Part shown: piece after piece, positions 1 through 64,000 of the stretch | How positions within the stretch are numbered: position 1 is the first letter of the stretch | How the letters are laid out: each line of letters opens with the position of its first letter | From: Akkermansia sp. | GTDB lineage: Bacteria > Verrucomicrobiota > Verrucomicrobiia > Verrucomicrobiales > Akkermansiaceae | Length of the DNA: 64,000 bases | NCBI GenBank assembly: GCA_017549485.1 | Contig: JAFYUT010000076.1 | Location: forward strand, 1 to 64,000 | Direction: 5' to 3' | Made by a program: the position numbers and the translations under genes | The notes under the pieces: generated by a model | Database searches by the model: none | Seen by the model: only the letters and a program-made list of their open reading frames with translations | What the model was told of the DNA's origin: nothing

Positions 1-474
1 CCCACGGATGCCATGCTTCAGGCCGCCAGCATCATGCGTCACCATCTGGACGTGTTCGTAGAGAGCGACAGCCGCCGCGTCTCCTTCGACAAGGCCTCCG
101 GTGCCGATCAGGATGCCAACACTGCTCAGCTGCGCAAGCTGCTTAACATGAGCGTGAATGAGATTGAACTTTCTGTTCGTGCCGCTAACTGCCTCAACAA
201 CGCCAACATCACCACCGTTGGTCAGCTGGCTATGAAGACGGAGGCAGAGATGCTCAAGTACCGCAACTTCGGTAAGAAGTCCCTCAACGAGATTAAGGAG
301 AAGCTCGTGCAGTACGGTCTCTCCCTCGGCATGCAGATTGACTCTAAGCTGCTCTCCTCTCCCGCTGCTTCTTCCCGCATGCGCGAGAATGATGAGCCCC
401 GCGCCACTGACCTGCAGGCTCTTATCTCTCACAACATCGCCGCCTACGGTTTGGATGATGAGGATGACGAGTAA
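1..474 (+). CDS. rpoA: RNA polymerase alpha subunit, C-terminal part (5' end outside window)
   Basis: The frame is open from base 1, so the gene starts upstream and only the last 157 residues are visible. The first residues (PTDAMLQAASIM) match the end of the alpha N-terminal dimerisation domain. A linker follows, then the alpha C-terminal domain with its helix-hairpin-helix elements (LNMSVNEIELSVRAANCL and YRNFGKKSLNEIKEKL), which contacts UP-element DNA and activators. The tail is acidic (DDEDDE). rplQ follows after 61 bp, the usual end of the bacterial ribosomal alpha operon. The identification is secure. Confidence 0.97.
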   Translation, partial: PTDAMLQAASIMRHHLDVFVESDSRRVSFDKASGADQDANTAQLRKLLNMSVNEIELSVRAANCLNNANITTVGQLAMKTEAEMLKYRNFGKKSLNEIKEKLVQYGLSLGMQIDSKLLSSPAASSRMRENDEPRATDLQALISHNIAAYGLDDEDDE

Positions 475-535
475 AGAATGCCTGTTACCATATCAAAAAC
501 ATTTCACTATTAACTCAATACACTAATTAAGAACT

Positions 536-1024
536 ATGAGACACGGAGTAAAAAAGGCTAAGCTTCAGCGCACAGCCTCCCACCGTAAGGCTCTGCTTGC
601 CAACCAGGCTTGCAGCCTCATCACCCACGGTCGCATCACCACCACGCTGGCCAAGGCGAAAGCCCTGCGCCCCTATGTGGAGAAGCTCATCACCCTTGCT
701 AAGAACGGTTCCCTGCACGCTCGTCGTCAGGCCCTCGGCACTCTGCCCCAGCCGGCAGTTGTTACCAAGTTGTTCAGCGTAGTTGCTGACGCTTGTAAGG
801 ATCGTCAGGGTGGCTACTGCCGCATCGTTAAGCTCGGCCAGCGCATGACCGATAGCGCCCCCATGGCTCTTATCGAGATTATCGACCTGCCCCAGCTCTC
901 CGCTCCCGTTGCTCCCTCCGTAACCACCGGCACCGCTTCCTCTCCCGAGGTTGCTGCTCCCGCCGCTGAGGAGGTAGTAGAGGCTCCCGCTGCTGAGGAG
1001 GCTCCTGCCGAAGAGCAGAAGTAA
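536..1024 (+). CDS. rplQ: 50S ribosomal protein L17
   Basis: Encodes 162 residues. Residues 1-115 are a typical L17 (MRHGVKKAKLQRTASHRKAL, then LITHGRITTTLAKAKALR), which binds 23S rRNA near the exit-tunnel side of the large subunit. After about residue 120 there is a low-complexity Ala/Pro/Glu-rich tail of about 40 residues (repeated PAAEE-type units) that core L17 lacks. It lies directly behind rpoA and ends before a strong hairpin terminator, so it closes the alpha operon. The start is the ATG opening the conserved MRHG. Confidence 0.97.
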   Translation: MRHGVKKAKLQRTASHRKALLANQACSLITHGRITTTLAKAKALRPYVEKLITLAKNGSLHARRQALGTLPQPAVVTKLFSVVADACKDRQGGYCRIVKLGQRMTDSAPMALIEIIDLPQLSAPVAPSVTTGTASSPEVAAPAAEEVVEAPAAEEAPAEEQK

Positions 1025-1046
1025 GTTTAACTTGCTCAATCTTTAG

Positions 1047-1087
1047 AAAAAGAATCCGTTGCTTGTATGAGCAACGGATTCTTTTTT
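1047..1087. terminator. Bidirectional intrinsic terminator after rplQ
   Basis: A perfect stem (AAAAAGAATCCGTTGCT pairing with AGCAACGGATTCTTTTTT) with a 6-base loop has T-rich tracts on both sides. It can end the rpoA-rplQ transcript on the plus strand and the 1131-1952 gene on the minus strand. Confidence 0.9.
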
Positions 1088-1130
1088 GCGTATGAAGCTG
1101 CGCGGTATGAGGTAGCGGGATGCCGCTTAT

Positions 1131-1952
1131 TTAATACAGCACCTTTCCATAGCGTTCTTGCCACTCATTGGCAATGCAGAAAAAACTGCCATCTATTGCC
1201 AGGCATAGTCCGCAGAGTGGCTCAAGTTCAGAGAACGGCGCAATGAGCCAATCTACTGAGTGTTCATTTTCTCGCCCGAAGAAGTAACATTGTTTTTGTG
1301 TATACGCCTGCGGTAGGTGCTGCAGGTGGGGAATCCCGGCAAAATCAGTTGCCTCAGCATGGTAAAAATCCATCAACAAAGAGCGCGTATTGTTGCAGAG
1401 CGGTTCTTGCAGGGCAGTGGGTATTGCCCCTTGGGTGCAGAGTTTAGAGATGAGTTTTTTGGGCGCTTGCACTGTCGGCCATTCATCAAACTCCAAATCA
1501 TAGTTTGTTGTGTCTATACCAAACACGTCTTGCATTACGCTGTGCTGGTGCGGAATATTGTTGAGCGCAGCTTCTTGTTCCGGGCCGGGTTCAGAATAAT
1601 ATCCCTTTGCCAATAGTTGGAAAAGCGTTTCCTCTTCTATCTTGAGCCAAGTTTTACGTAAAGCGGGGGAGAGAGCACCATCTCTGTATGCTTGGTGAAT
1701 CACCGGGCGTATGATGGCGTTGTATATCTCGGCATCTTGTATGCTTAAATATTGCCCGGAGAGGATAATGCCGGTAGCATGCGATTGGGCTTCGGCGTCT
1801 CCGGAGGCGATGCTCTGTAAAAAAGCACTTTCCGTTTTGCCTGCGTAGTAATAGGCCTGTTGCTGCTCCGGTGGTGACAAGTGGGCGCACTGCTCGGCAA
1901 GTGTGCGGAGTTTGGCGGCGAGCGCCTGTACTCGTTGGGTGTTTTTATTCAT
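1131..1952 (-). CDS. Hypothetical cytoplasmic protein, 273 aa
   Basis: Not recognised. It encodes 273 residues without signal peptide or membrane segment. The N-terminal 80 residues look helical and Ala/Gln/Glu-rich (RVQALAAKLRTLAEQCAHL), and the C-terminal part is richer in aromatic residues and Cys (QCYFFGRE; LCGLCLAIDGSFFCIANEW). The start at 1952 is supported by a TTGCGC-16-TATAAA promoter whose -10 box ends 8 bases before the ATG, leaving no room for a Shine-Dalgarno site. It shares a bidirectional terminator with the convergent rplQ. The gene has a clean ORF and promoter, so it is probably real. Confidence 0.7.
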   Translation of the reverse strand: MNKNTQRVQALAAKLRTLAEQCAHLSPPEQQQAYYYAGKTESAFLQSIASGDAEAQSHATGIILSGQYLSIQDAEIYNAIIRPVIHQAYRDGALSPALRKTWLKIEEETLFQLLAKGYYSEPGPEQEAALNNIPHQHSVMQDVFGIDTTNYDLEFDEWPTVQAPKKLISKLCTQGAIPTALQEPLCNNTRSLLMDFYHAEATDFAGIPHLQHLPQAYTQKQCYFFGRENEHSVDWLIAPFSELEPLCGLCLAIDGSFFCIANEWQERYGKVLY

Positions 1953-1960
1953 GGTTTCAT

Positions 1961-1988
1961 TTTATACGCATGCTTGCTTTGAGCGCAA
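1961..1988 (-). promoter_or_regulatory. Sigma-70 promoter of the 1131-1952 gene
   Basis: On the minus strand the -35 box is TTGCGC (1983-1988) and the -10 box TATAAA (1961-1966), with 16 bp between. Only 8 bp separate the -10 box from the ATG, so the mRNA should begin at or beside the start codon. Confidence 0.6.
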
Positions 1989-2036
1989 GCCTCATTGATT
2001 TTGTCTCTCACCGGGCTTTCTTTGTGTGAGAAAACA

Positions 2037-2255
2037 TCAGTGGCTACGGTAATGTCCTTTTACGTATGTGCCATCTTTACGGGTATGCCCTTTGACATAG
2101 TGCCCTTTTTGGGATTTTCCGCTTGATGTATCGTACACCGGGTTGGCTGCATATTTTCCGCCGAAATAGCCGGCTTTGTAAAACTTGTGCCCGAAATAGG
2201 CCAAGGCGACTATGATTATAATGCCGACAATAATCCAATCTTTTTTATCGCTCAT
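2037..2255 (-). CDS. Small single-pass membrane protein, 72 aa
   Basis: Encodes 72 residues: a charged N-terminus (MSDKKD), one hydrophobic helix at residues 8-22 (WIIVGIIIIVALAYF), then a Gly/His/Lys-rich tail ending HTRKDGTYVKGHYRSH. Tails of this 'DGTYVKGHYRS' kind recur in small bacterial proteins of unknown role. A TTGACA-18-TAGAAT promoter lies just upstream. Function unknown; probably anchored in the inner membrane. Confidence 0.75.
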   Translation of the reverse strand: MSDKKDWIIVGIIIIVALAYFGHKFYKAGYFGGKYAANPVYDTSSGKSQKGHYVKGHTRKDGTYVKGHYRSH

Positions 2256-2273
2256 CGTGTTGATTTCTCAGCC

Positions 2274-2303
2274 ATTCTAGCATCCTATGTTATACGGTGT
2301 CAA
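2274..2303 (-). promoter_or_regulatory. Sigma-70 promoter of the 72-aa membrane protein
   Basis: On the minus strand the -35 box is TTGACA (2298-2303), a perfect consensus, with TAGAAT (2274-2279) 18 bp downstream. The predicted 5' leader is about 12 bases. Confidence 0.65.
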
Positions 2304-2382
2304 TGCTTTTTTTAGTATAAAAAATCAAATTCCACAATGTTAGGACTTGACCCATGCTTTTTGCCGCAAATGAAAAAATAAA

Positions 2383-2414
2383 AAAGGGGCTCAGTTTTCA
2401 ACTGAGCCCCTTTT
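2383..2414 (-). terminator. Intrinsic terminator of tRNA-Pro
   Basis: The stem AAAAGGGGCTCAG pairs with CTGAGCCCCTTTT, and on the minus strand a T-rich run follows. It begins about 5 bases after the 3' end of tRNA-Pro. Confidence 0.85.
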
Positions 2415-2418
2415 GCTA

Positions 2419-2492
2419 TCGGGCAAGCGGGATTCGAACCCACGACCCCTTGCACCCCATGCAAGTGCGCTACCAGACTGCGCTACTGCCCG
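2419..2492 (-). tRNA. tRNA-Pro (anticodon GGG)
   Basis: The 74-nt cloverleaf has acceptor arms CGGGCAG/TTGCCCG and discriminator base A. The anticodon stem CTTGC/GCAAG encloses the loop ATGGGGT with GGG at positions 34-36, and the T loop reads GTTCGAATC. No CCA is encoded, so it must be added after transcription. The anticodon reads CCC and, by wobble, CCU. A terminator follows; no clear promoter was seen upstream. Confidence 0.95.
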
Positions 2493-2563
2493 AATGTTTG
2501 AGGATTTGTTTGTCTTGCGCCTTGCTGCGTGCTGACAGGGGAATTATACATGAATTTTTACAG

Positions 2564-2592
2564 TTGTCAACACATTTTTTTCATGATATAAT
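2564..2592 (+). promoter_or_regulatory. Sigma-70 promoter of argC
   Basis: TTGTCA (2564-2569), a 17-bp spacer, and a perfect TATAAT (2587-2592). Only 10 bp separate the -10 box from the argC ATG, so the leader is at most about 4 bases. Confidence 0.8.
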
Positions 2593-2602
2593 CATTTTTG
2601 TC

Positions 2603-3646
2603 ATGAAAAAGGTAAAAATTGCCGTAGTTGGAGCCAGTGGATACACCGGCCAGGAGCTTTTGCGCATACTTTTGCGCCATCCGGGGGTAGAATTGGTGTG
2701 TGCAACATCTCGCCAGTATGCAGGGCAGGAGTTGTGCGACCTTTTCCCGCGTTTTCGCCATGTGCCGGGTGCTGATTTAAAATTTACGGATTCTGATGTA
2801 GCCGCCATTGCCGCTACGGGGGCAGAGGCAGCTTTTTTGGCATTGCCGCACGGCGTGAGCGCTGCCTATGGCCGTGGTTTGGTAGAGGCGGGGATTCGTG
2901 TAATTGACCTTTCTGCCGATTTCCGTTTGAATGACCCGGCAGTATATGAAGAGTTTTACGGCAAGCCGCATCCGGATGTGGAGCTGATGCAGGAGGCCGT
3001 GTACGGTATGCCGGAGTGGCACCGTGCCGAAATTGAGAAAGCCCGCATAGTAGGTTCCCCGGGGTGTTACCCCACCAGTATCATTCTTCCCTTGGTGCCG
3101 TTGCTGAAAGCCGGTTTGGTGAAACCGGAGGATATTGTGGTAAACAGTGGCAGCGGTGTATCCGGGGCAGGCCGTAAGGCTGATGTAAGCTTGCTGTATT
3201 GTGAGTGCAATGAGAGCATGCGTGCTTATGGCGTGCCGCGCCACCGCCACCTCTCAGAGATTGAGCAGGAGCTTTCCGAGGCTGCGGGCAGCAAAGTGAC
3301 CATTACCTTTACGCCGCATCTGATGCCCGTGAATACCGGTATTGTAACGACTACCGTAGCTAAGTTGGCAGACGGTGCCACAGCCGAGGCTGTGACGGCA
3401 TGCTTGGAGCAAGCCTATGCAGCAGCTCCCTTTGTGCGCCTGATGGGCCTCAATAAGCCTGCTGATACCAAAAATGTGACCCGCACTAACTTTGTGGATA
3501 TCGGTTGGGCGGTAGATACACGCACCAACCGTTTGGTGCTCATGAGCGCTGAAGATAACGTGATTAAGGGTGCCGGTGGCCAGGGTGTGCATGCCTTTAA
3601 TATCATGTTCGGTTTTGATGAAACCGAGGGCCTTTGGCTTATTTAA
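2603..3646 (+). CDS. argC: N-acetyl-gamma-glutamyl-phosphate reductase
   Basis: Encodes 347 residues. ArgC reduces N-acetylglutamyl phosphate to the semialdehyde with NADPH, the third step of arginine synthesis. The N-terminal Rossmann motif is VVGASGYTGQELLR, and the catalytic Cys is in GSPGCYPTS. The frame stays open further upstream, but that extension crosses the tRNA-Pro gene and the promoter, so the ATG at 2603 is the right start. The predicted transcript is nearly leaderless and there is no Shine-Dalgarno site. An argA-type gene lies at 62271-63344 of the same window, but no other arginine-synthesis genes are adjacent. Confidence 0.95.
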   Translation: MKKVKIAVVGASGYTGQELLRILLRHPGVELVCATSRQYAGQELCDLFPRFRHVPGADLKFTDSDVAAIAATGAEAAFLALPHGVSAAYGRGLVEAGIRVIDLSADFRLNDPAVYEEFYGKPHPDVELMQEAVYGMPEWHRAEIEKARIVGSPGCYPTSIILPLVPLLKAGLVKPEDIVVNSGSGVSGAGRKADVSLLYCECNESMRAYGVPRHRHLSEIEQELSEAAGSKVTITFTPHLMPVNTGIVTTTVAKLADGATAEAVTACLEQAYAAAPFVRLMGLNKPADTKNVTRTNFVDIGWAVDTRTNRLVLMSAEDNVIKGAGGQGVHAFNIMFGFDETEGLWLI

Positions 3647-3667
3647 TCATTCAATAGATATTATATA

Positions 3668-5068
3668 ATGCTACCGGTTCTGCTCATTGTAGACGACGAA
3701 AAGGCAACGCGCGATGTGCTTTGCAGTGCCTTGGAGGATGACTATGAGGTGTACGCTGCTGCTAACGGCAAGGCTGCGCGTGCCATTCTTGAGAGTGAAC
3801 CGGTAGATATTATGCTTACAGACCTGCGCTTGGGCGGGGAGAGTGGTATGGACCTTATTGACTATGCCCAAACTCTGCCCCAAGCGCCGGCTTGTATCAT
3901 GATGACGGCATACGGCAGCCCGGCTACGGCTGCCGAGGCCAAGCGGCATGGCGCCTATTATTTTGTTACCAAGCCCTTGAATTTGGATGAGGTGGAGCTG
4001 CTGTTGAAGCGTGCTGCTCACACCCGCTCTCTGGAGGCTGAGAACCGTGCGCTGTCTGCCTCATTGCGTCCTACCGGTGGTTTGGATTCCATGCTGGGTG
4101 ACAGCCCTCAAATGCAGAGCATATTTAACCGCATACGCCAAGTGGCACCCACCACGGCAACTGTCTTGATAGAGGGTGAAACCGGTACCGGTAAAGAATT
4201 GGTGGCCAAGGCTATCCACTCTCTGTCCCCGCGTGCCAAGGCCAAGTTTGTAGCGGTTAATTGCGCCGCGCTTTCGCCCCAGTTGATGGAGAGTGAGCTT
4301 TTCGGGCATGAGAAAGGCGCATTCACCGGGGCATTGCAACGCCGTATCGGCCGATTTGAAGAGGCTCATGGTGGTACGCTCTTTCTGGATGAGATTGGGG
4401 AGATGGATATTCCTACCCAAGTGAAATTGCTGCGCGTGTTGGCTGAAAAATGTATAGAGCGCGTGGGTAGTAATGAGTCTATACCGGTCAATGTGCGTGT
4501 GGTTGCTGCCACAAACCGTAATTTGCAGGATATGGTGGCGGCCGGTACCTTCAGGCTGGACCTTTACCAACGCCTTAATGTGATTTCTCTGCACTTGCCC
4601 CCGCTGCGAGAAAGAGCAGGGGATATTGTGCTGATGGCCAATGCTTTTGTGCAAGAGCTGTGCAAAGAAAATAATAAAGCTCCCAAAACGCTCACGCGCG
4701 ATGCGCTGGAATTGTTGCGCTCCTTCAACTGGCCGGGCAATGTGCGCCAGTTGCGTACTGCCATGGAGCACGGCGTAGTGATGAGTGATTCTTCGCTCAT
4801 TCAAATATCGGATTTACCGGAGTATCTCGCAAATCCTCATGCTGAGACCGTATCCTCAACGCCTCAAAAAAACATACACACAGACTTTAAGCTTGATTTT
4901 ACCCACTCCTTTAATTTAGAATACATCGTACAGAGCACCATACTGCGGGCACTTGAGTTTACCAAGGGCAACAGGTCTCAGGCTGCCGCGCTGCTCGGTA
5001 TTAACAGACGCACGCTTCAACGTAAGATGGCGGAGTCCCCGAGCGTGTTTCAACAATTCTTATCGTAA
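3668..5068 (+). CDS. NtrC-family sigma-54-dependent response regulator
   Basis: Encodes 466 residues. Residues 1-115 are a receiver domain with acidic pocket D9-D10, phosphoacceptor D52 (LTDLR), T80 and K102. Residues 140-370 are an AAA+ domain with Walker A GETGTGKE (169-176), the sigma-54 contact GAFTGA (216-221) and Walker [10 protein letters not shown]. The C-terminus has a Fis-type helix-turn-helix ([20 protein letters not shown]). It should activate RpoN-dependent promoters on phosphorylation. It follows argC by 21 bp and precedes a membrane protein by 6 bp, with no kinase partner beside it, so it is an orphan regulator here. Confidence 0.95.
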
Positions 5069-5074
5069 TCAGAC

Positions 5075-7006
5075 ATGGCAATACTCGGTCATTTGAAAAA
5101 TCAGAGAATTACCGCCTCCTTGCGTTTGGTGGTTGCTATTTTGCTGGCTCTTATGTGCACCTTTAAGCTGTTCCTCAGTTATAAGGGGCTCAATCAGCCG
5201 GAGGTTATGGATCAAGCTCAGATTGCGCGCTCCGTTGCCAATGGTGAGGGCTTTGTTACCAAGTTTTATAAGCCGTTTGAATTGGCTAAAGCAGATGCCC
5301 TCAATGGGGCTTTGCCACTTGATTTAGGCAATTTCAGAGATGTGAATCATGCCCCGCTTAATATCGCAAGCATGGCTGTAGCACTCAAACTTACCGGCAA
5401 GAGTAATTTCGATGCTTCCCGTATCCCCATGGATGAAAACGGAGACCCGGTGCAGAATATATATGATTCTGACCGCATTATTTCGGCCGTAAGTTGTTTG
5501 TATTTCCTGCTGGCCATGGTGTTGGCGTATGCGCTGATAGCGCGTATGTTTGATGAAACGGTAGCCGCTGCCACTATTTGTTGTTTTGCCGTAAGCGAGC
5601 TGATGCTGGACTACGCCATCAGCGGTTTGCCTCAACCCCTGATGCTTTGCTGTCTGCTGACCGGGTTGCATTTCTTGCTCAGTGCCAATAATGCTATGAG
5701 AGATGGCAACTACGTGGGCATGCCGCTGTACCTCGGCCTGTCATTTGTGGCCATGACCTTGATGTGTTTGAGTGGTTGGCTGAGTGTTTGGCTGGTCATC
5801 GGCTATTTGGTATTCTGCTCATTCTATTTCCGACCGTACGGCATGTATGGCCTCATCGGGCTTATCATCCTGCTGATAGGTTGCTCTTATTCGATGTGGA
5901 TGAATTATAAGACCGTCGGCAGCGTGTTCGGTAATGCGTTCTATGGTATTTATGACTGTTTCGGCGGCAGCACCGAGGGCTTGCTGCGCTCTGTGACTTC
6001 CCAAGATTCGGGAATCGATACCTCCATGTTGGTGGTTAAGTTCATCGGTGCTGTGTTCTCTCAAATCAAGAGCCTGTATGTTAACTGTGGTTCTGTTTTG
6101 GTGGCGCCGTTCTTTTGTTTGGCGCTCTTCTTCCGCTATAAGCGCAGCGGTGTACAGTGCTTGAAATGGGCTTTGCTCAGCATGTGGGCTTTCTCCTGCA
6201 TCGGTATGGCTTTGTATGGTACGAACGTGCCGTTGAGCTGTGGCCAGTTGGCCATACTTTTTGCTCCGCTTTTCGTGGCTTACGGCTTCTCTCTGATGTT
6301 TAATTTCATGGCGCGTCTCAATTCTCGCCATATCACATTCTCTCAGCTTCGCGGTGTATCGGTAGTGGGTATTGTGCTCTTGACCGCCGGTGCCACCATT
6401 GCTACGTTCCCCTCCGATTTGTATCGCGGTGTTTGGCTGCGTGAGAAGGGTGCCCCGCATTACCCCCCCTATTATCCGCCGGCTATGAACTGTAAACTGT
6501 ATGACATCACCAACCCGTATGATGTTATTGTGACGGACCAGCCGTGGGGGCTTGCGTGGTACGGTAATCGTCGCGCAGTATGGATTCCTCGCACTATTGA
6601 AGCTTATCAGAAGCTTAAAGACGATATCCTTTCTTCATCCGGTGTTTCCGTGCAGGGGATATTGATAACGCCGTCCTCATACGACCCGATTATCCCTTCA
6701 TCTTATGCTCCCACAAATAATCTGAATGGTGGCCGCCCCGGTGGTTTCACGGCTGTGGATGAGAATATGGGGCAGTTTACTCCCTTGGCTCTCAATTTGC
6801 CGTTGGCCATTTTGGATCCGCGCGGTTCTCTCTTCGTGAACAATTTTGCACCTTCTCAAGATGCTCAGACGTCCGACAAACTCAAATTGGGTGATGTTGT
6901 AAGTATTTCTAATAATGGTACATCTGCTCACTTTGATGAATTGGTGCCCTTGAATGCAGGTGCCGCCGTTTATTATCGTAAGCGTTCTTTCCAACAAACA
7001 CGTTAA
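5075..7006 (+). CDS. Polytopic membrane protein, GT-C glycosyltransferase-like
   Basis: Encodes 643 residues with about ten hydrophobic helices over residues 15-450 and a soluble C-terminal part of about 190 residues. After the first helix, PEVMDQAQIARSVANGEGF resembles the acidic motif of GT-C/PMT-type transferases, which use polyprenyl-linked sugars, and NHAPLNIASMA sits where these enzymes carry a conserved loop. It could glycosylate envelope lipids, glycans or proteins from the periplasmic side. It follows the sigma-54 activator by 6 bp, which suggests co-transcription. The family assignment is an inference from motif layout; the substrate cannot be told. Confidence 0.6.
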   Translation: MAILGHLKNQRITASLRLVVAILLALMCTFKLFLSYKGLNQPEVMDQAQIARSVANGEGFVTKFYKPFELAKADALNGALPLDLGNFRDVNHAPLNIASMAVALKLTGKSNFDASRIPMDENGDPVQNIYDSDRIISAVSCLYFLLAMVLAYALIARMFDETVAAATICCFAVSELMLDYAISGLPQPLMLCCLLTGLHFLLSANNAMRDGNYVGMPLYLGLSFVAMTLMCLSGWLSVWLVIGYLVFCSFYFRPYGMYGLIGLIILLIGCSYSMWMNYKTVGSVFGNAFYGIYDCFGGSTEGLLRSVTSQDSGIDTSMLVVKFIGAVFSQIKSLYVNCGSVLVAPFFCLALFFRYKRSGVQCLKWALLSMWAFSCIGMALYGTNVPLSCGQLAILFAPLFVAYGFSLMFNFMARLNSRHITFSQLRGVSVVGIVLLTAGATIATFPSDLYRGVWLREKGAPHYPPYYPPAMNCKLYDITNPYDVIVTDQPWGLAWYGNRRAVWIPRTIEAYQKLKDDILSSSGVSVQGILITPSSYDPIIPSSYAPTNNLNGGRPGGFTAVDENMGQFTPLALNLPLAILDPRGSLFVNNFAPSQDAQTSDKLKLGDVVSISNNGTSAHFDELVPLNAGAAVYYRKRSFQQTR

Positions 7007-7035
7007 TAACTTTAATCCTCAAAAAATTTATACTC

Positions 7036-7305
7036 ATGCCACCGAAATCCGCAAAATCCCTCAGCTTTGAGCAGTCCATGCAGCGGCTTGAGGATATTTC
7101 CGCCCGCTTGGAAAACCCGGATACCGGGCTGGAAGAAACCATCAGCTTGGTGGAGGAAGGTCTTAAGCTCGTTAAAAACGGTAGGCAATTGCTGGATGCA
7201 GCTGAGTTGCGTATCAAAGTGTTGGAGAATCCCGCTCTTGCGCAGGATTCTGAAATGAAAACAGAGGCAAGAAAGAATAACGAAAATGACTTCTCCCTCA
7301 TCTAA
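7036..7305 (+). CDS. xseB: Exodeoxyribonuclease VII small subunit
   Basis: Encodes 89 residues with the XseB signature (SFEQSMQRLEDISARLENPD, then LEETISLVEEG and LLDAAELRIKVL), forming a two-helix coiled coil. XseB binds several-fold to XseA to give the single-strand exonuclease. No xseA is in this window. Its 3' end overlaps dxs by 20 bp, which indicates translational coupling; xseB next to isoprenoid genes is a common bacterial arrangement. Confidence 0.93.
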   Translation: MPPKSAKSLSFEQSMQRLEDISARLENPDTGLEETISLVEEGLKLVKNGRQLLDAAELRIKVLENPALAQDSEMKTEARKNNENDFSLI

Positions 7306-9178
7306 ATTGCCGCCTTTGTTGGCACGGCTTCGCGAGGGTGAGAATTTGAAAAATCTCACCGCAGAAGAATTGGTGCAGTTGGCCGATGAAATCCGCCATT
7401 ATTTGGTGGAGACGCTCTCCATAACCGGTGGTCACTTAGCACCGAATCTGGGTATTGTAGAGCTTTGCATCGCCATGCATCGCGTCTTGTCTACCCCGGT
7501 GGATAAGATTCTCTTTGATGTTTCGCATCAATGCTACGTACACAAGATTTTGACCGGTCGCTCTGCTGAAATGAGCGGTATTCGCCAGTTCGGCGGGATT
7601 TCCGGTTTCTGCAAACGCAGCGAGTCTGAGCATGATGCGTACGGGGCAGGGCACGCCGGTACGGCCCTTTCTGCCGCGTTGGGTATGGCTGTAGCCCGCG
7701 ATTTGGCGGGGGAGGATTACCATGTGGCCGCTGTGGTGGGTGATGGTGCGTTTACTTGCGGCACAACACTTGAAGCCCTCAACAACATAGCCTCCCATAC
7801 ACGTAAGTTTATCCTTGTGCTGAATGATAATGAGTGGAGTATTGATAAGAATGTAGGTGCTCTTGCTCGTTATTTTGCCTCGTTGCAAGAGACCTCTGCA
7901 TACACGTGGTTGAGGGATAAATCCATCAAGTTTATCGAGGGACTTGCCGGCAAGAGCATGAGAGACCAAGCCTCTAAACTGGTGACGGCGGCTCGCGCCG
8001 TGATTAACCCGCTGAGCTTTTTCAGAGAAATGGGGCTCAATTATTATGGCCCTATCGATGGCCATGATATAGCCCGCTTGGAAAAAGTGCTTCGCATTGC
8101 TACACGCCAGAATGAACCGGTGGTGCTGCATATCATTACGCAGAAAGGTAAGGGATATGCCCCGGCAGCTCAGAACCCCACCAAGTTCCATGGGGTAGGC
8201 CAGTATAATGTGACGGACGGCTCAACGAAAGCATCATCCCGCCTTACCTATTCCGAGGTGTTCGGTACTGTGCTTTCCCGCTTGGCTGCAGATGACCCTG
8301 CTGTAACTGCCATTACGGCTGCAATGCCCAGTGGTACCAAGTTGGATATCTTCCGCAATCAGTTCCCCAAGCGATTCTTTGATGTAGGTATCGCGGAAGA
8401 ACATGCCGCTCTGTTCGCATGCGGGCAGGCTACCCAAGGGTTGAAACCGTATGTGGCCATTTATTCTACTTTCATGCAGCGTGCTGTGGATATGATTCAC
8501 CACGATGCAGCCTTGCAGAAGTTGCCGGTAAGATTTTGTATGGACCGCGCCGGGTTGTCGCCTGATGACGGCCCCACCCACCACGGCCTTTACGACATCA
8601 GTATGCTGCGTTGTATACCCGACCTCATTATGATGCAACCCGCAGATGAGGCTGAGTTTGCCCACATGCTGGCCACCATGAATGAGATTAACGATTGCCC
8701 CAGTGCCATTCGCTATCCTCGTGGGTGCGGTGAAGGCGTGGAGCTGCCGGAAACGCCCACACCGTTGCCGGTCGGTAAAGCTGAGGTGCGTGCAGATGGC
8801 GCAGAGGTTGCCTTAGTAGCGCTGGGTAACATGAATGCTGTTGCTGCCGTTGTGCGTGAGTCTCTGCTGGCTGCCGGTGTGGACTGTGCTCACATCAACG
8901 CCCGTTTCATTAAACCCCTGGATGAGGAGTGTTTGCTGGGCTTTGCCCGCAAGTGTAAATTGATAGTAACTCTCGAAGACCATACCGTTGTCGGAGGTTT
9001 CGGCAGTGCTGTACAAGAGCTTTTGTCTGACCACGGGGGCTCTACTCAAGTATTGCCCATCGGGTGGCCGGATGAATTCGTTGAGCACGGTACGCTTGAA
9101 TTGCTGCGCGCTAAACATGGGCTTACGCCGGAAAATATCACTTCTCGAATCCTTCACAAACTTAACGGAAATATATGA
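7286..9178 (+). CDS. dxs: 1-deoxy-D-xylulose-5-phosphate synthase
   Basis: Encodes 630 residues. DXS condenses pyruvate and glyceraldehyde-3-phosphate with ThDP, the first step of the non-mevalonate isoprenoid pathway. Visible signatures are GGHLAPNLGIVEL, DVSHQCYVHKILTGR, the ThDP motif GDGAFTCGTTLEALNN, the central DVGIAEEHAALFACG, and the C-terminal transketolase-like RFIKPLD. Two usually conserved spots differ from the common form: DVSHQ instead of DVGHQ, and FTCGT where most enzymes have a Gly/Met-rich stretch. The start overlaps xseB and the stop overlaps the next gene (ATGA), so it sits within an operon. Confidence 0.92.
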   Translation: MTSPSSKLPPLLARLREGENLKNLTAEELVQLADEIRHYLVETLSITGGHLAPNLGIVELCIAMHRVLSTPVDKILFDVSHQCYVHKILTGRSAEMSGIRQFGGISGFCKRSESEHDAYGAGHAGTALSAALGMAVARDLAGEDYHVAAVVGDGAFTCGTTLEALNNIASHTRKFILVLNDNEWSIDKNVGALARYFASLQETSAYTWLRDKSIKFIEGLAGKSMRDQASKLVTAARAVINPLSFFREMGLNYYGPIDGHDIARLEKVLRIATRQNEPVVLHIITQKGKGYAPAAQNPTKFHGVGQYNVTDGSTKASSRLTYSEVFGTVLSRLAADDPAVTAITAAMPSGTKLDIFRNQFPKRFFDVGIAEEHAALFACGQATQGLKPYVAIYSTFMQRAVDMIHHDAALQKLPVRFCMDRAGLSPDDGPTHHGLYDISMLRCIPDLIMMQPADEAEFAHMLATMNEINDCPSAIRYPRGCGEGVELPETPTPLPVGKAEVRADGAEVALVALGNMNAVAAVVRESLLAAGVDCAHINARFIKPLDEECLLGFARKCKLIVTLEDHTVVGGFGSAVQELLSDHGGSTQVLPIGWPDEFVEHGTLELLRAKHGLTPENITSRILHKLNGNI

Positions 9179-9975
9179 AAAACACTGCATTATTTCTCGC
9201 ATTGACAGCCGTTTCTTTATCTTGGGCCGCAGATTTGCCCACGGTAGATGTTTTTGATGATGAACCTAAGAAACCCGCGCCCAAGGTTGATACGGAGGAT
9301 GAAGATTATATCCCCGACTGGGTGAGTGAGTTGTCCAATTTGCCGCCCGAGGCTCGCCAGCGTTATATTAATCATTTTGCGGCGGCAAAGTGGGCCTATT
9401 CCAAGGGCTCATTTGCTATGTGCGAAAACAGTTTGGCTGTTTGTGAGTCTATTTACGACAAGAATCCCAACGTATGGAATTTGCGTGCTTCTGCGCTGCT
9501 TTCTCAGCAATGCTTTGAAGCTGCCGAACCTTGGCTTAAGAAGGTGCGTGCCTTATATCCGGATGATTCTGTATGCAATTTGAATTACTCCTTGTATTAC
9601 CTTGGCACGGCTCAGTTTGAAAAGTGCTTGGAAGAGGCGGAAATTTTGCTTTCCGAAATCGAGTACAAGCAAGATATGGAGCCGTTGAGACACTCTCTCA
9701 CGTTCAGAAAAGTGCTTTGTCTGGTGATGCTGGATAGGGTGGAGGAGGCCCGCGCATTGGTAAAAGATATTTCTGCGTTGACGTTCACCCCGCTTTATTA
9801 TTACAGTCAAACCGTATTTGCGTTGACGGAGAAGGATAATACAAGAGCCATTCAAGAGATGAAAGCTGCTGATAAAATTTACAGCACGGACCCCTACTTG
9901 GCAACGTATAAACAGGCTTTGATTTTCTCTAAGATAATGGAAAAGTTATCGAATGCTCCGTCATATACTAAGTGA
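9175..9975 (+). CDS. Secreted TPR-like protein, 266 aa
   Basis: Encodes 266 residues with an N-terminal signal peptide (KNTALFLALTAVSLSWA, cleavage probably before ADLP). An acidic stretch follows, then helix pairs that look like TPR repeats from about residue 65 (AAKWAYSKGSFAMCENSLAV; WNLRASALLSQQCFEAAEPW). The start codon overlaps the dxs stop by four bases, implying coupled translation. It is probably a periplasmic scaffold or assembly protein; no enzymatic motif is seen. The family is not certain. Confidence 0.75.
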   Translation: MKNTALFLALTAVSLSWAADLPTVDVFDDEPKKPAPKVDTEDEDYIPDWVSELSNLPPEARQRYINHFAAAKWAYSKGSFAMCENSLAVCESIYDKNPNVWNLRASALLSQQCFEAAEPWLKKVRALYPDDSVCNLNYSLYYLGTAQFEKCLEEAEILLSEIEYKQDMEPLRHSLTFRKVLCLVMLDRVEEARALVKDISALTFTPLYYYSQTVFALTEKDNTRAIQEMKAADKIYSTDPYLATYKQALIFSKIMEKLSNAPSYTK

Positions 9976-10002
9976 GCATCATAGCTGATTCTGCTCTGCC
10001 CC

Positions 10003-10548
10003 ATGAAAGATCGAGATATAGGTACTATTCTCAAAATCAGCCCGTTGGGAGACCACGGGCTGATTGTTGTATGGTGTACGGCCCGACATGGTATTTTGCG
10101 CACGGCTGCCCGCAATGCGCGTAAACCGGGTAGCGATTTTACCGGGCGTATTGATATCTTTTTAGAGTGTGAGGCGGTATTCAGCATGCCCGCTAAGGGG
10201 GATTTGGCTACCTTGCACAGTGTGGAGCTGATATCCCCCAGGCTACCGCTGCGTAGTGATTTGTCTCGTTTGTATTTAGCCGGTTACTTGTGCCGCTTGC
10301 TCATGGCAACGGTAGAGCCCGGGGATGGAAATCCTGAGTGGTACAAGCTTATCTCAGGCGCGTTGGACTATGTAGCTACCTCAACGCCGCGTATGGCTGT
10401 TTTGGAGCATTTTGAAAAACGCTTGGCATCTCTGCATGGTATTTATTTACCCTCTCTCCCACCGCTGCAATCCCTGTTGCAACATTTTCAGTCACTGCCC
10501 GACGGGCGCTTGCAGTTTTTGGATTATACAACAAAAAGCACCGAGTAG
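10003..10548 (+). CDS. recO: DNA repair protein RecO, short form
   Basis: Encodes 181 residues. RecO binds RecR and SSB-coated DNA and helps load RecA in gap repair. The N-terminal OB-fold is recognisable (IGTILKISPLGDHGLIVVWC, then GILRTAARNARKPGS), followed by a helical domain (LSRLYLAGYLCRLL). It is about 60 residues shorter than the usual 240-residue RecO and shows no C-terminal zinc-binding Cys cluster. The stop codon is inside the stem of a terminator, so it closes the run that starts at argC. Confidence 0.8.
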   Translation: MKDRDIGTILKISPLGDHGLIVVWCTARHGILRTAARNARKPGSDFTGRIDIFLECEAVFSMPAKGDLATLHSVELISPRLPLRSDLSRLYLAGYLCRLLMATVEPGDGNPEWYKLISGALDYVATSTPRMAVLEHFEKRLASLHGIYLPSLPPLQSLLQHFQSLPDGRLQFLDYTTKSTE

Positions 10549-10563
10549 CCTCGGTGCTTTTTT
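10535..10563. terminator. Bidirectional terminator between recO and the porin gene
   Basis: The stem AAAGCACCGAG pairs with CTCGGTGCTTTTTT around the loop TAGC. The recO stop codon (TAG, 10546-10548) lies inside the hairpin. T-rich runs on both sides let it serve recO and the convergent porin gene. Confidence 0.85.
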
Positions 10564-10586
10564 ACAATGATAGGCGGAGCTCGCTA

Positions 10587-11855
10587 TCAGAAGTTGAAAC
10601 GAATGGCCGTGGTGAACTCCCAGCCGTTGTAGCAATCGGCGCCGTCTTTGCGTGCGGTGGTGTATTCTGCACCGAACATGAGCTTGGCGGCATCCTTGTG
10701 CTTGGCTGAGGCATACAAATCCACACCGAAGTAGAAAGCGTGCAGGCTATCCACCCAGCTGCTTGCAGTTGTCTGCGTGCAGATGTAGCGGTCTGCCCCC
10801 AGTTTGCAAGCGCCGTCACCGGTCATGGCGTTGTAGCGGAATACGAGATCCATCTGCGGGTGTACGGAGTACACCGGCTGCAGCTGAATGCCCACATTGT
10901 TGGAGCCGTTGCCGTTTTGCTGCTCAAATGCAGCCACGGCGTTAGCCAGGAAGGTGAGCTTGCCTTGCTTGACCTCATAGCCCAGAGAGAGGGCATCTTT
11001 GAACCCGAAACCATAGTTGTTTGCACCGGGCTTGCGGCGGTCATGGTAGGCGTTGTTAAAGTCATGCATGTATTCGGCAGAGATAGCTTGGTAGCCGTTC
11101 TCCGTTACATCGAACTTATGCGTACCCCCGAGAATGAGGAAGCACTTGTCCTCCCAGCCGAATTCGCCTTTCAGACCGCGACCATCGCGGTAGGCATCGC
11201 GGTGGCTGTTGTTCTTGGAGGCACAGGCTCGGTCGTTGGCCATTACCTGCAGGAATATGGTGTCTTTTTTATCCGGTGAGGTGTAGTTGAGCTCTACACC
11301 CCAGTTGGTATCAAGCCCGAACTGGTTGGCTACATAAGAGCGCTCCACACACGGGATATTGGCGTTCGACATGCGGAAGTCGGAGGTGAACAGCGGGGCA
11401 AATTTACCTGCTTTCACGCTCAGGCCTTTTACGGCAGGGATGTTCTGCTTAACCCATACGGAGTAAATATCCGTATAGGTGAAATTGCGCTTGGTGCGTG
11501 CGTTTTTACCGGTGGTATAGGTGCTGCGGGAGGGCAAACCGCCGATGCGGCCGATGATGTTGAACTGTGTGCCGGATTTCATCATCATGTTAAGCCCAAT
11601 CCAAGAGCGGCGGAACTCGCTGTTGAAGGGAGATGCCGTGTCTCTGAGGTGCAGCCCGTTGCTGCCGTTGGGCTGTACGGAGGCCATCTGCCATTGCTCA
11701 CGGTAAGTAAAGTTTACCTTGTTGATGAAGGTGTCTTTGTTTTCGTAGACAACGAGTGCTTTTTTCACGTCGTCTGCCCAGTCGGTAGTAGCCTCTGCTG
11801 CCACTGCCGGCATGGCCACCGGCAGTGCTGCGAGGAGAAGGAGAGTTTTGTTCAT
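10587..11855 (-). CDS. Outer-membrane porin, OprP/phosphate-selective-porin-like
   Basis: Encodes 422 residues. A signal peptide (MNKTLLLLAALPVAMPAVAA) is followed by a sequence of alternating hydrophobic and polar residues rich in Tyr, Asn and Gly, ending in Phe (TAIRFNF), the classic C-terminal residue of beta-barrel outer-membrane proteins. Strand-like segments such as FRRSWIGLNMMMKSGTQFNI and LSVKAGKFAPLFTSDF resemble OprP/O-type 16-strand porins. It is the last gene of a unit with a DASS symporter, a kinase and a receiver, 18 bp after the receiver gene, suggesting it passes the symporter's anionic substrate through the outer membrane. Confidence 0.75.
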   Translation of the reverse strand: MNKTLLLLAALPVAMPAVAAEATTDWADDVKKALVVYENKDTFINKVNFTYREQWQMASVQPNGSNGLHLRDTASPFNSEFRRSWIGLNMMMKSGTQFNIIGRIGGLPSRSTYTTGKNARTKRNFTYTDIYSVWVKQNIPAVKGLSVKAGKFAPLFTSDFRMSNANIPCVERSYVANQFGLDTNWGVELNYTSPDKKDTIFLQVMANDRACASKNNSHRDAYRDGRGLKGEFGWEDKCFLILGGTHKFDVTENGYQAISAEYMHDFNNAYHDRRKPGANNYGFGFKDALSLGYEVKQGKLTFLANAVAAFEQQNGNGSNNVGIQLQPVYSVHPQMDLVFRYNAMTGDGACKLGADRYICTQTTASSWVDSLHAFYFGVDLYASAKHKDAAKLMFGAEYTTARKDGADCYNGWEFTTAIRFNF

Positions 11856-11873
11856 ATAACTGTTTGTTGTGGC

Positions 11874-12347
11874 TTAGCGCAGCTTGGCAAAGAGCGTCTG
11901 CTGGTCAAGTACGCTCATGTACTCGGTGTGGTCAAGCCCCATGTCAAGTACGTAGAGGGTGAGCAGTTTCTTGACAACGCTCAGCAGTTTTTCGGGCTGC
12001 CAAGGCTTCTCGATGTAGTTGTCGATGTGCCCTTCATTGATGGCGTTGATGGTGTCGGCGTGGGTAGCCTGACCGGTCAGCAGTACTTTGCGGGTCTTGG
12101 CAAAACGCTTGTCTGCGGCTACCTTGGCCAGCAAATCGGTGCCACTGGCTCCCGGCATAACCTGGTCAGAGATGACAAGACCTACCAAGTCGCCGTCGGA
12201 GTCAATCTGCTCCATAAGGCTCAGGCAGTCTTCTACGCCGGAGGCTTCTTCGAGACGAATGAGAGGAGTGAGAGCACGCAGGTCTCTCATGACGGAATCC
12301 AGCACTTCCTGCTGGTCATCGATGCATATGATATTAATCTTTTCCAT
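11874..12347 (-). CDS. Receiver-only response regulator
   Basis: Encodes 157 residues. The receiver has acidic pocket D10-D11 (ICIDDQQ), phosphoacceptor D61 (VISDQVMPG), LLTG and the Lys of IEKPW. There is no DNA-binding or enzymatic output domain; a short C-terminal helical stretch follows (LYVLDMGLDHTEYMSVLDQQ). The ATG at 12347 starts the conserved EKINIICIDD and overlaps the end of the kinase gene by 14 bp; the frame continues upstream inside the kinase gene but that is not needed. It should be phosphorylated by the kinase encoded just before it. Confidence 0.9.
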   Translation of the reverse strand: MEKINIICIDDQQEVLDSVMRDLRALTPLIRLEEASGVEDCLSLMEQIDSDGDLVGLVISDQVMPGASGTDLLAKVAADKRFAKTRKVLLTGQATHADTINAINEGHIDNYIEKPWQPEKLLSVVKKLLTLYVLDMGLDHTEYMSVLDQQTLFAKLR

Positions 12348-13764
12348 TGATTTGTTTGGTTGGAAGGTTGATAGAGAAGGTTGTTTCGCCATCGGTGCTG
12401 TTGAGCTCGATGGTGCCGTTGTAACTGTCCACTATGCGGCGGACAATGGATAAACCGAGCCCGAGACCGAAGTCCAAGCCCAGTTTTTTTGTTGTAAAGT
12501 TAGGTTGAAAGATTTTTTCGTGAATTTCTTCAGGAATAGCGGGGCCGTTATTGCTGATAGACACCCGCACATATTCCTCAGGCAGCAGGTGCATGCCCTC
12601 GGCGGTAAAGCTTTCCGTAGAAATACGGATGGTAGGGGAGGGGGTAGAGACCTGTTGCATGGCATCAAACGCATTGTTGATGATGTTGGTCCATATCTGT
12701 ACCAACTCTGTAAGGTCTGCCGTAATCGGAGGGCATGGTTTGAGATCCGTCTCTACCGTGACGTGCTTGAGTTTGTTGGTAAGCAGGTTCATCGCGTCAT
12801 TGACGGATTCTCTTACATCAACGCCCTCTTGGCGGGTGGAGTTACCGCCACCCAACAGTTTAACAGCACGCACAATGCCTGTGGCGTGCTTGGCGGCTAC
12901 CTGCATGTCTCGCAGGTCATGCCCGAGCTCCCAGAACTTGTAATTGAACTTGACATGTCGCACGAACTCCGGCCCGTACTTTACGAGGGTTTTCGTGTCG
13001 GGGATGATGTGGGCCAACACCTTGGCGGCGGCCTGCGGCATGTTGAGCTCTCGCTCGTATTTGCGTGCTAAGGCGCGCAGCTCGCTGGCTGCTACAAAGG
13101 AGGTGTCCTCGTAACCGAATCGGAAAAGTTTGGCATTGAGCTTGTCTTCTTCTTCTAAAAATTCGGCCATGTGGTCTGCCACAAACTCGGTACGGCGGGT
13201 AATAACACCTACCGCATTGTTGAGCTCGTGCGCAATGCCGGCTGACAGTTGAGCGAGGGTGGAGGCCATTTCTGCCCGCTGCAGCAAGCGCTGAGCTTCT
13301 TCTTTTTCTGTCGCGTGACTGAAAATACGAATATTGCGTGCTGCCAGCTCATGCATCAGCACGGGGATGAATTGGTGTTCAAGCGTGCCGTGTTCATCCT
13401 CGTCCACGGCCGGGGTTGTGTCGTCTATGTAGGCAAGCTGTGTATCTTCTACCGCTACGATATCATTGGAACTATGATAGGTGCGGGAGAAGAATGCCTG
13501 TACACACACGTATGAGCCCGGGCCTGCGCGGAACACCTCGTGCTTGCGAGCAATGGCGGCCGGTAAATCCGTGCCGCTGATGGTCTCTGCTTGGCGGTAG
13601 GCCACCAACGCGCCTTCAAGAATCAGGTACAGACGGTGGCATTCTTGTCCCTGTTCCACCAGCATCTCTCCCTGAGAGATGCTGGTGGTACGCCCGGGGT
13701 CGCTGAAGTAGACTCGGTTGAGTCTCTCCAGCGGCGCATTAAGATGTTCGGGCAACAGGCTCAT
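12334..13764 (-). CDS. Histidine kinase with N-terminal cyclic-nucleotide-binding-like sensor
   Basis: Encodes 476 residues and no membrane helix. Residues 15-120 form a Crp-type beta-roll (GEMLVEQGQECHRLYLILEG), suggesting a soluble cNMP or small-ligand sensor. The phosphoacceptor H179 is in LSAGIAHELNNAVGVI, and a helical stretch follows. The C-terminal ATPase has the N box (IINNAFDAM), the F-box-like NFTTK and the G2 box GLGLGLSIV. It lies 24 bp after the DASS symporter gene and overlaps the receiver gene by 14 bp, so all are probably co-expressed. Ligand unknown. Confidence 0.9.
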   Translation of the reverse strand: MSLLPEHLNAPLERLNRVYFSDPGRTTSISQGEMLVEQGQECHRLYLILEGALVAYRQAETISGTDLPAAIARKHEVFRAGPGSYVCVQAFFSRTYHSSNDIVAVEDTQLAYIDDTTPAVDEDEHGTLEHQFIPVLMHELAARNIRIFSHATEKEEAQRLLQRAEMASTLAQLSAGIAHELNNAVGVITRRTEFVADHMAEFLEEEDKLNAKLFRFGYEDTSFVAASELRALARKYERELNMPQAAAKVLAHIIPDTKTLVKYGPEFVRHVKFNYKFWELGHDLRDMQVAAKHATGIVRAVKLLGGGNSTRQEGVDVRESVNDAMNLLTNKLKHVTVETDLKPCPPITADLTELVQIWTNIINNAFDAMQQVSTPSPTIRISTESFTAEGMHLLPEEYVRVSISNNGPAIPEEIHEKIFQPNFTTKKLGLDFGLGLGLSIVRRIVDSYNGTIELNSTDGETTFSINLPTKQINGKD

Positions 13765-13788
13765 GTGTGTGTATCAAGGTTTGTTTTA

Positions 13789-15627
13789 TCAGCCGAAGAA
13801 GCCGGCGCTGCCAAGCAGGGTCATCATGACGATGGTGATGGCAAGGCCCAGCAGACACAGAATGGTGCCGGAGATAGCCATGCCCTTCTGCTCGATGTGG
13901 CCGGTGGCATAGGCCATGGCATTGGGCGGGGTGGAAATCGGCAGAGCCATGCCCAGAGAAGAGGCAAAGGCCACCGTTACCAGCAGGGCTACTGCACCGG
14001 CGCTGTCCATGGAGCCGGCGGCCAACATGGCGCTGGCTACACCACCCAGAATCGGTACCAAGAGGGCTGCGGTTGCCGTGTGGCTCATGAAAGTAGCCAT
14101 GAACAAGCAGATGCAGCTTGCACCGATGAGCAGAATGGTGGAATCCCACGTACCGAACGGAATGGCGTTAATCATGTCTTTAGCCAAGTTAGTCTCACTG
14201 AGGGCTACGCCGAGGGCGAAACCACCGGCTACCAGCCACAGTACATCCCAGCTCATGGCCTTCAAATCCTTCTTGGTGATAACACCGGTGATGGAGAATA
14301 CGGCAATGGGGATAATAGCCACGGAGTTTGAGTCAAGACCATGGTACTCCTTGGGAATTATCCACATCAGGATTGTAACGATGAAGGTGATGTAAACAAT
14401 GATAGCCTTGGGGGTCTTGAGGAACTTGCCCTTCAGCTCGGTAGAGAGGTCGAGGCTCTTCTGAGAAATCGGGAACATCTTGAGCAAGACAAACCATGCT
14501 ACAAGGAGCATGACCACAACAAAGGGAATACCGAAAGCCATCCACTTACCGAAGGAAACATCCAGACCGATGTCCTGCATGAATTTAAGCGCAATAGCGT
14601 TGGGCGGCGTGCCGATGGGGGTGCCGATGCCGCCTACGTTGGCGCCTATGGGAATGCAAAGAGCAAATGCAGCACGGCCACGATCCTCAGGCTTGAAGAG
14701 AGCCAGTACCGGGGTGAGCAGGGCAAGCATCATGGCAGCGGTTGCCGTGTTGCTCATGAACATGGAGAATACGGCCGTAACGGTCATGAGACCGAGCAAT
14801 ACGTACTTGGGATTGGTGCCGAACGGCTTGAGCAATACTCGTGCCAGGTTGACGTCCAAGCGGTACTTGGTGGCGGCATCTGCCAAGAAGAAACCACCGA
14901 GGAAGAGCAGAATGATGGGGTCTGCAAAGGTTGCAAAAATGCTCTTTTGCTGGGTCAGGTTGACAATCTTAACGTCTTTGAGAGCCTTGCGATTTTCGGA
15001 GGTGTTAAAGCCGTTGGATGCACCGTAAAGCTCATCGGCAGCGGCCTTGTAGTCAGCCATCAGCTGGTTGTCAGCCTCAGTCTTGTTTTCTTTCTTCTCC
15101 AGTTTGGAGGCAGCCTTGGCACACTTGTCTGCGTAGTTCATGTAGCTGCTGCTGACAGTCATGTACAAATCATCGTTCGTGAGCTGGCCTTTTTTGGTGA
15201 GCTTGGTCTTAACATCTGCCTTGATTTGGGCGAGCGGAGACTCCAAGATTTTTGCGCCGGGGGTTTCCGGATCCGGGGCTTCAACAAACTTCTTGACGGC
15301 CGTCGGGCATGCTTCGGGTGTTACCACGTTCTCGATAACGCTGTACACTTCTTTCATTTCAAATCTCTTTTCTTTCAAGAAGTTCAGAGATTGGTTGGAG
15401 GTAGCGAACAGAGTAAGCGCGATAACGGCAACGGAAGTTGTCCAAATCGGAATAACCTCAAGAATCCACATCAGAGCGGCGAAAATGAACAATGCTACCA
15501 CACGGGCCTGAATCGGGTTGATTAAGGTTTCTTCTGGTGTGTTAAGCATGTCCGGCAGGAATAGCGCGCTACCACTCAGGAGCAGCACGACAAACAACTT
15601 GATCAGAGTTTTTTGATTACTTGACAT
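13789..15627 (-). CDS. DASS-family (SLC13-like) sodium/anion symporter with a large hydrophilic insert
   Basis: Encodes 612 residues with about 11 helices. Both substrate/sodium sites are present: SNTATAA (292-298) with GTPPNA (339-344), and SHTATAA with STPPNA in the second half. DASS members carry dicarboxylates, citrate or sulfate. Unusually, residues 80-228 between early helices form a Lys/Ala-rich soluble insert of about 150 residues with two Cys (107, 169), absent from compact family members such as INDY. The next recognisable segment, FADPIILLFLGGF, follows directly. First gene of a four-gene unit with kinase, receiver and porin. Confidence 0.88.
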   Translation of the reverse strand: MSSNQKTLIKLFVVLLLSGSALFLPDMLNTPEETLINPIQARVVALFIFAALMWILEVIPIWTTSVAVIALTLFATSNQSLNFLKEKRFEMKEVYSVIENVVTPEACPTAVKKFVEAPDPETPGAKILESPLAQIKADVKTKLTKKGQLTNDDLYMTVSSSYMNYADKCAKAASKLEKKENKTEADNQLMADYKAAADELYGASNGFNTSENRKALKDVKIVNLTQQKSIFATFADPIILLFLGGFFLADAATKYRLDVNLARVLLKPFGTNPKYVLLGLMTVTAVFSMFMSNTATAAMMLALLTPVLALFKPEDRGRAAFALCIPIGANVGGIGTPIGTPPNAIALKFMQDIGLDVSFGKWMAFGIPFVVVMLLVAWFVLLKMFPISQKSLDLSTELKGKFLKTPKAIIVYITFIVTILMWIIPKEYHGLDSNSVAIIPIAVFSITGVITKKDLKAMSWDVLWLVAGGFALGVALSETNLAKDMINAIPFGTWDSTILLIGASCICLFMATFMSHTATAALLVPILGGVASAMLAAGSMDSAGAVALLVTVAFASSLGMALPISTPPNAMAYATGHIEQKGMAISGTILCLLGLAITIVMMTLLGSAGFFG

Positions 15628-15713
15628 AGCTGATAATTAGTTTACCTCTGCACAGGGAGAATGCCGACACCCACGCAGGCGCGTGCGCGTGCGACATGCC
15701 TTGTGCGCTTTGT

Positions 15714-15742
15714 ACTATACAATATTCTACCCGTTTTTGCAA
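15714..15742 (-). promoter_or_regulatory. Sigma-70 promoter of the DASS-kinase-receiver-porin unit
   Basis: On the minus strand TTGCAA (15737-15742), a 17-bp spacer, and TATAGT (15714-15719). It leaves a leader of about 80 bases before the symporter ATG, long enough for post-transcriptional control. Confidence 0.7.
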
Positions 15743-15772
15743 GTTTTACTTGTATTTTCATAATAAAAAATG

Positions 15773-15806
15773 AAAAAAAGAGAGGTGATGTTTTGCATCA
15801 CCTCTC
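15773..15806 (-). terminator. Intrinsic terminator of the AspT-type transporter gene
   Basis: An 11-bp perfect stem (GAGAGGTGATG/CATCACCTCTC) with a 5-base loop is followed by seven T residues on the minus strand, 22 bp after the stop codon. Confidence 0.9.
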
Positions 15807-15828
15807 ATGCAGAAGCTAGGGAAAATTG

Positions 15829-17427
15829 TTATGCCATTTCAACGAGGAGCTGGGCCAGTACCGTCATCATGATGAGGGCGATGGGGTAGGCCGTAGAGTA
15901 GGCAATAACCGGTTCCTGACTTTCGGTTTGCGATGTTATGGCTCCCAATGCCGGGGTGGATGTCTGAGAGCCGCAAATACATCCCAGCGTTTCGGCGATA
16001 TCCATTTTCAGCATGCTGCGGGCCACAAAGTAACCGATAAAGAGCGGTAACATCGTGATGGCTGCACCTACCAAGAACATGGAGAAGCCGTTCGTGGCCA
16101 AAGTTTCTACCAGTTTTTCACCGCCGTTGATACCGGCGCCGGCCAAAAAGAGCATAAGCCCCAGCTCTTGTACGAGTACACGCGTGGGCCTCGGCATGAA
16201 GCCGGCGATGGGGCCGATTTTGCCGAAGTGCCCCAGCAGCAATGCTACAACCAACGGGCCACCTGCCATACCCAGTGAGAATCCCTTACCCCCGCCTATG
16301 CTGAAAGTAACACTGCCTAACAATAAACCAAGCACCAAACCTCCTGTCAGCGAGAGTACATCGGCGGCGTTGATGGCTGCACTGCGGTGCCCGCATTCTT
16401 TTTTGAAAACGCTGATAGCCTCGGGGGTGCCTACAACGCGTAATACGTCATTGCGGATGATTTCGGTATCTGCCGAGGGGATAAACGTGTTACCCAATCT
16501 GGTGATTCGTGATACGGTGATGCCGTAATGCCCGAGTGTGTCTAAATCCTTCAGGGTACGGTTGTTCATTTTATCTGCCAGTACGATGACTTGAGCATCT
16601 TCATCCTTACAAATAAGAGCATTGCTCCCGTTGTTGATGAAGTGGCCTAGGATGGCGGCATCATGTGCTATTTTGTCGCGTTCCCCAATCATCAGAACCT
16701 CATCATTGATGTTGAGGGTATCTGTGGGGCGGATGGGACGCAGTATACCGTCTCTCAATATGCGCGTTATGCGGCTGCTCATACCGGTGTTGAGTATGAC
16801 CTTTTGCAGGTCTTGCCCCAGTACTTCAGGGTTAGTGCAGCAAACATTGCGTGCAATAATGGCATGCGGGTCCGCATCTTTGTCTTTGTTGTTTTTGTTG
16901 AGGTCTTTGCGGAGAATGCGGGGCAACAGCTGAACAAAGAGCACAATGCCGATAACGCCGAAGGGGTATGCCAAGCCGTAGCCGATGTTGATGACGGATT
17001 CATCGTACCCTGCGGCTTTTGCTGCATCCAGAGATGCGGCAAGTGCCGGGGTGCTGGTGCAGGCCCCGGCAAAAAGACCTGCTGCTACAGTTAAATCAAT
17101 GCCCAGTAACTCACACAATCCCCAAGCCGTTAACCAGCCGGCCAACACAATAGTGCTTGCTAAAATGATTAAATTTTTGCCTCTGCTTTTCAGGGAGGAG
17201 AAGAATCGGTTGCCTACCCCCAACCCCACGCAATATACAAACAAGGCCGTGCCTATGGCTGATATACCTGCCGGTATGCTCAGCCCGTAGTGGCCCGCAA
17301 CCATAGCTACAAATAATACGCCCGAGCTCCCCAACGAAATGCCTTTGATGCTGATGTTGCCCAGTGCCAACCCCAAAAAGAGGATGCTGAAGAGTACCAG
17401 TGTCGGATTACTTAAGAGTGATTCCAT
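15829..17427 (-). CDS. AspT/YidE-type transporter with two TrkA-C domains
   Basis: Encodes 532 residues with the two-fold layout of the aspartate:alanine exchanger family: about five helices (residues 5-180), two RCK_C/TrkA-C-type cytosolic domains (about 200-360, including GLVISRIT-like strands and RNDVLRVVG), then about five more helices. Each half has the TSTPAL signature (ACTSTPALAASLDAA; GSQTSTPALGAIT). The frame opens earlier at a GTG (17463), but that codon overlaps the -10 box, so the ATG at 17427, preceded by AAAAAGG, is chosen. Substrate is unknown; small carboxylates or amino acids are likely for the family. Confidence 0.88.
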   Translation of the reverse strand: MESLLSNPTLVLFSILFLGLALGNISIKGISLGSSGVLFVAMVAGHYGLSIPAGISAIGTALFVYCVGLGVGNRFFSSLKSRGKNLIILASTIVLAGWLTAWGLCELLGIDLTVAAGLFAGACTSTPALAASLDAAKAAGYDESVINIGYGLAYPFGVIGIVLFVQLLPRILRKDLNKNNKDKDADPHAIIARNVCCTNPEVLGQDLQKVILNTGMSSRITRILRDGILRPIRPTDTLNINDEVLMIGERDKIAHDAAILGHFINNGSNALICKDEDAQVIVLADKMNNRTLKDLDTLGHYGITVSRITRLGNTFIPSADTEIIRNDVLRVVGTPEAISVFKKECGHRSAAINAADVLSLTGGLVLGLLLGSVTFSIGGGKGFSLGMAGGPLVVALLLGHFGKIGPIAGFMPRPTRVLVQELGLMLFLAGAGINGGEKLVETLATNGFSMFLVGAAITMLPLFIGYFVARSMLKMDIAETLGCICGSQTSTPALGAITSQTESQEPVIAYSTAYPIALIMMTVLAQLLVEMA

Positions 17428-17454
17428 AGACCTTTTTGCGTTTTGTCGCGCATT

Positions 17455-17483
17455 CCTATACACTCAGTCGGTGTTTTTGTCAA
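17455..17483 (-). promoter_or_regulatory. Sigma-70 promoter of the AspT-type transporter
   Basis: On the minus strand a perfect TTGACA (17478-17483), a 17-bp spacer, and TATAGG (17455-17460). It excludes the upstream GTG at 17463 as a start codon. Confidence 0.75.
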
Positions 17484-17529
17484 GCTGTTCTTGTAAAATG
17501 ATGCGTGTTGCCCTTGTGATACGGTATGC

Positions 17530-17562
17530 AAAAACCCCGCCGATGCGTGGCGCATGGCGGGG
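17530..17562 (-). terminator. Intrinsic terminator of the GreA-fusion gene
   Basis: A GC-rich stem (CCCCGCC-G-ATGCG pairing with CGCAT-GGCGGGG, one bulged base, loop TGG) is followed by five T residues on the minus strand, 26 bp after the stop codon. Confidence 0.88.
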
Positions 17563-17588
17563 TGAAAATCTGAAATGTTGCTCAATTA

Positions 17589-19529
17589 TCAGGCTTCTTC
17601 ATCGGGGAAAATGAACTCCTTGGGAGCAGGGGTGATGGCCTTAATGGTCATCTTGTGCTGTGCACCGCCGATTTCGAGCGGAATGCGTATGGAGTCACCC
17701 ACCTTGTGCCAGATGAGGCGTGCACCCAGCTTAGAGTTGTAGGGGATAACGCCCTGCTCGGGGATGGAGTCCCATGCACCGAGAATGGTGTATACAGCCT
17801 TAAGCCCCTTGCTGTTGCTGAAGGTAACCTGAGTGCCGATTCCGGTTTGCTCGCAAGAAACATCGGCAAAGTCCGTGGGCTCAGCCTGAGAGAGCAGTCG
17901 AGACAGCTCCTCGGAGCGGCGCATAAGCACTTGGCGTGTAGCCTTGGCATCTTGGTAACCACCGTTCTCGCGAAGGTCGCCTTCGGCACGGGTGATTTCC
18001 AAGTCATGCTTGTTCTTGGGAATCTTAACGTTGATGAGCTCTTCGTACTCGGCCTTACGGGCGGCGAAGGAGCGCAGGGAGACATACAGGTGTTGTTTCT
18101 CTTTAACCTGCACGCGGGCAAGTACTACCTCCTGCAGAGAGGGGTGCACCTTCATCATGTTGGCCAACAGAAGGTTGCGGTCCAAATCAGGCAGGGCGGA
18201 GGAGTCATACAAAGCCTTGGCAAAAGGACGAGCCTCAAGCTCAGAGAGACCTGTTACCAAATCCGGAGCCAACTCCTTATCCTCCAACAATCTGTTGCGC
18301 AAACGCAGGGCACGGTTGGGGCCACCCTCTGAGCTGTCGCGCTCAATGGTGTTAATGATGTGGGCACCCAGCAACATCTTGTTCTTGTCTACCAACTCCT
18401 TAGCGACACCGTTGCGGGCGTTGCAAATCCAAATAAGAACCTCGGGGCTGAGGGTCTGGCGAGAAATGCCGTTGGTCAAGTCAGCAAACAGCTGCTCTTT
18501 GCCGCCCTTGGAAATGATAAAGTCGGCAGAAGGTGCTGTTACTTTGGCGCCACCGAAGAGGAAGATGTTGGTGGTGTATGCCAGCCAGCTGTCCGGGTAA
18601 GCCTCGGGCAGAGCTTCGTATACCTTGTGTTGGCGAGCAACGGAAAGCTCCCCGATGTACTGCACCAGCTCCTCGGAGGGGATGGTTTGCAGCTTGTCGG
18701 CCAGAGTCTTGAGCTCTGTTACGCCTGCTTCGGTAAGGGCTGCGTCCAACTGAGCCTGCTTGGCGGCATCATTACCTGTGGTGGCCTCTAAGATGTCATC
18801 GCGAATGATGATAAGCTCTAGCACATGTTGGGGCTCTGCGCGGTCTTGCTCAATGTCCTTCTCCATGGCCTTGACCAGCTGGGCGGCAATTTGATACTCA
18901 CCTGCCAAAGCCTCAATATGGCTCTGGTCGATAATGCGTACGCAGCTTTCAAGGGAGGTTGCCTCCGTGTAATCGGCCAGCAATGCTTCAGCTGCGCTGG
19001 CTGCCTCGCGGGTGCGGATGGTCTCGCCCTTCTTCGTGGGCAGGCGGAAACGCGGGTCTTCCTTCATGGCTACGCGGGCTTTCTCCCACCATGCCTTCCA
19101 GTTTTCCTCAGGGATGATACGGCCACTCAAGAACTTCTCTAAGTCTTCGGGCAGCATTTCGAGCACTTCATTTACGCCCTCACGCAGGGAGAAGTTGTGC
19201 TCCAGTACAAAAGCAATGAACTCCAAAATGGTGTCTTTTCCTTCAGCTTTGGCTCGGCAACCGGCGGCGTCGTCAAAACAGGTAATCAGGAAGTGGCCTT
19301 GGGGTACAGGTGTGAGCTGGTTGAATGCCAGCTTGAGGCCCATTACATAATGAGCATTTTTTTCAAAGTCGATCTTTACGAGATTTTTGGCCAGTGACCA
19401 AGCCTCTACCTTGCCAACGCCCCATTCAGGGTGCATGACGTAGTTGGCGGGAGAGAATTTGTCCAAGCGCATCGCAAAGTCCGCCGGGATTTTTCCGGCT
19501 GCTACAAGTTTTTCTAAATCACCATGCAT
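17589..19529 (-). CDS. GreA-type transcription elongation factor with a 490-residue N-terminal extension
   Basis: Encodes 646 residues. The last 160 resemble GreA/GreB: a coiled-coil tip with the acidic motif in ITRAEGDLRENGGYQDAK (the D and E that would reach into the RNA polymerase secondary channel), then the FKBP-like C-terminal domain (VIPYNSKLGARLIWHKVGD). Residues 1-480 are a helical extension that includes a CarD-like stretch, PEWGVGKVEAWS. It probably stimulates RNA cleavage by backtracked polymerase. The start at 19529 is chosen because the ATG four codons upstream overlaps the promoter -10 box. A single-domain greA is not seen in this window. Confidence 0.85.
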   Translation of the reverse strand: MHGDLEKLVAAGKIPADFAMRLDKFSPANYVMHPEWGVGKVEAWSLAKNLVKIDFEKNAHYVMGLKLAFNQLTPVPQGHFLITCFDDAAGCRAKAEGKDTILEFIAFVLEHNFSLREGVNEVLEMLPEDLEKFLSGRIIPEENWKAWWEKARVAMKEDPRFRLPTKKGETIRTREAASAAEALLADYTEATSLESCVRIIDQSHIEALAGEYQIAAQLVKAMEKDIEQDRAEPQHVLELIIIRDDILEATTGNDAAKQAQLDAALTEAGVTELKTLADKLQTIPSEELVQYIGELSVARQHKVYEALPEAYPDSWLAYTTNIFLFGGAKVTAPSADFIISKGGKEQLFADLTNGISRQTLSPEVLIWICNARNGVAKELVDKNKMLLGAHIINTIERDSSEGGPNRALRLRNRLLEDKELAPDLVTGLSELEARPFAKALYDSSALPDLDRNLLLANMMKVHPSLQEVVLARVQVKEKQHLYVSLRSFAARKAEYEELINVKIPKNKHDLEITRAEGDLRENGGYQDAKATRQVLMRRSEELSRLLSQAEPTDFADVSCEQTGIGTQVTFSNSKGLKAVYTILGAWDSIPEQGVIPYNSKLGARLIWHKVGDSIRIPLEIGGAQHKMTIKAITPAPKEFIFPDEEA

Positions 19530-19539
19530 ACGTGTCACC

Positions 19540-19567
19540 ATATTACCATACCTTTAGTCAAGGTCAA
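19540..19567 (-). promoter_or_regulatory. Sigma-70 promoter of the GreA-fusion gene
   Basis: On the minus strand TTGACC (19562-19567), a 16-bp spacer, and TAATAT (19540-19545). Ten bases separate the -10 box from the ATG at 19529, implying a leader of about 3 bases. Confidence 0.6.
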
Positions 19568-19667
19568 CCCCCGAATTATCTTTTTTTTAATTTTTTTTAG
19601 AATTTCTGCGTTCTACCTCTTGCCAAATGGGGGGTGTTTGGGTTATTCTTTGCGCCAAAGCGAATTT

Positions 19668-20096
19668 ATGAGAGAGCAATTTTACATCTTGCGACAACAG
19701 GGTGCGGTGCCGGAGGGGCCGTTCTTTCGTGAGGCTCTCACGGGCATGCGCGCACGCGCTGAAATAACAGATGTTACTCCTTGTATGCGTATTGGGCAAG
19801 GGGAGTGGCTGCCCTATGCAGAATTGCCGCCTCCGCCGCAGTGTCCTCCTTCATACACTGTATGGAGTATGATAAGTGTTTTTTGTTGTTTTCCTTTCAG
19901 CTTGATTGCTATACGTCAATCATCACGTGTGGCGGAGCTGTATGCGCAGGGGCTCTATGCTGAGGCTTGCGCGGCATCTCGCTCTGCTAGGCGGTGGAAT
20001 ATGATTTTTACGGTAACAGTTGTCCTGCTGTTGATATTCTGTGCGTTTGCTTTTCATTTTGCCTATGAAGTGTGGCAGGGTAATTGGGATATGTGA
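19668..20096 (+). CDS. GYF_2-like plus CD225/dispanin-like membrane protein, 142 aa
   Basis: Encodes 142 residues. Residues 4-50 (YILRQQGAVPEGPFFREAL, then GQGEWLPYAELP) resemble the GYF_2 module found at the N-terminus of bacterial membrane proteins. Residues 62-135 resemble the CD225/dispanin fold: a first hydrophobic segment with FCCFPFSLIAIRQSSRV, the loop ELYAQGLYAEACAASRSARRW, then a second helix (MIFTVTVVLLLIFCAFAF). The ATG at 19668 begins the folded part; upstream in-frame codons precede recognisable sequence. The following gene overlaps or abuts the stop. Function unknown. Confidence 0.75.
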   Translation: MREQFYILRQQGAVPEGPFFREALTGMRARAEITDVTPCMRIGQGEWLPYAELPPPPQCPPSYTVWSMISVFCCFPFSLIAIRQSSRVAELYAQGLYAEACAASRSARRWNMIFTVTVVLLLIFCAFAFHFAYEVWQGNWDM

Positions 20097-20125
20097 ATGA
20101 TAAAAAGAAAGTCGTAATAAGCACC

Positions 20126-20482
20126 ATGTCAGAGCCTGCAGAAAATCAAAAAGATGATATCAAAAGTGTAGATGCCTCGGAGATAAGCGTTTTGCTGCGC
20201 CAATTACTGGCAGAGCATCAGGCTGCAGACCACGCCTTTACCAACCGCATGATTCGCAGTGTGTGCCATACACTGATTGTTACCCAAATTACCGTGATGC
20301 TGACCGCGTTGGGCACGGGTATAGGCGCCCTCATTCATGTAGATGTTCCTTTCAAGGGCGCGGCTTGGGGCATGATTATCGGTTGGTGTTTGGGAATGTT
20401 GTTTGTTTTTTATCAAAAATACATGGCCAACCGTGCCCGCAATGCCATCATCCAAAAACATACGGGCGAGAACAACTCATAG
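20126..20482 (+). CDS. Small two-helix membrane protein, 118 aa
   Basis: Encodes 118 residues from the ATG at 20126: a charged N-terminus (SEPAENQKDDIKSV), an amphipathic stretch (ISVLLRQLLAEHQAADHAF), then two hydrophobic helices (LIVTQITVMLTALGTGIGAL and WGMIIGWCLGMLFVFY) and a basic C-terminus. In-frame GTG (20093) and TTG (20084) codons could extend it so that it overlaps the previous gene; the choice is uncertain. Probably co-transcribed with the CD225-like gene. No family recognised. Confidence 0.65.
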   Translation: MSEPAENQKDDIKSVDASEISVLLRQLLAEHQAADHAFTNRMIRSVCHTLIVTQITVMLTALGTGIGALIHVDVPFKGAAWGMIIGWCLGMLFVFYQKYMANRARNAIIQKHTGENNS

Positions 20483-20485
20483 TTG

Positions 20486-21328
20486 TTACTTGTTGAGCGC
20501 TTGATGCGTTGCTCTTATTGCTCTGCATTTGGGCAGGGCATCGTCTTCTTCAAACTCTGCGTTGCTGTAATACTGCTCGCAATAGGTGAGCAGGTTGAGT
20601 ATGGATTCTCGCCCTTGGGGTGTTTCTTCTTGGGCGGATAGTAAGGTGCGTTGACTCAGAAAATGCAGGGTAGACTCTGCAACCATGCTTTCCCCGTAAT
20701 CTTTGTGGTCAAAGAGCCCCGCTCTGAAGTCTCGGTAGAAATGCTCCCATGCCTTGACATAATAGGCGAAGGCGTTGGGGCCTAAGTAGTAAAAACTCTC
20801 CATGAAAGAGCAACAGCAGTCAATGTCCTCCTCAAGACTGCGGTAGATGTCTTCCACTGTTTTGCCTAAAAAGTGACGAACAGCGCTGCGCTCGTCCAAA
20901 GAATCGTGTATATTGATGTCTTGCAGTGTGGGCAAGCCTTTCTTTCCGGTGATGCTTTCAAGATACGCATGGTATTCTCGCGGCAAGGCGATATTCGGTA
21001 TGTTGAAGGCTTCGTAAAACAGGGGTACCGCCTCTTCTATGGAGAATCCGTCAAAATGGTGTACGACGAAGCGGTAATTTTTATTGTTGTAGGTGCGCAA
21101 AACGTCTGCCATGCAAATAAACTTCCACACGTAGCTATTGATTTCATCACCATCTCCGGTAATGGGTATGCCGTAGCTATGGGGGTATGCGCCCTCTCGT
21201 GAAAACTGAATCTCCTTGCCGTTGAACAGGTTGTTGTATGCTGTGTTTGCTGCTTTTTTGTCAGCGTCATACCTGCTGCCGTATACGTGTACGGTTATCT
21301 GATTTGCGGGTAGTTGTTTCTTTTTCAT
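20486..21328 (-). CDS. Hypothetical protein, 280 aa
   Basis: Encodes 280 residues, starting MKKKQLPANQITVHVYGSRY. There is no signal peptide or membrane helix. The sequence is acidic, aromatic and mostly helical in its second half, with a Cys-rich spot (EEDIDCCCSFMESFYYLG). Not recognised. The start codon lies only six bases beyond the T-run of the leuS terminator, so expression may depend on readthrough from leuS or on a promoter inside the leuS 3' end. Its stop is 3 bp from the convergent 20126-20482 gene. Confidence 0.65.
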   Translation of the reverse strand: MKKKQLPANQITVHVYGSRYDADKKAANTAYNNLFNGKEIQFSREGAYPHSYGIPITGDGDEINSYVWKFICMADVLRTYNNKNYRFVVHHFDGFSIEEAVPLFYEAFNIPNIALPREYHAYLESITGKKGLPTLQDINIHDSLDERSAVRHFLGKTVEDIYRSLEEDIDCCCSFMESFYYLGPNAFAYYVKAWEHFYRDFRAGLFDHKDYGESMVAESTLHFLSQRTLLSAQEETPQGRESILNLLTYCEQYYSNAEFEEDDALPKCRAIRATHQALNK

Positions 21329-21332
21329 TCGC

Positions 21333-21377
21333 AAAAAAAAAGCCCGCCCCTCATCGCGTCGTTTGATGAGGGGCGGG
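21333..21377 (-). terminator. Intrinsic terminator of leuS
   Basis: A 13-bp perfect stem (CCCGCCCCTCATC/GATGAGGGGCGGG) with a 9-base loop is followed by nine T residues on the minus strand, 11 bp after the leuS stop and directly against the next gene's start. Confidence 0.93.
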
Positions 21378-21388
21378 GTAAAGGTTTA

Positions 21389-23962
<2,574 letters not shown>

Positions 23963-23972
23963 GTCGCGCGCG

Positions 23973-24001
23973 ACTATAATACATTCACGCATGAAAATCA
24001 A
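23973..24001 (-). promoter_or_regulatory. Sigma-70 promoter of leuS
   Basis: On the minus strand TTGATT (23996-24001), a 17-bp spacer, and TATAGT (23973-23978). The -10 box ends 10 bp before the ATG at 23962, predicting a leader of about 3 bases. Confidence 0.7.
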
Positions 24002-24066
24002 GACTTTTCCTTGATTTTACCGTGCAGATGTCAAACAAAACGGTATTTGTGAGGGCAAATGCAGAT

Positions 24067-24507
24067 TCAATCTCTGTGGTAGGGGGTGCCGGCCAGCATG
24101 GTGTGCAGGCGGTAGATTTGCTCCAGTAGCACCACAAGCGCCAGCTCGTGCTGCATGGTGTGGCGGCCCAAAGAGAGTACGTGGTCACACTGTTGGCGGA
24201 GGGCGGGGGTGTGGCCATCCGCCGCGCCGATGAGGAATGCTACGTGCTTTACGGCGTGCATCTGCCAATCTTTGGCGCGTTTCTCCAGCTCACGAGAGGT
24301 CCAATTCTCCCCTCGTTCATCCATGGCAATACGCAGGCATCCTTTGCTGGCCTCCAGCAAGCGGGCCGACACCTCTTCGGAGCTGCCCGCTTTAACGTAG
24401 CGTATTTCTACCTTGCCGAATGGTTTAAGGCGTTCTTCAAAAAAAGCAACACCTTGGCGGGCATAAGCAATAGAGGGTTTGGCGGCGGCCAGTATGATGA
24501 AGTCCAT
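24067..24507 (-). CDS. rlmH: 23S rRNA (pseudouridine-1915-N3)-methyltransferase RlmH
   Basis: Encodes 146 residues. It is a SPOUT methyltransferase that uses S-adenosylmethionine to methylate pseudouridine 1915 of helix 69. The AdoMet knot region is seen in [13 protein letters not shown], and the C-terminal signature is [19 protein letters not shown]. It follows the phosphatase gene by 13 bp, so lpxA, the phosphatase and rlmH form one operon. Confidence 0.95.
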
Positions 24508-24520
24508 GTTGCCGGGAAAA

Positions 24521-25186
24521 TCAGTTTTTTATCAAATGGTTGTATAGCTCATCTACAGAGCCGAAGAGCGGGGCGGGGTAAGCGGCCAGCTCCGTAACAT
24601 CGGCATACCCCCAAGCTACCAAGGCAAGTTTGCACGCCGCGTTCTCTGCGGTCTTGGCATCAAAAAGAGAATCGCCTACCATGGTTATCTCTTGCGGCGC
24701 AACGCCCCATTGACGGGCTATGTGCAAAAGTGAATCCGGTGCGGGTTTGCGGGGAAACTCGCCCGTATAGCCTAAAATGCAACTGAAAGGTGTATGCGGA
24801 AACAGGGCTTTCACCATAGGTTCCGTTACATCATGCGGCTTGTTGGACAGCACCGCAAGCATGGCCCCCGCAGCGCTCAGCTGCGTCAGCATATCGGCAA
24901 CGCCGGGGTAGGGACGGGTGTAGTCGCCTTGCCAGCAGGTGGGATACTCCTTGCGAAAATGCCCGTGCATGGCTTCCAGTTCTGCTGGAGGCGTGTGCTT
25001 GGCATCTTCGTATCCTAATGCTTTGCCGCATAAATTGGCCGCCCCACTACCGATCATGGTGCGAACGGCGGCGGGGCTATGCTCCGGAAGACCCAGCGCA
25101 CGCAGAGAGCGGTTTACACCCTCTGCGATACCCGGTAGGGAGTCTACCAAGGTGCCGTCCAGGTCAAATACGATATGGCGTTTCAT
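24521..25186 (-). CDS. HAD-family phosphatase, phosphoglycolate phosphatase-like
   Basis: Encodes 221 residues. HAD motif I is [15 protein letters not shown], motif II lies around LAVLSNKPH, and motif III/IV are KPAPDSLL and [15 protein letters not shown]. The cap is alpha-helical (subfamily I), as in Gph, which dephosphorylates 2-phosphoglycolate from DNA repair. The substrate cannot be fixed by sequence alone. Its ATG overlaps the lpxA stop by one base (TGATG), so translation is coupled. Confidence 0.88.
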
Positions 25187-25968
25187 CAGCGGAGGAATCC
25201 GCGCTCAGAGGTGCGCAGGAATTCAATCAGGCGTAATACGTGCGGGTTGCTGCCGTATTTCTCATCTTCCAGTACTGCGGGTATGCTGTCTGTTACGACG
25301 GATTTTTTGTCCAAGAAAAGCTTGCGGTAGGCAAACTTAAGTGCGCGGATATCAATGTCTGCAAAACCGCGGCGTTGCAGGCCTACGCTGTTGATGGTGC
25401 GTAATTGGGCGGGGTTGCCCTCTGCAATCATGTAGGGGGCTACGTCTTGCGTAATACGTGCGCAACCGCCAATCATAGCGTGATCGCCCACGCGGGTGAA
25501 TTGGTGCAAGCCGGCGCAGCCTCCCACAATAACCCAGTCGCCAATGGTGCAGTGCCCGGCTGCTGCTGCGTAGCCGGAGAAAATGCAGTGGTTGCCCACA
25601 TGGCACTCGTGGCCGCAGTGGCTGTTGATGAGGAAAAGGTTGTGGCTGCCGATGATGGTCTTTGTCTCCGGCGTGGTGGAACGGTTGATATTGCAGTTTT
25701 CTCGGAATACGTTGTAGTCACCTACTTCTAAAACCGTGGGTTCTCCTGCATATTTAAGATCCTGGGTCTTCAAGCCGATTGCGCAGAACGGGAAGAACTC
25801 GTTGCCCTTGCCGAAGGTGGAGGGCCCCCCGAGTACCACATGGTTATGCAACACGCAGCCCTCGCCGAGCTTTACATGCGGGCCTACTACACAGTAAGGC
25901 CCTACTATTACATCATCCGCCAATTCGGCGGTCGGATCTATTATTGCTGTAGGATGAATCTGAGCCAT
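25186..25968 (-). CDS. lpxA: UDP-N-acetylglucosamine acyltransferase (lipid A synthesis)
   Basis: Encodes 260 residues. LpxA transfers a 3-hydroxyacyl chain from ACP to UDP-GlcNAc, the first step of lipid A synthesis, and acts as a cytoplasmic trimer. The left-handed beta-helix of hexapeptide repeats runs through residues 3-190 (IHPTAIIDPTAELADDVIVG; the catalytic His lies in INSHCGHECHVG), and a helical C-terminal domain follows (GFADIDIRALKFAYRKLF). Its presence shows a Gram-negative envelope with LPS. The -10 box ends six bases before the ATG, so a leaderless mRNA is predicted. Confidence 0.96.
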   Translation of the reverse strand: MAQIHPTAIIDPTAELADDVIVGPYCVVGPHVKLGEGCVLHNHVVLGGPSTFGKGNEFFPFCAIGLKTQDLKYAGEPTVLEVGDYNVFRENCNINRSTTPETKTIIGSHNLFLINSHCGHECHVGNHCIFSGYAAAAGHCTIGDWVIVGGCAGLHQFTRVGDHAMIGGCARITQDVAPYMIAEGNPAQLRTINSVGLQRRGFADIDIRALKFAYRKLFLDKKSVVTDSIPAVLEDEKYGSNPHVLRLIEFLRTSERGFLR

Positions 25969-25974
25969 AACTGC

Positions 25975-26003
25975 ATTCTAACGCCTAGCCCCCTCCGCTT
26001 CAA
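25975..26003 (-). promoter_or_regulatory. Sigma-70 promoter of the lpxA operon
   Basis: On the minus strand TTGAAG (25998-26003), a 17-bp spacer, and TAGAAT (25975-25980). Six bases separate the -10 box from the lpxA ATG. Confidence 0.65.
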
Positions 26004-26099
26004 GTAAAAAATCCCGCTTTCCGGTAAAAAATATATGTTTAATGCTAAAAAGGCAACGATAGAGCAGGCTCTAGAATTGATGCAGGGAGGGGAGATAAC

Positions 26100-26126
26100 A
26101 AAAAAGCTCTGCAAACGCAGAGCTTT
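26100..26126 (-). terminator. Intrinsic terminator of tRNA-Ser
   Basis: The stem AAAGCTCTGC/GCAGAGCTTT with a 4-base loop is followed by T residues on the minus strand, about 10 bases beyond the tRNA 3' end. Confidence 0.85.
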
Positions 26127-26135
26127 CATGCATTC

Positions 26136-26225
26136 CGGAGCGGGGGGGATTCGAACCCCCGGTACTGTTTAACGCAGTACGTCCATTTAGCAAACGGGTG
26201 CTTTCAGCCTCTCAGCCACCGCTCC
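26136..26225 (-). tRNA. tRNA-Ser (anticodon GCT)
   Basis: A 90-nt gene with a long variable arm (GTACTGCGTTAAACAGTAC), typical of class II tRNAs. Acceptor arms are GGAGCGG/CCGCTCC with discriminator G. The anticodon loop TTGCTAA gives GCT, reading AGC and AGU. The T arm is GGGGGTTCGAATCCCCC. No CCA is encoded. It has its own promoter and terminator. Confidence 0.95.
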
Positions 26226-26243
26226 ATGAAGTATGTGGGGGTG

Positions 26244-26272
26244 ATTATACAGAAAGGTGGGGGCTTCGTCAA
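26244..26272 (-). promoter_or_regulatory. Sigma-70 promoter of tRNA-Ser
   Basis: On the minus strand TTGACG (26267-26272), a 17-bp spacer, and a perfect TATAAT (26244-26249), placing transcription start about 12 bases before the mature 5' end. Confidence 0.85.
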
Positions 26273-26364
26273 TAGTAAAATGAATTTTCAGTAAAAAAAG
26301 TATGACACAAGGGTGGAAAATTACAAAATGCAGCGCGCATGAGTGGCGTGGCCGAAGTAATAGC

Positions 26365-26393
26365 TTGACAAGAGGGGTGAAAAAGCGTATATT
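26365..26393 (+). promoter_or_regulatory. Sigma-70 promoter of yggL
   Basis: A perfect TTGACA (26365-26370), a 17-bp spacer, and TATATT (26388-26393). The -10 box ends nine bases before the ATG, so the leader is about 0-3 bases. Confidence 0.8.
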
Positions 26394-26402
26394 CAACGCA
26401 CC

Positions 26403-26726
26403 ATGAAGAAAAGACTGCGCAAGAAATACCGTGTGGGCGAGTTCCGCGAGCTTTGCTTTGAGTTTACCTTTGATTACAAAGGTGATATCGAATCTGCTGA
26501 GTGTGAGCAATTTTTGCACGCATTCGTGAACGATTGCATTGAGGCAAACGGGCTGAACTGCGAAGGCAACATGACGGATGCCGGTTGCAATATTACAGCC
26601 CGCGCAGAGGATGCGACCCAAACGAACGAGGCCCAGCGCCAAGCCGTCAAGGCATGGTTGGAGGGCCGTGAAGACGTTGAGGTCAAGTCTTTCGGCGAGC
26701 TGGTAGATGCCTGGTACAACTTCTGA
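26403..26726 (+). CDS. yggL: YggL family 50S ribosome-binding protein (DUF469)
   Basis: Encodes 107 residues. The YggL signature is clear: a basic N-terminus (MKKRLRKKYRVGEFRELCFE), a central VNDCIEANGLNCEG and the C-terminal EAQRQAVKAWLEGRED. In Enterobacteria YggL associates with the large ribosomal subunit; its exact role is not settled. The gene has a near-consensus promoter and predicted leaderless start, and lies 94 bp upstream of citrate synthase on the same strand. Confidence 0.85.
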   Translation: MKKRLRKKYRVGEFRELCFEFTFDYKGDIESAECEQFLHAFVNDCIEANGLNCEGNMTDAGCNITARAEDATQTNEAQRQAVKAWLEGREDVEVKSFGELVDAWYNF

Positions 26727-26820
26727 TGAAGTGAGTACGGGAAATCAGCCCCGTAACAAGTAACCACCGAGCGTGGGCCCGGCCCGCGCCCGGTACCATA
26801 TCCCCCCATATAAAACAAGA

Positions 26821-27963
26821 ATGAACGACAAGCAGACAACAGAAAAACCCGTGTTTAACAAAGGTCTTAAGGGTGTCATTGCCAATGAGACCGGGCTGAG
26901 CGACGTGCGTGGTGAAGAGGGTCGCCTTCTTTACTGCGGCTACGAGATTGAGGACTTGGTAGATCTCTGCTCCTTTACTGAGATTATCTATCTTTTGCTC
27001 AATAAACGTCTGCCTAATCGCGATGAGTTGGAAGGGCTTGAGCAACGCCTGCGCCATGATCGTGAATTACCGCAACCCATTCTTGATTTCTTCAAAACAG
27101 CCACTAAAACGGCTCGCCCGATGAGTGCGCTGCGCACGGCTGTTTCGATGTTGGGTATGTATGATGACCGCACGAAAGACCCGACCCAGATGAAAGAAAT
27201 CGGGCTTTCACTCATTGCCAAGATTCCGGTAATGGCGGCCTATTACTACCGTATATGCCAAGGGCTTGATTTGCCCCCCATCCGTACGGATTTGGGTGAG
27301 GCAGCGCATTTCCTGTGGTTGCTCAAGGGTACGGAGCCCGATGAGCAAGAGGCTCATATTCTGGATGTAGCTTATATCTTGCATGCCGACCACGGTATGA
27401 ACGCCTCCACGTTCTCCTCCCGTGTGACGGCATCTACGCTGTCCGACATGTATTCCTGCATCACGGCTGCTATCGGTACCCTTAAAGGCCCGCTGCATGG
27501 CGGCGCCAATGAGGCTGTTATTGAGATGCTTAAAGAAATCGGCAGTGAGGAGAATGTGGAAGAATACATCAACAACAAGCTGGCCAACCGCGAGAAAATT
27601 TTCGGCATGGGCCACCGAGTGTATAAAACGCTTGACCCCCGCGCCCCGCAGCTGCGCCGTATCGCTATTCGCCTGACTCAGAAAATCGGTGAGCCGAAGT
27701 GGATTCGCATGAGCGACAAGATTGCCCGTTTGGTGCGTGCTCGCAAGGGGCTTAATGCCAATGTGGACTTCTACTCAGCCTCGGTATATTACAGCTTGGG
27801 GATTCCTACACGCATGTTCACAACGCTGTTTGCCATTGCCCGCTCTGCCGGTTGGGTGGCTCAGATTCTTGAGCAGTTGGAGGATAATACCCTTTTCCGC
27901 CCGCTTTCGCAGTACATAGGCCCGGATGACCCCTTGCTGGTGCCGATTCTGGATATGCGTTGA
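26821..27963 (+). CDS. gltA: Citrate synthase (citrate/2-methylcitrate synthase family)
   Basis: Encodes 380 residues. It condenses acetyl-CoA and oxaloacetate at entry to the TCA cycle. Catalytic regions are visible: the first His in GPLHGGANEAV, the second in FGMGHRVYKTLDPRAP, and the Asp in NVDFYSA. The short N-terminus and length fit the dimeric Gram-positive/CitZ-like type rather than the 430-residue hexameric type, so a 2-methylcitrate synthase role cannot be excluded. The start at 26821 is the ATG before the conserved LKGVIANETGLSDV; in-frame codons upstream lie in non-conserved GC-rich DNA. A terminator follows. Confidence 0.92.
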   Translation: MNDKQTTEKPVFNKGLKGVIANETGLSDVRGEEGRLLYCGYEIEDLVDLCSFTEIIYLLLNKRLPNRDELEGLEQRLRHDRELPQPILDFFKTATKTARPMSALRTAVSMLGMYDDRTKDPTQMKEIGLSLIAKIPVMAAYYYRICQGLDLPPIRTDLGEAAHFLWLLKGTEPDEQEAHILDVAYILHADHGMNASTFSSRVTASTLSDMYSCITAAIGTLKGPLHGGANEAVIEMLKEIGSEENVEEYINNKLANREKIFGMGHRVYKTLDPRAPQLRRIAIRLTQKIGEPKWIRMSDKIARLVRARKGLNANVDFYSASVYYSLGIPTRMFTTLFAIARSAGWVAQILEQLEDNTLFRPLSQYIGPDDPLLVPILDMR

Positions 27964-27980
27964 TTTTATTGTTATTTTCA

Positions 27981-28010
27981 GCCCTCTCTTTTGCCGGAGA
28001 GGGCCTTTTT
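27981..28010 (+). terminator. Intrinsic terminator of gltA
   Basis: The stem GCCCTCTC/GAGAGGGC with an 8-base loop is followed by CTTTTT, starting 17 bp after the stop codon. Confidence 0.88.
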
Positions 28011-28076
28011 GTGAAAAAAAATCAGATTTTCAGGCTACATAATCAAAAAAAGCTAGCGTTCACTCTAGGAGTATGC

Positions 28077-28082
28077 TAGAAT
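28077..28082 (+). promoter_or_regulatory. Possible -10 box upstream of fabH
   Basis: TAGAAT in the context TATGCTAGAATAAAG lies 52 bp before the fabH ATG. No convincing -35 box stands 16-18 bp upstream, so this is weak. A Shine-Dalgarno-like AAAGGAT precedes the ATG, unlike most genes here. Confidence 0.3.
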
Positions 28083-28134
28083 AAAGGTGTTCCCAATAGG
28101 GGAGAGACGTAACAACTCAACATTATCAAAGGAT

Positions 28135-29151
28135 ATGAACGATCTCACGAAACCTTTCAAGCGTCTGCCGGTGGCTCTTATCGGTACCGGTTCTTATGTG
28201 CCCGAGACCCGTCTTACCAACTCAGACTTGGAGAAGATGGTGGATACCTCCAACGAATGGATTATTGAGCGTACCGGTATTGAAGAGCGCCGTATTGCAG
28301 CCCCCGGTGAGAAGACGAGCGATATGGCCACGCAAGCAGCCTTGCGCGCTATGGAGTCTGCCGGTGTTACTCCTGAAGAGATTGATTTGATTATCGTCGG
28401 TACGGTGACGCCGGATACTTTTACCCCTTCAACAGCTTGCTATGTGCAGGCCAACATCGGCGCGGTGAATGCCGCTGCTTTTGATATCTCTGCCGCTTGT
28501 TCGGGGTTCCTGTTTGCACTGAAGACTGCTGTGCAGTACATCGGTTGTGGCCAGGCCAGAACGGCACTTATCATTGCTTCCGAAAAGCTCAGCCACATTG
28601 TGAACTGGGAGGATCGCACCACCTGTGTCTTGTTCGGTGACGGTGCAGGGGCTGCCGTGCTGAGAACCGGTACGGGTAAGGAGGGTGACAGCGCAATTTT
28701 GGCATCCGATATCGGCTCTGACGGCACGCTGACTGACTTGCTGATGGTTCCCGGCGGTGGTTCAGCCATCCCCACCACCGAGGAGAATATACACGAGAAG
28801 CTTTACACGCTTGCTATGCGTGGTAATGAGGTGTTCCGCCATGCCGTGGCCCACATGAAAGACTCTGCCTTGTCTTTGATTGAGCGCACAGGCATTAAGC
28901 CCGAGGATGTGGCTTTGGTAGTACCTCACCAAGCTAACCTGCGTATCATTAATGCGGTGGCTCAGCGCTTGGGTATTCCGGTAGAGCGAGTATTCATCAA
29001 CCTGCAGAAGTATGGCAACACCTCCGGTGCTGCTTGTGCCATTGCGTTGGATGAAGCCATTCGCGCCGGTAAAGCCAAGAAGGGCGATATCGTACTGATG
29101 GTCACCTTCGGTGCCGGCCTTACTTGGAGCAGCGCGGCTATCCGCCTGTAA
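28135..29151 (+). CDS. fabH: Beta-ketoacyl-ACP synthase III
   Basis: Encodes 338 residues. FabH starts fatty-acid synthesis by condensing an acyl-CoA primer (often acetyl-CoA) with malonyl-ACP. The Cys-His-Asn triad is visible: Cys in DISAACSGFLFA, His in VPHQANLRI, Asn in YGNTSGAACAI. N-terminal NEWIIERTGIEERR is typical. The start at 28135 is chosen because AAAGGAT lies just upstream; in-frame codons further 5' have no conserved sequence. It stands alone here, not in a plsX-fabD cluster. Confidence 0.95.
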   Translation: MNDLTKPFKRLPVALIGTGSYVPETRLTNSDLEKMVDTSNEWIIERTGIEERRIAAPGEKTSDMATQAALRAMESAGVTPEEIDLIIVGTVTPDTFTPSTACYVQANIGAVNAAAFDISAACSGFLFALKTAVQYIGCGQARTALIIASEKLSHIVNWEDRTTCVLFGDGAGAAVLRTGTGKEGDSAILASDIGSDGTLTDLLMVPGGGSAIPTTEENIHEKLYTLAMRGNEVFRHAVAHMKDSALSLIERTGIKPEDVALVVPHQANLRIINAVAQRLGIPVERVFINLQKYGNTSGAACAIALDEAIRAGKAKKGDIVLMVTFGAGLTWSSAAIRL

Positions 29152-29183
29152 TTCAGGAGAAAACTTTATCAACATACACACAA

Positions 29184-29215
29184 CCGCAGAAACGGGGATG
29201 CCTCCGTTTCTGCGG
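29184..29215 (+). other. Strong stem-loop without T-tract between fabH and mfd
   Basis: A 12-bp perfect stem (CCGCAGAAACGG/CCGTTTCTGCGG) with an 8-base loop lies 32 bp after the fabH stop. No T-run follows; instead TATAGT comes next. It may be an mRNA 3'-end stabiliser or a factor-assisted terminator. Confidence 0.6.
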
Positions 29216-29250
29216 TATAGTCGTATCATCGTGTGCCGAATCCATCCCCG

Positions 29251-32200
29251 ATGCTTCCATCCATTACAGGTTATGTGAGTCGCAATTCTGTTTTCAAGAC
29301 AGAGTTGCAGAGACTGCATGGGGAGGATACTCGGGAAACGCCCTTGATATTCCCGCGCAGTTGTGCTGCATCGTTATCTTTCATTGTGGCGTTGATAGCT
29401 GCTCAAAATAAAGGACAACGCCGCATTTGGGCCGTGGCGGATGCTTTGCCTATGCAAGAGCGCATAGCAGCTGAATTGCCGCTATGGGAAACGGAGGGGA
29501 TATTTGTCCCCGAGCGCGAAATTCATATCAATAATGGCCTGAGCGACCCTGATTTGGCAGCTGAGCGTTTGGAGGCCCTGCGCGCCATCACTGCGGCTTC
29601 CGATAAAACGCGTGTGGTAGTGGTTACTGCTGCGTCTCTTAATCAGCAAGTTCCCGTTTTTTCTGCTGATTCTGCAGCGGCAGTTGTACTGCGTGTGGGG
29701 GATAGCATCTCGCCCGAGACTCTCACCGAAAAGCTCACAGGCTATGGATTTGAGCGTGTAGAGCAAGTGATAGCCCGCAGCCAATGGAGCTTGAGAGGCG
29801 GTATTCTGGATGTATTCCCCCTACAATCCGCATGGCCTCTGCGCTTGGAGTTTTTCGGGGATGAGCTGGAGAGCATACGTGCCTTTGATGTAGACAGCCA
29901 ATTATCGTTCCGTAAATTGAATGAGGCTGAGCTGGTGATGGATGAACCGCCCGCAGACCGCCTGCTGAGAGACCTCATAGCAGAGGAGGATTGGGTGATA
30001 AGTTTGCCCGGTAGTGGAGAACCCGGTAATGTGTTGGTGTTTGACACCCCTCCGGAGGTGGTAGATGTAGTGCCGGAGCTGGACAAGCTCAACGAGAAAG
30101 ACCCGCTGGCATTTTTCGGTACACCATTGGGCTCGTTCGATAGTGGCGATTTCGTGATGCAGGAAGCCCGCCGAGCGATGGCTCGCTTGAGCTTGCAGAA
30201 ATGGAAGGATGAGCAATGGCGTGTCATCATGTTCTTTCCCCACGAGGGTGAAAAACAGCGTTTCGAAGAGATTTGCGGTGAAGATGAGGCATGGACGGCG
30301 GTGCAAAGCAGAGATGGTGACCTGCCGTTCGGGTTCACTGTGCCGGGGGCCAAGTTGGCGGTGTTGTCGGCGGCAGAGATATTCGGGCGCTACACCTCAC
30401 CCCATGCCCGCCGCCACGCAGACCGCGAGGACCGAATGCGGCGTGAGCGTGCGCAAGCTCCGTTGCGCGAGATTGTACCGGGAGATTACGTGGTGCATGC
30501 TGCGCATGGGTTGGGGCGGTTTGAAGGGATTGTCCTGGACGAAAAGAGCGGCGAGCAGGAATTGCACATACACTATACCGGGGGCGTGTTGCTGCGCATT
30601 CCTCTCAGCCAAGGGCACTTGGTTTCCAAATACGTGGGTTTGGGTGCCAAAAAACCTGAGCTTTCCAAACTGGGCGATGCACGTTGGAAACGCGCTTGCC
30701 AAGCAGCAGAGCGAGCCATCCGTGACTACGCCGCCCAGTTGCTGGAGGTACAAGCCGAGCGCGAGAGCAACAATGGCTATGCCCACCCGGCAGACTCATC
30801 ATGGATGTGGCAGTTTGAATCCTCATTCCCCTATCGCGAAACGCCGGATCAATTGAGAGCCATCAATCAATGCAAGGCTGATATGGAATCTCCCCGCCCC
30901 ATGGACCGCCTGATATGCGGTGATGTGGGCTTCGGCAAGACTGAGGTTGCTATACGCGCTGCCTTCAAGTGCGTTACCGGTGGAAAACAAGCGGCAATTC
31001 TGGCGCCCACCACTGTGCTGGCAGACCAACACTACCGCACGTTCCGCAGCCGCATGAGTGAGTATCCTATACGCATAGAATTGCTCAGCCGTTTTACCCC
31101 ACCCAAAAAAGCGGCCGAAATTATTGAGGGGATGCGCAATGGCTCGGTAGATATTGTGGTGGGTACGCACAGGCTTATCTCCAAAAATGTCAATTTCAAA
31201 GATTTGGGGCTTGCGGTCATTGATGAAGAGCAGCGCTTCGGTGTGCGACACAAAGAGCAATTCAAGCGCATGTTCCGCATGGTAGATATGCTCACACTCT
31301 CAGCCACGCCCATTCCCCGTACGCTTTATGTGGCTCTGATGGGAGCGCGGGATATGAGCACTATAGACACCGCCCCGCTTAATCGCCTGCCGGTGCAAAC
31401 GGCTGTATGCCCGTATAATGAGGAGCTGATAACACGCGCCATAGAGCGAGAGCTGGCACGCAACGGCCAAGTCTTTTTCTTGCACAATCGTGTATCTTCT
31501 ATCCATAAAATGGCAGAAACCCTGCAACGCCTCGTCCCCAAAGCCCGCATTGTGGTGGGACACGGCCAAATGGATAAAGGTGATTTAGAGTGCGTGATGC
31601 GAGATTTCATTAATGGTCAGGCAGATATTCTGCTCTCCACCACTATTATTGAAAGCGGTATAGATATCCCCAATGCCAACACCATCATTATAGACCGTGC
31701 AGACCGCTTCGGGTTGGCAGATTTGTACCAGCTGCGCGGGCGTGTGGGCCGTGGCGGACACCGCGCCTACGCATACCTGCTGCTGCCGGAGGGGGCGCTG
31801 TGTACGGGAGATGCCCGCAAACGCGTGGCTGCCATTAAACAATACACCGAGTTGGGCAGCGGCTTTAAAATAGCCATGCGAGATTTGGAGATTCGCGGTG
31901 CAGGTAACTTGTTGGGTACTCAACAAAGTGGGCACATTGCGGCCATCGGGTTTGAGCTGTATTGCCAGTTGCTGCGCCAATCCATAGACCACCTGCAAGG
32001 CAAAGCTCCCGCCATACGCGCCGAGGCTCAGTTTAAGGCCGATTTCCTTTGTGTCAGCGAGGCCGCCATGGCAACTCGTGCCGATGCTGATAAACTCATC
32101 GGCTCTTATGTGCCGTCCGCATGGGTAGAGAGCACGCAAACGCGCATGAGCTGCTACACGCAGCTTGCCAAAGCTATGACCACGGATGATGTGGACGACT

Positions 32201-32445
32201 TGGAGCGCCAATGGACAGACCGTTTCGGCAAGCTACCACGAGAGGCTCGTAACCTACTCATCTGCCACAAAATCAAGATACTTGCCACGCGTCGCAATAT
32301 CTCCCATGTGGAAATTTCTGCACAAAAACTCTTGCTGACCCGTAATAATGACTACATTACGCTGGATCGCAGATTCCCCAGGCTCCAAAAAACAAGGCCG
32401 ACAGACAAACTCTACGAAACACTGAGATTTTTGCAGGAGATGTAA
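29251..32445 (+). CDS. mfd: Transcription-repair coupling factor
   Basis: Encodes 1064 residues from the ATG at 29251. Mfd removes RNA polymerase stalled at lesions and recruits UvrA. In order: UvrB-like UvrA-binding module (SLRGGILDVFPL, LRLEFFGDELESIR), CarD-like RNA-polymerase-interaction domain (IVPGDYVVHAAHGLGRFEG), RecG-like translocase with Walker A GDVGFGKTEVAIRAAF, DEEQ box (VIDEEQRFGVRHKEQFK) and RGRVGRGG, then the C-terminal TRCF domain. It is slightly shorter than E. coli Mfd (about 1150), mostly at the N-terminus. A GTG at 29233, eleven bases after TATAGT, is an alternative start. Confidence 0.95.
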   Translation: MLPSITGYVSRNSVFKTELQRLHGEDTRETPLIFPRSCAASLSFIVALIAAQNKGQRRIWAVADALPMQERIAAELPLWETEGIFVPEREIHINNGLSDPDLAAERLEALRAITAASDKTRVVVVTAASLNQQVPVFSADSAAAVVLRVGDSISPETLTEKLTGYGFERVEQVIARSQWSLRGGILDVFPLQSAWPLRLEFFGDELESIRAFDVDSQLSFRKLNEAELVMDEPPADRLLRDLIAEEDWVISLPGSGEPGNVLVFDTPPEVVDVVPELDKLNEKDPLAFFGTPLGSFDSGDFVMQEARRAMARLSLQKWKDEQWRVIMFFPHEGEKQRFEEICGEDEAWTAVQSRDGDLPFGFTVPGAKLAVLSAAEIFGRYTSPHARRHADREDRMRRERAQAPLREIVPGDYVVHAAHGLGRFEGIVLDEKSGEQELHIHYTGGVLLRIPLSQGHLVSKYVGLGAKKPELSKLGDARWKRACQAAERAIRDYAAQLLEVQAERESNNGYAHPADSSWMWQFESSFPYRETPDQLRAINQCKADMESPRPMDRLICGDVGFGKTEVAIRAAFKCVTGGKQAAILAPTTVLADQHYRTFRSRMSEYPIRIELLSRFTPPKKAAEIIEGMRNGSVDIVVGTHRLISKNVNFKDLGLAVIDEEQRFGVRHKEQFKRMFRMVDMLTLSATPIPRTLYVALMGARDMSTIDTAPLNRLPVQTAVCPYNEELITRAIERELARNGQVFFLHNRVSSIHKMAETLQRLVPKARIVVGHGQMDKGDLECVMRDFINGQADILLSTTIIESGIDIPNANTIIIDRADRFGLADLYQLRGRVGRGGHRAYAYLLLPEGALCTGDARKRVAAIKQYTELGSGFKIAMRDLEIRGAGNLLGTQQSGHIAAIGFELYCQLLRQSIDHLQGKAPAIRAEAQFKADFLCVSEAAMATRADADKLIGSYVPSAWVESTQTRMSCYTQLAKAMTTDDVDDLERQWTDRFGKLPREARNLLICHKIKILATRRNISHVEISAQKLLLTRNNDYITLDRRFPRLQKTRPTDKLYETLRFLQEM

Positions 32446-32468
32446 GTGCTTTGCTGCGCCGGGTAGGT

Positions 32469-32840
32469 TTAATACTCATCCCCACCATGCAGACTTTGCT
32501 CGATGGGCACATACGCAACCGTTACCTCGGTAATGCCGGTATGAGGGTAAACAATAGTATTGCCTCCCATCGCAGCAGCGCGGCGTTTAATAGCCTGCAT
32601 CATGGCCTCGTTATCAAATTGCAATACGGCGTTGTCATGAACGAAAAAACGCCCTACGATAATGGCATGGGGATTATCCGGCAGCATGGGTAAAAACTCT
32701 ACCTCATACACCTCTACATGTGGGCGTTCGCCCATGATGGGGTCCGGCACAACCTCCCATTTTTTGACGATGCTCGGCTCCCCATTCTGAGAGCAGCTCA
32801 GCAGGGCAAGGGCGGGCAGAATCATCAGCAGTTTCTTCAT
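32469..32840 (-). CDS. Small lipoprotein, 123 aa
   Basis: Encodes 123 residues with a lipoprotein signal MKKLLMILPALALLSC (lipobox LLSC, mature SQNGEPS). The mature part is a compact domain of about 105 residues with QAIKRRAAAMGGNTIVYPH, which resembles the short secreted YbjQ/DUF-type 'heavy-metal-binding-like' folds only loosely. The start at 32840 is the ATG of the signal; seven in-frame codons upstream are ignored. It follows the small 32858-33118 gene by 17 bp and is probably co-transcribed. Confidence 0.72.
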   Translation of the reverse strand: MKKLLMILPALALLSCSQNGEPSIVKKWEVVPDPIMGERPHVEVYEVEFLPMLPDNPHAIIVGRFFVHDNAVLQFDNEAMMQAIKRRAAAMGGNTIVYPHTGITEVTVAYVPIEQSLHGGDEY

Positions 32841-32857
32841 GGTGAACTTTTCCGTTA

Positions 32858-33118
32858 TCAATAATCTTCTGCTGACTCAAACAGACAGCGAAATACCGCA
32901 CAACCATCGGTCAATAAATCTACGATGATATGCTCCGCTGTTATTTGGACGCGGTATGCATCATAATCCGTAGGGGGAGCGGGCCGAAAACGGCGGGATT
33001 TCTCGGGAGAAAGCACCGCTGAACGCAGAACACATACCAACCGTGAGTTGCGCATTTGGCGCATCTCGGCATAATTCGATATTGGTAATCGCAGGGTTGG
33101 TACATTTGTTTTGCTCAC
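32858..33118 (-). CDS. Small hypothetical protein, 86 aa, likely GTG start
   Basis: Encodes 86 residues if translation begins at the GTG at 33118 (M-SKTNVPTLRLP). An in-frame TTG at 33127 lies inside the -10 box and cannot be used by that transcript; an ATG at 33064 is a possible shorter start. The sequence has basic and hydrophobic stretches (MRNSRLVCVLRSAVLS; VQITAEHIIVDLLTDGCAVF) and no recognised domain. The strong promoter just upstream, with its -10 box seven bases before the GTG, supports a real leaderless gene ahead of the lipoprotein. Confidence 0.5.
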   Translation of the reverse strand: MSKTNVPTLRLPISNYAEMRQMRNSRLVCVLRSAVLSPEKSRRFRPAPPTDYDAYRVQITAEHIIVDLLTDGCAVFRCLFESAEDY

Positions 33119-33125
33119 GCGCTTC

Positions 33126-33153
33126 AATATACATTATTTGTATGTTTTGTCAA
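33126..33153 (-). promoter_or_regulatory. Sigma-70 promoter of the 32469-33118 pair
   Basis: On the minus strand a perfect TTGACA (33148-33153), a 16-bp spacer, and TATATT (33126-33131). Confidence 0.7.
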
Positions 33154-33316
33154 GTCACATCGGATAAAAATATGTCCCTTTATTTCTCTTGTTATTGCCC
33201 CCTTGCAAAAAAACATTAAGCTTGTAAACGGAAGACATAAGAGTCCGGATAATTGCCGTGTACGGTGGTATGAACGGCAGCCGCCTACGCCGGGTTTTCT
33301 GTATTAGGAGGAGGCC

Positions 33317-33922
33317 TTAATCTTCTTTTATTTTCAGGGCTTTGCCCAGCTCATTGGCCATGTGAGAGTAATGGCGCTGTCCCAGAGGTTTACAGATGGG
33401 GTGGCAGTAGGGCATGCCCTCGCTCAGGCGGGCGAGTTCATTGCCTTGGGCATCTAAAAAGATGTAGTGGTCGCGTTCATTGAAGCTGCCATAAATGTCA
33501 ATATCCGGGCGTAGCTCCATGTCCAGCCATTGCGGGGCCGTAGCCCAGCGGGCAACGAGGGCTTGAGCCTCCGGTGTCATGGGGGTAGGGGCTGTGCGGG
33601 TGATGGTCATTTTCTTTTGCCAATGGTCGCTTGGGTCGGTGGCCCTCGTTCTCTCCAATCTCACATGGGTTGCTTTTTGCATGGCGGAGAGCAGAGTGCT
33701 GCGCACAGTGTCACTCATGGGCCTTGCGGCGTATAGGGGGGTATTGTTGGCCTCGGGCATGTGGTTTACCGCTTTTTCCGGATTCTCCGGGTAAACCTCC
33801 TCCGGCATCAGCGGTACCATGTTGTTCTTTTTGACACATTCATAGTATGCCCTTTCTTCTGCATTGAAGAGAGAACATCCATTCAGTAGCAACAATAAGG
33901 GAAGCAGGGCTATGAGTCGCAT
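33317..33922 (-). CDS. Lipoprotein, 201 aa
   Basis: Encodes 201 residues. The signal is MRLIALLPLLLLLNGC with lipobox LNGC, followed by SLFNAEERAYYECV. The C-terminal half has a beta-rich stretch (DIDIYGSFNERDHYIFLDAQ) and two Cys-Pro-like spots (GMPYCHPICKPLG). No family recognised. It starts four bases after the MenD-like gene, so it is the last gene of the 33317-37073 operon. The frame is open further upstream inside the MenD-like gene, but the lipoprotein signal fixes the start. Confidence 0.75.
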   Translation of the reverse strand: MRLIALLPLLLLLNGCSLFNAEERAYYECVKKNNMVPLMPEEVYPENPEKAVNHMPEANNTPLYAARPMSDTVRSTLLSAMQKATHVRLERTRATDPSDHWQKKMTITRTAPTPMTPEAQALVARWATAPQWLDMELRPDIDIYGSFNERDHYIFLDAQGNELARLSEGMPYCHPICKPLGQRHYSHMANELGKALKIKED

Positions 33923-33926
33923 GGTA

Positions 33927-35483
33927 CTATAAACTGGCGTTAAAGGCGCGGGTTTGGTCCGGATCGGGGATGATATCGAGCAGGGCAAAGGCATTATCCT
34001 CCAGTGAATCGAGAATCTCGAAATCCGCCTCACTGTGTACGGCGTAGTATTCTGCACCCCACAGGTGGGCAAGCTCTTTCATATCAAAGACCGGGGGCTG
34101 TACCATGAGCCGTTGCAGTTCGTCATCCATGCCGGGGGTGTAGGCTTTGCCGGCGCCCTCGTTGTTCAACACGGCAACCACTCGTTTGCAGGGGGGCAAT
34201 TGGGGCAGCATGGAGGCCGCTGCGCAATCACGCAGCAGAGAGAGGTCTCCCGTAAGGCAGCAGGCGTATTCAGCATCGGTGCTGTTCGCCAAGAATGCAG
34301 ATACCGTGCCGTCTGCTCCGCCCGTGCCGTTGTTGGCGCGCAGATAGACGGTGGAGATATTGGTTTGGGCGTAGCGGTTCCAGAGCTGAATGGTGGTGGC
34401 ACTACCCAAGCTGATGACATCTGCAATACCGGCGTGGTTAGAGAAGTATCGCACCATGGCGGCATCGCTCTCGGGGTAGGCAAGCAACAGCTCTTCCAAT
34501 CTCCCGCAATAACGGCGACTGCGCGGCAGCAGCCGCTCTGTATCGCCGGTGTGGGGGATATCCCCCAATGCTTTCATCACCTGCTCGGGCTCGCCCTCAA
34601 TTACAATGCTGTCACGGCAAAGTCCTGAAAAACCGGTGCGGGTAATGGAGTATACCTGCGTTTCGGGCATCTCCTCCAGCGCGCTCCAGAACTCACAGGT
34701 GGGCACATCGCCCACGCGTAACACGTAGCGGGGCGGGGTTTGTAAAAGGATGCTATCAGCCCCGTGTAGCATGAAAGCCGATAATTCTTCGCGCAGGCCG
34801 CTGGCGGCATCTGCCACTACGGGAACTCTCAGGGTGCGGGCCAACCACAGAACAGGCTCTTGCTCGGTAGGCTCAAGCCCGCCGATGAGCAGCACCAGCC
34901 CCTCATAAGCGTGAAAACGCAGCATTTGCGCCAAATCTGCCACAGAGCCGCGAAAACGCGGTGCTTTAGGCACATCTCCCAACTGTAACCCACTGTAATC
35001 AACACCGTAGGTGGGTGTTTCATTAAGATGCAGATTGATGTGTACGGGGAACCCCTCTGAGGCCATGCTCACCATATCGGGCAATGCTGCCACGGGACAA
35101 GGCAATTGAAGCTCCATGGTAGGGGCATACATGCCGAAGAGACCTTCTGTTTCAATATGGCCGGGCGCCCCGCAGCCCCCGGCGTTTTCGCGGTCGGCTA
35201 CCGTCACGATGATGAGCGGGCGGCGTTGGTAGTAGGCCTCTACCACGGCCGGTGTAAGTGCGGTGGCCGATGCGCCGTCTCCGGCAACCACTACCACAGG
35301 ACGCCCCGTGGCTTGAATGCGCCCCAGCGCAAAGTAGGCGGCCGTGCGTTCATCGGCCTGGCTCCAGCGGTGAATGTATGGACAATCGGCCAACCCTGTG
35401 AGCAAGGTGGCATTTTGTCTGCCGGGGCAGCATACCCACTCGGCTATGCCGGCGGTGGTGAAACTTGTGATAAGGTTTTTCAT
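33927..35483 (-). CDS. menD: MenD-like thiamine-diphosphate enzyme (SEPHCHC synthase candidate)
   Basis: Encodes 518 residues. The three-domain ThDP layout resembles MenD, which joins 2-oxoglutarate and isochorismate in menaquinone synthesis. The PYR domain has CCPGRQNATLL, the ThDP-contacting Glu in WSQADERTAAYFALGRIQA, and PVVVVAGDGASATALTPAVVEA. The PP domain has RANNGTGGADGTVSAFLANS and GDLSLLRD in the place of the metal/ThDP GDxS motif. Usual MenD motifs (PGSRS; SNRGASGIDG) are only partly kept and no other men genes are nearby, so a related ThDP enzyme remains possible. The ATG at 35483 opens MKNLITSFTTAG; longer starts run into sanA. Confidence 0.6.
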   Translation of the reverse strand: MKNLITSFTTAGIAEWVCCPGRQNATLLTGLADCPYIHRWSQADERTAAYFALGRIQATGRPVVVVAGDGASATALTPAVVEAYYQRRPLIIVTVADRENAGGCGAPGHIETEGLFGMYAPTMELQLPCPVAALPDMVSMASEGFPVHINLHLNETPTYGVDYSGLQLGDVPKAPRFRGSVADLAQMLRFHAYEGLVLLIGGLEPTEQEPVLWLARTLRVPVVADAASGLREELSAFMLHGADSILLQTPPRYVLRVGDVPTCEFWSALEEMPETQVYSITRTGFSGLCRDSIVIEGEPEQVMKALGDIPHTGDTERLLPRSRRYCGRLEELLLAYPESDAAMVRYFSNHAGIADVISLGSATTIQLWNRYAQTNISTVYLRANNGTGGADGTVSAFLANSTDAEYACCLTGDLSLLRDCAAASMLPQLPPCKRVVAVLNNEGAGKAYTPGMDDELQRLMVQPPVFDMKELAHLWGAEYYAVHSEADFEILDSLEDNAFALLDIIPDPDQTRAFNASL

Positions 35484-35493
35484 GGCAAAGAGG

Positions 35494-36207
35494 TCAGTAA
35501 GGGAGAGAAAGTTTATCACCCATGTGGGTGGGTTTGCGGCCACTGAGCAGGTCGTACACCATGGAGACTCGTGCACCGCGCTCACGAATCCATGCACGGA
35601 ACTGAGCCGAGTAGGTAATGGGTTTGAGCGGGGCATTGATGCCCTCTGCCGGAATATCCAGATAATTGGCAATGGTAACGGCGCGGCTTACATGGGCCGG
35701 TTGGCTGACGATAATGAGCTTATCTGCCCCGAAAATGTGTTTGGCTCGGTATACGGAGTCATAGGTGCATAACCCTGCGTGGTCTCTCACGATGCGCTCT
35801 TTGGGAACCCCCAACTCTATGAGAGACTTCTCCATATCCGCGGGCTCATTGTAGTATTTTTCTCGGTTATCTCCGGATACGATGATGCAGCGCACTTTGC
35901 CCGATTTCCACAGCTCTGCCGCGGCTTGCATGCGCCCCAAAAAGTAATAATTCGGGCGTTTGCCTATGTACTTAGTGCATCCCAGCACCAGCCCCACGGC
36001 ATCGGCAGATTCGCATGATTGCGGGGTGTCGTGGCATGAGGTAGCCGTACTCAGCGTGGTCCAGGTTTCGGCCACGGCTACACACAGCATCCCCATCAAT
36101 AAAATGCACAGCACCGGGCATATCAGTATGCGCAATACCTTGCGCACTACGAGCAAGCCCTTGAGCATGCGTGGGGAGGTGCTGCATTTTCTGATAAACC
36201 CGGACAT
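35494..36207 (-). CDS. SanA/YdcF-type (DUF218) membrane-anchored protein
   Basis: Encodes 237 residues. One N-terminal hydrophobic helix (residues 25-47) anchors a periplasmic DUF218 domain with the family's features: DAVGLVLGCTK, the Arg-rich YYFLGRMQAAAELWKSG, IIVSGDNR, TYDSVYRAKHIFG and IIVSQPAHVSRAV. E. coli SanA affects envelope barrier function; the chemistry of the family is unsettled. It lies 17 bp after the mutarotase gene and 10 bp before the MenD-like gene. A shorter start at the ATG of MLKGLLVV is possible. Confidence 0.85.
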   Translation of the reverse strand: MSGFIRKCSTSPRMLKGLLVVRKVLRILICPVLCILLMGMLCVAVAETWTTLSTATSCHDTPQSCESADAVGLVLGCTKYIGKRPNYYFLGRMQAAAELWKSGKVRCIIVSGDNREKYYNEPADMEKSLIELGVPKERIVRDHAGLCTYDSVYRAKHIFGADKLIIVSQPAHVSRAVTIANYLDIPAEGINAPLKPITYSAQFRAWIRERGARVSMVYDLLSGRKPTHMGDKLSLPY

Positions 36208-36224
36208 GTTGCTAGGGGGGGGCG

Positions 36225-37073
36225 TCAGCGGATGGACACTACCTGAATACGGGTGGTGAGGCGGTGGGTTTCTCCACAGCGCAACATCAGGTTTTCTGCC
36301 GGTACGGCGGTTGTCTCTACTGCCAAGAATCCGCGGGAGGCTGCTGCACCCAAATCGCCCATGTCGGCAGCCAGTTTTTCACCGGGATTCCATACCACGG
36401 AAGAGCCGGAACCTGCGCGGAAGATGTTGATGCTGCGCTCCCAAGCGGGGTCGTGAATGGTAATAAGCTGCTCCTCGGGGACGGGGTGGTAAATGCGGTC
36501 GATATGTCCGGCGGGGATGAGCGGGTCTTCGCAATGCGGTATGGCATCGTCAGCGTATTCGGTGAAGGCGCATTCCTCTAAGCCAGTTACGGCTACGGTT
36601 TCGTAGTCGCTCACGGCAAAATAGGTGTGCATAGCGGCTGAGAACGGCATGGTGCGTTGCACATCCAGAGTAAGCAGGCTCAACACCAGCTCTGTTCCCA
36701 GCTCAATGATAAGGGCTCCGCTGGGCATCAGCTCTTGAGTGGGGGGCAAGGCCAGCACAATGCGCACCGTGCCGTCCTCCAGCTCCTCGGTGCTGGCGTG
36801 TTGCCACAAAGCTGTGCGGGCAATGCCGTGAGAGGGCTGGGTGGCGTCCTCCGTATTCTTGCCGAACCACGGCCAACAGATGGGAATACCGCCACGCAAG
36901 GCTTTACCCTGTTGGAACACGGCCTGCGGGCTCATGAATATCACCGGCATGTGCCCGGTGGGGGTCCATTGCAGCACGTGGCCACCATACAGTGAAATCT
37001 CAGCAGAACACAAGGCTGTCTCTACTCGCAGAATCGGGAAATCTTGTCCGTGGGGGTATTCCGTTGTAACCAT
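36225..37073 (-). CDS. D-hexose-6-phosphate mutarotase (YeaD-like aldose epimerase)
   Basis: Encodes 282 residues. The galactose-mutarotase beta-sandwich is recognisable: YGGHVLQWTP, RGGIPICWPWFG, PSHGIARTALWQ, MHTYFAVSDYE and VVWNPGEKLAADMGD, typical of the YeaD/YMR099C group that interconverts anomers of hexose-6-phosphates. The catalytic His (HG-ARTALW) and Glu regions are present. It is the first gene of the minus-strand operon ending at 33317, behind a TCGACA-17-TAGGAT promoter. Confidence 0.88.
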   Translation of the reverse strand: MVTTEYPHGQDFPILRVETALCSAEISLYGGHVLQWTPTGHMPVIFMSPQAVFQQGKALRGGIPICWPWFGKNTEDATQPSHGIARTALWQHASTEELEDGTVRIVLALPPTQELMPSGALIIELGTELVLSLLTLDVQRTMPFSAAMHTYFAVSDYETVAVTGLEECAFTEYADDAIPHCEDPLIPAGHIDRIYHPVPEEQLITIHDPAWERSINIFRAGSGSSVVWNPGEKLAADMGDLGAAASRGFLAVETTAVPAENLMLRCGETHRLTTRIQVVSIR

Positions 37074-37096
37074 ATCTGTTTGTCTTTACGCGCCTA

Positions 37097-37125
37097 ATCC
37101 TACCAGAATGCACCCTTACTGTCGA
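37097..37125 (-). promoter_or_regulatory. Sigma-70 promoter of the mutarotase-sanA-menD operon
   Basis: On the minus strand TCGACA (37120-37125), a 17-bp spacer, and TAGGAT (37097-37102), giving a leader of about 16 bases. Confidence 0.6.
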
Positions 37126-37199
37126 GTAAAAATCCGTACAGTTTCAAGACTGATTAAAAAGGCGACTGTATCATCCGTAACCGTTGGGAGGATTTGAGC

Positions 37200-37228
37200 T
37201 TGAAATGCAGGGGCGAATATGTTATATG
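37200..37228 (+). promoter_or_regulatory. Sigma-70 promoter of the 37236-38120 gene
   Basis: TTGAAA (37200-37205), a 17-bp spacer, and TATATG (37223-37228). The -10 box ends seven bases before the ATG, predicting a leaderless mRNA. Confidence 0.55.
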
Positions 37229-37235
37229 AGCAAGC

Positions 37236-38120
37236 ATGTTAAATCGCTTGCTTACATGCCTGTTTACATGCGCTACCGTATCAATGCTTGCGGCGGAGGA
37301 GTCCGTGTATGCTCATTGTCGTTCATCTGAGGTGTCAGAGACTGAGGCAGGTGCTTTACAACCTCTTTTTGAACACTATTTCGGTAGTTCGATGCAGCAA
37401 ACGCGAGAGCAATGGGATGCTGAGCGTGGTGCGTATTATTTCGCGTTCCGTAGCCGAGACAAGGGAAATACCACAGTGTTACATGAGTGTATATGGTTGC
37501 TCTCGGCAGATGGCACCACATTGCGCTACCTGACGTGTCAGAAACGTGAAAATGGAACCCGTTTTGCCTATACGGAGCGTGTGCAAAAGGCTGTGGCTCC
37601 TTATCTGTTTGTGAAATGGGAGGAGACCGCAGCCTACTTCTCCCGATGGTCTCCGGAGCCGGATGCCCGCAATACCATACGCGTAGAGCAAATGTGCGCC
37701 CGTTACCGAGATTATGCCTCTGCTGCCAGAACAACGACGGAGGAGGAAAAGGCGCTGGTGCTCTATTATATTCACCGAATGCCACAAAACACTGGTGGTG
37801 CCATTGCCCGGTGGGATGCGGAGAAGAAAGTCCTTTGGCGGGCTCGCGTTGAGGGGGCGCAAATCAGGGGTGGATTATATGTTTTCTCGGAGGATGAGAA
37901 AACGCTGTGTGTTATTGCTGCCTCTTGGGATGGTTGTGAACTGAGGGCCGGTATGGTTACGCAATACAGGCGCCTGGCTCCCGGTCTGTATGCGGCCGTT
38001 AAGGCATCTCGTATACCTGAGCACGGTGATTTTGCGGTGTTGGTTTTGGCTCAAGACCCGCAGACCGGGCACCCGATGATACAAAGCTCTCATCAATATA
38101 CTATACCCATCGAAGAATAA
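37236..38120 (+). CDS. Secreted protein of unknown function, tandem paralogue 1
   Basis: Encodes 294 residues with a signal peptide (LLTCLFTCATVSMLA, cleavage near AEES). The mature part shares a block with the next gene: GSSMQQTREQWDAE, AYYFAF, VLHECIWLLS, TLRYLTC, then YFSRWSPEPDARNTIRVEQ. The layout (a conserved half of about 130 residues followed by a more divergent half) recalls the CpcT/CpeT-like lipocalin-type proteins, but the match is too weak to assign. It is 21 bp upstream of its paralogue, so the two are co-transcribed. Confidence 0.7.
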   Translation: MLNRLLTCLFTCATVSMLAAEESVYAHCRSSEVSETEAGALQPLFEHYFGSSMQQTREQWDAERGAYYFAFRSRDKGNTTVLHECIWLLSADGTTLRYLTCQKRENGTRFAYTERVQKAVAPYLFVKWEETAAYFSRWSPEPDARNTIRVEQMCARYRDYASAARTTTEEEKALVLYYIHRMPQNTGGAIARWDAEKKVLWRARVEGAQIRGGLYVFSEDEKTLCVIAASWDGCELRAGMVTQYRRLAPGLYAAVKASRIPEHGDFAVLVLAQDPQTGHPMIQSSHQYTIPIEE

Positions 38121-38141
38121 TTTTTCTCAAAACAATACATC

Positions 38142-39041
38142 ATGAAAAAACTATTGCTCAGTATGATTCTGTCTGCACCCGTTGCCATGGGGTGCATCAG
38201 TGTGCCGAAAGAGCCTGTTTATGCATGCCGAGAGACATCGGTGGAGGCATCTGCCGTAGTTGAGGTACAAGGCGTGTTTGAACAATTATTCGGTAGCTCG
38301 ATGCAACAAACGCGTGAGCAGTGGAATGCTGAGCTGCGGGCTTACTTCTTTGCGTTCTCGATGCGCGCTGGGGATGGCGAACGAGTGTTGCACGAATGTG
38401 TTTGGCTGATTTCTGAGGAAGGCAAGACGCTGCGATACATCACCTGTGAGAAATTGGCAGATGGCACTCGCCGTGCTTTTCGGGAGAGGGTGCAGCAAGC
38501 GGTGAAACCGTTTCTCTTTGTGAAAATAGAGGCTGATGCCGCCTATTTTTCGCACTGGAATCCCGTGCCCGATAGCCGCAACATGATTCGGGTGGAGCAG
38601 GTGCGTGTGGATTTCTCCACCTGCTCATTCCCCATGACCCGGAGAATGACGCCGGAGGAAAAAAGCCTGATGGCCTGCTATGCGCGTACCGATACGCAAG
38701 CGGAACAATGGGATGCGGAGAATAAAGTGCTTTGGCAATCAAAGTATCACGGTTATCTCAGTAAGCCGTATACCTCTGTCGGCTTACATGTTTTTTCGAC
38801 AGATGAGAAACACTGCCGCTTTATGTCGGCAAAATTGAATGAAAAGGGTGAAATAGCCTTCGGGTGTGTTATGGAGTCCGTGTACGTCATGCCCGGGGTT
38901 TATGTGTCTGTCACACAGTCCGAGCCTTCTAATTTGCAAATTTGGCTTTTTGAAAAAAATCAGCATACCGGCGCCCCAGTGCCTGCATCTACCATGTACT
39001 ATCACATCCCCACGCAACGCTTATTGCAAGGTTGGTATTGA
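38142..39041 (+). CDS. Secreted protein of unknown function, tandem paralogue 2
   Basis: Encodes 299 residues with a signal-like N-terminus MKKLLLSMILSAPVAMGC. The Cys could be a lipobox, though Ala at -3 is atypical. It is clearly homologous to the preceding gene: FGSSMQQTREQWNAEL, AYFFAFSMR, VLHECVWLIS, TLRYITCEK, AYFSHWNPVPDSRNMIRVEQV and LHVFSTDEKHC. The gene pair most likely arose by duplication. A bidirectional hairpin downstream ends the transcript. Function unknown. Confidence 0.7.
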   Translation: MKKLLLSMILSAPVAMGCISVPKEPVYACRETSVEASAVVEVQGVFEQLFGSSMQQTREQWNAELRAYFFAFSMRAGDGERVLHECVWLISEEGKTLRYITCEKLADGTRRAFRERVQQAVKPFLFVKIEADAAYFSHWNPVPDSRNMIRVEQVRVDFSTCSFPMTRRMTPEEKSLMACYARTDTQAEQWDAENKVLWQSKYHGYLSKPYTSVGLHVFSTDEKHCRFMSAKLNEKGEIAFGCVMESVYVMPGVYVSVTQSEPSNLQIWLFEKNQHTGAPVPASTMYYHIPTQRLLQGWY

Positions 39042-39100
39042 TTTTCAACGGAAAATTGAAATTAAAGAAAACGCTGATTGATATACTCCTGTTCCGAATA

Positions 39101-39144
39101 AACAACAACCGCTGCTCGTAAAACAAGCAGCGGTTGTTGTTTTA
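39101..39144. terminator. Bidirectional terminator between the paralogue pair and the pfk operon
   Basis: A 16-bp perfect stem (AACAACAACCGCTGCT/AGCAGCGGTTGTTGTT) with a 9-base loop is flanked by T-rich sequence on both strands. It can end both the 37236-39041 transcript and the convergent nanA-pfk operon. Confidence 0.85.
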
Positions 39145-39159
39145 ATGTTTTGGCGTAAA

Positions 39160-40257
39160 TCAGATACGCAGCGGGGTATCATCGCCGAAGGAGATGCCGA
39201 TTTCCTTGGCTTCTGCCACCAGCTGGCTTTCACCGTCTACCAAGTGTAGCGTGCGTACAGCTTCTTCAATGGGCATGGATACCATGTCATTGCGGCGCAG
39301 GGCAACGGTTTCCCCGAACTTGCCTTGCTCAACGAGCTCTACGGCCTTGGCGCCGCAGCGTACACCCAGCACGCGGTCGAACGGGATGGGAGAACCACCG
39401 CGCTGTACATGGCCGAGCACGCAGTAGCGAGTCTCGATGCCGGTGATGGTTTCAAGCTTGGTGGAGAGGAAAGAGGCAATGCCGCCCAAGCGAACCTCGC
39501 CCTTGGTCTCTTCGTCCAGCGTGAGCAGTTTACCGCCGATTTTTGCACCCTCAGACACCACGATAATGATTTCGCGCTGGCCGAGAGCCTTCATCAGCTC
39601 TACCTTCTTGACGATTTCTTCAAGCTTGAACTCAATCTCGGGGATGAGGATAACGTCTGCACCGCCGGCAATACCGCCGTACAGGGCAATCCAGCCGGCG
39701 TGGCGGCCCATTACCTCTACCACCATCATGCGCTTGTGGCTGTCAGCCGTGGTGCGCAGGCGGTCCAAGTTGTCGCTAACCACGGATACAGCCGTCCAGA
39801 AACCGAAAGTGTAGTCCGTAGCGCCTAAGTCATTATCAATGGTCTTAGGCACGCCCACAATGGGCAGCCCGATGGCACGCAACTCGTTACCGATGGTCTG
39901 AGAGCCGTCGCCACCCACCACGATGAGGGCTTTGAGGCCGAGCCGCTCTACGGTAGCCTTACTTTGAGCCAACACTTCATCTGCAATCTGCATGCGGCCA
40001 CCCACACCGCTCTTCACGGTGAAGTTACCCTTGTTAACAGTGCCGAGAATGGTGCCGCCCATGGAGCGGATGTTGTGGCAGTTTTCGGGGGTAAGCTCGC
40101 GCCAACGCTCGTTATCGGGCGTGGAGAGCAACCCCTCAAAGCCATCATAGAAGCCGATGACCTTCCAGCCACGTGCGGCTGCGGCGCCTACGGCACCTTC
40201 AATCACGGCGTTAAGTCCGGGGCAGTCGCCACCGGCGTTGAGAATTCCGATATTCAT
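39160..40257 (-). CDS. pfkA: 6-phosphofructokinase, catalytically intact paralogue
   Basis: Encodes 365 residues. It phosphorylates fructose-6-phosphate to fructose-1,6-bisphosphate. Nucleotide-site GGDGS has the metal-binding D117; PKTIDND has the catalytic base D141; VEVMGRHAG has the F6P-contacting R185; ETRYCVLGHVQRGG is intact. Gly after D117 together with Lys at 138 is the pattern of ATP-dependent group III enzymes rather than the pyrophosphate type (which has Asp there), an inference to be tested. The ATG at 40257 opens MNIGILNAGGDCPG. It is the last gene of the nanA operon, 13 bp after the S11-like gene. Confidence 0.92.
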   Translation of the reverse strand: MNIGILNAGGDCPGLNAVIEGAVGAAAARGWKVIGFYDGFEGLLSTPDNERWRELTPENCHNIRSMGGTILGTVNKGNFTVKSGVGGRMQIADEVLAQSKATVERLGLKALIVVGGDGSQTIGNELRAIGLPIVGVPKTIDNDLGATDYTFGFWTAVSVVSDNLDRLRTTADSHKRMMVVEVMGRHAGWIALYGGIAGGADVILIPEIEFKLEEIVKKVELMKALGQREIIIVVSEGAKIGGKLLTLDEETKGEVRLGGIASFLSTKLETITGIETRYCVLGHVQRGGSPIPFDRVLGVRCGAKAVELVEQGKFGETVALRRNDMVSMPIEEAVRTLHLVDGESQLVAEAKEIGISFGDDTPLRI

Positions 40258-40270
40258 GATGTGAAAAAAG

Positions 40271-41239
40271 TTAGTTTTTAGGCAGGCGAATAAACTTGGA
40301 GGGATCAGAGGTGTCACTGGAGGTTTGCCAGATTTCCCATGCTTCCCAGCCGTCTTTCAAGAGGGCTGCGGCCTTATTGTTGCGCGTATCGGCAGTGGGC
40401 ATGCCCAGCACAATGACGAGAAGACGCTGTGCATAGGTGGATTGTCTGCCGAGGGTGGGGTTGTATGCTTTGACACTGCCGCGTTTGGCAGAGGCCATGA
40501 TGCAGTACCCGGCTGAGCCGGAGCCTGCGGAGCGAATGCCGTCCACACCTTGGCTTGTAAGCAAGCGGTTGGTGTTGGTAATCTGCACGGGGCGGGTGCC
40601 CATGGCGTTGGTTACGTTGGCAGTATAGTCCGTTTTGGAGCAGATGGTCTGCACCTGCGGACGCTCAATGGCGTATATACCCAGCAGCACCATGTCTCGG
40701 GCGGTGGAGGTAGAGCGCACGGCTCCGTTCACGCCTTTGAACGTGGTTTGCTTCATGCCGATAGCTTCGGCCAGCTTGTTCATCTGGATGAGGAATGCCC
40801 CCTCGGGATCCTGCGGGCTGAGCTTGTAACCGCATGCCCAGGCAAGAGCCGTGGCGGCGGCACTGTCATCCCACATCAGGGTGGAGTGCAGGGCATCTCT
40901 CAGGCTGATGCGGTCTCCGGGGCGCAGCTGCATCATGTTAGATGCAGGCCAACGGCAGGCAGCCTGCGGTACGGTCAGCATGGTGTCCATACTCAGGTTC
41001 TCGGATTTCATCCAGTCCAACACCACCAGTGCGGTGGCAATGTTGGCCAGCATGCCGATGGGGCGGCGCTCGTTGGCGTTTTCAGAGAAGAGTACGCGCT
41101 CGTTGTTTGTTTCAACAACGATATAGCTCGGCGACATTTCTGCGGCCGTTTTTGGGGGGAATATCTGGCTGCAGGCTCCCAGCATCACTGCGGTTCCTGC
41201 GCACAGCATACCTTTAATCCTGTTTATCGCTTTATTCAT
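40271..41239 (-). CDS. S11 (D-Ala-D-Ala carboxypeptidase-like) lipoprotein lacking all catalytic motifs
   Basis: Encodes 322 residues. The lipoprotein signal ends in MLGAC at residue 23. The fold is that of penicillin-binding-protein-type D,D-carboxypeptidases: YIVVETNNERVLFSENANERR, RPGDRISLRDALHSTLMWDDS, GVNGAVRSTSTARDMVLLG and GSAGYCIMASAKRG. But the three active-site motifs are altered: SxxK reads M63-L-A-N66, SxN reads M122-W-D124, and KTG reads R236-S-A238. It should not hydrolyse peptidoglycan; binding or structural roles are possible. Its start overlaps the stop of the upstream degenerate pfk gene by four bases (ATGA), so it is translationally coupled inside a sugar-catabolic operon. 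Confidence 0.85.
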   Translation of the reverse strand: MNKAINRIKGMLCAGTAVMLGACSQIFPPKTAAEMSPSYIVVETNNERVLFSENANERRPIGMLANIATALVVLDWMKSENLSMDTMLTVPQAACRWPASNMMQLRPGDRISLRDALHSTLMWDDSAAATALAWACGYKLSPQDPEGAFLIQMNKLAEAIGMKQTTFKGVNGAVRSTSTARDMVLLGIYAIERPQVQTICSKTDYTANVTNAMGTRPVQITNTNRLLTSQGVDGIRSAGSGSAGYCIMASAKRGSVKAYNPTLGRQSTYAQRLLVIVLGMPTADTRNNKAAALLKDGWEAWEIWQTSSDTSDPSKFIRLPKN

Positions 41240-42390
41240 TTCTTACTTTTGGTCTTGCAGCCTTTCGGGGTGGCTTTGCAGGCTTTCGGGGCCATTTCCT
41301 CAGGTGTGAGGTCACCGAAAATGATACCCAACTCACGGGCCGTTTGTACGGTGTGATTATCGAGGGTGATGGTGCGGGGCTCGGCAATGGCCTCGGCAAT
41401 GGGTACACTGTCCACATTGTGACCATTAAGCACCATGGTGCGACCGAACTGCTTCTCTTCAATGAGTTTTACCGCTTCAACACCGAATCGAATGCCCAAA
41501 ATGCGGTCAAACGGGCAGGGACTGCCACCACGTTGGGTGTGGCCCAATACGCAATAGCGCGTTTCAATGCCGGTCATTTCTTCCAGCATCTTGGAGAGTC
41601 GGTTACCGATACCGCCGAGTCGCTCATCACCGTTTTCTTTGTTGCGCACGGTGACCAGCTTGCCGTTCAGACGACAACCCTCAGCCACAACAACGATGAT
41701 TTCACGCTGCCCCTTGGCTTTCTTGGCCTTGATGCACTCTACCACTTTTTCCAAATCGAACTCGATTTCGGGGATGAGTACAACATCTGCCGCAGAGGAG
41801 ATACCACTGTGCAGGGCAATCCAGCCGGATTGGTCACCCATCACCTCTACTACCATCATGCGCTGGTGGGCGTTGGCCGTAGTGCGGATGCGGTCTATGC
41901 TTTCAGATACCACCGATACCGCGCTCTGGAAACCGAAGGTATAGTCAGAGGCCGGGCACAGGTCATTGTTGATGGTTTTGGGGATGGAAATCACCGGCAG
42001 ACCTTCATCGGAGAGGAGGCTGGCTGTGCGGGCCGAGCCGTTACCGCCGATAACGGCAAGGGCTTCCAACCCCAGAGCGGTGATTGTCTTGGTTGCTTTG
42101 GCCATAATCTCGGGCTCCACGCGGGCACGGCCGAGCTTATTGATATTGACCTTGAAATTGCCCGTGTTGGTGGTGCCCAAAATGGTGCCACCGTGGGAGC
42201 GAATCTTGTGAGTCTTGTAGGGGGTGAGCATTTCGTAGCGGCGACCACCGGCTACGGGCAGCAATCCTTCAAAACCATCATGGAAGCCGATTACGCGCCA
42301 GCCGCGTCGATACGCGGCTGAAACGTAACCTTCAATGACGGCATTGATGCCGGGGCAGTCGCCACCGGAATTGAGTATGCCTATAATCAT
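41236..42390 (-). CDS. Degenerate phosphofructokinase paralogue (predicted inactive)
   Basis: Encodes 384 residues and aligns throughout with the intact PFK at 39160-40257 (ILNSGGDCPGINAVIEGYVS; TILGTTNTGNF; IETRYCVLGHTQRGGSPCP). Key residues are changed: GGDGS becomes GGNGS (N117, the metal ligand), PKTIDND becomes PKTINND (N141, the catalytic base), and the MGR motif becomes MGD (D186). The fold and sugar-binding ETR and GH-QRGG motifs are kept, so it may be a regulatory or structural partner of the active PFK. The C-terminus adds a Lys/Cys-rich tail (KACKATPKGCKTKSKK). It follows the epimerase gene by 26 bp. Confidence 0.88.
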   Translation of the reverse strand: MIIGILNSGGDCPGINAVIEGYVSAAYRRGWRVIGFHDGFEGLLPVAGGRRYEMLTPYKTHKIRSHGGTILGTTNTGNFKVNINKLGRARVEPEIMAKATKTITALGLEALAVIGGNGSARTASLLSDEGLPVISIPKTINNDLCPASDYTFGFQSAVSVVSESIDRIRTTANAHQRMMVVEVMGDQSGWIALHSGISSAADVVLIPEIEFDLEKVVECIKAKKAKGQREIIVVVAEGCRLNGKLVTVRNKENGDERLGGIGNRLSKMLEEMTGIETRYCVLGHTQRGGSPCPFDRILGIRFGVEAVKLIEEKQFGRTMVLNGHNVDSVPIAEAIAEPRTITLDNHTVQTARELGIIFGDLTPEEMAPKACKATPKGCKTKSKK

Positions 42391-42416
42391 ATCGTGTTAT
42401 TTTATTGAGTATGAAA

Positions 42417-43607
42417 TTATTTGTTGGAGCAGGGGGCGTCAATCGCGCCGAAGTAGTGGGCGCAGCACCACAGCATACGCGGGTGGTGGAAGAACGATTT
42501 CCACATGCTGCCCTTGAGACCGTTGGTGGTGGTGCCGTCCTGGTTGCAGTAGCCGAACCACTCGCCGTGTTCCTTATCCTGCAGGTGCTCAAATGACCAG
42601 TCGTGAATCTTTTGGTGCCATTCGGCATATTTTTCATCACCGGTCATGACGTAAGCTAAGCAGGTGCCGATGAGTGCTTCATCGTGCGGCCACCAGAACT
42701 TCATGTTATGCCAGTACTCCTGCACGGGCTTGTTGTACACGTCTGTGTAGTACAGCAGGCCACCGTACTTTTTGTCCCAGCCGCGGGCAAGTGCCCAGTC
42801 AATCATCTTGCAGCCAATCTCAATGAGCTTCTTGTCGCCCCCGCGGTAGCGGGCTTCCTCCAATACGAACCAGCCGCCTTCAATGTCGTGGCCGGGGTTG
42901 AGGATGCGCTCGTCAAAGTGGTCAATCACAGAGCCATCGGGGGCTACGTTCTCCAACACGGCCTGAATGTCCTCGTGCAGGAAGAGGCGTTGCAGGTCAT
43001 CAATGCAGCGGTCAATCCAAGCGGTGTAGAAACCGTCGGTATCGCCCAAATAGCGGCGCAGCTCTTGAGCCGTTACAATCATAATCATGCGGCAACCCAA
43101 GTTTTCGCCGGGGCGGTTGCCCGTGCTCTTGGGGGCCATCTTGCCGGGTGTAAAGAAGATATCGGCGTAGATGTCAAACCAGTGGCGAGCACGCTCGGCG
43201 CTGTGCGCATCACCCGTGGCGCCGTAGTGGGCGGCCCAGGCAATGGCGGCAAAGCATTCGCTATAAGCATAGCGGCGCTTGCGGATGGGGGTGCCATCTG
43301 CCGTCATGTGGAAGTACATGCGCCCGTCTGCCGGGTCCACACACTTCTCTTCAAGGAATTTGAGGGCGCTCTCGGCGTATTGCATCCACTCCGGGCGCTT
43401 TTCGATGCTGTTGTAGCAGGTAAGGAGCATCCAAGCCATGCGGCCCTGTGCCCATACGTTCTTGTCAGTATCTACCAAGGTGCCGTCTTGTGCGCAGCAG
43501 TGGTAGAGACCCCCGTTCACTGTGTCCAGTGAACGGGGAAACCAGAACGGCTCTACCTCATTGAGCAGCTTGTCTTTGTAGAATTGACCAAGTGCTTTGG
43601 TGTCCAT
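42417..43607 (-). CDS. N-acylglucosamine 2-epimerase (AGE/RnBP family)
   Basis: Encodes 396 residues, the family's usual size, with an (alpha/alpha)6 barrel. It interconverts N-acetylmannosamine and N-acetylglucosamine. Conserved sites are seen: GGLYHCCAQDG, NVWAQGRMAWML, RRYAYSECFAAIAW, NPGHDIEGGWFVLEEA with the His/Glu pair, and KFWWPHDEALIGT. It lies 21 bp after nanA, and together they take sialic acid to GlcNAc. Related epimerases act on other hexoses, so substrate rests on context. Confidence 0.9.
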   Translation of the reverse strand: MDTKALGQFYKDKLLNEVEPFWFPRSLDTVNGGLYHCCAQDGTLVDTDKNVWAQGRMAWMLLTCYNSIEKRPEWMQYAESALKFLEEKCVDPADGRMYFHMTADGTPIRKRRYAYSECFAAIAWAAHYGATGDAHSAERARHWFDIYADIFFTPGKMAPKSTGNRPGENLGCRMIMIVTAQELRRYLGDTDGFYTAWIDRCIDDLQRLFLHEDIQAVLENVAPDGSVIDHFDERILNPGHDIEGGWFVLEEARYRGGDKKLIEIGCKMIDWALARGWDKKYGGLLYYTDVYNKPVQEYWHNMKFWWPHDEALIGTCLAYVMTGDEKYAEWHQKIHDWSFEHLQDKEHGEWFGYCNQDGTTTNGLKGSMWKSFFHHPRMLWCCAHYFGAIDAPCSNK

Positions 43608-43628
43608 GAGGAAAGCGGGGTTGAAGGT

Positions 43629-44555
43629 TTATTTGTAGATAGCCCAATCGTAGAAGCCGATTGCCTTCAGCTCGCTCTTGAGAGCCTCAAGGGTGGCTTT
43701 ATCTTGCTTGCCCATGGGCAGACGAGCCGGGCCGAAGTCAACGCCGGTCCACTCGCTCATCAGGTACTTGCAGCAACCCATGTAGCCCTTGCCGGCAATG
43801 ATGTTAATCATGGTGACGGAGAGCTGCTGCAGGCGGCGGGCCTCGGCAAGATCCCCGGCGTCAACGGCCTTCATGATGTCATCATACAGCTTCGGGGCGT
43901 AGTTGAAGGAGGAACCTACACCGCCCTTGGCGCCTGTGGCGTATGCGCCCAAGAACCACTCGTCAACACCCCAGGGAATGTCGTACTTGCCACCCTCGTA
44001 GTTGAGGGCATCCATGTACAGAGCAAGGTCCGGATTGGTGAACTTGACACCCACGAAGTTGGGAATCTTCTTGGCGCATGCCTCAATTACCTTGCAGGGG
44101 TTGAAGCCTACGTGGGTCAGCACGGGGATGTCATAGAAGGAGTAGGGCAGCTCCGGTGCGCCGGAGGCCTCCACAGCCAAGCTGTCTACCAGCAGGTCAA
44201 TGTTACCCGGCTTGAAGTAGCAGGGGGCATTGCTGGCGGTTGCGGTGGCACCGCACTGGGCAGCGTAAGCAGCCAGTTCGCGGCCGTCATACACGCAGTT
44301 GCCACCGGTGTGTACAACTACATCGATGCCGTACTTCTTGCCGGCTTCGCCCCAAGCGGCCATGTTCTCCTTACGCTCGGTCAGCTGCATGTGGGCAGAT
44401 TCACCCGTAGAACCGGTGATGAATACTGACTTAATGCCCTGAGAAGCAAGGAACTTAGCCTGAGCGTCCACTGCGTTGGGGTTGCAGCTGCCGTCGGCGT
44501 TCATCGGTGTGTGTGTAGCGGCGCAAAGGCCGTGGATTTTGAATGTAGTGTTCAT
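43629..44555 (-). CDS. nanA: N-acetylneuraminate lyase
   Basis: Encodes 308 residues of the DHDPS/NAL (beta/alpha)8 family. It splits N-acetylneuraminate into N-acetylmannosamine and pyruvate through a Schiff base. Seen: FITGSTGESAHMQLTERKE, the Tyr of YSFYDIPVLTHVGFNP, the Schiff-base Lys in FVGVKFTNPDLALYM, and GAKGGVGSSFN. The adjacent AGE epimerase supports lyase rather than dihydrodipicolinate synthase. It is first in an apparent five-gene operon ending with pfkA. Sialic acid use fits a mucin-associated gut bacterium. Confidence 0.92.
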   Translation of the reverse strand: MNTTFKIHGLCAATHTPMNADGSCNPNAVDAQAKFLASQGIKSVFITGSTGESAHMQLTERKENMAAWGEAGKKYGIDVVVHTGGNCVYDGRELAAYAAQCGATATASNAPCYFKPGNIDLLVDSLAVEASGAPELPYSFYDIPVLTHVGFNPCKVIEACAKKIPNFVGVKFTNPDLALYMDALNYEGGKYDIPWGVDEWFLGAYATGAKGGVGSSFNYAPKLYDDIMKAVDAGDLAEARRLQQLSVTMINIIAGKGYMGCCKYLMSEWTGVDFGPARLPMGKQDKATLEALKSELKAIGFYDWAIYK

Positions 44556-44590
44556 AGTAAGATGTACGGGGTAAATTTTTCCCTACCACT

Positions 44591-44619
44591 TTTTTACTCT
44601 ATTTTTCGTCAGTTTTCAA
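44591..44619 (-). promoter_or_regulatory. Possible promoter of the nanA operon
   Basis: On the minus strand TTGAAA (44614-44619), a 17-bp spacer, and TAAAAA (44591-44596, four of six consensus bases), leaving a leader of about 30 bases. The weak -10 box would fit a regulated promoter. Confidence 0.4.
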
Positions 44620-44716
44620 GATAAAACTGTGATTACTGCTGACTTTTATGGGAAATTGGGGTGTTTTGAGGTCGAGGGCCGTTTTTTGACTTTTACCTTG
44701 ACATGATACGGCCTGA

Positions 44717-44744
44717 TTGATAGAGTTGGGGGAACTGCTATAAC
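44717..44744 (+). promoter_or_regulatory. Sigma-70 promoter of the helicase-TerB pair
   Basis: TTGATA (44717-44722), a 16-bp spacer, and TATAAC (44739-44744). The -10 box ends nine bases before the helicase ATG, so the leader is about 3 bases. Confidence 0.65.
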
Positions 44745-44753
44745 TGACGTGCC

Positions 44754-47700
44754 ATGAGTGCAACAAGCCCCGAAAACTCTCCATCTGCGGTAAATTTGCG
44801 TATATCCTGCTACCGCTATTCATCATTGGTGTATTTGCGTAATTCTCGTCCTGTGCTGTGGGATATGGAGCTGAGCGCGGCTCAAGAATTGCGCGATATT
44901 CGTATCGTGGTGAAACATGAACCCGATTTTGCCGAAGATACCGAGTGGCATGTGGGGGTGTTGCCGGCGGGTAAAGTATACCACCGCCATGGCGAGTGTC
45001 CGCAGTTTGATGATGCACGCCTGTCCGCGCTGCAAGATGATGTGCCCGGCCGCATTACCGTGCAGGTGCTGGCGGAGGATGGTACGGTTTTGGCGCAAGC
45101 CGGGGATGATTTCAAGTGGCTGGCCTATAATCGCTGGGCCGGTGGGCATGAATACCCGGAGTTGTTGGCCGCCCTCACACTGCCATACGACCCCGCCGTG
45201 GATAATGTGCTGGAGGATGTAAAGAAGGCCGCCGGTGCAGCAGAGGTATGGCCCGGTTATACGGAGGATGCCGAGGGGGTGACCCGCCGCCTGACCTCCC
45301 TGTGGGACACTTTGGCTTCTTATCGTTTGGAGTATGCCTTGCCACCCAAGAGCTGGCTGGATGATAATGTGGGGCAAAAGGTGCGCACGCCCTCCGAGAT
45401 TATGGAAAAACGCTGCTGCACGTGTCTGGATTCAGCCTTGCTGTTTGCCGCCTGCACAGCGCGCATGGGCTACAACCCGTTTTTGGTGCTCATCAGCGGG
45501 CATGCGTTTTTAGGCGTGCAGTTGCAAGATGCGTTTTTGCCTCACCCGCAGGGTACGCCGGTGTCTACGGTGCGCAACCTGATGTGCCAAAACAAGTTGC
45601 TGGTGTTTGAGTGCACCAATGTGAATGGAGATGCCTCCACCCCGCGTAAATCTTTTGAGCATGCCTGTGCCGTGGGTGTCTTTGAGCTGAATGCATTGGG
45701 GGATTCAGACTATTTCTATGCGCTGGATATTTGCCAGCTGTGGGAACAGGTGGGGATTCGCCCCATCATCGGCGGTGCTACGGAGCCTCGCAAACATGTG
45801 AACCGTGAGGAACAGGAAATTGTCTCTGCTCGCCCGCGCACGCGCATGGAGAATTGGCAGCTCAAGCTGCTGGACCTCTCCCTGCGTAATCCTCTGCTCA
45901 ATACCCCGCTCAAGGGGAAAAATCAGCTCAATTTGCTCCAGCCGGATGTTTCCGCGTTGGAGGATATGTTGGCCGGGGGCCTCTCTTTCCGTGTCAAAGT
46001 GGTGCCGCAAACGTTCTGGAATCTTACCTCACAAGTGCAACATGGTGAGGATTCTGACCTGATGCGCCTACAGTTGGCGGAGTGTGTGCGCTCCATGTTC
46101 TCTAAGCGAGAACTGGCTGTTAACATGCCGGATTCTCACCTCTCCAAGCAAATGGTGCACCTGTATAACACCGCTCGCCGTGAAATGGAAGAAAGCGGTG
46201 CCAACACCCTTTACATTGCCTGTGGCTTCCTCAAGTGGTATCGCAAAGGGAGCAATCTCAATGATAAAGCATATCTTGCCCCGTTGTTGCTTTTGCCAGT
46301 GCGCCTTACCCGGCCCTCGGTAAAAGCGGGCTTTGTGTTGCGCGGTACGGATGAAGAATCCCGCATGAACATGACTCTGCTGGAGCTGCTCAAAACGGAG
46401 TTCGGGGTGCGTTTGCCCGAGCTTGAGGGGGATTTGCCCACCGATGCCTCAGGAGTAGATGTTGACCGTATTTTCAATATCGTGCGCGCGGCAATCAGTA
46501 ATATGCCCGGTTGGGAGGTGATTGAGGGGTGCTCACTGGGTGTGTTTTCGTTTACGAAATATCTGATGTGGAAGGACCTCTCTGACCGTGAGGAGTTCCT
46601 TATGCGTAACCCCATTGTGCGCCAAATTGCTGCCGAGCAACGCTCCTCTTTCCCGGTGCAGGTGGGATTCCCTGACCCCGCTACGCTTGATAATGACGTG
46701 GAGGCTGACCAGGTGTATACCCCCATGTCCAGCGATTCCTCTCAGCTTTCTGCCGTGTTGGCGGCGGCCCGTGGTAAGAATTTCGTGCTTATCGGGCCTC
46801 CCGGCACGGGCAAGAGCCAAACGATTACCAACATGATTGCCCACTGCTTGGGCCATGGTAAAACCGTGCTCTTCGTGGCCGAAAAAGCTGCCGCTTTGCA
46901 GGTGGTGCATAAGCGTCTTAAGCGTATTGGGCTTGAAGATTTCTGCTTGGAGCTCCACTCCAACAAGGCTAACAAGAAAAACGTGCTGGCTCAGTTTAAA
47001 TCCGCAGTAGAGGCGGTGAGCGAGGGCTCTGCCGATGATTCGTGGGCGCAATCGGCCTATTCTCTGGCATCTTTGCGGTATAAGCTCAATATGCTGCCGT
47101 GGGAGCTGCACCGCAAGCATGATGAAGGGTCCTCTCTTTACGATGATGTGCGGAATATGGAGCAATTTGCTCATTTGCCGGCTTTTGTTCCCATGGCTGA
47201 TGATTTGTTGACTTGCACGGCAGAACGCCGCCAAGCGATGGAGTCTGCGGCACACCTGCTTTCCCGTCATTATTCGCTGCTGGAGGGGGTGCCGACCCCG
47301 TGTGTGCAGGCTATTCGCTTTAAAGATTACAGCCTGAACCGCGAGGAAAAATTGGCAGAGGCTCTTGCGGCGTATGCCGCGGTGGATGCAGCAAGAGAGT
47401 CCTTGTACCTGCGCCTGATGGAACAGTTGGGGATGGATGCCGACTCCCACCGCGCAGCAATGCCTGCCTTGCTTCCGGCGCTGCAATTTGCCGCATCCTC
47501 CGGCGGGGATGATTGGTCTTTCCTGTTGCCATCCCGCGCTGCCGCTACCATGCAAAAACTCAAGACGTTGCAGCAACAAGTGGCTTTGTATCAGCAGAAT
47601 AAGGCCGGGCTCACCCTTCCGTACCCCGATTCGGCACTTGATAACCCCATGCTCGATACATGGCTGGGCGAAACCAAAATGCTTTACGTCTCGTGGTTCT

Positions 47701-50477
47701 TGCCCCGTTTCTTCGGCATGATGCGCATGCGCAAAAACTTGCGCGCATTAGCGGTGAGCCGCGCCACCCCGGATTGCCTGAAAGACTTGACCGCTTTGGT
47801 GGCCATGAGAGAGGCTCGCAAGGCTGCGGCGGCGGTTGTCGGGTTGCCCGAGCATCTGCATAAGGGGCTGGATTACTCCCCGGCAGATGCCGAGTCTGTC
47901 AACACGGCTGCGATGGCACTGAAAGATGTCTTGCCCGTGGATGAGCCGGTGCTGGAGCGTCTCTTGCAGCGGGGCTCGGTGTTGCAGTTGCCCGGTTCTC
48001 CTGCTCGCGAAACGTTGGCCGCTTATGCTGAAAAATCCACCCTGTGGCAGCAATGCCGTGCCTCTTTAGCAGAGTTATTGGGGGGTGAGCTTGCAGATAT
48101 TCCCCAAGGGTGTGAGACTCAAACTTGGTGTAAGTCTCTTATGGAGGCCCGCCGTAACTGGCGTGATATTGTGATTTGGAACTCCTGCCGCGCCACGGCA
48201 GAGGCAGACGGCTTTGCGCCTCTGGCAGAGGCGTTGCTGAGCGGTAGTGTAGCTGCGGCTGATTTAGAGAATGCGGCGCGTGTCAACTTCTCCCGCCGCC
48301 GTATTCGTGCCGTGGTGGAATCTGAGGAAGCTTTGCGCAATTTCAGCCCCGCAATTCATGAGGGTACCATCAGCGATTTTGCAGAGCAAGATGCCCGCCT
48401 CATGAAACTGGCTACCACGCATATTCGAGGCTCTCTTATCAAGCGTGCGGCAGATATCTCTAAGTTCGGCACTGAAACCGCCGTGCTGCAACGCGAAATC
48501 TCTAAACAGAAAGCGCACATGCCGTTGCGCAAGCTCATGGGCAGTGTGCCCAATATCACGCGCTTGCTTAAGCCGTGTATGTTGATGAGCCCGCTCTCCG
48601 TAGCGCAATATCTTGATGCCTCTACCGAGCTGTTCGATGTGGTTATTTTTGACGAGGCTTCACAGATTCCTGTGTGGGATGCCATAGGTGCCATTGGTCG
48701 CGGGCGCAATGCCATCATTGTGGGCGACCCCCGCCAAATGCCGCCCACCAGCTTCTTCAACCGTGCTCAACAGCAAGAGGAGGATTGCGAGCAAGAGCAG
48801 GATATGGAAAGTATTCTCGATGAATGTCTCGCCTGCGATATCCCCTCGCTCAATCTCTCTTGGCACTACCGCAGTAAGGCTGAGAGTCTCATAGCTTTCT
48901 CCAACGCCAATTATTACGAGAGCAAGCTCACCACGTTCCCCGCCCCCATGGCACAGGATTGCGCCGTACGCTATCATTACACCGCCGGTACGTATGAGCC
49001 CGGCAGCAGCAAGCGCATCAACATGCGAGAGGCTCAGGCTTTGGTTAACCATGTGCTGGAGCAACTGCGGGCAGATGGGTTCCGATATACAGAGGCCAGC
49101 AGTATCGGTATAGTTACGTTCAATGCCCAGCAGCAAGCCCTCATTCAAGAATTGTTGGATGAAGCCCGCGCCGCAGATGAATCGCTGGAGCCTTACTTCT
49201 CGGAGTCCAACCCTGAGGCCGTTTTCGTCAAAAATTTGGAAAACGTGCAGGGTGATGAGCGCGGGGTTATCTACTTCTCTACCACCTACGGGCCGGATGC
49301 CCGCGGTTCTGTATCCATGAACTTCGGCCCGCTTAATTTAGCCGGTGGTGAGCGCCGCCTTAATGTGGCTGTAACCCGTGCCCGTTGTGCGTTGCACGTC
49401 TTTACGTCTCTTAAGCCTGAGGATATTGACCTGAACCGCACCAAGGCTCGCGGTGCGGCTGATTTCCGTGCTTTCTTGGATTACGCGCGCCGTGGTGCCG
49501 CCTCCTATCTGCGCTTGCAACAGGGTGGGGCTGCGGCAGGTGCCGATGCGCTGGCCGAGGCTATTGCAGCTGAGCTGCAGGGGCTGGGTTGGCAATGCAC
49601 CCGTAGTGTGGGTGTGTCGGATTACAAGGTAGACCTCGCTGTGCTGCACCCCGAGCGCGAGGGCGAACTGCTGGCCGGTATTGCGATAGACGGCGAGTCT
49701 TATGCTGCGGCCAATACGGCCCGTGATCGCGATGTGTTGCGTAACTCCGTGCTCACTTCTCTGGGGTGGCGTATGCTGCGTGTGTGGGCGCTGGATTGGT
49801 GGCAAGACCGCGAGCGCGCCCTGCAAAATCTGCATGCCGCTCTCAAACAATGTGTGGAAATGGGCCCCGTGCAGCCGCCTGAGTTGCCGGAGCTGACGGC
49901 TCAGGCCGGCCCCGCCGGTGCCACAGAACCGGAGCCCGAGCCGGAGCCTAAGCCCGTGGCAGAGCTTCCGCCTCTTCTCGGGGAGCCCGGCAAAGAGTAT
50001 ACCCCCTCGTCTACATTGCCCCCGTTGTTTGAAATGACTGATGCCGGGTTGCGCTCCGCCATTCATTCTGTGGTAGAGGTGGAGGGCCCCATGAAATTGA
50101 GCTTCCTTTGCAAACGCTTGAGAGATATCTCATTCTCGCCCGCGGTTACCCCCACTCTCCGCAGCCGTATCATGGGCATGGTGGGCGAGCTTGCTGCCCG
50201 CGGTAAACTGGTGTCTGCGCCCGAAAGTGATGATGCCGTATTGCGTTTGCCAACGCAGGCCGAGGCTATGCCCCGTGCTTGCGGTAACCGCAGTTGGGGA
50301 GATATACCGGCTGCCGAGTTACTCGCCATTGCAGACCTGGTTCACGCCCACCTCAAGTGCATTGCCGGTACAGATGAGCACCTGCGTGGTATTGCCACTT
50401 ATCTCGGCGTTTCTCGTGTCACCCGCCCCTTCAAAGACCACCTCACGGCGCTTCTGCAAGAGCGTAATGCTTCTTAA
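44754..50477 (+). CDS. Giant DUF4011-type SF1 helicase with MTES_1575-like nuclease and DUF3320-like domain, 1907 aa
   Basis: Encodes 1907 residues. In order: an N-terminal beta-rich region (1-190); a transglutaminase-like domain with a possible C224/H250/E286 triad; a DUF4011-like region (LKLLDLSLRNPLLN); an SF1 (UPF1/DNA2-like) helicase with Walker A GPPGTGKS (681-688), Walker B DEASQ (1300-1304), GDPRQMPP (about 1324) and VAVTRAR; between Walker A and B a 610-residue helical insert; a Vsr/MTES_1575-like PD-(D/E)xK domain (about 1600-1690, DYKVDLAV, GIAIDGESY, RDRDVLR, LGWRMLRVWALDWW); a Pro/Glu hinge; and a C-terminal DUF3320-like domain. This architecture suggests a DNA-processing or anti-phage enzyme. 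Domain names are by resemblance. Confidence 0.85.
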   Translation: MSATSPENSPSAVNLRISCYRYSSLVYLRNSRPVLWDMELSAAQELRDIRIVVKHEPDFAEDTEWHVGVLPAGKVYHRHGECPQFDDARLSALQDDVPGRITVQVLAEDGTVLAQAGDDFKWLAYNRWAGGHEYPELLAALTLPYDPAVDNVLEDVKKAAGAAEVWPGYTEDAEGVTRRLTSLWDTLASYRLEYALPPKSWLDDNVGQKVRTPSEIMEKRCCTCLDSALLFAACTARMGYNPFLVLISGHAFLGVQLQDAFLPHPQGTPVSTVRNLMCQNKLLVFECTNVNGDASTPRKSFEHACAVGVFELNALGDSDYFYALDICQLWEQVGIRPIIGGATEPRKHVNREEQEIVSARPRTRMENWQLKLLDLSLRNPLLNTPLKGKNQLNLLQPDVSALEDMLAGGLSFRVKVVPQTFWNLTSQVQHGEDSDLMRLQLAECVRSMFSKRELAVNMPDSHLSKQMVHLYNTARREMEESGANTLYIACGFLKWYRKGSNLNDKAYLAPLLLLPVRLTRPSVKAGFVLRGTDEESRMNMTLLELLKTEFGVRLPELEGDLPTDASGVDVDRIFNIVRAAISNMPGWEVIEGCSLGVFSFTKYLMWKDLSDREEFLMRNPIVRQIAAEQRSSFPVQVGFPDPATLDNDVEADQVYTPMSSDSSQLSAVLAAARGKNFVLIGPPGTGKSQTITNMIAHCLGHGKTVLFVAEKAAALQVVHKRLKRIGLEDFCLELHSNKANKKNVLAQFKSAVEAVSEGSADDSWAQSAYSLASLRYKLNMLPWELHRKHDEGSSLYDDVRNMEQFAHLPAFVPMADDLLTCTAERRQAMESAAHLLSRHYSLLEGVPTPCVQAIRFKDYSLNREEKLAEALAAYAAVDAARESLYLRLMEQLGMDADSHRAAMPALLPALQFAASSGGDDWSFLLPSRAAATMQKLKTLQQQVALYQQNKAGLTLPYPDSALDNPMLDTWLGETKMLYVSWFLPRFFGMMRMRKNLRALAVSRATPDCLKDLTALVAMREARKAAAAVVGLPEHLHKGLDYSPADAESVNTAAMALKDVLPVDEPVLERLLQRGSVLQLPGSPARETLAAYAEKSTLWQQCRASLAELLGGELADIPQGCETQTWCKSLMEARRNWRDIVIWNSCRATAEADGFAPLAEALLSGSVAAADLENAARVNFSRRRIRAVVESEEALRNFSPAIHEGTISDFAEQDARLMKLATTHIRGSLIKRAADISKFGTETAVLQREISKQKAHMPLRKLMGSVPNITRLLKPCMLMSPLSVAQYLDASTELFDVVIFDEASQIPVWDAIGAIGRGRNAIIVGDPRQMPPTSFFNRAQQQEEDCEQEQDMESILDECLACDIPSLNLSWHYRSKAESLIAFSNANYYESKLTTFPAPMAQDCAVRYHYTAGTYEPGSSKRINMREAQALVNHVLEQLRADGFRYTEASSIGIVTFNAQQQALIQELLDEARAADESLEPYFSESNPEAVFVKNLENVQGDERGVIYFSTTYGPDARGSVSMNFGPLNLAGGERRLNVAVTRARCALHVFTSLKPEDIDLNRTKARGAADFRAFLDYARRGAASYLRLQQGGAAAGADALAEAIAAELQGLGWQCTRSVGVSDYKVDLAVLHPEREGELLAGIAIDGESYAAANTARDRDVLRNSVLTSLGWRMLRVWALDWWQDRERALQNLHAALKQCVEMGPVQPPELPELTAQAGPAGATEPEPEPEPKPVAELPPLLGEPGKEYTPSSTLPPLFEMTDAGLRSAIHSVVEVEGPMKLSFLCKRLRDISFSPAVTPTLRSRIMGMVGELAARGKLVSAPESDDAVLRLPTQAEAMPRACGNRSWGDIPAAELLAIADLVHAHLKCIAGTDEHLRGIATYLGVSRVTRPFKDHLTALLQERNAS

Positions 50478-50495
50478 CCTCCTGCTTTCAATAAG

Positions 50496-51518
50496 ATGAA
50501 GTTCTCATCTGCACATCAACAATATCTGCGTTCGTTTTTGCGCTATGCCTCGCAATGCATGGCTAATGTGTTGGGGGGTACAGAGGAGCAAATGTGTACC
50601 TATCTGGAATCTGACCTGATGGATTTTCTGTTTCATCTGGCCATAAAGGATGGGGATGTGCCTTTGCCCACACGCACCGCTATTGCAGATTTTTTTGGTT
50701 ACACCTTTACACCTCAACAATGGAATGACCATAAACTGACGCATGAGATTCCGTGTTCTGCCATGGTGAGCCGCGTGCCGTACTCATACGCCCTCTTGCT
50801 GCAAGCCGAGAATACAAGCCCTTTTGAGGGTGGTACCAAGTCATTTGTTGAGGCTGCCGACAGCTTGAGCCGCTTGTTGGCAACCGGTGCGGCGGGTGTT
50901 GCTCTATTAGCCAATCGCCGTAACGCCTATCTGAATATGCTTTGCGATTACGCGGCGGCTCAACTCAAAAAATCGTGGTCATCCCGTGTACTCGCCAATC
51001 GTGTGCAAGAGGACAAGGTAGATGCCTCCCGCTTCTTCGGTTTTGCTCCTTCTCCTCGCGTGGTTAGCAGCTTGCGCGATTCTATCGAGGCGTTGGTGCG
51101 CTGTGGTAAGCGCGCCTGCCCCCAAGCCCCGCCCATGTCGGAGCAGGATTTGCGTGCTGCGCTGCGTCAATTGTGGACCCGCTTGGCCGCGGCCGATGGC
51201 CCCATTAACGCCGCAGAGGCATTGTGTATACGTGAATACCTTAAATGTCATGTGGAGTCTCTGTATTTAACGCATGCGCTCAAGAAAGAATCTGCCGGTT
51301 CATTGCCTCCGGCGGTTCGTAAAGTGTTGGATGCTTTGCGCAAGATGGGGGATACCGATTACGACACGGCTGCTGATATGGCTCATATTTTTATTGACCT
51401 GTATGATGGCGCAGCACCGCTCATTTTGCAGGCCGATTCCCCCACGAACGCTCGCGAAGAACAGGCATGCGCCACCCTGCGCCACGCTATCATTGCCTAC
51501 CTTGAGGCCGATGCGTAA
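50496..51518 (+). CDS. TerB-like protein, partner of the giant helicase
   Basis: Encodes 340 residues, no signal or membrane segment. Two helical modules resemble the TerB/TerB-N fold: LMDFLFHLAIKDGDVPLPTR near residue 45 and LWTRLAAADGPINAAEALCI near residue 230, each with the acidic D-G-x-(I/V) turn followed by helix-initiating residues. A middle stretch carries Arg/Cys-rich helices. It begins 18 bp after the helicase stop, with no promoter between, so the two form a two-gene transcript. TerB-type domains occur in stress-response and phage-defence gene sets; the role here is unknown. Confidence 0.7.
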   Translation: MKFSSAHQQYLRSFLRYASQCMANVLGGTEEQMCTYLESDLMDFLFHLAIKDGDVPLPTRTAIADFFGYTFTPQQWNDHKLTHEIPCSAMVSRVPYSYALLLQAENTSPFEGGTKSFVEAADSLSRLLATGAAGVALLANRRNAYLNMLCDYAAAQLKKSWSSRVLANRVQEDKVDASRFFGFAPSPRVVSSLRDSIEALVRCGKRACPQAPPMSEQDLRAALRQLWTRLAAADGPINAAEALCIREYLKCHVESLYLTHALKKESAGSLPPAVRKVLDALRKMGDTDYDTAADMAHIFIDLYDGAAPLILQADSPTNAREEQACATLRHAIIAYLEADA

Positions 51519-51650
51519 GCCGGTATACTTGCCGGCTCACGCCCGGGCTGCAAATATGTAAACCCTGCGAAAAAAACGCCTACGGGGGCTTCTATCTGCG
51601 AAATTGATGGGAAAAATACTTATATTTCGTGTAAAACACCTGTTTTATGA

Positions 51651-51679
51651 TTGCAGGGGCAGGGGAGATGTGCTAGAAT
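51651..51679 (+). promoter_or_regulatory. Sigma-70 promoter of kdsD
   Basis: TTGCAG (51651-51656), a 17-bp spacer, and TAGAAT (51674-51679), leaving a leader of about 30 bases. Confidence 0.65.
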
Positions 51680-51715
51680 CAGCAGCGAGTAAAAATTTAC
51701 CATTAACTTACGGCT

Positions 51716-52687
51716 ATGACGACAGATCACACGATTCGCGGTAAAAAGGTATTTGAGGATGAGATTGCAGCCTTGCAGGCCATCTGCGAGAGACTGGATG
51801 ACTCCTTTGTTGCAGCAGTGAATGCCATGCGCAAGGCTATTGAAACCGGCCACAAGATTATTGTGGTGGGCGTAGGTAAGAGCGGCCTTATCGGTAACAA
51901 GATTGCAGCCACGCTTACATCTACGGGTGCCCCCTCCGTGGTGTTGGATTCCATGAACGCCATGCACGGCGACCTCGGTATTGTGCAGGACGGCGATGCC
52001 TGTATTGCCATGTCTTTCTCCGGCGAAACCTCAGAGCTGCTCACGCTCATGCCGTTCCTGAAGCGTTTTGACATGCCCATCATCAGCATGACCGGTAAGC
52101 CCTCTTCTACGCTGGCTGAGCTGAGTGATGTGGTGCTCAACACTGCCGTAGAGCGCGAGGCCGACCCGCTGAATCTGGCCCCCACCTCTTCTTCTACCGC
52201 CATGTTGGTGATGGGTGATGCCCTTGCCATGGCCCTGCTGGAGGCCCGTAACTTTACCAAGGAAGACTTTGCCCGCAGCCACCCCGGTGGTTCTTTGGGC
52301 CGCGCCTTGTTGATGCGCATTGCCGACATTATGCGTAAGGAGTATGCCACTCAGCCCGAGGGCGCAACCGTGGCAGAGTGCATTATTGCCATGACCTCCG
52401 CCCGCGCCGGTGCTTGTGTGCTGACCCACGCAGACGGTACACTGGCCGGTGTATTTACCCATGGTGACTTTGCCCGCGCCTACCAAGCAGACCCCAATTG
52501 CGGTACGCACGCGGTTTCTGACTACATGACCAAGAATCCCGTATACGTAGAGGCTGATAAATTGGCCATGACGGCTGTGAAGACGCTGCGCGACCGCCGC
52601 ATTGACGACCTCGTGGTGTTGGATGCCGATCACAAGCCTGTGGGCCTTATCGATACGCAGGATTTGGTGCGTCTGAAGCTCATTTAA
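51716..52687 (+). CDS. kdsD: D-arabinose-5-phosphate isomerase (KpsF/GutQ family)
   Basis: Encodes 323 residues. It converts ribulose-5-phosphate to arabinose-5-phosphate, the precursor of KDO in the LPS core. The SIS domain has VVGVGKSGLIGNKIAATLTS, AMHGDLGIV, FSGETSEL and the conserved LAPTSSSTAMLVMGDALA, then HPGGSLGR. Two CBS domains follow (IMRKEYATQ..., VSDYMTKNPVYVE). It has its own promoter; lpxA is elsewhere in the window, and no kdsA/B/C is adjacent. Confidence 0.94.
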   Translation: MTTDHTIRGKKVFEDEIAALQAICERLDDSFVAAVNAMRKAIETGHKIIVVGVGKSGLIGNKIAATLTSTGAPSVVLDSMNAMHGDLGIVQDGDACIAMSFSGETSELLTLMPFLKRFDMPIISMTGKPSSTLAELSDVVLNTAVEREADPLNLAPTSSSTAMLVMGDALAMALLEARNFTKEDFARSHPGGSLGRALLMRIADIMRKEYATQPEGATVAECIIAMTSARAGACVLTHADGTLAGVFTHGDFARAYQADPNCGTHAVSDYMTKNPVYVEADKLAMTAVKTLRDRRIDDLVVLDADHKPVGLIDTQDLVRLKLI

Positions 52688-52806
52688 GCCTCAAAAAGCA
52701 AAAAAATACAAATAAAACACACTTTAGGCTTGCAATCTGTTTGAAAAAGGTGCATCATACGCCACCGCTTTTTGCGAAAGCAAGACATCTTACTAAAAAC
52801 AAAGTT

Positions 52807-53085
52807 ATGAGAAAGTACGAAGCACTGATCGTTCTTAACATGAAGGGTGCCGCCACCCTTGAGGAGCTTACCGCTGCCATGAAGGGCCAGCTTGAGGCTG
52901 CAGGCGCCAAGGTTACGGAGGTTACCAATGTTGGCCGCCGCGAGTTCGCCTATGAGTCTAACCACCTGACTCACGGCCAGTACATGCTCTTCGCCTTCGA
53001 GGCCGAGCCCACTGTAATCCGCACTGTTCGCGAGGCTCTTGCCATCGACGAGCGCGTACATTACCAGTACTACCGCGCCAAGTAA
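52807..53085 (+). CDS. rpsF: 30S ribosomal protein S6
   Basis: Encodes 92 residues with the S6 signatures MRKYEALIVLN, LTHGQYMLFAFEAEP and a C-terminal VHYQYYRAK. S6 binds S18 and helix 22-23 of 16S rRNA. The start at 52807 opens the conserved MRKYE; in-frame codons upstream are leader sequence. Unlike many genomes, rpsR, ssb and rplI do not follow; a terminator lies 42 bp after the stop, so rpsF appears to be transcribed alone. Confidence 0.95.
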   Translation: MRKYEALIVLNMKGAATLEELTAAMKGQLEAAGAKVTEVTNVGRREFAYESNHLTHGQYMLFAFEAEPTVIRTVREALAIDERVHYQYYRAK

Positions 53086-53126
53086 GCAACAGCTCGCTTG
53101 CACGCATTAAGCCGAATCTTTTGAAG

Positions 53127-53165
53127 CTGCAGATTCCTGTTTTCAGTCGGGAATCTGCAGTTTTC
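53127..53165 (+). terminator. Intrinsic terminator of rpsF
   Basis: An 11-bp stem (CTGCAGATTCC/GGAATCTGCAG) with a 12-base loop is followed by TTTTCTT. Confidence 0.85.
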
Positions 53166-53196
53166 TTATAAGAGCTATAAGCTCATTCGGCATATC

Positions 53197-53218
53197 AACG
53201 GCTCTTTAGGCCGTTTTT
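53197..53218 (+). terminator. Second terminator-like hairpin in the speA leader region
   Basis: A 6-bp stem (AACGGC/GCCGTT) with a 7-base loop runs directly into TTTTT. It sits 66 bp before the speA ATG. It may be a back-up terminator for rpsF or, if the speA promoter lies upstream, an attenuator. Confidence 0.45.
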
Positions 53219-53283
53219 GCAACATTCTTTCCCTTTTTCATACATACGCGCATCGCGCACCGCTCACCACATTCTTCACTTCA

Positions 53284-55221
53284 ATGAAAAGTAAAAAAGC
53301 TCCCATTAAGCGCAAGGTAAAAAACTGGTCTGCGGCAGATTCTGCCGAACTTTACGGTGTAGAGAACTGGAGTAACGGCTATTTCGGCGTCTCCCGCAAT
53401 GGCGAGGCCACCGTTAATCTGATTGATACGGATGGCGAGGCTCGCCCCGTGAGCCTGCACACCATCATGAAAGGTTTGGCCGAGCGCGGTACGGATGCCC
53501 CCGTGCTGTTGCGTTTCCGTGATTTGTTGCGCGCCCGTATAGATGAGCTCAATTTGAGCTTTATCAAGGCTATCGGCGAGGTAGATTACAAGGGCGTGTA
53601 CCGTGGTGTATACCCCATTAAGGTAAACCAGCAACGCGAGATTGTAGAAGAAATCGTATCTTACGGTGCACGCTATCACTACGGGCTGGAGGCCGGCAGT
53701 AAGCCTGAGCTGATTGCTGCCATGGCGCAAATGAAAGACCCCGAGGCCTTCTTGATGTGCAATGGTTATAAGGATGACGAATTCATTGACTTGGCACTCA
53801 CGGCCCAGCGTATGGGGATTAACATTTGCCTGATTTTGGAGATGCCCAATGAGCTGCCCGCTATTTTGGAGCGTGCCGAGGCCATGGGTATCGAACCCAA
53901 CTTAGGTGTGCGCGTGCGCTTGGCTGCCAAGGGCTCCGGCCATTGGAGCGAGTCCGCCGGTGATCGCTCGGTGTTCGGTCTCAATACGGCTCAGGTCATT
54001 GATGTGGTGGACACCCTCAAAGCTGCCGGTAAGTTGCATTGCCTCAAGGTGCTGCATTACCACCAAGGCTCCCAAATCCCGAATATCTCCGTTGTGCGTG
54101 AGGGTCTTACCGAGGCTTGCCGCATGTACATTGACCTGGTGAGAGAGGGGGCTCCCATGGGGACTCTTGATATGGGTGGTGGTTTGGCGGTGGATTACGA
54201 TGGCTCGCAAACCAATTTCCACTCCTCCTGTAACTATACTATTGAGGAGTACGCTCGCGATATCGTTGAGGTGGTGGGCGAGATGTGTACCAAGTGTGAG
54301 GTGCCGCACCCCACGTTGGTTACTGAGTCCGGCCGCGCTATTGTTTCCTACCATGCCGCGCTTGTCTTCAATGTGCTGGATGTAGCCAGCGCACCCGGGC
54401 AAGATGCTGCCCCGCCCGAGCTGCCCGACAACCCCAGTGAGGTGCTCAAAGCGCTTGATGAAACGCGCCGCATGCTCACCCGTAAAAATATCCAAGAGTG
54501 CTACAATGATGCCAACTATTACCGCGACCAGCTGCGCATGCAGTTCTTCTACGGTAATTCCTCTCTGCGTGAGCGTGGCATCGGTGAGGCCATCTACTGG
54601 CACATCATGGGCATGATTTCCCGCCGTATTGACGAGATGAGCGAAATCCCCGAGGACCTCAAAGAGGTATCCGACAACATGGTGGATTGCTACTACGGCA
54701 ACTTCTCCCTCTTCCAAAGCATGCCCGATAGCTGGGCCATTGACCAGCTCTTCCCTGTGATGCCCATTCAGCGCTTGTGTGAGCGCCCCACGCGCAAGAC
54801 CGTGCTGGTGGATATCACCTGTGATTGCGATGGTAAGGTAGATAACTTCATTGATAAAGAGGATATTGCCCACTCCCTCCCCCTGCATGATTTTGAGGGT
54901 AAAGAGAATTACTACGTGGCCGTGTTCTTGGTAGGTGCTTATCAGGAAACGCTGGGCGATATTCATAACTTGCTCGGTGATACCAATGTGGTGAGCGTGC
55001 ACCTTGAAAACGGCCGCCCCGTTTACACTCAGGAAGAAGAGGGTGACAGCGTGGCAGACGTGCTCTCTTACGTCAAATACGAAACCCGCGACCTTGTCGC
55101 CAAGTTCCGTAACCTTGCCGAGCGCGCTGTGGAGGAAGGCATCATGACCCCGCGCCAACGCCGCGATGCCTTGGAGGCCTACCGCACCGGCCTGAACGGG
55201 TATACCTACTACGAGCTTTAA
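53284..55221 (+). CDS. speA: Biosynthetic arginine decarboxylase
   Basis: Encodes 645 residues, matching SpeA. It decarboxylates arginine to agmatine for polyamine synthesis, using PLP. The PLP Lys is in GVYPIKVNQQ, with HYGLEAGSKPEL, the barrel glycine loop LDMGGGLAVDYDGS, the active Cys/Asp region (DITCDCDGKVDNFID) of the sheet domain and the C-terminal SpeA-specific helices. The start at 53284 follows a 5' region with two hairpins. No speB or agmatine genes are adjacent. A terminator follows within 3 bp. Confidence 0.95.
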   Translation: MKSKKAPIKRKVKNWSAADSAELYGVENWSNGYFGVSRNGEATVNLIDTDGEARPVSLHTIMKGLAERGTDAPVLLRFRDLLRARIDELNLSFIKAIGEVDYKGVYRGVYPIKVNQQREIVEEIVSYGARYHYGLEAGSKPELIAAMAQMKDPEAFLMCNGYKDDEFIDLALTAQRMGINICLILEMPNELPAILERAEAMGIEPNLGVRVRLAAKGSGHWSESAGDRSVFGLNTAQVIDVVDTLKAAGKLHCLKVLHYHQGSQIPNISVVREGLTEACRMYIDLVREGAPMGTLDMGGGLAVDYDGSQTNFHSSCNYTIEEYARDIVEVVGEMCTKCEVPHPTLVTESGRAIVSYHAALVFNVLDVASAPGQDAAPPELPDNPSEVLKALDETRRMLTRKNIQECYNDANYYRDQLRMQFFYGNSSLRERGIGEAIYWHIMGMISRRIDEMSEIPEDLKEVSDNMVDCYYGNFSLFQSMPDSWAIDQLFPVMPIQRLCERPTRKTVLVDITCDCDGKVDNFIDKEDIAHSLPLHDFEGKENYYVAVFLVGAYQETLGDIHNLLGDTNVVSVHLENGRPVYTQEEEGDSVADVLSYVKYETRDLVAKFRNLAERAVEEGIMTPRQRRDALEAYRTGLNGYTYYEL

Positions 55222-55223
55222 AT

Positions 55224-55250
55224 AAAAGGCCCCGTTCAGGGGCCTTTTTT
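55224..55250 (+). terminator. Intrinsic terminator of speA
   Basis: The stem AAAAGGCCCC/GGGGCCTTTT, with a 5-base loop and six T residues, begins three bases after the stop codon. Confidence 0.92.
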
Positions 55251-55329
55251 AATTCTCCGGCTCGTCAACGCGAGCCGTCTCCCCCACAAATTGGTGTTTG
55301 TGTGGCCGTTGATTTTTCCTTTCGGAGCG

Positions 55330-55345
55330 TGGGACTCTAGTCCCA
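55330..55345. repeat. REP-like palindrome, copy 1
   Basis: TGGGACT-CT-AGTCCCA, a perfect 7-bp inverted repeat with two central bases. Preceded by TCGGAGC, the same flank found at the third copy. Confidence 0.6.
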
Positions 55346-55373
55346 TTATCCATTAGCGGCTTCTTGATATATG

Positions 55374-55391
55374 GCAGGACTGAAGTCCTGC
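55374..55391. repeat. REP-like palindrome, copy 2
   Basis: GCAGGACT-GA-AGTCCTGC, a perfect 8-bp inverted repeat with two central bases, sharing the core GGACT-NN-AGTCC with copies 1 and 3. Confidence 0.6.
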
Positions 55392-55647
55392 GCTTCGAAA
55401 GGCTGTCGCTCGCCATCACCCCCCAAAAAAAATGGCAATTTTCGGGGCACCGGATTTCAAAAATCTCTAATTGTTCCTTCTTCGTGGCTTTTTTATTGTT
55501 ATTATGGAGAAATGTGTTCTTTTAGCTTGAGCTCTCATTCAAAAAAAGTTAGTCTTAAGTGTTCATTCGAATCGGCTTTTTTTCTTTTCCTGCATCTCTT
55601 TGCCCGAAAAAAAAGGAGAGCCGCGAAAAATCAAATTCAATCATATC

Positions 55648-57204
55648 ATGAAATTACATTTAAATAAGGCTCTTATGGCCGTAGTGCTCGGGGCTTCTGT
55701 TCAGGTGGCTAGCGCTGATGTCCTCCTCCAGACGCCCGGCGTAGTTGTGGAAGATGGAAATCTTTCCGGCGCTTTGTCCGGAACATACACCGGTCCCATT
55801 GTTGTTGATAGTGATGCCTCTCTTTCCGGTACACACACTACCAAGTCCCGTTTGGATGTTCGTGAAGGTACCGTGACCATAGGGGGAACATTCTCCAATG
55901 AAGGTGGTCTTCAGGTTTCCGGTAATGGTGCTACATTGAATGTTACAAATGGCACGGTTAATGTGAAAGGTGGGCTTGGTACTGTTCAGATTGGCGGTTG
56001 TGATGGCTCCGGTTCCCTTAATTTGCAGAATTCTACCCTTGATGCTAGCGTATCCTTGAGTGCCGGTTTTCACAAAGGTGCAGATTGGGCCCAGTATCTT
56101 ACAGCTACCCGAGATTCGGCTGATGCTTCGTCTTCCCGTTATAACGATGGCTCTTATGTTAAGGTAGATTACGCTAATCGCGAGTATGGTAAGGCCACTA
56201 TCAATTTGGATAATTCTACTGCTAATTTCCGTTCTGCTATTTTCTTGGCTGAAGCGGATATGACGCTTAAGAATGGCTCCGTTGTTCTTTCCGGTTCCAA
56301 TGTTGATCCCTTTGCCCACACGATTGAGGAAAAAGCAACAGGTGAGTATAAAGACCCCACTGATGAACGAGAAATCAATGGATATCACATTTTGGGCCGT
56401 CAGAGTGGGTCTACCACGAATGTTTCCATTCAGAGCAACAGTAAGATGTTGTTGGAAGGTACTTTGTTTGTGGGTTCCACCGGTGCTGCTGAAATTGCCG
56501 CTAACATTACGGTTGACGGTCAGGGGTCAACTTTGGAAACCTCTCAGGGTATTGCTTTCGGCTACGGCCATGTTTCCGATACGGAAGCTGGAGGTACGTC
56601 TGTAACAACCGTACAATTGACCAACGGTGGCTCCATGGTGTCTGACACCATCTTGTTCGGTGTGCAGGTAGCCGAGTCTAAGGGGCTTCATACTGTTGAT
56701 GTAGATGTTGAATCCGCCGCTTCTATCACAGCCAAGGACATCGTTATCAGCAATGGCGCTGATGTTACGGTTCAAGGTGGCTCGTTGGCATTCAGCACGC
56801 TTACCATGAATGGCGGTGCATTGACATTGGATGATGCCGCCATGTTGACCATTAACGTAACCGAAGCTGCTGGCACTGCCATAACGCTGGACGGTGATGC
56901 TGCTAAGCTTGACTTTGCTGCCAATACCATCAAGCTTGTATTTGATGAGTTGTTGTCTGTTGCTAACCCGAGCGTACAGCTGACGTGGGAGCTGATTAGC
57001 GGAATCGGTGAAAACGATGACGTCAATCTTGATGGCCTCAAGATTTTGTCCGGTACGGATTACGTTTCTCTCTCCAACGTGAAAGTAGAGGAGACTGATG
57101 GCAAGGTAGTTCTGACTGCTACCGCCTCCATCCCCGAGCCGACCACGGCAACCCTGAGCCTGCTTGCTCTGGCTGCATTGGCTGCACGTCGTCGCCGTAA
57201 GTAA
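55648..57204 (+). CDS. PEP-CTERM surface protein, autotransporter-like beta-helix
   Basis: Encodes 518 residues. The signal peptide is MKLHLNKALMAVVLGASVQV (cleavage near ASA-DV). The mature part is Gly/Thr/Ser/Asn-rich with short repeating beta units (GTVTIGGTFSNEGGLQVSG; GKATINLDNSTANF; DVTVQGGSLAF), typical of a right-handed beta-helix as in pectate-lyase-like or autotransporter passengers. The C-terminus is a PEP-CTERM tail: IPEPTTATLSLLALAALAA followed by RRRRK, recognised by exosortase. No exosortase is in this window. The start at 55648 opens the signal peptide. A terminator follows. Confidence 0.88.
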   Translation: MKLHLNKALMAVVLGASVQVASADVLLQTPGVVVEDGNLSGALSGTYTGPIVVDSDASLSGTHTTKSRLDVREGTVTIGGTFSNEGGLQVSGNGATLNVTNGTVNVKGGLGTVQIGGCDGSGSLNLQNSTLDASVSLSAGFHKGADWAQYLTATRDSADASSSRYNDGSYVKVDYANREYGKATINLDNSTANFRSAIFLAEADMTLKNGSVVLSGSNVDPFAHTIEEKATGEYKDPTDEREINGYHILGRQSGSTTNVSIQSNSKMLLEGTLFVGSTGAAEIAANITVDGQGSTLETSQGIAFGYGHVSDTEAGGTSVTTVQLTNGGSMVSDTILFGVQVAESKGLHTVDVDVESAASITAKDIVISNGADVTVQGGSLAFSTLTMNGGALTLDDAAMLTINVTEAAGTAITLDGDAAKLDFAANTIKLVFDELLSVANPSVQLTWELISGIGENDDVNLDGLKILSGTDYVSLSNVKVEETDGKVVLTATASIPEPTTATLSLLALAALAARRRRK

Positions 57205-57240
57205 AGATTTCCGACGTGCAGTCGGTAAATGTTATTCAAG

Positions 57241-57271
57241 AACCGCCACTGAGAAATCAGTGGCGGTTTTT
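57241..57271 (+). terminator. Intrinsic terminator of the PEP-CTERM gene
   Basis: The stem AACCGCCACTGA/TCAGTGGCGGTT with a GAAA tetraloop is followed by TTT, 36 bp after the stop codon. Confidence 0.9.
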
Positions 57272-57287
57272 AAATTCAATCGGAGCC

Positions 57288-57303
57288 CGGGACTTCAGTC
57301 CCG
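57288..57303. repeat. REP-like palindrome, copy 3
   Basis: CGGGACT-TC-AGTCCCG, a perfect 7-bp inverted repeat with the core GGACT-NN-AGTCC, preceded by TCGGAGC as at copy 1. Confidence 0.6.
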
Positions 57304-57360
57304 CTAACACCCGAGAAGGAAGGGCTGCCCCGCATTTTTATCACTATTTGTTTTTTGGGC

Positions 57361-57389
57361 TTGCCATACGGTAGGTAATTTGCTATATC
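57361..57389 (+). promoter_or_regulatory. Sigma-70 promoter of the PA14-like gene
   Basis: TTGCCA (57361-57366), a 17-bp spacer, and TATATC (57384-57389). Six bases separate the -10 box from the ATG, predicting a leaderless mRNA. Confidence 0.6.
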
Positions 57390-57395
57390 ATACCT

Positions 57396-58580
57396 ATGAA
57401 CAAGGATATATTTAAAGCACTGTTATTAGGCGCGAGTGTGTTGGGGACCGACATGGCTCAGGCTGACTGGACAGACGGCTTGGGGGATCTGTGGGATGAT
57501 GCCGGCAAGGTAGGTAAAGAGTGGGGGGAGAAGGGGAAAGAATGGGGTAAGGAGACTTGGGATAAAGCCAAGGATGAGTGGAACAAGGCTAAAGAACGCT
57601 GGGATAATCTGGATGTGAATTACGAGCTGATGCAGGCGTTTGGCGGCGATGTGGATGAAGAGTCTGCTCTCATCGGGCGTTTTTATGACTTGAAGCAACC
57701 CATACGCGAGGGCGCCAAGGCTATGCACCGCCAAGGCGTGGTGGAAAAAATACGCGAGTTTGATGAGAAAAAATGGGATCAACGCGTCTTTGCCGATTAT
57801 TATAGCCCCGAGGTTCGCTTGTATGCCCCGTATTTCTATCTGCCGCGTTGCAAGGCCTCTTACGGCCCGGAGGCATTCCAATGCAATGAGCAGGAGGATG
57901 ACCGCAAGGTAGCCCCCAGTGGCTGGGTGGTGGTGTACCGCGGTGTGGTAACGGCACCGGAGAGCGGCTTTTTCCGCTTTGTGGGCATGGGGGATGATAC
58001 GCTGATGGTGCGTTTTAACAACAAGCTGGTGCTGGAGGCCGGCTGGAGCATTCCTACCCGTGGTGATATGGTGCTGGGTACCAAGCGTACTTATCAGGAA
58101 GAAATGATTTCTAACAAAAATAAACGCGCTTTTTACCAGTACAAGCAAACCCCGCACTGGAACCGCGTGCTGGGTGGTATCCCTGCCGGTGAGGTGTTTA
58201 AAGTGAAAAAGGGGGAGAAGTACCCCATTGAGATTCTGGTGTCGGAGATTCCCGGTAATGAGTTCGGGTTCTGTCTGTTGGTGGAAAAAGTAAAATCCCC
58301 GGGCACGGCCCCGCGTGGTATTGTGCCGGCAGATAAATCGCCCGAGCTGGCGTTGTTCCGTACCAATGAGAGCAAGCCGGATTTCAGTGCCATTGAGCGC
58401 GCCCTGACGGTCGGTGATAAAGATTTTCGTGTAAAAGGCTTTATGGAAGGCCCCCCCTTCAAAGATGACAGCCCTGTGTGGAAGGTTGATTACGCTGCCG
58501 CACAAGAGCAGGGGATTTTTGACAGCATCTTCGGTATGTTCCGTAATGATAATACCGCCATGGGCAAACGCCGTAAGTAA
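57396..58580 (+). CDS. Secreted protein with PA14-like domain
   Basis: Encodes 394 residues. The signal peptide is MNKDIFKALLLGASVLGTD with cleavage near AQA-DW. Residues 35-72 are a charged helix with regularly spaced Trp (KEWGEKGKEWGKETWDKAKD). Residues 100-290 resemble a PA14/GLEYA-type beta-sandwich (YRGVVTAPESGFFRFVGMGD, then DTLMVRFNNKLVLEAGW), a module that binds carbohydrate or shapes surface proteins; it has the FxGxGDD-type ligand loop. The C-terminal 100 residues are unassigned. Predicted to be leaderless. Probably envelope or extracellular. Confidence 0.75.
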   Translation: MNKDIFKALLLGASVLGTDMAQADWTDGLGDLWDDAGKVGKEWGEKGKEWGKETWDKAKDEWNKAKERWDNLDVNYELMQAFGGDVDEESALIGRFYDLKQPIREGAKAMHRQGVVEKIREFDEKKWDQRVFADYYSPEVRLYAPYFYLPRCKASYGPEAFQCNEQEDDRKVAPSGWVVVYRGVVTAPESGFFRFVGMGDDTLMVRFNNKLVLEAGWSIPTRGDMVLGTKRTYQEEMISNKNKRAFYQYKQTPHWNRVLGGIPAGEVFKVKKGEKYPIEILVSEIPGNEFGFCLLVEKVKSPGTAPRGIVPADKSPELALFRTNESKPDFSAIERALTVGDKDFRVKGFMEGPPFKDDSPVWKVDYAAAQEQGIFDSIFGMFRNDNTAMGKRRK

Positions 58581-58678
58581 GAAAATCTGCGCCTGTTCAT
58601 GTATGTGGTTGCCTGCATGCAACTGCATAACATGACACAAGTTTTGAGCAAAAGGCATTGCTGAATGTGAGCTTATGC

Positions 58679-58707
58679 TTGCGTGGGGGGTGATGATGTG
58701 CTACAAT
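58679..58707 (+). promoter_or_regulatory. Sigma-70 promoter of secA
   Basis: TTGCGT (58679-58684), a 17-bp spacer, and TACAAT (58702-58707), giving a leader of about 53 bases. Confidence 0.65.
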
Positions 58708-58766
58708 GGCGCACCGCGTGCATAATTCGGGCGCGCTTTCGTGTCATCCAATAGAGAGATTTTTAT

Positions 58767-61700
58767 ATGATTAAATGGGTTCTTAATAAAATCGTAGGTT
58801 CTAAGAATCAACGAGAAGTGCGCAGATTGCGCCCGGTGGTCAAGCGTATTCTCGACATAGAGGAGGGAATTTCCGGCAAGAACCAAGAGTTCTTGGTAGG
58901 TAAAACGCGTGAGTGGCAGCGCTATCTGCACCGCCTTACCCCCATTGATTTGCCCACGCGCGGTGTGATTTTGGCAGCCGGGGAGGAGCAGCTCAAGCAG
59001 TATGCCGAGACACTCAATACCCGTTTTGAGGCACTTAAGGATGAATTCCCGAAACTGCCGCAGGTGGAGCCCACCCCTGAATCCATTGAACTGGGTAAGA
59101 AGGCATTTGCTGAGATTGAGCCCAAGTTTGCCAAGATGCGCGCCAAGTATTTGGAGCAGATTTTGCCTGAGGCCTTTGCCGTGGTAAAATGCGCGGCCCG
59201 CAACATGTGCGGCTCTGATGTGGATGTATGCGGCACCAACATCAAGTGGGATATGGTACACTTTGATGTGCAGCTTATCGGTGGTATTGCCTTGCACCGC
59301 GGGTTCATTGCTGAGATGGCCACGGGTGAGGGTAAAACCTTGGTGGCAACCCTGCCGGTGTACCTGAATGCCCTTACCGGCATGGGCGTGCACGTGGTGA
59401 CGGTGAACGATTACTTGGCCCGCCGTGACTCCATGTGGATGGGTGCGCTCTTCAAGTACCTCGGGCTGACCGTGGGCTGCATTCAAAGCATGATGCCCAA
59501 TGATTCTCGCCGTAAGCAGTATGCCTGCGATATTACCTACGGTACCAATGCCGAGTTCGGTTTCGACTACCTGCGTGATAATGGTATGGCTACCTCTCGC
59601 GATGCGCAGGTGCAGCGCGGACACTACTTTGCCATTATTGACGAGGTTGACTCCATTTTGATTGACGAGGCCCGAACCCCGCTCATTATCTCCGGCCCCG
59701 CCGTGATTGAGCGCGAGCAGCAATACGATGTGCTTAAACCTCTTATTGAGAAAGTATCCAAGGCTCAGGTAGAGCTTTGCAATGGGCTCATGACCAAGGC
59801 GTTTCAGTATGCCAAGGAGGGTGATACCGCTGCTGCGGGTCGCTGCCTTTACAAGGTGAAGCTGGGTATGCCCCGCAACCGCCAGTACATGCGCTCTCAG
59901 GAGGATGTGGAGTTCCGCCGCATGGTGGAGAAGTACGAGCTGTTCCTTTACCAAGACCCGCGCAAGCTGGAGCTCTTCAAGCTCAAAGAAGAACTGTACT
60001 TCTGCATGGATGAAAAGACCCATGATGCCGAGCTGATGGAAATGGGCCGTGAGCTTATCAGCCCGGGGCACCCGGAGGATTTCGTGCTGCCGGATTTGGG
60101 CACGGAGTTTGTTGACATTGATGAGGATGAAAGCCTTACCGAGCGCGAGAAAGAGGCCCGCAAGAATGTGCTGCTGAAGCGTTTGGATACCAATGCCGCC
60201 CGCTTGCACACTATCAGCCAGTTGCTCAAGGCCTATACTATTTACGAGCGTGATAAGGAATACGTGGTAAAAGACGGCAAGGTTATCATCATTGACCAGA
60301 ATACCGGCCGTGAAATGCCCGGCCGCCGCTGGAGCGAGGGCTTGCACCAAGCTGTGGAAGCCAAGGAAGGTGTGGAGGTTGAGGCTGAGAACATGACCTA
60401 CGCCACCATTACCATTCAGAACTACTTCCGCCTTTACACCCGCTTGGCCGGTATGACCGGTACGGCTGAGACCGAGGCCGCTGAGTTCCATGACATTTAC
60501 AAGCTGGACGTGCTGCCCATCCCCACGAACCGCCCGTGCATTCGTGAGGATTTCAATGACCTTATCTTCAAGACCCGCCGTGAGAAGTTCAATGCCGTAG
60601 TGGCTAAGATTAAAGAGCTTTACACCAAGGGCCAGCCCGTGCTGGTGGGTACTGCCAGCGTGGTAGCCTCTGAGACTCTTTCCCGCATGCTCAAGTATGC
60701 CGGTATTCCGCACGAGGTGTTGAATGCCAAGAACCACCAGCGCGAAGCCGAAATTGTGGCCCGCGCCGGCCAGCGTGGCTCTGTAACCGTGTCTACCAAC
60801 ATGGCAGGCCGCGGTACGGATATTAAGCTGGGTGAGGGCGTTGCCGACCTCGGTGGCCTCTTTGTGTTGGGTACGGAGCGTTATGAATCCCGCCGTATCG
60901 ACCGTCAGTTGCGTGGCCGTTGCTCCCGCCAGGGTGACCCCGGTGCCTCTCAGTTCTTCCTCTCCTTTGAGGATGATTTGATGCGTAATTTCGGTGGCAG
61001 CGAGCGCATGACCAAGGCCATGAACCGTTTCGGTATGGCTGAGGGTGAAGCCGTTGAAAGCTGGATGATGAACAAAATCATTGAGGGTGCTCAGAAACGT
61101 GTGGAGCAACGCAACTACATGTGGCGTAAACACGTGCTGGATTACGATGATGTGATGAACCAGCAGCGCACCATTGTGTATTCCATGCGCAATGATGCCC
61201 TCCTTTGCGAGGAGCCCCGCGAGATGATTTACGAGCAGCTTACCGAAGGCATCCACACCAAGTGTGAGGATTACCTGAATGAGGATGATACAGGCGCTAT
61301 CCGCCGTCTGGATCTCTTGCACTGGCTCAACTCTACCTTCCCGCTGGGGTGGAGCGAGGAAGATGCCGCTCTGAATGCCGGCGAGCCCTCTGCAGTGGCA
61401 GACCGCATCATTGCCCGTGTGCGTGAGATGTACGAGAAAAAGGTGGCCGGGGAGCGCCCCGACCGCGTGGACCACATGGAGCGCAATATCATGCTGCAGG
61501 CTATTGATAAACTGTGGCAGCAGCATATTATGGATATGGATGCCCTGCGTGAAGGCGTGCGCCTGCGTGCCCAAGGCCAGCGCGATCCGCTTGTTGAATA
61601 CAAGCGTGAGGCCTACGGTATTTTCGAGACGCTCATCAGCAACATCCAGTATGAGATTCTCAACAATCTCTTCCGCTCTACCACCAACTTGTCCGCCTTT

Positions 61701-62186
61701 GAGGATTTCCTTTCCTCCCTGCCTGCCAGCAATGCCGATGAGGAGGACTCCTCTGTAACGGATGTGTTGGGCAATGGGGATTTCCTCTCCATGCTGCGTG
61801 AGCAGATGGCCCGCATGCAGAAGCGTTTTGCCGAGAATCCCGTGGCCGCCGGTGCCGATACTGAGGACGACGAGGACGAAGATGAGGAAGCCGAGGAGCT
61901 GCCCGTGGGCGGTTACTCTACCTCTGACTCTGCCCCTGCCGGTATTCTGTTGCCCGAGGAAGGCAGTGTGAGCGGTGCCCCCATGCCGGGCATGGCCATG
62001 AAGCCTGAGAAAAAGATGGTGCTGCCCAAGAAGAAGGTAACCGCCAACATCAAGCGCAAGGATAGCTCCGCCCCGTTGGTGATGTCTTCTCTGGATATGG
62101 CTGAGTCTGTGCCCGGTGTTTCCATGTCGCTGATAGATGGGGAACCCGCCGAGGGTACAACCGTGGCAGCCGACGAGCAAAAGTAA
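58767..62186 (+). CDS. secA: Preprotein translocase ATPase SecA
   Basis: Encodes 1139 residues, longer than the usual 850-900. SecA drives secretory proteins through SecYEG. Walker A is EMATGEGKTLVA, with VTVNDYLARRD, the DEAD-type IIDEVDSILIDEARTPLIISG, and GRGTDIKLGEGVADLGGL plus RRIDRQLRGRCSRQGDPG in NBD2. Inserts near residues 55-115 and 320-460 add length. The C-terminal 120 residues are acidic then Lys/Pro-rich (EDDEDEDEEAEELP) and lack the Cys-x-Cys zinc motif that binds SecB in many Proteobacteria. It has its own promoter and terminator. Confidence 0.96.
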   Translation: MIKWVLNKIVGSKNQREVRRLRPVVKRILDIEEGISGKNQEFLVGKTREWQRYLHRLTPIDLPTRGVILAAGEEQLKQYAETLNTRFEALKDEFPKLPQVEPTPESIELGKKAFAEIEPKFAKMRAKYLEQILPEAFAVVKCAARNMCGSDVDVCGTNIKWDMVHFDVQLIGGIALHRGFIAEMATGEGKTLVATLPVYLNALTGMGVHVVTVNDYLARRDSMWMGALFKYLGLTVGCIQSMMPNDSRRKQYACDITYGTNAEFGFDYLRDNGMATSRDAQVQRGHYFAIIDEVDSILIDEARTPLIISGPAVIEREQQYDVLKPLIEKVSKAQVELCNGLMTKAFQYAKEGDTAAAGRCLYKVKLGMPRNRQYMRSQEDVEFRRMVEKYELFLYQDPRKLELFKLKEELYFCMDEKTHDAELMEMGRELISPGHPEDFVLPDLGTEFVDIDEDESLTEREKEARKNVLLKRLDTNAARLHTISQLLKAYTIYERDKEYVVKDGKVIIIDQNTGREMPGRRWSEGLHQAVEAKEGVEVEAENMTYATITIQNYFRLYTRLAGMTGTAETEAAEFHDIYKLDVLPIPTNRPCIREDFNDLIFKTRREKFNAVVAKIKELYTKGQPVLVGTASVVASETLSRMLKYAGIPHEVLNAKNHQREAEIVARAGQRGSVTVSTNMAGRGTDIKLGEGVADLGGLFVLGTERYESRRIDRQLRGRCSRQGDPGASQFFLSFEDDLMRNFGGSERMTKAMNRFGMAEGEAVESWMMNKIIEGAQKRVEQRNYMWRKHVLDYDDVMNQQRTIVYSMRNDALLCEEPREMIYEQLTEGIHTKCEDYLNEDDTGAIRRLDLLHWLNSTFPLGWSEEDAALNAGEPSAVADRIIARVREMYEKKVAGERPDRVDHMERNIMLQAIDKLWQQHIMDMDALREGVRLRAQGQRDPLVEYKREAYGIFETLISNIQYEILNNLFRSTTNLSAFEDFLSSLPASNADEEDSSVTDVLGNGDFLSMLREQMARMQKRFAENPVAAGADTEDDEDEDEEAEELPVGGYSTSDSAPAGILLPEEGSVSGAPMPGMAMKPEKKMVLPKKKVTANIKRKDSSAPLVMSSLDMAESVPGVSMSLIDGEPAEGTTVAADEQK

Positions 62187-62199
62187 TCGATATTTGAGG

Positions 62200-62240
62200 A
62201 AAAGGTGCGATTGACCGAGTGGATAATCGCACCTTTTCTT
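62200..62240 (+). terminator. Intrinsic terminator of secA
   Basis: A 13-bp stem (AAAAGGTGCGATT/AATCGCACCTTTT) with a 12-base loop is followed by CTTTTA, 13 bp after the stop. Confidence 0.9.
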
Positions 62241-62270
62241 TTATACGCATCCCTGAGATAGTTCGCGCAG

Positions 62271-63344
62271 ATGAACGTTCGCTCCGCATTGGCATACGTA
62301 CCGTATTTCCGTAACAGGCTTTTTGTCGTGCACATCGGCAAAGACCTGTTGCAGGAGGATGCCCTTGTGGACGCACTGTTGGATGCCGATGCCTTGCATG
62401 AAATAGGCGTGCGCTTGGTGTTGGTGGCCGAAGGTGACAATGCTGAGGGGCTGGCCTCCAGAGCAGGGGCTTGTGAAATGCACGCTGCTTTGGCAGAGTT
62501 GCCCCTCACTGCCGGGGAGGCTGCCGTATCTCGCGTGCGCGAAATTGTGGAGCGCCCGCAGGTAGCCATCATCCCCTCCGGTACGCTCGGTCGTTTTGAT
62601 GAGGGCAGTGTTCAACTGGCGGTAGAGTTGGGAGCCTCCAAATACATTTGCCTGCAAAAAGATGCTGTGCCCAGCCGCAGTGGGCAACCTATCTTTGCAA
62701 TCTCTGAGCGTGAGGTGAGCACCACTGATTGTGCAGATTGCACCTGTGCCGACGAATTGAAACAAGCGGCGGATGTGTGCCGCCGCGGGATTCCGCGTGT
62801 GCACATGCTTGATGGCCTGCACCGCGGCGTGTTGTTGGATGAGCTTTTCTCTGAAGAAGGTGTGGGCACCATGGTGCACGCCGACTCGTACCGCGAGATT
62901 CGCCCGCTGAAAGTGGACGATATCCCCGAGCTGCTCTCGATGATTGCCCGCTGCGTGGTTGACTCCAAACTGGTAGAGCGTACTTATGAGAGTATTTTAG
63001 AGAACCTGCAAAGCTACTACGTTTATACGCTGGACGACACGATTGTAGGTTGCGTGGCGCTCTACCCGTTCCCCGCCGAAAATTGCGCGGAATTGGGCTG
63101 CCTTTTCATCAAAAAGAATTACGAGGGGCATGGCTACGGCAAGGCTATGTGCCGTTTTATTCAGGAAAAAGCCCGTGCCCTGGGCTTTGACCGCATATTT
63201 GCCATCTCTCAAAGTGCTGTGGCCTACTTCCGCGACCGCTTGGGCTACGAGCCGCTGCCGCGCGATGTACTACCCGCCTCTCGCCGCGCGGCGCTGGAAG
63301 CCAGCGGCCGCTCCTCTGAGGTGTTCGGCCATAAATTAAGCTGA
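62271..63344 (+). CDS. argA: N-acetylglutamate synthase-like protein (reduced kinase-like domain plus GNAT domain)
   Basis: Encodes 357 residues. ArgA acetylates glutamate from acetyl-CoA, the first step of arginine synthesis. Residues 1-190 are a shortened amino-acid-kinase-like fold ending in RGIPRVHMLDGLHRGVLLDE, the usual AAK-to-GNAT junction; it is about 100 residues shorter than normal and lacks the Gly-rich ATP loop. Residues 210-345 are a GNAT domain with the acetyl-CoA pyrophosphate loop (KKNYEGHGYGKAMCRFIQE) and YFRDRLGYEPLP. Enzyme assignment rests on this layout; another GNAT substrate is possible. argC is at 2603-3646. Confidence 0.8.
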   Translation: MNVRSALAYVPYFRNRLFVVHIGKDLLQEDALVDALLDADALHEIGVRLVLVAEGDNAEGLASRAGACEMHAALAELPLTAGEAAVSRVREIVERPQVAIIPSGTLGRFDEGSVQLAVELGASKYICLQKDAVPSRSGQPIFAISEREVSTTDCADCTCADELKQAADVCRRGIPRVHMLDGLHRGVLLDELFSEEGVGTMVHADSYREIRPLKVDDIPELLSMIARCVVDSKLVERTYESILENLQSYYVYTLDDTIVGCVALYPFPAENCAELGCLFIKKNYEGHGYGKAMCRFIQEKARALGFDRIFAISQSAVAYFRDRLGYEPLPRDVLPASRRAALEASGRSSEVFGHKLS

Positions 63345-63406
63345 CCCCTTTTTGTACTGCTTGCTGATTGTTACGAGGGGTAATGATGCAAGCTGTTTGT
63401 ATGCTC

Positions 63407-64000
63407 TCAATGCGGCTTCATGATGTCCGTGTAGGTGAGTACCTGAGCCTTGCCCTCCCGCGGGCAGGAGATGAGGGATACCGTAATAGCCGTTGCCGGG
63501 AGCCCGAACGCCTTGCTGATGAGTTTGGCGTATGATGACATTTGGCTTTCGTAGTGGGCGAGCAACCATGATTCGAAATCGTTGTACCCATCACGAGGAA
63601 TGGGCTTGTTGGTTTTGAAATCGATGATGTGGGCGGCCTGTACTTGCCCCGTGGTATCATGAGTCAGCACCAAGCGGTCAATGGTGGCAGAGACCCACTC
63701 GTTTTTATCGTTAATGGCCTCCACTGATTGTTCTTGGTACACCTCTTGCCCGGGGCGGCGGGTGAAGAGGGCGGCAATCTCCGCTTGTTGTAAGGCTCGG
63801 GCAACCACTTTTTGAGCATCGGTAGCCGGGGCCTCCTGCCATGCGGGGCGGGGGGAGTCCAACCACTCAATTTGCTCCCAACAGGCATGTACCTTGGTGC
63901 CGAAATCCGTGCCGGCCGGCGAATCGCTCAGGCGTTGTTCCGCCGGTGTGTCGGTTGTCGTATCGCCGGCAGAGGGAGAAATGCGAGTGCGGGCAACATA
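63407..64000 (-). CDS. AddA/UvrD-like helicase-nuclease, C-terminal PD-(D/E)xK part (5' end outside window)
   Basis: The frame is open to the end of the window, giving at least 197 residues. The first visible residues (YVARTR) match the end of the UvrD/AddA helicase VALTRA motif. The nuclease domain follows: FGTKVHACWEQIEWLD (His of the G-x-x-x-H-x-x-x-E motif), VSATIDRLVLT (metal-binding Asp), and IIDFKTNKP (the DxK of the active site), then HYESQMSSYAKLI, the AddA/RecB YxxQ-like helix. It probably processes double-strand breaks with an AddB or RecC-like partner not in this window. The gene is convergent with argA. Confidence 0.82.
   Translation of the reverse strand, partial: YVARTRISPSAGDTTTDTPAEQRLSDSPAGTDFGTKVHACWEQIEWLDSPRPAWQEAPATDAQKVVARALQQAEIAALFTRRPGQEVYQEQSVEAINDKNEWVSATIDRLVLTHDTTGQVQAAHIIDFKTNKPIPRDGYNDFESWLLAHYESQMSSYAKLISKAFGLPATAITVSLISCPREGKAQVLTYTDIMKPH

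Follow-up and report, generated by a model that had tools for sequence, protein, structure and literature searches.

The phosphofructokinase gene cluster

The window analyzed here is a stretch of 64,000 nucleotides of Akkermansia sp. DNA (assembly GCA_017549485.1, contig JAFYUT010000076.1, positions 1 to 64,000), from a source genome of 2.26 Mb in 108 contigs. On its minus strand lies a cluster whose first gene (43629..44555) codes for a lyase of the DHDPS family resembling N-acetylneuraminate lyase (NAL; NanA/DapA-like), followed by a gene for an N-acylglucosamine 2-epimerase (AGE)-like protein (42417..43607). The next gene (41236..42390, minus strand) encodes a 384-amino-acid PFK-family paralogue without the catalytic base, which we call PFKn and which was recognized from its ORF, its PF00365 match, and its alignment. 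Between PFKn and an intact PFK in which D103, D127, and R171 are all present (PFKd; 39160..40257, minus strand) sits a gene for an S11-type D-Ala-D-Ala carboxypeptidase-like protein (S11; 40271..41239, minus strand), which shares 4 bases with the end of PFKn. The PFKn ORF starts with ATG and has no internal stops. Its product matches PF00365 with 318 bits over profile positions 2 to 277 of 277, making it by profile a full-length PFK superfamily domain (PFK-A fold), while PFKd matches the same profile over its full length with 323 bits. PFKn also scores 336 bits against NF002872 (cut-off, 253), and the automatic label "ATP-dependent 6-phosphofructokinase" would be wrong for the whole clade of gut Akkermansia PFKn proteins. 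A third PFK in the source genome is of the PPi type, is truncated by its contig, and carries the motifs GGNDS and PKTIDND. Beyond the cluster, two adjacent plus-strand genes (37236-38120 and 38142-39041) encode proteins with similar sequences and signal-like N-termini, and a profile scan gave no Pfam match for the product of the former.

The genes of the cluster are separated by 13 to 26 bases or overlap by 4 bases, and directly after PFKd there is an inverted repeat (39100..39142, minus strand) with 20-nt arms at 39100-39119 and 39123-39142 that are 95% complementary. This repeat is a possible operon terminator; a scan with consensus promoters and terminators returned nothing usable above chance expectation, and the repeat was not among its reports. 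Because the spacings are tight and the inverted repeat follows PFKd, the cluster is likely to form one transcript, from which PFKn and PFKd would probably both be made. The original prediction had placed the intact copy next to the altered one, and PFKd is found as the second gene downstream of PFKn, on the same strand in the window, and keeps this place in all genomes whose contigs cover the region. The full order NAL-AGE-PFKn-S11-PFKd is likewise kept in all PFKn-bearing genomes whose contigs span it, with one contig per set cut short. Cotranscription is no proof of a complex, and neighbors in this operon need not interact, since S11, the gene in between, encodes an envelope enzyme.

Related loci show which parts of the arrangement can occur separately. 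Two relatives have NAL-AGE-S11-PFKd without PFKn (loci L068 and L069), the large-genome Akkermansia examined have S11-PFKd alone with NAL elsewhere, and other Akkermansia also have PFKd without PFKn. S11 lies directly upstream of PFKd across the Akkermansiaceae loci read (L059 to L073), a lasting and unexplained pairing of cell wall and glycolysis genes. A lyase and an epimerase of these kinds form a route from sialic acid to GlcNAc, and with nagB the pathway ends at fructose 6-phosphate (F6P). As nagB is present in the genome together with the lyase-like and epimerase-like genes, whose assignments fall below the NCBIfam equivalog cut-offs, the pathway would end at F6P, the PFK substrate.

Conservation and loss of active-site residues in PFKn

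The original prediction, made from the sequence of the window, pointed to three altered motifs in PFKn, GGNGS (N117), PKTINND (N141), and MGD (D186), and all three were confirmed. It equated these residues with D103, D127, and R171 of E. coli PfkA, and our alignment agrees; the motifs of the E. coli sequence used fall at the positions numbered in the literature. The ETR and GHTQRGG motifs, said to be retained, were found in PFKn as well. To compare positions across genomes, we used PFKn orthologues from 40 Akkermansia genomes, which are independent assemblies with 39 distinct sequences, and a comparison set of 79 other PFKs made up of Akkermansia PFKd proteins, other Akkermansiaceae, some ten further phyla, and E. 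coli. A row from one contig without PFKd (L109) was left out of this set, as the sequence there is PFKn. Position 141 of PFKn, the place of the general base of an active 6-phosphofructokinase, is Asn in 40/40 orthologues, and the equivalent residue is Asp in 79/79 comparison PFKs. D127 is the general base that deprotonates the 1-hydroxyl of F6P (PMC12203962), and it is catalytically essential and conserved throughout PFK-A (PMC11609450).

Among the 79 PFKs that carry D127, 50 alignment columns are invariant, and 46 of them are kept in every PFKn. The four exceptions are D127N (40/40), G121S/C (40/40), T133S (37/40), and A18S (2/40), so that the only charge-changing loss is that of the catalytic base itself. 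K76T had been considered as an additional loss and was dropped, because Thr is also found there in 7 of 24 outgroup PFKs. The residues of the F6P site that were examined (R162, M169, E222, R243, H249, and R252) are all invariant in the 40 PFKn proteins. D129 (D143 of PFKn) is kept in 40/40 and T125 (T139) in 26/26, and Gly118 and Ser119 of the nucleotide loop are again present in all 40, within a donor-loop motif that reads GG[N/S/G/D]GSxxT. Next to its catalytic loop, PFKn also carries a single inserted residue, C145, which is invariant. A phylum-wide sample of 387 genomes gave 10 with a DNA pattern for PKT[I/V]NND, and every one of them belonged to this genus.

The three changes are not of equal weight. 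Position 117 is not fixed (Asn in 21, Ser in 11, Gly in 5, and Asp in 3 of the 40), and position 186 is Asp in 37 and Asn in 3. The D103N change had been put forward as evidence of inactivity. However, Asn is also found there in the PPi-type PFK (GGNDS) and in a Bacteroidota clade that keeps D127, represented by five rows of the comparison set, and Asp remains in 3 of 40 PFKn proteins; since D127-bearing PFKs carry the same Asn, D103N alone does not show inactivity. Nor is the change at R171 decisive, as had been supposed, for His or Asn occupies this position in 10 of the 79 PFKs with D127. The view that three residues were lost, each of them fatal, thus fails at D103 and R171, since both positions vary among PFKs whose D127 is intact. 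What stands of the inactivity argument is D127N, and this change carries the case. Loss of catalysis in PFKn is, on this basis, strongly indicated, with the reservation that D129 and, in 3/40 sequences, D103 of the Mg site remain.

That PFKn keeps the PFK fold, as originally proposed, is supported by its full-length PF00365 match and by an AF2 model of the single chain (54-row alignment; pLDDT, 88.1; pTM, 0.86), the closest structures to which are the PFKs of Geobacillus stearothermophilus and E. coli (Z of about 40, rmsd of 1.4 to 1.5 over about 318 residues). The model shows the PFK fold from end to end and a short, disordered, variable C-terminal tail (residues 371-384, the only part with pLDDT below 50), with no added domain seen.

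Selection, descent, and the phosphate donor of PFKd

A codon model with 39 species gave an omega of 0.044 for PFKn, compared with 0.028 for PFKd, 0.038 for AGE, 0.024 for NAL, and 0.090 for S11, and PFKn is therefore strongly maintained. Purifying selection had been named as a check on the Asn residues, and both this value and the conservation of N141 bear it out. It had also been considered that the substitutions might be a sequencing error or recent drift, with Asp at the changed sites in close relatives; with N141 in 40 genomes (0/40 Asp) and an omega of 0.044, error in sequencing or assembly and recent drift are excluded for this residue, whereas the site of N117 is variable and the objection partly succeeds there (Asp in 3/40).

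PFKn is monophyletic with a single origin (support, 100/100). The sampling covered 41 members of the genus, of which 26 carry it. When the tree is rooted on the family together with other phyla, PFKn is placed as sister to, or outside of, all Akkermansia PFKd proteins (99/95), with long branches present; the PFKn stem itself measures 0.66 to 1.08 changes per column. This placement suggests that the duplication is old and that PFKn was later lost from other lineages, the large-genome Akkermansia among them. An initial tree with E. coli as its sole outgroup had been weak on the age of the duplication (81/50), and an AU test does not firmly reject a more recent duplication within the clade that bears PFKn (P = 0.0507). 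No loss of PFKn was seen inside the PFKn-bearing genus-level clade. The nearest named relatives are Akkermansia MAGs from the guts of goat, sheep, deer, buffalo, cattle, horse, and rabbit ("Lapin"), as well as "Candidatus Akkermansia intestinigallinarum"; PFKn is carried by many gut Akkermansia of plant-eating animals.

The PFKd proteins of the PFKn-bearing clade read GGDGSQTI at the donor loop in 25/25 sequences, whereas those of other Akkermansia read GGDGSQST. GGDGSxxI is the signature of ADP-dependent PFK-A enzymes (PMC11609450). PFKd carries this motif and does not match the ATP signature, and it is thus probably not a textbook ATP enzyme. The difference between GGDGSxxI in the PFKn-bearing clade and GGDGSxxT elsewhere amounts to a predicted switch of donor within one genus. 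PFKn and the ADP signature in PFKd occur in the same clade, a link that may be due to chance, because each is a single event and the lineage is the same for both; it is conceivable that the dead PFKn site senses a nucleotide other than the donor of PFKd. One near-complete genus member (G119) has no close match to PFKd or PFKn (best E value, 5e-39, presumably to a PPi-type enzyme), and PFKd therefore seems to be dispensable there.

Possible functions of PFKn and comparison with known systems

In E. coli PFK, R171 puts a positive charge close to the phosphate being transferred, and Asp at this position would remove that charge. Asn in place of D127 would eliminate the base and could still form a hydrogen bond with the F6P hydroxyl. 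A site with both changes would be expected to bind a monophosphate sugar and to be incapable of phosphoryl transfer; since the F6P half is kept and the base is lost, PFKn should bind F6P or a similar compound without phosphorylating it. In PFK oligomers, Arg243 is borrowed from the neighboring subunit. Arg162 likewise reaches the F6P phosphate from the neighboring subunit (PMC12203962). As both arginines are kept in 40/40 sequences, PFKn could complete the active sites of PFKd, with which it would most likely assemble, and its own dead sites would respond to sugar phosphates as effectors and so set the activity of PFKd. The signal might be sialic acid or amino sugars that feed F6P into glycolysis.

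PFKn has the sequence features of a pseudoenzyme subunit: a lost catalytic residue, purifying selection, and a co-encoded paralogue of the active type. With the loss of D127 universal, the F6P residues kept, and the intact paralogue adjacent, the best reading is an inactive protein that has been retained and is possibly regulatory. We favor, at about an even chance, a pseudo-PFK whose ligand is F6P or a similar sugar phosphate and which regulates the probably cotranscribed PFKd as a hetero-oligomer, because its site is predicted to be for binding only and because the C-terminal half of eukaryotic PFK and plant PFP-alpha provide precedents. The heteromer, its ligand, and the direction of regulation are what we infer from the sequences. 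A more elaborate version, which we offer tentatively, is a bacterial PFK of two genes, in which a live and possibly ADP-using subunit would be joined by a dead one with an effector site for F6P, GlcN6P, or GlcNAc6P; Asp186 would then face the place of the transferred phosphate in the emptied site, and the amino-sugar phosphate effector would be made by the pathway of the same operon.

Retention of the F6P residues would be expected of a sensor and equally of an enzyme whose activity is residual or altered, and by itself does not tell the two apart. PFKn may still be an enzyme that uses another substrate or donor or performs much slower chemistry, for instance on another phosphorylated amino sugar or keto sugar from the sialic acid pathway, with Asn141 or Asp186 taking over parts of catalysis. 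Selection on PFKn is strong and close to that on its active neighbors, Gly118, Ser119, and D143 (40/40) and T139 (26/26) are kept, position 186 has acquired a new Asp or Asn, C145 is invariant beside the catalytic loop, and N103 and H/N171 are tolerated in PFK paralogues elsewhere. We nevertheless regard an altered enzyme as unlikely, as the base is Asp in all 79 other PFKs and is stated to be essential across PFK-A (PMC11609450), and D103 drifts among N, S, G, and D, as expected if binding of Mg-phosphate no longer matters. A stand-alone, homotetrameric sugar-phosphate sensor whose target is the epimerase, the lyase, or gene expression rather than PFKd would fit with the position of PFKn directly after the lyase and epimerase genes and with loci L068 and L069, which lack PFKn and from which it follows that PFKd can do without it in some lineages; the absence of an added domain speaks against such a sensor, and it seems quite unlikely. 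There is little to recommend a dominant-negative or structural filler, which would reduce the number of catalytic sites in PFKd oligomers or stabilize PFKd with no ligand sensing: the shared fold, likely coexpression, and interface arginines kept in 40/40 would suit it, yet H249, E222, M169, and R252 of PFKn's own F6P pocket need not then stay invariant, although folding could explain this. A functionless, decaying duplicate or an assembly error, to which the variable D103 site and long stem branch might point, is practically refuted by the low omega (0.044), the lack of stops, N141 in 40/40, the kept gene order, and the absence of loss within the clade.

Allostery in PFK is textbook knowledge, and eukaryotes are known to regulate the enzyme through dead sites. 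Searches of the open-access literature found no described bacterial PFK pseudoenzyme and nothing on the Akkermansia PFK pair, an absence that weighs little, and PFKn is a real, conserved bacterial PFK pseudoenzyme candidate that is apparently undescribed in the open literature searched. If the favored reading of PFKn as a regulatory partner of PFKd is true, a conserved dead paralogue encoded by a separate bacterial gene would repeat, in nature and independently, the evolution of the regulatory half of eukaryotic PFK. The small size of PFKn suits kinetic and structural work, and the operon suggests a signal, sialic acid or amino sugars entering glycolysis.

One close parallel is the C-terminal half of animal and fungal PFK, which is catalytically dead and has become a fructose 2,6-bisphosphate site (PMC12203962). 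Like PFKn, it is a duplicate without catalytic residues that has kept a sugar-phosphate pocket, and in the rabbit and human enzymes it has PATVSNN and MGG in place of the TIDND and MGR of the live site. However, that half is fused in one polypeptide and has lost its ATP pocket entirely, whereas PFKn is a separate bacterial gene that has kept Gly118 and Ser119 and arose independently within the Akkermansia lineage. The alpha subunit of plant PPi-dependent PFK (PFP) is regulatory (PMC3653104) and, as proposed for PFKn, a member of the PFK family whose gene is separate from that of the catalytic subunit; it differs in being a long, 60-kDa, PPi-type protein of distant sequence, and its complex is established, while that of PFKn is proposed. 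Trypanosomatid DHS "prozyme" is a dead paralogue that joins its live counterpart in a functional heterotetramer (PMC7581365). Both it and PFKn lack catalytic residues, but the enzyme families are unrelated, and the analogy is one of logic alone. The cyanobacterial ADP-dependent PFK-A enzymes Sll1196 and Sll0745 share the GGDGSxxI donor motif with PFKd, and rare members from the PVC group have been reported (PMC11609450); PFKn, in contrast, has GG[N/S/G/D]GSxxT and lacks D127. Finally, a second PFK seen in Bacteroidota (L124, L137, L143, L148, L151, and L194 to L197, among others) has N103, H171, and Y249 and keeps D127. It resembles PFKn in its altered active-site residues and in the presence of an intact PFK in the same genome (4/4 genomes checked), and it differs in that D127 is retained, in its belonging to a different clade, and in not being seen beside an AGE/NAL cluster.

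Follow-up and report, generated by a model that had tools for sequence, protein, structure and literature searches.

The locus at positions 44754-51518 of a 64,000-nucleotide stretch of Akkermansia sp. DNA (the window) raises the question of whether a giant helicase-nuclease gene and the TerB-like gene behind it form a defence or genome-maintenance pair, as a preliminary description had proposed, and by which domain the large protein would act. Gene A (44754-50477, + strand) encodes 1907 amino acids; gene B (50496-51518, + strand) starts 18 bp downstream and encodes 340 amino acids. Coordinates and lengths were exact when checked. Gene A matched the NCBIfam model NF058533 'anti-phage protein ProA' with 1668.3 bits (cut-off 1500), residues 29-1888 being aligned to positions 6-1903 of the 1903 in the profile. 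The PADLOC model PDC-S37 (PDLC05009), for which PADLOC prints no cut-off, gave 1111.6 bits (8-1533 of 1550). Judged by its sequence, gene A is a member of an already named family, whose 'anti-phage' label rests on the name of the NCBI model (the publication behind the name 'ProA' was not found in the literature), and not a new kind. Since the match is full-length, the defence role proposed earlier was supported; the pair was not. Seven of the nine relatives scanned also scored above the NF058533 cut-off, the passing sequences coming from Akkermansia, a Lachnospiraceae MAG, a Bacteroidaceae MAG, Paenibacillus and Pseudomonas, and two plasmid copies did likewise. Gene A scored under the nine other passing proteins scanned (1684-2372 bits). 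It shares the domain order of the family and differs by an altered nuclease motif and a TerB-like neighbour.

The layout given in the preliminary description was confirmed, the Pfam matches of the tail and of the transglutaminase-like N-terminus lying below cut-off. All features of gene A are on the + strand. A beta-sandwich domain (about residues 11-124, 44784-45125; pLDDT about 95 in the structure model) is followed by a transglutaminase/PNGase-like domain (residues 129-336, 45138-45761) and by DUF4011 (residues 371-546, 45864-46391; PF13195, 141.8 bits, cut-off 22). The helicase motor is split into AAA_11 (residues 660-732, 46731-46949; PF13086), which holds the Walker A lysine K687, and AAA_12 (residues 1353-1551, 48810-49406; PF13087, 62 bits), with Walker B at D1300-E1301 (48651-48656). 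K687, D1300 and E1301 were identical in 108/108 aligned relatives. An insert of about 610 residues between Walker A and Walker B had been described, and K687 and D1300 are indeed 613 residues apart. In this long variable insert (residues 733-1299, 46950-48650), no listed Pfam domain was found at cut-off, and its columns in the A1 alignment were mostly poorly conserved. An MTES_1575 (Vsr-type) nuclease-like domain (residues 1602-1697, 49557-49844) was predicted above cut-off (PF18741, 90.4 vs 38.2 bits), in agreement with the fold named earlier. The chain ends in a DUF3320-like (winged-helix) tail (residues 1759-1791, 50028-50126; PF11784, 17.4 bits, under the cut-off of 25). A sigma-70-like promoter (TTGACA-17-TAGAGT; 44698-44726, + strand) was predicted upstream of gene A by pattern search, and a like promoter-type site was predicted upstream of ProA in genomes G006, G042 and G002.

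Two known groups resemble gene A. It is related to Hhe (NF042953; PADLOC PDLC02194) in DUF4011, helicase and nuclease, the best stretch being residues 1138-1699 (helicase-nuclease). Membership of Hhe was rejected (739 bits vs a cut-off of 2000). In work from 2023 attributed to Sather and colleagues, Hhe is reportedly a predicted helicase/nuclease that confers phage resistance by abortive infection. The available part of Anantharaman et al. (2013; PMC3710099) describes giant HEPN-transglutaminase-SF1 helicase-Vsr-wHTH proteins of the MTES_1575 type. As in gene A, these carry a transglutaminase-like peptidase, an SF1 helicase, a Vsr-type nuclease and a DUF3320/wHTH tail on one chain. They also have HEPN, a family not seen among the 25 best Pfam matches listed for gene A, which may still contain a remote HEPN domain; the nuclease motif of gene A is moreover altered. 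In that part of the paper, it was proposed that the wHTH recognises DNA and that protein cleavage is a further line of defence.

The window's own gene neighbours are housekeeping genes, as had been stated. The cassette lies between a nanA-like gene and kdsD. Among 14 genomes with both genes close on one contig, the gap was empty (179-252 bp) in 11, filled by ProA in two (the window and G006) and arranged differently in one. The nanA-side part of the left edge (44556-44697, unstranded, upstream region of the nanA-like gene) and the kdsD-side part of the right edge (51519-51715, unstranded, upstream region of kdsD) resemble the empty-site genomes. Since the two genes have nothing between them in 11 genomes, it follows that the cassette is an accessory insert, as one would expect of a defence gene. 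ProA was carried by 31 of the 59 Akkermansia-genus genomes searched (this count excludes G041, whose matches were weak fragments). A core gene of the genus was therefore rejected; of the outcome named earlier as refuting, a universal core gene without TerB linkage, the lack of TerB was seen for most copies and the core status was not. Between the window and G006, dS was 2.4 for ProA and 0.53-0.54 for nanA and kdsD; between the window and G002, it was 1.19 for ProA and 0.55 for kdsD. Since these values exceed those of the flanks and dN/dS of ProA is about 0.1, the gene is under purifying selection and has a history unlike that of its flanks. ProA relatives were found in 407 plasmid records, 219 of them predicted conjugative. 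In E. coli genomes, the Pluralibacter and Klebsiella copies had no match at the DNA level. As a natural example, the locus is a clean one: a single large anti-phage gene has entered a fixed gap of the chromosome, in a genus common in the gut.

For the tree and the residue counts, 79 of 86 loci were used. Those left out were L075-L078 and L144 (Akkermansia, taken as duplicates of genus genomes), L095 (no main ORF) and L151 (split ORF). L028 was left out as too short; L027 and L085, which do not differ in the tree columns, were both retained.

The transglutaminase call on the N-terminus was weak by sequence (PF04473, E 0.045, under cut-off). Residues 1-363 were then modelled with a mean pLDDT of 89. 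Peptide:N-glycanase is a transglutaminase-fold enzyme. In VIA-align, model residues 129-336 aligned to the yeast enzyme 3esw with a Z of 9.0 (155 residues aligned, rmsd 4.4), and the top match of the beta-sandwich domain was protein 4.2 of the ankyrin complex (Z 10.8). With the whole N-terminal model, beta-sandwich matches dominated in Foldseek, where PNGase 2f4o came at rank 44 (E 1e-3), and in VIA-align two PNGases, 3esw and 1x3w, came 43rd and 45th. No useful match was obtained in the viral library. The model supports a transglutaminase-like fold with a Cys, a His and an acidic residue, as had been suggested. The candidate site is C224 (45423-45425), H250 (45501-45503) and E286 (45609-45611), all on the + strand and predicted from residue conservation. 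The three residues occur together in 88/108 relatives, which upholds the proposed triad, with catalysis predicted only. Among Akkermansia copies, 9/25 lack the full triad (six changed, three truncated), and the same nine have an altered nuclease motif.

The nuclease motif of the window reads D1627-A1644-D1646-A1651-D1658 and departs at two of the four positions that other sequences conserve (E1644 to A and H1651 to A). The D-E-D-H motif is present in 51/83 relatives outside Akkermansia and lacking from the window copy. It is altered in all Akkermansia sequences covering that region and in one other clade, mostly gut anaerobes; E1644 and/or H1651 are replaced throughout the two clades (31 and 25 rows). 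With the trait columns left out of the tree, the change counted as two independent events. Given the two replacements in the window copy, an ordinary active nuclease is not supported. The window domain retains D1627, D1646 and T1655-R1657-D1658-R1659, and D1646, D1658 and R1659 are invariant in the Akkermansia copies covering them. The triad was kept with an altered nuclease motif in 40 sequences, and DEDH was kept with the triad absent or changed in six. The locus thus separates the family's two candidate weapons, the protease-like site being kept more often than the nuclease motif, which makes the 2013 suggestion of protein cleavage by these giants directly testable.

The reading preferred here, to which we give a probability of about 60%, is that gene A, as a ProA-family protein, acts against phages on its own, was inserted with its own predicted promoter as an accessory between nanA and kdsD, and releases by its motor an effector on the same chain, gene B being optional. 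Judging from the domains, the motor (DUF4011/SF1), together with the winged-helix tail, would be loaded onto DNA that is foreign or aberrant and move along it, and this ATP-driven movement would free the effector. For most relatives, either the Vsr-type nuclease or the Cys-His-Glu protease-like domain could be this effector, or the two together. Among Akkermansia copies that keep the triad, the window's included, the protease-like domain would be the better candidate because the nuclease site is altered, and it may be the main effector in the genus. The nine copies lacking the full triad and having an altered nuclease motif imply that both effectors are dispensable in them, and they weaken the case for the protease. 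A bolder version is tentative, at odds of about one in four: in Akkermansia and the second clade, ProA would have independently dropped ordinary nuclease chemistry to become an enzyme that cleaves or cross-links proteins once activated by DNA, the SF1 motor sensing invading DNA and switching on the N-terminal Cys-His-Glu domain against a phage or host protein, while some Akkermansia copies would have lost both sites and act by the motor alone.

Hhe-type proteins are assumed to cut phage DNA as helicase-nucleases. Gene A may do the same if its nuclease is still active with shifted catalytic residues, the transglutaminase-like domain being structural or regulatory. We regard this as possible though doubtful. 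It would fit the strong PF18741 match, the retained fold with its invariant D1646, D1658 and R1659, and the six relatives that keep DEDH with the triad absent or changed; it is opposed by the twice independent replacement of E1644 and/or H1651 across entire clades, and by the 40 sequences with the opposite pattern. Far less probable is a host DNA-repair or genome-maintenance enzyme with no part in defence. Housekeeping neighbours and purifying selection would suit such an enzyme, but not the absence of ProA from about half of the Akkermansia-genus genomes, its variable location, the empty sites, the plasmid carriage or the placement of gene A in an NCBI anti-phage family.

The pair was examined through gene B and its relatives. 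Two TerB-like modules had been described on gene B, and they are plausible, neither reaching a curated cut-off. The first (about residues 39-68, 50610-50699, + strand) was mapped from the homologue L048, which scored 23.8 bits against PF05099 (TerB; E 5.7e-5, cut-off 24.4). The second (residues 215-247, 51138-51236, + strand) matched PF05099 at E 0.04, gene B scoring 14.6 bits against the gathering cut-off of 24.4. A single-sequence model of gene B was poor (pLDDT 43, all helix). Gene B aligns to the N-terminal part of Akkermansia TerB-AAA+ (CbbX/SpoVK-like) proteins, being 51% identical to that part of the 626-amino-acid G002 fusion. In copies found elsewhere, a CbbX-like AAA+ ATPase is joined to the TerB domain, whereas gene B lacks both the AAA+ and the AAA_lid_6 parts of these relatives. 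A tblastn search of the window DNA from 50401 with the G002 AAA+ part gave only chance-level matches to an AAA+ remnant after gene B (best E 1.1).

A survey of linkage among the 31 ProA-carrying Akkermansia-genus genomes found a TerB gene beside ProA in the window and G002 only, so the partner is not always linked and a fixed two-gene cassette was rejected. A TerB-N profile built from seven Akkermansia sequences, which could miss a distant TerB gene, gave no match at E 0.1 in 1186 ORFs around 86 ProA-family loci. No shared partner was seen in the neighbour listings around ProA, where the downstream view was limited by contig ends (e.g. L006 and L003, the latter completed with L055). Of 139 ORFs picked from 72 loci, the neighbour scan covered 110, which come from 57 loci; ORFs were called mechanically and some rows are spurious. 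The most frequent PADLOC matches listed for these 110 large ORFs, scanned without a control set, were to methyltransferase models (two members each) and mad2 (three). Other defence genes are few around the relatives, which, like the housekeeping neighbours of the window copy, speaks against the preferred reading.

It seems unlikely that A and B nevertheless make up, in this lineage, a true two-protein defence system in which the TerB protein would serve gene A as its sensor or activator. The two genes lie on one strand, 18 bp apart, and G002 has an equivalent TerB-AAA+ gene 8 bp after ProA. A TerB-like protein also belongs to the Shango anti-phage system, which the available part of PMC10250203 gives as TerB-like protein, ATPase and helicase. 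Yet the ProA of G042 is 98.9% identical to that of G002 (1563 codons compared; the gene is split over two contigs, of which C94 continues into unrelated sequence, possibly by insertion or assembly error) and has no TerB gene before kdsD. G006 likewise has none at ProA, the 86 other loci gave no TerB-N match nearby, and gene B is far more diverged between the window and G002 than gene A (pN 0.34 vs 0.11). Likeness to Shango, as far as that part of the paper describes it, extends to a TerB-like protein beside a helicase and to the AAA+ ATPases of the wider Akkermansia TerB family. Shango has three genes and a DEAD/DEAH box helicase; here there are two genes and an SF1 DUF4011 protein, and the TerB neighbour is not conserved at ProA loci. 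With PADLOC, gene B had no match and gene A no Shango-named match, in a library that may hold no Shango model. The locus thus cautions against counting a neighbouring TerB gene as part of the ProA system. Under the preferred reading of a solitary ProA, gene B probably stems from a TerB-AAA+ protein and is an optional extra, which may tune or localise the response and would not be needed for the family function. Gene B has kept an open frame directly behind gene A, as if the two were co-expressed, and it may matter in this strain.

The 1907-aa protein of the window (gene A, 44754-50477) and its TerB-like neighbour (gene B, 50496-51518, 340 aa) are encoded on the same strand, 18 bp apart. The domain order of gene A is beta-sandwich, transglutaminase/PNGase-like, DUF4011, split SF1 helicase, MTES_1575 nuclease-like and DUF3320-like tail. 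As the preliminary description had it, the helicase is divided by a long insert (613 residues from K687 to D1300). Over its whole length, gene A passed the cut-off of the NCBIfam family NF058533 'anti-phage protein ProA' (1668 bits, cut-off 1500); Hhe (NF042953) was ruled out by its score (739 bits, cut-off 2000). The PADLOC candidate system PDC-S37 was also matched (1112 bits). Seven of nine relatives scanned passed the ProA cut-off, L004 (1477) and L020 (1426) falling narrowly under it, and two plasmid copies passed as well. Gene A is a well-described, real member of a named anti-phage family. Its anti-phage function is taken from NCBI's family name; a literature search for the publication behind 'ProA' found none.

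Gene B had been described as carrying two TerB-like modules and as a candidate partner of gene A in defence or genome maintenance. Both modules were seen, but each scored under the Pfam cut-off. The pairing was not borne out. When the 97 genomes searched for gene A were searched for gene B, matches were obtained in six, and the match adjoined ProA only in the window and in genome G002. No TerB gene followed ProA in G006 or in G042, whose ProA is 98.9% identical to that of G002 over 1563 codons. At E 0.1, a TerB-N profile matched 0 of 1186 ORFs around 86 ProA-family loci (genomes and viral contigs). A new two-gene system was therefore rejected. Gene B is an add-on, because the TerB neighbour is sporadic and gene B is far more diverged than gene A (window-G002 pN 0.34 vs 0.11, with synonymous sites saturated). 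Within its family, gene A is a variant by virtue of its altered nuclease site and its optional TerB neighbour.

In G002, the TerB gene is a 626-aa fusion of a TerB part with an AAA+ ATPase containing AAA_lid_6 (CbbX/SpoVK-like). Related proteins of full length from the rest of the genus share this fusion, and the end of gene B corresponds to the start of the linker to the AAA+ part. A second TerB-AAA+ gene of G002 (L053, contig C126, 6088-7188) looks broken, the frame being lost where the AAA+ part begins. Other TerB-AAA+ genes of the genus start about 15 bp after the gene for a small membrane-like protein (about 200 aa; L050, 6792-7421 with 7436-9052; L052; L053), possibly as a conserved pair.

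The close relatives of gene A are assigned to Akkermansia. Among 97 relatives searched, 57 had a match; within the genus, ProA was counted in 32/59 genomes including the window, or 31 without G041, which was left out for its weak, fragmentary matches. Copies occupy many different locations. The window copy has a nanA-like gene (43629-44555) on one side and kdsD (from 51716) on the other. When 76 genomes of the genus were searched for each flank, the two genes were close on a single contig in 14. They were directly adjacent in 11 (gap of 179-252 bp), separated by ProA in two (window and G006) and by other genes in G058. ProA of G002 and G042 is also flanked by nanA and kdsD, though across contig breaks. 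In the G002 gap, propeller-like and unknown genes lie behind TerB-AAA+ (L047, 8127-11866); given these extra genes, the gap serves as a minor hotspot for accessory genes. A promoter-like site (TTGACA-17-TAGAGT) is carried by the window cassette, and similar putative sites precede ProA in G006, G042 and G002.

The dS of ProA exceeded that of its flanks (window-G006, 2.4 vs 0.53 for nanA and 0.54 for kdsD; window-G002, 1.19 vs 0.55 for kdsD) and its dN/dS was about 0.1. This pattern fits a selected gene swapped at one fixed site. ProA relatives were present in 407 plasmid records (219 predicted conjugative; 244 in Klebsiella).

The 108 ProA-family proteins that were aligned comprised 25 from Akkermansia, 4 from the same order and 79 others. 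In the motor, K687, D1300 and E1301 were identical in 108/108. The Cys-His-Glu site C224/H250/E286 predicted earlier proved conserved, the full triad being present in 88/108 (16/25 Akkermansia, 3/4 same-order, 69/79 others). The full nuclease motif D1627-E1644-D1646-H1651 was found in 0/25, 4/4 and 47/79, respectively, one Akkermansia row and two others not covering it. Vsr uses residues at the aligned positions. The triad was kept with an altered nuclease motif in 40 sequences; the full nuclease motif without the triad was seen in six. On a FastTree tree of DUF4011 and helicase columns only, which has some long branches, two changes of the nuclease motif and seven losses of the triad were required. 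The two nuclease-changed clades (31 rows, mostly gut anaerobes, and 25 Akkermansia rows) each had 100% local support. In the Akkermansia copies L020, L022 and L024, most of the N-terminal region (beta-sandwich and transglutaminase-like part) is missing, and S replaces D1627.

The domain content suggests that foreign DNA would be engaged by the SF1 motor and the winged-helix tail of gene A, and that ATP-driven movement may turn on an effector within its own chain. In the window copy, the protease-like domain, with its intact triad, would be a better candidate for this effector than the nuclease-like domain, whose motif is altered. Nine of the 25 Akkermansia copies, with the full triad missing and the nuclease motif altered, speak against a simple protease story; among them is G006 ProA, at the same site as the window copy, which reads GYE at the triad. 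Activation and the substrate of gene A, like the part played by gene B, are matters of inference. In their account of giant HEPN proteins, Anantharaman et al. (2013; PMC3710099) describe the same domain chain with a HEPN domain in addition, and propose that the wHTH tail recognises invading DNA, while RNase activity and cleavage of proteins would provide additional lines of defence.

Near the locus, two phosphofructokinase-like genes (39160-40317 and 41236-42390, minus strand) lie a short distance apart with a penicillin-binding-protein-like gene between them, and epimerase-like and nanA-like genes are next to them. In some proteobacteria, the genes downstream of ProA presumably encode a SIR2-like protein (L147) and DUF2130-like proteins (L102, L150). 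The gene at 55600-57204 (plus strand) encodes a repeat-rich PEP-CTERM-like surface protein that ends in a typical sorting tail at its C terminus.
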